From positions 1 to 6,303 of the forward strand of contig JAGUYV010000232.1 in assembly GCA_020061125.1 (NCBI GenBank): a DNA stretch of 6,303 nucleotides, written 5' to 3'. Positions within the stretch are counted from its first letter, which is position 1, and every line of letters starts with the position of its first letter. The position numbers were made by a program, and so were the translations under genes. Below, piece after piece: positions 1 through 6,303 of this stretch. The DNA is from a bacterium. GTDB taxonomy: Bacteria; UBP15; UBA6099; DSWB01. The notes beneath the pieces were generated by a model. That model saw nothing but the letters and a program-made list of their open reading frames with translations. It made no database searches and was not told the origin of the DNA.

Positions 1-334
1 CCAGGGCCGCGGGCGCGTCCCCGCCCGGCGCCGGGCTTTCGGGGTTGATGAAAATTTTCGGCCGGTTGTCCGTCTGGATCGCCGTCATGGTGTCAATCTT
101 GGACGCCACCAGCGCGCTGCGGAACACGCGCCGCTTCTCGTCCTCGCTCGCGCCGTCCGGGTTCTGCCAGTACGCGCGCAGGCGCTTGTTCAGATACATC
201 TCGCGGTTGTAGCGGATTTCGTGGTGCGCATCCTCCATCTTGTGGCGCGCGGCGTCGAACCGGTCCTTGAGAAACTTCAGCAAATCCTCGCGGTACTGCG
301 TGTCCGCTGCCGCCTGCGTATTGTGTTCGCTCAT
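1..334 (-). CDS. Probable phage portal protein, N-terminal 111 residues (cut by the window edge)
   Basis: The minus strand is open from an ATG at 334-332 to the window edge, giving 111 codons. The protein begins MSEHNTQAAADTQYREDLLK. Residues 15-55 are highly charged and probably helical. They lead into a segment with an aromatic-rich AYWQNP stretch and then residues about 73-97, which include ALVASKIDTMTAIQTDNRPK followed by IFINPE. In portal (head-tail connector) proteins of tailed phages, a similar early segment (a hydrophobic helix, then a TDNxPK-like turn, a beta strand and a Pro) follows an N-terminal helical lead. On that basis I infer a portal subunit, the dodecameric ring through which DNA is packaged. 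The start is supported by a strong upstream AGGGAGG. The gene follows the tail cluster on the same strand after 558 bp, which is unusual. Only the N-terminus is visible, so another phage structural protein remains possible. Confidence 0.6.
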   Translation of the reverse strand, partial: MSEHNTQAAADTQYREDLLKFLKDRFDAARHKMEDAHHEIRYNREMYLNKRLRAYWQNPDGASEDEKRRVFRSALVASKIDTMTAIQTDNRPKIFINPESPAPGGDAPAAL

Positions 335-340
335 GGGCGT

Positions 341-347
341 CCTCCCT
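341..347 (-). promoter_or_regulatory. Ribosome binding site of the probable portal gene
   Basis: On the minus strand AGGGAGG lies six bases before the ATG at 334-332. This is close to the ideal Shine-Dalgarno sequence and spacing, and it fixes the start of the portal-like gene. It is clearly the strongest such site in the window, as expected for a separately initiated, highly translated structural gene. Confidence 0.75.
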
Positions 348-363
348 GTGAGTGCGCGCCGGG

Positions 364-378
364 CCGCGCCTGGCGCGG
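364..378. repeat. GC-rich palindrome upstream of the portal-like gene
   Basis: CCGCGCC-T-GGCGCGG is a perfect inverted repeat with 7-base arms around one central base. It starts 17 bases upstream of the portal ribosome binding site. As RNA it could fold with a five-base loop and a five-base-pair stem. As DNA it could be a dimeric protein-binding site. Its position, in the presumed leader of the portal mRNA, would suit a regulatory role. The region is GC-rich, so chance is also possible. Confidence 0.4.
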
Positions 379-581
379 AGTTTTCAAAGCGCACAAAAAA
401 ACGAGACACACAAAAGCGGACACGCCAGCCCGCAAAACCCCGCGCCCGGCAGCGCACCGCAAACAGGGATATCAAGATTTATTCGGGCTTTTCGTGAAAA
501 ACAAAGTCTTCGGTCCAAAAATTCCCGGCCCCGCAAAACCGCCCGCGGCCCAATAATTGACCACACGAATATTGAGACACA

Positions 582-598
582 TTTCGCAAAGCGCGAAA
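582..598. repeat. Small inverted repeat TTTCGC-N5-GCGAAA
   Basis: TTTCGC (582-587) and GCGAAA (593-598) are perfect complements around a five-base AAAGC loop, inside the AT-rich part of the intergenic region. The stem is only six base pairs and no T-run follows on either strand. It is not a good intrinsic terminator. It could be a minor operator or simply chance. Confidence 0.25.
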
Positions 599-691
599 GT
601 AAATAAAATAATCACTGCGGCACTGATGAAAAACCGGATACGGGGCTGTTGAGCAACACCTTCAAAAGTTGCATAAAGACGCAAAAGCAGC

Positions 692-740
692 AAAAAACGG
701 GGACTGGGAACGCGGCGAATTTCCGCGTGCCTGTCCCTGT
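692..740 (-). terminator. REP-like GGGAC/GTCCC hairpin with a T-run, candidate terminator of the tail cluster
   Basis: The plus-strand arms 697-715 (ACGGGGACTGGGAACGCGG) and 723-740 (CCGCGTGCCTGTCCCTGT) pair imperfectly around a seven-base loop. CGCGG/CCGCG and GGGAC/GTCCC are the solid blocks, separated by mismatches and one bulge. Read on the minus strand, the hairpin is followed directly by GTTTTTTG (699-691), giving the stem-plus-U-tract form of an intrinsic terminator. It lies about 150 bases downstream of the stop of the 267-residue gene and would insulate the tail cluster from the portal-like gene. The GGGACxGG core also resembles dispersed REP/RAYT-type palindromes of environmental bacteria, so this may be a mobile hairpin acting as a terminator. 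No U-tract is present in the plus direction. Confidence 0.5.
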
Positions 741-750
741 ATAAAAGCGC

Positions 751-784
751 GACATAAATAAAACTTCGGGATGACATAAATAAA
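751..784. repeat. Direct repeat GACATAAATAAA, two copies 22 bp apart
   Basis: GACATAAATAAA occurs identically at 751-762 and 773-784, a 22-bp period that would place both on the same face of the helix (two turns). The second copy also forms part of a dyad: CATAAA (775-780), nine bases, TTTATG (790-795). The block lies just upstream of the plus-strand sigma-54-type promoters, and between the tail stop and the hairpin on the minus strand. Paired, helically phased sites suggest binding by a regulator, but no known regulator motif is recognised. Confidence 0.4.
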
Positions 785-842
785 TTGAGTTTATGGCCTG
801 TATGTGTAGTGGCTGATGCGGGCTTTATGGTCTGTTATTGGG

Positions 843-859
843 TTGGCACGGGTTTTGCC
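843..859 (+). promoter_or_regulatory. Sigma-54 (RpoN)-type promoter, upstream copy
   Basis: TTGGCACG-GGTT-TTGCC matches the sigma-54 consensus YTGGCACG-N4-TTGCW at every defined position except the last, with exact -24/-12 spacing. Expected transcription start is near 869 on the plus strand. It is the first of two near-identical elements 35 bp apart. No open frame with a credible ribosome binding site starts downstream. The transcript would run into the 3' end of the opposing 267-residue gene. Confidence 0.5.
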
Positions 860-877
860 TGTGGGCGGCTGGTGCTG

Positions 878-894
878 TTGGCACGCTCTTTGCT
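878..894 (+). promoter_or_regulatory. Sigma-54 (RpoN)-type promoter, full consensus match
   Basis: TTGGCACG-CTCT-TTGCT, followed by ATA, is a complete match to the sigma-54 consensus YTGGCACG-N4-TTGCW, with GG and GC at the exact -24/-12 spacing. Expected start is near 904 on the plus strand. The -12 box overlaps the TAG stop of the convergent 267-residue gene (893-895), so RNA made here would be antisense to the tail cluster. Sigma-54 promoters need an ATP-driven enhancer-binding protein acting from upstream, and the AT-rich repeats at 751-795 are within reach. Functional use is inferred from sequence only. Confidence 0.6.
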
Positions 895-1696
895 ATAGGC
901 TGCCTTCCCCATCTTCGGCCGTGGACTCCTGGGCGTCGCTGATGATCATTTCCGGCGGGCGGTTATACGGGTCTTCGGCAAGCGCCGGGATCGGTGCCAC
1001 GCGCACGGTCAGCGGGCGGCTGCGGTACGGGTCCGGGCCGGTGATCTGGAGCACATGCAACCCCTCGGGCAGGGCAATGGGTGTGCCGGGGGTGATGCGC
1101 AGCGGGTGCCGGGCATCGTCTACCTGTAATTCGAGCAGCCGTGGCTCGCGCCCGTAACTGGCCCACAGCGCATCAATGTCAACCAGTATCTCGATTGGGT
1201 ATCCGGCGACCGGGCCGTCCACCACGCCGAGGTCCGTGCGCTTGTGCTCGTCCGGCAGCCGTGTGCCGCCCATGTCGGCCACAATTACCGCCGCCGGGTC
1301 CACAATGCTGCCGGGGAGCCGCACCTTGCCAGGTGCAACGGGGCAGACGGGCACCAGGGCGGCGTCTGCCGCATTATCGCCATTTAACGGGGGCGGCATA
1401 CCGGGCGGAGGCGCGACGGGCGGATACGGGCGTGCGGGCGTGCCGCAGAACCCGAGTGAGAGTTCGAGCAAAGGCGCCTCGATAAAATGCCCGTCAAAAC
1501 CGGGGGCAAGCCCGCCGTCCTCGATCTCCCATACATGCCTCCGCGTGATGTCGAGGTCCACATCCATGTCCGGCGCAAGCTCCGCGCCGTTGAACCCGTC
1601 AAGCGGGACGAACAGGTGAGGGACTTCGGTGATGCCCTCCACCACGCCCGTGGCCGGGTTCACCAGTGCGTATCGCAGCCGTTTTGCTTCGTTCAT
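893..1696 (-). CDS. Tail-tip-associated protein of unknown function (267 aa)
   Basis: I do not recognise a family. The protein has three visible parts. Residues 1-86 form a compact, probably beta-rich N-terminal region (RLRYALVNPATGVVEGITEV, then FVPLDGFNGAELAPDM). Residues 87-104 are a proline-rich linker (PARPYPPVAPPPGMPPP). Residues 110-240 are a second beta-rich region ending in a GLHVLQITGPDPYRSRPLTV strand-turn-strand. The last 16 residues are acidic. There is no signal peptide or membrane segment. The ATG overlaps the TGA of the tail tip gene (ATGA), and AAAGGA lies eight bases upstream, so translation is probably coupled. Its position directly after the central tail protein suggests a tail fibre, tip or fibre-assembly accessory, but function is not shown. 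The stop codon overlaps a sigma-54-type promoter on the opposite strand. Confidence 0.8.
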   Translation of the reverse strand: MNEAKRLRYALVNPATGVVEGITEVPHLFVPLDGFNGAELAPDMDVDLDITRRHVWEIEDGGLAPGFDGHFIEAPLLELSLGFCGTPARPYPPVAPPPGMPPPLNGDNAADAALVPVCPVAPGKVRLPGSIVDPAAVIVADMGGTRLPDEHKRTDLGVVDGPVAGYPIEILVDIDALWASYGREPRLLELQVDDARHPLRITPGTPIALPEGLHVLQITGPDPYRSRPLTVRVAPIPALAEDPYNRPPEMIISDAQESTAEDGEGSL

Positions 1697-4600
1697 GAGA
1701 GTTTTCCTTTCGCCAATATCTCGTAATCAACTTCAATGGTGTCCCAAATGTCATCGAGCACCCAGCCCGTGGTGTAGAGCCAGAAATATGTTTTATTTCC
1801 AGAGCTGAAAATTTCCTTCACAACAGAAGTGGCGCCGCCTGACACATTGATCCATTCGAGCACGGGCTGGAACACGACCTTGACCTTTGCGGTCCCTGAA
1901 TCGTAATAAGCATAGGCTGACATCACCGTGCTGTGGCACGCATACGCGCCGCCGCCCGGAGCAAAAGCCTCTGTGACCCTGCTCGCACCATTCACATAAT
2001 GCCCGTATGCGCTCGTTCCGCTGTCGTATGGACGCCACCGATAGTTCAAATATGGAACCACGCTTGTGGCGTAGGCGACCTCCAGCGTGTAGGGCCACGA
2101 GTCCCTCTTGGCGATGGTGCCGGACGCGATGATGCCATCGAGGGATTCCCGCGTGGCGGATTTGAACACAGCGCCAGCGATGGTGTCCGACACGAACGCA
2201 TTTTCGGTGCTTCCGGACGCCGTGATCATGGCGTCGCCCGAAGCGTTCAGCAGGTAGAACCCGCCTTTGAGCCAGAAACCCATCGTGTTGGCGGCCACGG
2301 TGCCGAGGCCAGTGCCCGCCGACATGCCGCCGATGTTGCCTATGCGGCACCGCTCGGCGCTGCTGGCAAACACCTGGAAGCCCGTGTTCGTGTTCAGGGC
2401 CAACCCGATGGGGCTGTCCGTGCTGGACAGCGGGGCCTCTGTGTACGCCGTAACCTCGTTGCCAGGCTCGTGCTTAACGCTGTCCAGGATCAGATAGTTC
2501 GCGCTGCTGGCCGTGAGGCGCGCCTCAAACCATATTTCCGCAAACATCTCCGTGGCCCCGGCAGTGTATGAATAGCTCGCGCGCTCAAGGCTCGTGTTTG
2601 TGAGCGTCGCGGACTCGGCCGTGAGCGCGCGCACATTGGATGTGCCGTCGTAATTGTAGGTCAGCACCTTGGCGTAATACGGCTGGCCTGGGCTGGCGTT
2701 GCTCGCGCCCCTGGACCAGGACACCTGGTATTTTACGCCGGGCTGGATGCGGATTTTCGGAGTATTTGCGAACGAACGCTGGGCCGTGCTCGCGTACAGG
2801 CCGATGGAGAACCGGCCCGTATGATGTCTGTTTTGGGCGCTCGATTCTCCCAGCGCCATGCGGTCATAAATGTAAATGGAATTGCCAGACCATGTCCCCG
2901 CGTAGCTGTATGTCCAGCACGGAAGAAGCGTCGTTGTGGCGCCGAGCGCGCCCGTGGCGTGCACCTGCTCGAACCCGCCGTTCGGAACCATGTTGCCGGG
3001 GGACTCGGCGTTGGATAGCACCCGGTCCGTATCCCCGCCAATATTCATGCTCCTTTTTAATCGTGCGGTGCCATCTGCAAGGACCACAAGCGCGGGGTCC
3101 GCCTCATCGCCGACAATCAGGTCCAGGAACCGCCCGCCGTAGCGCGTGACCGCGTTCCATGTGAATTGCCCGATGTACCCAATCACGGTGCTGGCCGCGT
3201 TCATCACGCGGACATAAATAGGCTTGGAGCCGCTGCCGCCCACATCAATTCCAGATGTCGAAAGGTGATTCGTCAGAATTGTATTCGCCGTGATGTCGTC
3301 ACCCTCGATTTTTCGCACCACGCCGCTGCCCTGGCTGCTCGGGTATGTGTATTTGTCGCCAACAACATCGGAAATGAAATCTATGGGGCAAACCTTGACA
3401 TAGTAGGTATTTCCCACGGTGCCCGTGAACTCGCCCACGCCCAGGCCAGAGATTGATGGCGCGGCCTGGGTCACGAGGGTTGTCGCGTCAGGTGAAAAAC
3501 CGCTGGTCAAGCTCGCATGGATGTCGTAACGAATGATCGAGGGGTCGTTCGTACAGGCAAACTGCACCCGCAATTTCACCGCCGGGATCTGAATCACATC
3601 CGGAACACCGGTTATTGTTGGCGCGGCCTTGCTCACATTCAATTCCGTGGCCGCCGCGCTCTCATTGCCGCTGCGGTCGAACGCTTTAATCCAAAGCTGA
3701 TATGTGCGCTTGGTCGGCGCGAACGGGTATCGTGTTGTGCGCAGGTCCGTGGCGAGCACCGTGCCCGCCGCCCAGGACGCGCCATCGCGTATCTCGTAGT
3801 GCGACAGGTCGTTGTTGGCATCCGTGGCCGTGTTCCACGCCAGCTCGAAGACCCCGCGGGCGATGGAGTAATTGAATCCTGAAACATTGCTCGGGGCCGC
3901 GGACTTGCCGGCCAGGGTGATGCTGCCATAAGGGGCGGTGCCTGCCGGGGCGCGGCGGCCCGTTACGGAAACCGAAATTACGCGCACATGGTATGTGCTC
4001 CCCGCCTGGAGTTCGGTAATCAGGAATGTGCCATCCGTGGAAATCCCGCGGTCCTTGTAGGTGGAGCCGCCGTCCGTGCTCACCTGGATGATGGCGTGGC
4101 TCCAGAACTGCGACGCCCGGGTCGGTGGCGTGAAATCCACGGTGATCTGCGGGATCCAGGCGCCGTCGCCTGGCGCGGCGTTGGTCTCGGACAGGGTCAG
4201 GCCGGTGCAGTGCGCTGGCAGGGCCTCGGGATCCGGCAGGCTCGACACTTCGGAGGCGTCAAACTGGATGCCCGCCTGGTCGGCATAGATGGAGCTGATG
4301 TGCTCCTGGGCGGTGATGCGGCGGCGGCCGTCGGGCAGTTCCGACAGCTCCTGGATGCGGAATTTTTTCGAAGTCCAGCCCATGTCCGCGTCCGTGAGGT
4401 CCACCATGTCCCCGGCTTCGAGTTCGAGGCCGTCGTAAGCGCCCTCGTACACGGCGGTCCACTCGGTTTCACGGGCCGTGTTGCCGGCCTGGCGCGCGAG
4501 GCGCCCGGCCTGCGAGCGGCTGGTGCACCAGGGCAGGGAAATCTCGCGCTTGATCACGCCGTCCGCGGCCTGGCCCGCGGTGTCGTTGTCCACTGCGCTG

Positions 4601-6063
4601 TCCGCCATCCAGTCCCGGTGCGGGTTCACCCAGTGGGCGATGGTGCGGTTTGGGCGCTCGATGCGCGGGACCTGGCGGTACGAGAGCGTGCCGTCCAGGA
4701 TGTTCGAGGCGTCGAAGCTGAACACGCTGGCTTCGTCGCGCTCCATGCGCAGGTGGAACTGGCCGCCAGAGTACACCAGCATGCACCCGCAGGACGCGAG
4801 CATGTCGGACACAATGTCCCGCGCCTGGCGTTCGTCGGAGATGATGCCGTTGAGCGTTGCGCGCACGGCCGGAACCAGCTCGAACACTTCGAGTTCCTTG
4901 ACATCGCCCTCGGAATTCACGCTGTTGCCGGAGATGTACACCTTGACATAGCGCACATTGCGGGCCGTGAATTCCACGATTTGCGTGCCCGCGTAGTCGT
5001 TGCCCGAGCCGGTGCCGTCGAACACGGTGTCATAGGTGGAATCGTCCGTGCTCACGGTGATTTTGTAGTTGTAGAAGTAGCGGTCGTCGGGGTCCCAGAG
5101 GTGCAGTTTAATGAGGTCGGTGTATTTTGAAGATCCGAGGTCGAGCTTGCCAAGGTACACCAGATTTTCATCTTGCGCGGCGTGCACGCTCCACGCGGAT
5201 CCGGACGCGGCCAGGGATCCGTCGTTGCCCAATGTCGGGTTCGTGCCGCCGGTGATTGTGCCGGCCGTGGCCACATTGTCGCCGCGGTCGTACTGGCCCG
5301 TGACCGTGGCCTCGGCAAGCTGGGCCACGGCGTAGAAGCTGTCATCGTTGATTGCCGCCTCGGGAATGCCGCAGATTTCGACCAGGAAATCTCGGATCAC
5401 CCATGCCGCGTTGTTGCTCCATTCCGTGGTCCAGAAGGCCCCGTCGTACACTGCGATTTTGCGGCCTTTGACGATGGCGGTCACGGCCGCGTCGCCGGAA
5501 AGCTGCTCGCCGGCCTTGATGGTGGCGGCCACATAGGCGAGGTTTTTCACGCTGCCCTTGTAGTGGCCGTCCATGCGCGCGGCGTCCGGAGTCTGCGCGG
5601 CCGTGCCTGTGTAAGCGTCCGCGCTGCACCCGTCGAAATCCGTAATGGGGCGGTTGTTGAGGCGTATGTCTGTGACGCTTTCGACCTCGCCCTGGGCCAG
5701 CGCCACGGCCTGGTCGCGGGTCTGGCCGTCGCTGTGCGTGCGCGCCCAGATGATGTTGCCGTTGGTGACTTTGACCTTGCCGTACACGATGGGCACGGCG
5801 CGGGTGGCGCTCAAGGTGTTGGCCGGGCGGCCGAACCCGTAAGCCTGCTGGCCGGAGTCCCCGGCCACTTTTTTCTTGGATCCCATGCCCGCCAGGGCCG
5901 AGCCGATCATGAAGCCCTGGACCGCGTTGAATCCGGACAGGCCCACCGTGCCCCAAGACCACGACCCGGCGCCCACGCCCAGGAACCCTGCGCCGAACGC
6001 GGCCCCGAGAATGGGCAGGCCGTATTTCAGGGGCTTGGAGATGATTTTTTTGAGGTCACCCAT
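1693..6063 (-). CDS. Phage tail tip / host specificity protein, lambda J-like (TipJ), 1456 aa
   Basis: This is the central receptor-binding protein at the end of a siphophage tail. Residues 13-62 are Gly/Ala-rich and hydrophobic. Residues 84-255 carry the TipJ-type hub start (VPIVYGKVKVTNGNIIWART, then SVTDIRLNNRPI). Residues 265-397 look like a discoidin/F5-8 type C domain (YNYKITVSTDDSTYDTVFDG, then ARNVRYVKVYISGNSVNSEG and DVKELEVFEL). Residues 398-600 resume the hub (IVSDMLASCGCMLVYSGGQF, LELEAGDMVDLTDADMGWTS, RRITAQEH). Residues 615-915 hold about three fibronectin-III-like modules (TYHVRVISVS; YQLWIKAFDRSGNES). Residues 1022-1208 begin NMVPNGGFEQ and resemble a CBM4/9-type jelly roll. 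The rest is a beta-rich distal tip ending in AKGKLS. Length is in the usual range for J-like proteins (lambda J is about 1130) with added modules. The start follows GGGAGA with six-base spacing and overlaps the previous gene by 8 bp. A large central fibre of another tail class is less likely. Confidence 0.88.
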   Translation of the reverse strand: MGDLKKIISKPLKYGLPILGAAFGAGFLGVGAGSWSWGTVGLSGFNAVQGFMIGSALAGMGSKKKVAGDSGQQAYGFGRPANTLSATRAVPIVYGKVKVTNGNIIWARTHSDGQTRDQAVALAQGEVESVTDIRLNNRPITDFDGCSADAYTGTAAQTPDAARMDGHYKGSVKNLAYVAATIKAGEQLSGDAAVTAIVKGRKIAVYDGAFWTTEWSNNAAWVIRDFLVEICGIPEAAINDDSFYAVAQLAEATVTGQYDRGDNVATAGTITGGTNPTLGNDGSLAASGSAWSVHAAQDENLVYLGKLDLGSSKYTDLIKLHLWDPDDRYFYNYKITVSTDDSTYDTVFDGTGSGNDYAGTQIVEFTARNVRYVKVYISGNSVNSEGDVKELEVFELVPAVRATLNGIISDERQARDIVSDMLASCGCMLVYSGGQFHLRMERDEASVFSFDASNILDGTLSYRQVPRIERPNRTIAHWVNPHRDWMADSAVDNDTAGQAADGVIKREISLPWCTSRSQAGRLARQAGNTARETEWTAVYEGAYDGLELEAGDMVDLTDADMGWTSKKFRIQELSELPDGRRRITAQEHISSIYADQAGIQFDASEVSSLPDPEALPAHCTGLTLSETNAAPGDGAWIPQITVDFTPPTRASQFWSHAIIQVSTDGGSTYKDRGISTDGTFLITELQAGSTYHVRVISVSVTGRRAPAGTAPYGSITLAGKSAAPSNVSGFNYSIARGVFELAWNTATDANNDLSHYEIRDGASWAAGTVLATDLRTTRYPFAPTKRTYQLWIKAFDRSGNESAAATELNVSKAAPTITGVPDVIQIPAVKLRVQFACTNDPSIIRYDIHASLTSGFSPDATTLVTQAAPSISGLGVGEFTGTVGNTYYVKVCPIDFISDVVGDKYTYPSSQGSGVVRKIEGDDITANTILTNHLSTSGIDVGGSGSKPIYVRVMNAASTVIGYIGQFTWNAVTRYGGRFLDLIVGDEADPALVVLADGTARLKRSMNIGGDTDRVLSNAESPGNMVPNGGFEQVHATGALGATTTLLPCWTYSYAGTWSGNSIYIYDRMALGESSAQNRHHTGRFSIGLYASTAQRSFANTPKIRIQPGVKYQVSWSRGASNASPGQPYYAKVLTYNYDGTSNVRALTAESATLTNTSLERASYSYTAGATEMFAEIWFEARLTASSANYLILDSVKHEPGNEVTAYTEAPLSSTDSPIGLALNTNTGFQVFASSAERCRIGNIGGMSAGTGLGTVAANTMGFWLKGGFYLLNASGDAMITASGSTENAFVSDTIAGAVFKSATRESLDGIIASGTIAKRDSWPYTLEVAYATSVVPYLNYRWRPYDSGTSAYGHYVNGASRVTEAFAPGGGAYACHSTVMSAYAYYDSGTAKVKVVFQPVLEWINVSGGATSVVKEIFSSGNKTYFWLYTTGWVLDDIWDTIEVDYEILAKGKLS
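1705..1710 (-). promoter_or_regulatory. Ribosome binding site of the 267-residue gene
   Basis: AAAGGA lies on the minus strand eight bases before the ATG at 1696-1694, inside the last codons of the tail tip gene. Together with the ATGA stop/start overlap it supports this start and translational coupling to the upstream gene. Confidence 0.55.
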
Positions 6064-6303
6064 TGGCCGTCTCCCGTCTTCCGTCTTCCGTCTTCCGGGA
6101 AGACAAAGGCAAAGGCAAAGGACACCGCGGAGACGCGGAGGCGCGGAGGTGCTCGGAGAACGCAGGGGAAACTTCGGTCATTGAGTCATAGATGCGTTGC
6201 AGGGTGCGGCGGGTGCGCGTGGCCACGAACAGGGCCTGGGCATAGTGTTGCATCCAGTTTTCGCCCATTCCCGCGGCCGCGCGCAGGGCGTGGCATGTGC
6301 GGC
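6056..6303 (-). CDS. C-terminal end of an unrecognised gene upstream of the tail tip gene (partial)
   Basis: The minus strand is open from the window edge to a TGA at 6058-6056, giving 81 complete codons with no stop. The visible protein reads RTCHALRAAAGMGENWMQHY, then AQALFVATRTRRTLQRIYDS and MTEVSPAF, a basic, probably helical segment. It continues into a low-complexity end (PRCPLPLPLSSRKTEDGRRE) encoded by the composite repeat at 6067-6149. An internal ATG at 6268 could be a start, but the frame stays open upstream and no good ribosome binding site is seen, so I read it as the tail of a longer gene. It overlaps the tail tip gene by eight bases, which suggests coupling. In lambda-like order this place is held by tail tip assembly genes (K, I), but the sequence does not resemble what I know of them. 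Confidence 0.6.
   Translation of the reverse strand, partial: RTCHALRAAAGMGENWMQHYAQALFVATRTRRTLQRIYDSMTEVSPAFSEHLRASASPRCPLPLPLSSRKTEDGRRETANG
6067..6149. repeat. Composite low-complexity repeat: 4 x 7 bp, 3 x 6 bp, 3 x 8 bp
   Basis: Three tandem arrays of different unit length sit side by side. CCGTCTY occurs four times at 6067-6094. AAAGGC occurs three times at 6105-6121 (last copy incomplete). CGCGGAGR occurs three times at 6126-6149. Between the first two lies a perfect palindrome, GTCTTCC-G-GGAAGAC (6090-6104). The block encodes the last residues of the upstream gene and also supplies the ribosome binding site of the tail tip gene. Similar GTCTTCC and CGCGGAGACGCGGAGG strings are, from memory, common intergenic dispersed repeats in some large environmental bacterial genomes. 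This block may therefore be an inserted host repeat. Confidence 0.75.
6070..6075 (-). promoter_or_regulatory. Ribosome binding site of the tail tip gene, inside a tandem repeat
   Basis: On the minus strand GGGAGA lies six bases before the ATG at 6063-6061. It is the last, degenerate unit of the 7-bp array (GAGACGG where other copies read AAGACGG). The single changed base in that copy creates the GGGAG core, so the repeat itself appears to supply translation initiation for the 1456-residue protein. Confidence 0.55.

Follow-up and report, generated by a model that had tools for sequence, protein, structure and literature searches.

A tandem pair of sigma-54-type elements in phage DNA as a candidate member of a proposed, recurring class of viral promoter clusters

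Two sigma-54-type elements stand in tandem on the plus strand of the window, which is the whole stretch of 6,303 nucleotides analysed here and the entire contig C169 of a 4.1-Mb genome bin of 513 contigs. It is very probable that both are true elements of the sigma-54 type and that the DNA carrying them is that of a phage. With moderate confidence, the pair is read as a phage or prophage sigma-54 promoter cluster that belongs to a recurring viral class and is served by the RpoN of the host. A wider proposal is put forward more tentatively, namely that many uncultivated phages share near-perfect sigma-54 clusters in order to use or soak up host RpoN polymerase as infection begins, a host enhancer-binding protein being needed for activation; the window would hold one such cluster, which would belong to a phage whose bacterial host phylum is sparsely sampled and would point across the phage's own tail genes. 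Phage sigma-54 promoter clusters apparently constitute an undescribed class, and no description of them was found in the open-access papers searched. The features of the window are collected in Table 1.

Table 1. Positions of the elements, genes and other features in the window.
Feature	Position	Strand	Remarks
Probable portal protein start, first 111 codons, cut by contig end	2..334	minus	weak match: phrog_156, profile positions 6-94, E 0.004
Hairpin with six U after it, probably the tail-operon intrinsic terminator	675..750	minus	fold -25.6 kcal/mol, z -2.5
Two exact GACATAAATAAA copies, 22 bp apart, 12-bp direct repeat	751..784	plus	upstream of both predicted starts, at distances of 97-154 bp
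Element 1, TTGGCACG-GGTT-TTGCC	843..859	plus	predicted start near 870; only the last -12 position off consensus
Element 2, TTGGCACG-CTCT-TTGCT	878..894	plus	predicted start near 905; full match to TTGGCACGNNNNTTGCW
Tail-end gene, 267 aa	893..1696	minus	overlaps the end of J; stop codon shares bases with the -12 box of element 2
Central tail fibre / host-specificity protein J, 1456 aa	1693..6063	minus	phrog_31 E 4e-63; Phage-tail_3

Both elements have the GG-N10-GC spacing of sigma-54 promoters (tested as TGGCAC-N5-TTGC), whose bacterial -24/-12 consensus is said to have been given by Barrios and colleagues in 1999. The original prediction had placed two such elements 35 bp apart on the plus strand, the second a full match to the RpoN consensus; its coordinates and sequence proved exact, the distance from element 1 to element 2 is exactly 35 bp, and the full match was confirmed against TTGGCACGNNNNTTGCW. 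When the genome was scanned with exact patterns, TTGGCACGNNNNTTGCY was found twice in the whole 4.1-Mb assembly, and both occurrences are this pair. From base composition, TTGGCACG-N4-TTGC would be expected by chance about 9e-4 times singly and 3.5e-9 times as a pair within 60 bp in the window, and 0.56 times singly and 2e-6 times as such a pair in the 4.1-Mb genome, which bears out the claim that a chance pair is very unlikely. An origin of the pair by 35-bp tandem duplication was considered but found no support, since the repeat detected covers just the 17-bp element. By the definition proposed, a non-coding phage gap contains a cluster where at least two TTGGCACG-N4-TTGC elements occur within about 60 bp, and the pair has this form, lying in the 558-bp non-coding gap between the tail-end gene and the portal start (335-892).

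All recognised genes in the window are phage-like and on the minus strand. The pair faces away from the probable portal gene, as the clusters of other phages often do with regard to packaging genes, but what lies ahead of it is the tail module with its 3' end; its predicted direction, facing the opposing tail genes, and the overlap of the second -12 box with the last tail-gene stop codon are both confirmed. The tail-end gene is regarded as real because a gene with 28% identity directly follows J in the related genome G003 (contig C97), where the order of J and the tail-end gene is the same as in the window and the contig ends inside the homologue. Except for this distant homologue, no relatives of the tail-end gene were found in the viral and cellular collections. 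Plus-strand ORFs past the pair were rejected as antisense shadows of this real minus-strand gene, in agreement with the prediction that no plus-strand gene is evident there. No same-strand gene was found within about 300 bp 3' of the pair, where just minus-strand tail genes follow, and this lowers the standing of the pair as the promoter of a gene, not its standing as a sigma-54 site. J has a relative at 91% on an IMG/VR contig (L019) that ends within J, short of the junction between the tail-end gene and the pair, and a second relative at 43% likewise stops before it; among the relatives of J and of the tail-end gene, none with the same junction was found. The minus-strand order of tail end, 558-bp gap and portal start would be in keeping with a phage genome that is circularly permuted or has an unusual gene order, or else with a contig join. 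Between the tail genes, CCGTCTTCCGTCTTCCGGGAAGACAAAGGCAAAGG-type intergenic blocks occur in the window (6064-6150) and in L019 (5700-5750, 6270-6310 and 7300-7330), and in both phages they extend the reading frames that they abut.

Upstream of the pair, the location of the two GACATAAATAAA copies suits an activator-binding site, for which they could be a candidate, and no further GACATAAATAAA was found in the genome. The hairpin of the probable tail-operon terminator is a copy of a host-dispersed repeat with seven or more further copies in the bin, which argues that the contig belongs to the host lineage and is not a stray. This repeat (window 682-740) is of the GGGGACTGG...CCTGTCCC type and REP-like, and was apparently recruited here as the terminator of the tail operon. 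In a similarity search with the gap DNA the host-dispersed hairpin repeat alone was matched, and an Rfam search gave no match.

The host bin appears equipped to serve such sites. The original prediction had asked whether the host encodes rpoN, and the gene is present in the bin (PF04552, E 2e-33), together with 19 matches to PF00158 activator domains, of which 14 are strong and extend over almost the full length. A bin with sigma-54 and about 14 strong enhancer-binding-protein domains implies that such sites can work in the host. The relaxed pattern TGGCACNNNNNTTGCW occurs seven times in the genome, several times upstream of genes such as response regulators, and one of these sites precedes a frame that starts like a PII gene and is cut by the contig end.

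The tandem design itself is concentrated in viruses. A wide search for TTGGCACGNNNNTTGC twice with 10-40 bases between found at least 120 viral contigs in IMG/VR, while the reversed TTGGCACGNNNNTTGC tandem, used as a control in IMG/VR, gave 0; in 386 bacterial genomes the wide pattern was found in this window alone and in none of the 385 others. For complete counts the gap was narrowed to 18-20 bases (elements 34-36 bp apart), and this pattern occurs in 13 uncultivated virus contigs in IMG/VR and in 0 of 84,980 bacterial and archaeal genomes (257 Gb). Under equal rates, a 13:0 split has a probability of about 2e-8 if the viral collection, whose size in bases is not stated, is assumed to hold 90 Gb. 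Strong tandem sigma-54 elements thus emerge as a viral feature, and the earlier statement that sigma-54 control of a phage structural region would be unusual needs revising, as the tandem design recurs in many phages. The cluster loci among the matches listed are IMG/VR L020-L139 and L146-L152; also among the matches listed, 114 viral regions fall into 74 sequence groups, the clusters being partly related.

The viral elements behave like true sigma-54 sites. Among the matches listed, A or T follows TTGC in 93%, although it is absent from the search pattern, and a purine follows CACG in 78% of the viral elements. Around the pairs among these matches, TTGC stands at exactly offset 12 in 104 of 144 further TTGGCAY and hardly ever at other offsets; on the opposite strand it does so in 59 of 88 TTGGCAY, again among the matches listed. 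In whole virus records, TGGCAYRNNNNTTGCW is present in 36 of 38, with up to 24 per record, and its reversed control occurs once across all 38. The clusters of uncultivated phages comprise from two to about a dozen near-consensus elements; in record G405 ten copies follow one another head to tail at distances of 26-46 bp, and in record G402 the elements alternate regularly between plus and minus. When related gaps are grouped, conservation in the two largest groups is higher for the boxes than for N4 and the flanks (0.79 versus 0.60/0.57, and 0.98 versus 0.65/0.65), a difference that is partly built in, given that the group members were chosen by the motif itself. Face-to-face palindromes hold 47 of 302 strict sites among the matches listed. 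A palindromic form, TTGGCACG...TTGC-N3-8-GCAA...CGTGCCAA, is found in L051, L037, L070 and others, and simultaneous occupancy of both halves is impossible. The spacings between elements show no regular pattern of helical phasing.

The surroundings of the clusters were examined with gene calls from a simple codon-usage gene caller. Among the matches listed, 100 of 104 pairs are intergenic, the window included, and 60 of the 68 clusters with genes on both sides face a plus gene, against eight that face a minus gene. Of these 68 interior clusters, 49 are surrounded by a divergent gap, the median gap being about 970 bp, and the next plus gene lies within 300 bp in 21 of 60, both among the matches listed. 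The far-side genes that were identified serve packaging and lysis (terminase, portal, endolysin), and those identified on the near side include an integrase (L112) and an anti-restriction gene (L087); one would expect promoters for incoming or early genes in such a position. The window is atypical of the class in its antisense placement, as its minus/minus context is shared by just six of the 68 interior clusters among the matches listed, the window counted. In L050 and relatives, the first gene of the minus-strand packaging operon encodes a conserved AT-hook protein of about 130 aa (GRGRPRK motif) without a PHROG family, which precedes endolysin and terminase and may be a small terminase subunit. 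Cultured phages carry similar elements as well. In Vibrio phage 11895-B1, about 20 bases separate the end of TTGGCACGATTCTTGCG from the start codon of VPHG_00186, a non-coding gap of 670 bp in Pseudomonas phage SYP contains a palindromic element, and both the T5-like Vibrio phage KIT04 and 11895-B1 have sigma-54-like sites in non-coding regulatory gaps. A blastn match in Vibrio phage D419 was weak, imperfect and inside an annotated ORF, and was excluded from the evidence.

No transcription starts at a sigma-54 promoter before nitrogen status, envelope stress, motility or similar signals have switched on a host activator. In the mechanism that we favour, phages would set their elements in a long non-coding gap, often beside the packaging (late) operon and facing the genes on the other side. 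RpoN holoenzyme and an enhancer-binding protein, both from the host, would serve the phage-borne pair; the host would have to supply them because neither rpoN nor PF00158 was found in any of the array-bearing virus records searched, some of which may be fragments. Sigma-54 polymerase would wait at the cluster as a closed complex and fire once the host activator is switched on, and phage transcription would thereby be coupled to the state of the host. Since no plus-strand gene adjoins the pair in the window, its transcripts, with starts at about 870 and 905, would enter the tail module in the antisense direction. We infer that the pair would be bound, activated and transcribed, and would do the same job as the clusters elsewhere. 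Counted against this reading are the palindromes and the many opposite-strand sites, which are odd for simple promoters, together with the minus gene that the pair faces and the long distances to the next plus gene in many clusters.

Several other explanations have been weighed, and the likelihoods given to them and to the favoured reading overlap in part. The pair may be a displaced promoter that once drove a plus-strand gene, for which the 3' end of the tail module was substituted by module exchange or a contig misassembly, leaving the pair with no role or with read-through alone. The prevalence of a following plus gene in the other clusters (60 of 68 among the matches listed) fits such a history, and so does the coincidence of the tail-gene stop codon with the -12 box, which is typical of a module border; the contig is also short (6.3 kb) and no relative with the junction was found. 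However, both elements are still near-perfect, whereas a relic would decay with time, and the intact tail-end gene and J keep their order in G003, which leaves displacement rather unlikely.

Sigma-54 closed complexes are stable without an activator, and the clusters could act as decoys, in which near-perfect sites hold RpoN polymerase in closed complexes, away from host promoters, with no need of a 3' gene. The ten-copy array, the strand alternation and the palindromes described above all agree with this idea, as do the lack of a viral activator in the records searched and of a gene downstream of the window pair. In addition, most E. coli sigma-54 sites appear transcriptionally inactive (PMC4591121). 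The co-directional gene that most clusters face (60 of 68 among the matches listed) would be unneeded for a decoy, though, and two sites as in the window would make a weak sponge unless the phage copy number were high. A decoy role is accordingly judged unlikely.

The original prediction held that the product would be an antisense or regulatory RNA and that it would link late structural gene expression to a host regulator. A functional antisense RNA against the tail operon is favoured by geometry, the predicted starts lying opposite the minus-strand operon, and the gene faced is on the minus strand in a few other clusters as well. Beyond geometry, nothing was found in favour of antisense control of the late structural genes. 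The fold of the plus-strand leader is not above chance (z -0.02), no plus-strand terminator that would define a small RNA was found in the 1.5 kb beyond the predicted starts, and the context is unlike the one usual for such clusters, which mostly face a co-directional gene. An antisense product is thus not supported and seems quite improbable.

Still less probable is that the elements are look-alikes and serve either as operators for a regulator that the phage encodes or in replication or packaging, as the palindromic forms and the arrays adjoining packaging genes might suggest. Against this stand the exact -24/-12 spacing, the purine after CACG, the A/T after TTGC, the unconserved N4, the C/T and G/A variants typical of sigma-54 sites, and the position of the 11895-B1 element just before a start codon. 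Chance matches are the least likely explanation. A single sigma-54-like site can turn up by chance in 4 Mb (0.56 expected), but the genome-wide expectation for a pair is minute and the design recurs virus-specifically.

To conclude, phage transcription is usually explained by the main sigma factor of the host or by phage-encoded polymerases and sigma factors. The findings suggest that many phages may tap a host regulatory switch that is not normally linked to phages. If phages use sigma-54, they would sense the physiological state of the cell before they act, or would disarm a regulon in control of the cell surface through which they enter. The specificity of the motif makes the class findable from sequence alone, and the cultured carriers (Vibrio phage 11895-B1 and Pseudomonas phage SYP) make the idea directly testable.

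Among known systems, phage early promoters for the sigma-70 polymerase of the host, such as those of the T5 pre-early region, are strong and lie in non-coding regulatory gaps. The elements described here likewise lie in non-coding gaps, but they are of the sigma-54 type and would hence be activator-dependent. They share with the RpoN promoters of bacteria, generally surveyed by Francke et al. 2011 (PMC3162934), the boxes, the GG-N10-GC spacing and the flanking preferences, and the host bin has single copies before its own genes; in phage DNA, by contrast, they are tandem near-perfect copies, and the exact 34-36 bp tandem is absent from all 84,980 bacterial and archaeal genomes searched. The orphan and antisense sigma-54 sites of E. 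coli are single, mostly within host genes and mostly silent without an activator, with selection on the box positions only (Bonocora et al. 2015, PMC4591121). The phage sites resemble them in lying away from or antisense to genes, but are clustered and intergenic where those of E. coli are single and mostly intragenic. The phage shock response (pspA, PspF, sigma-54) is a known link between phages and sigma-54. Prophage effects on the RtcR operon (PMC9879122) are another. In both of these systems the promoter is that of the host, whereas here it is phage-borne.
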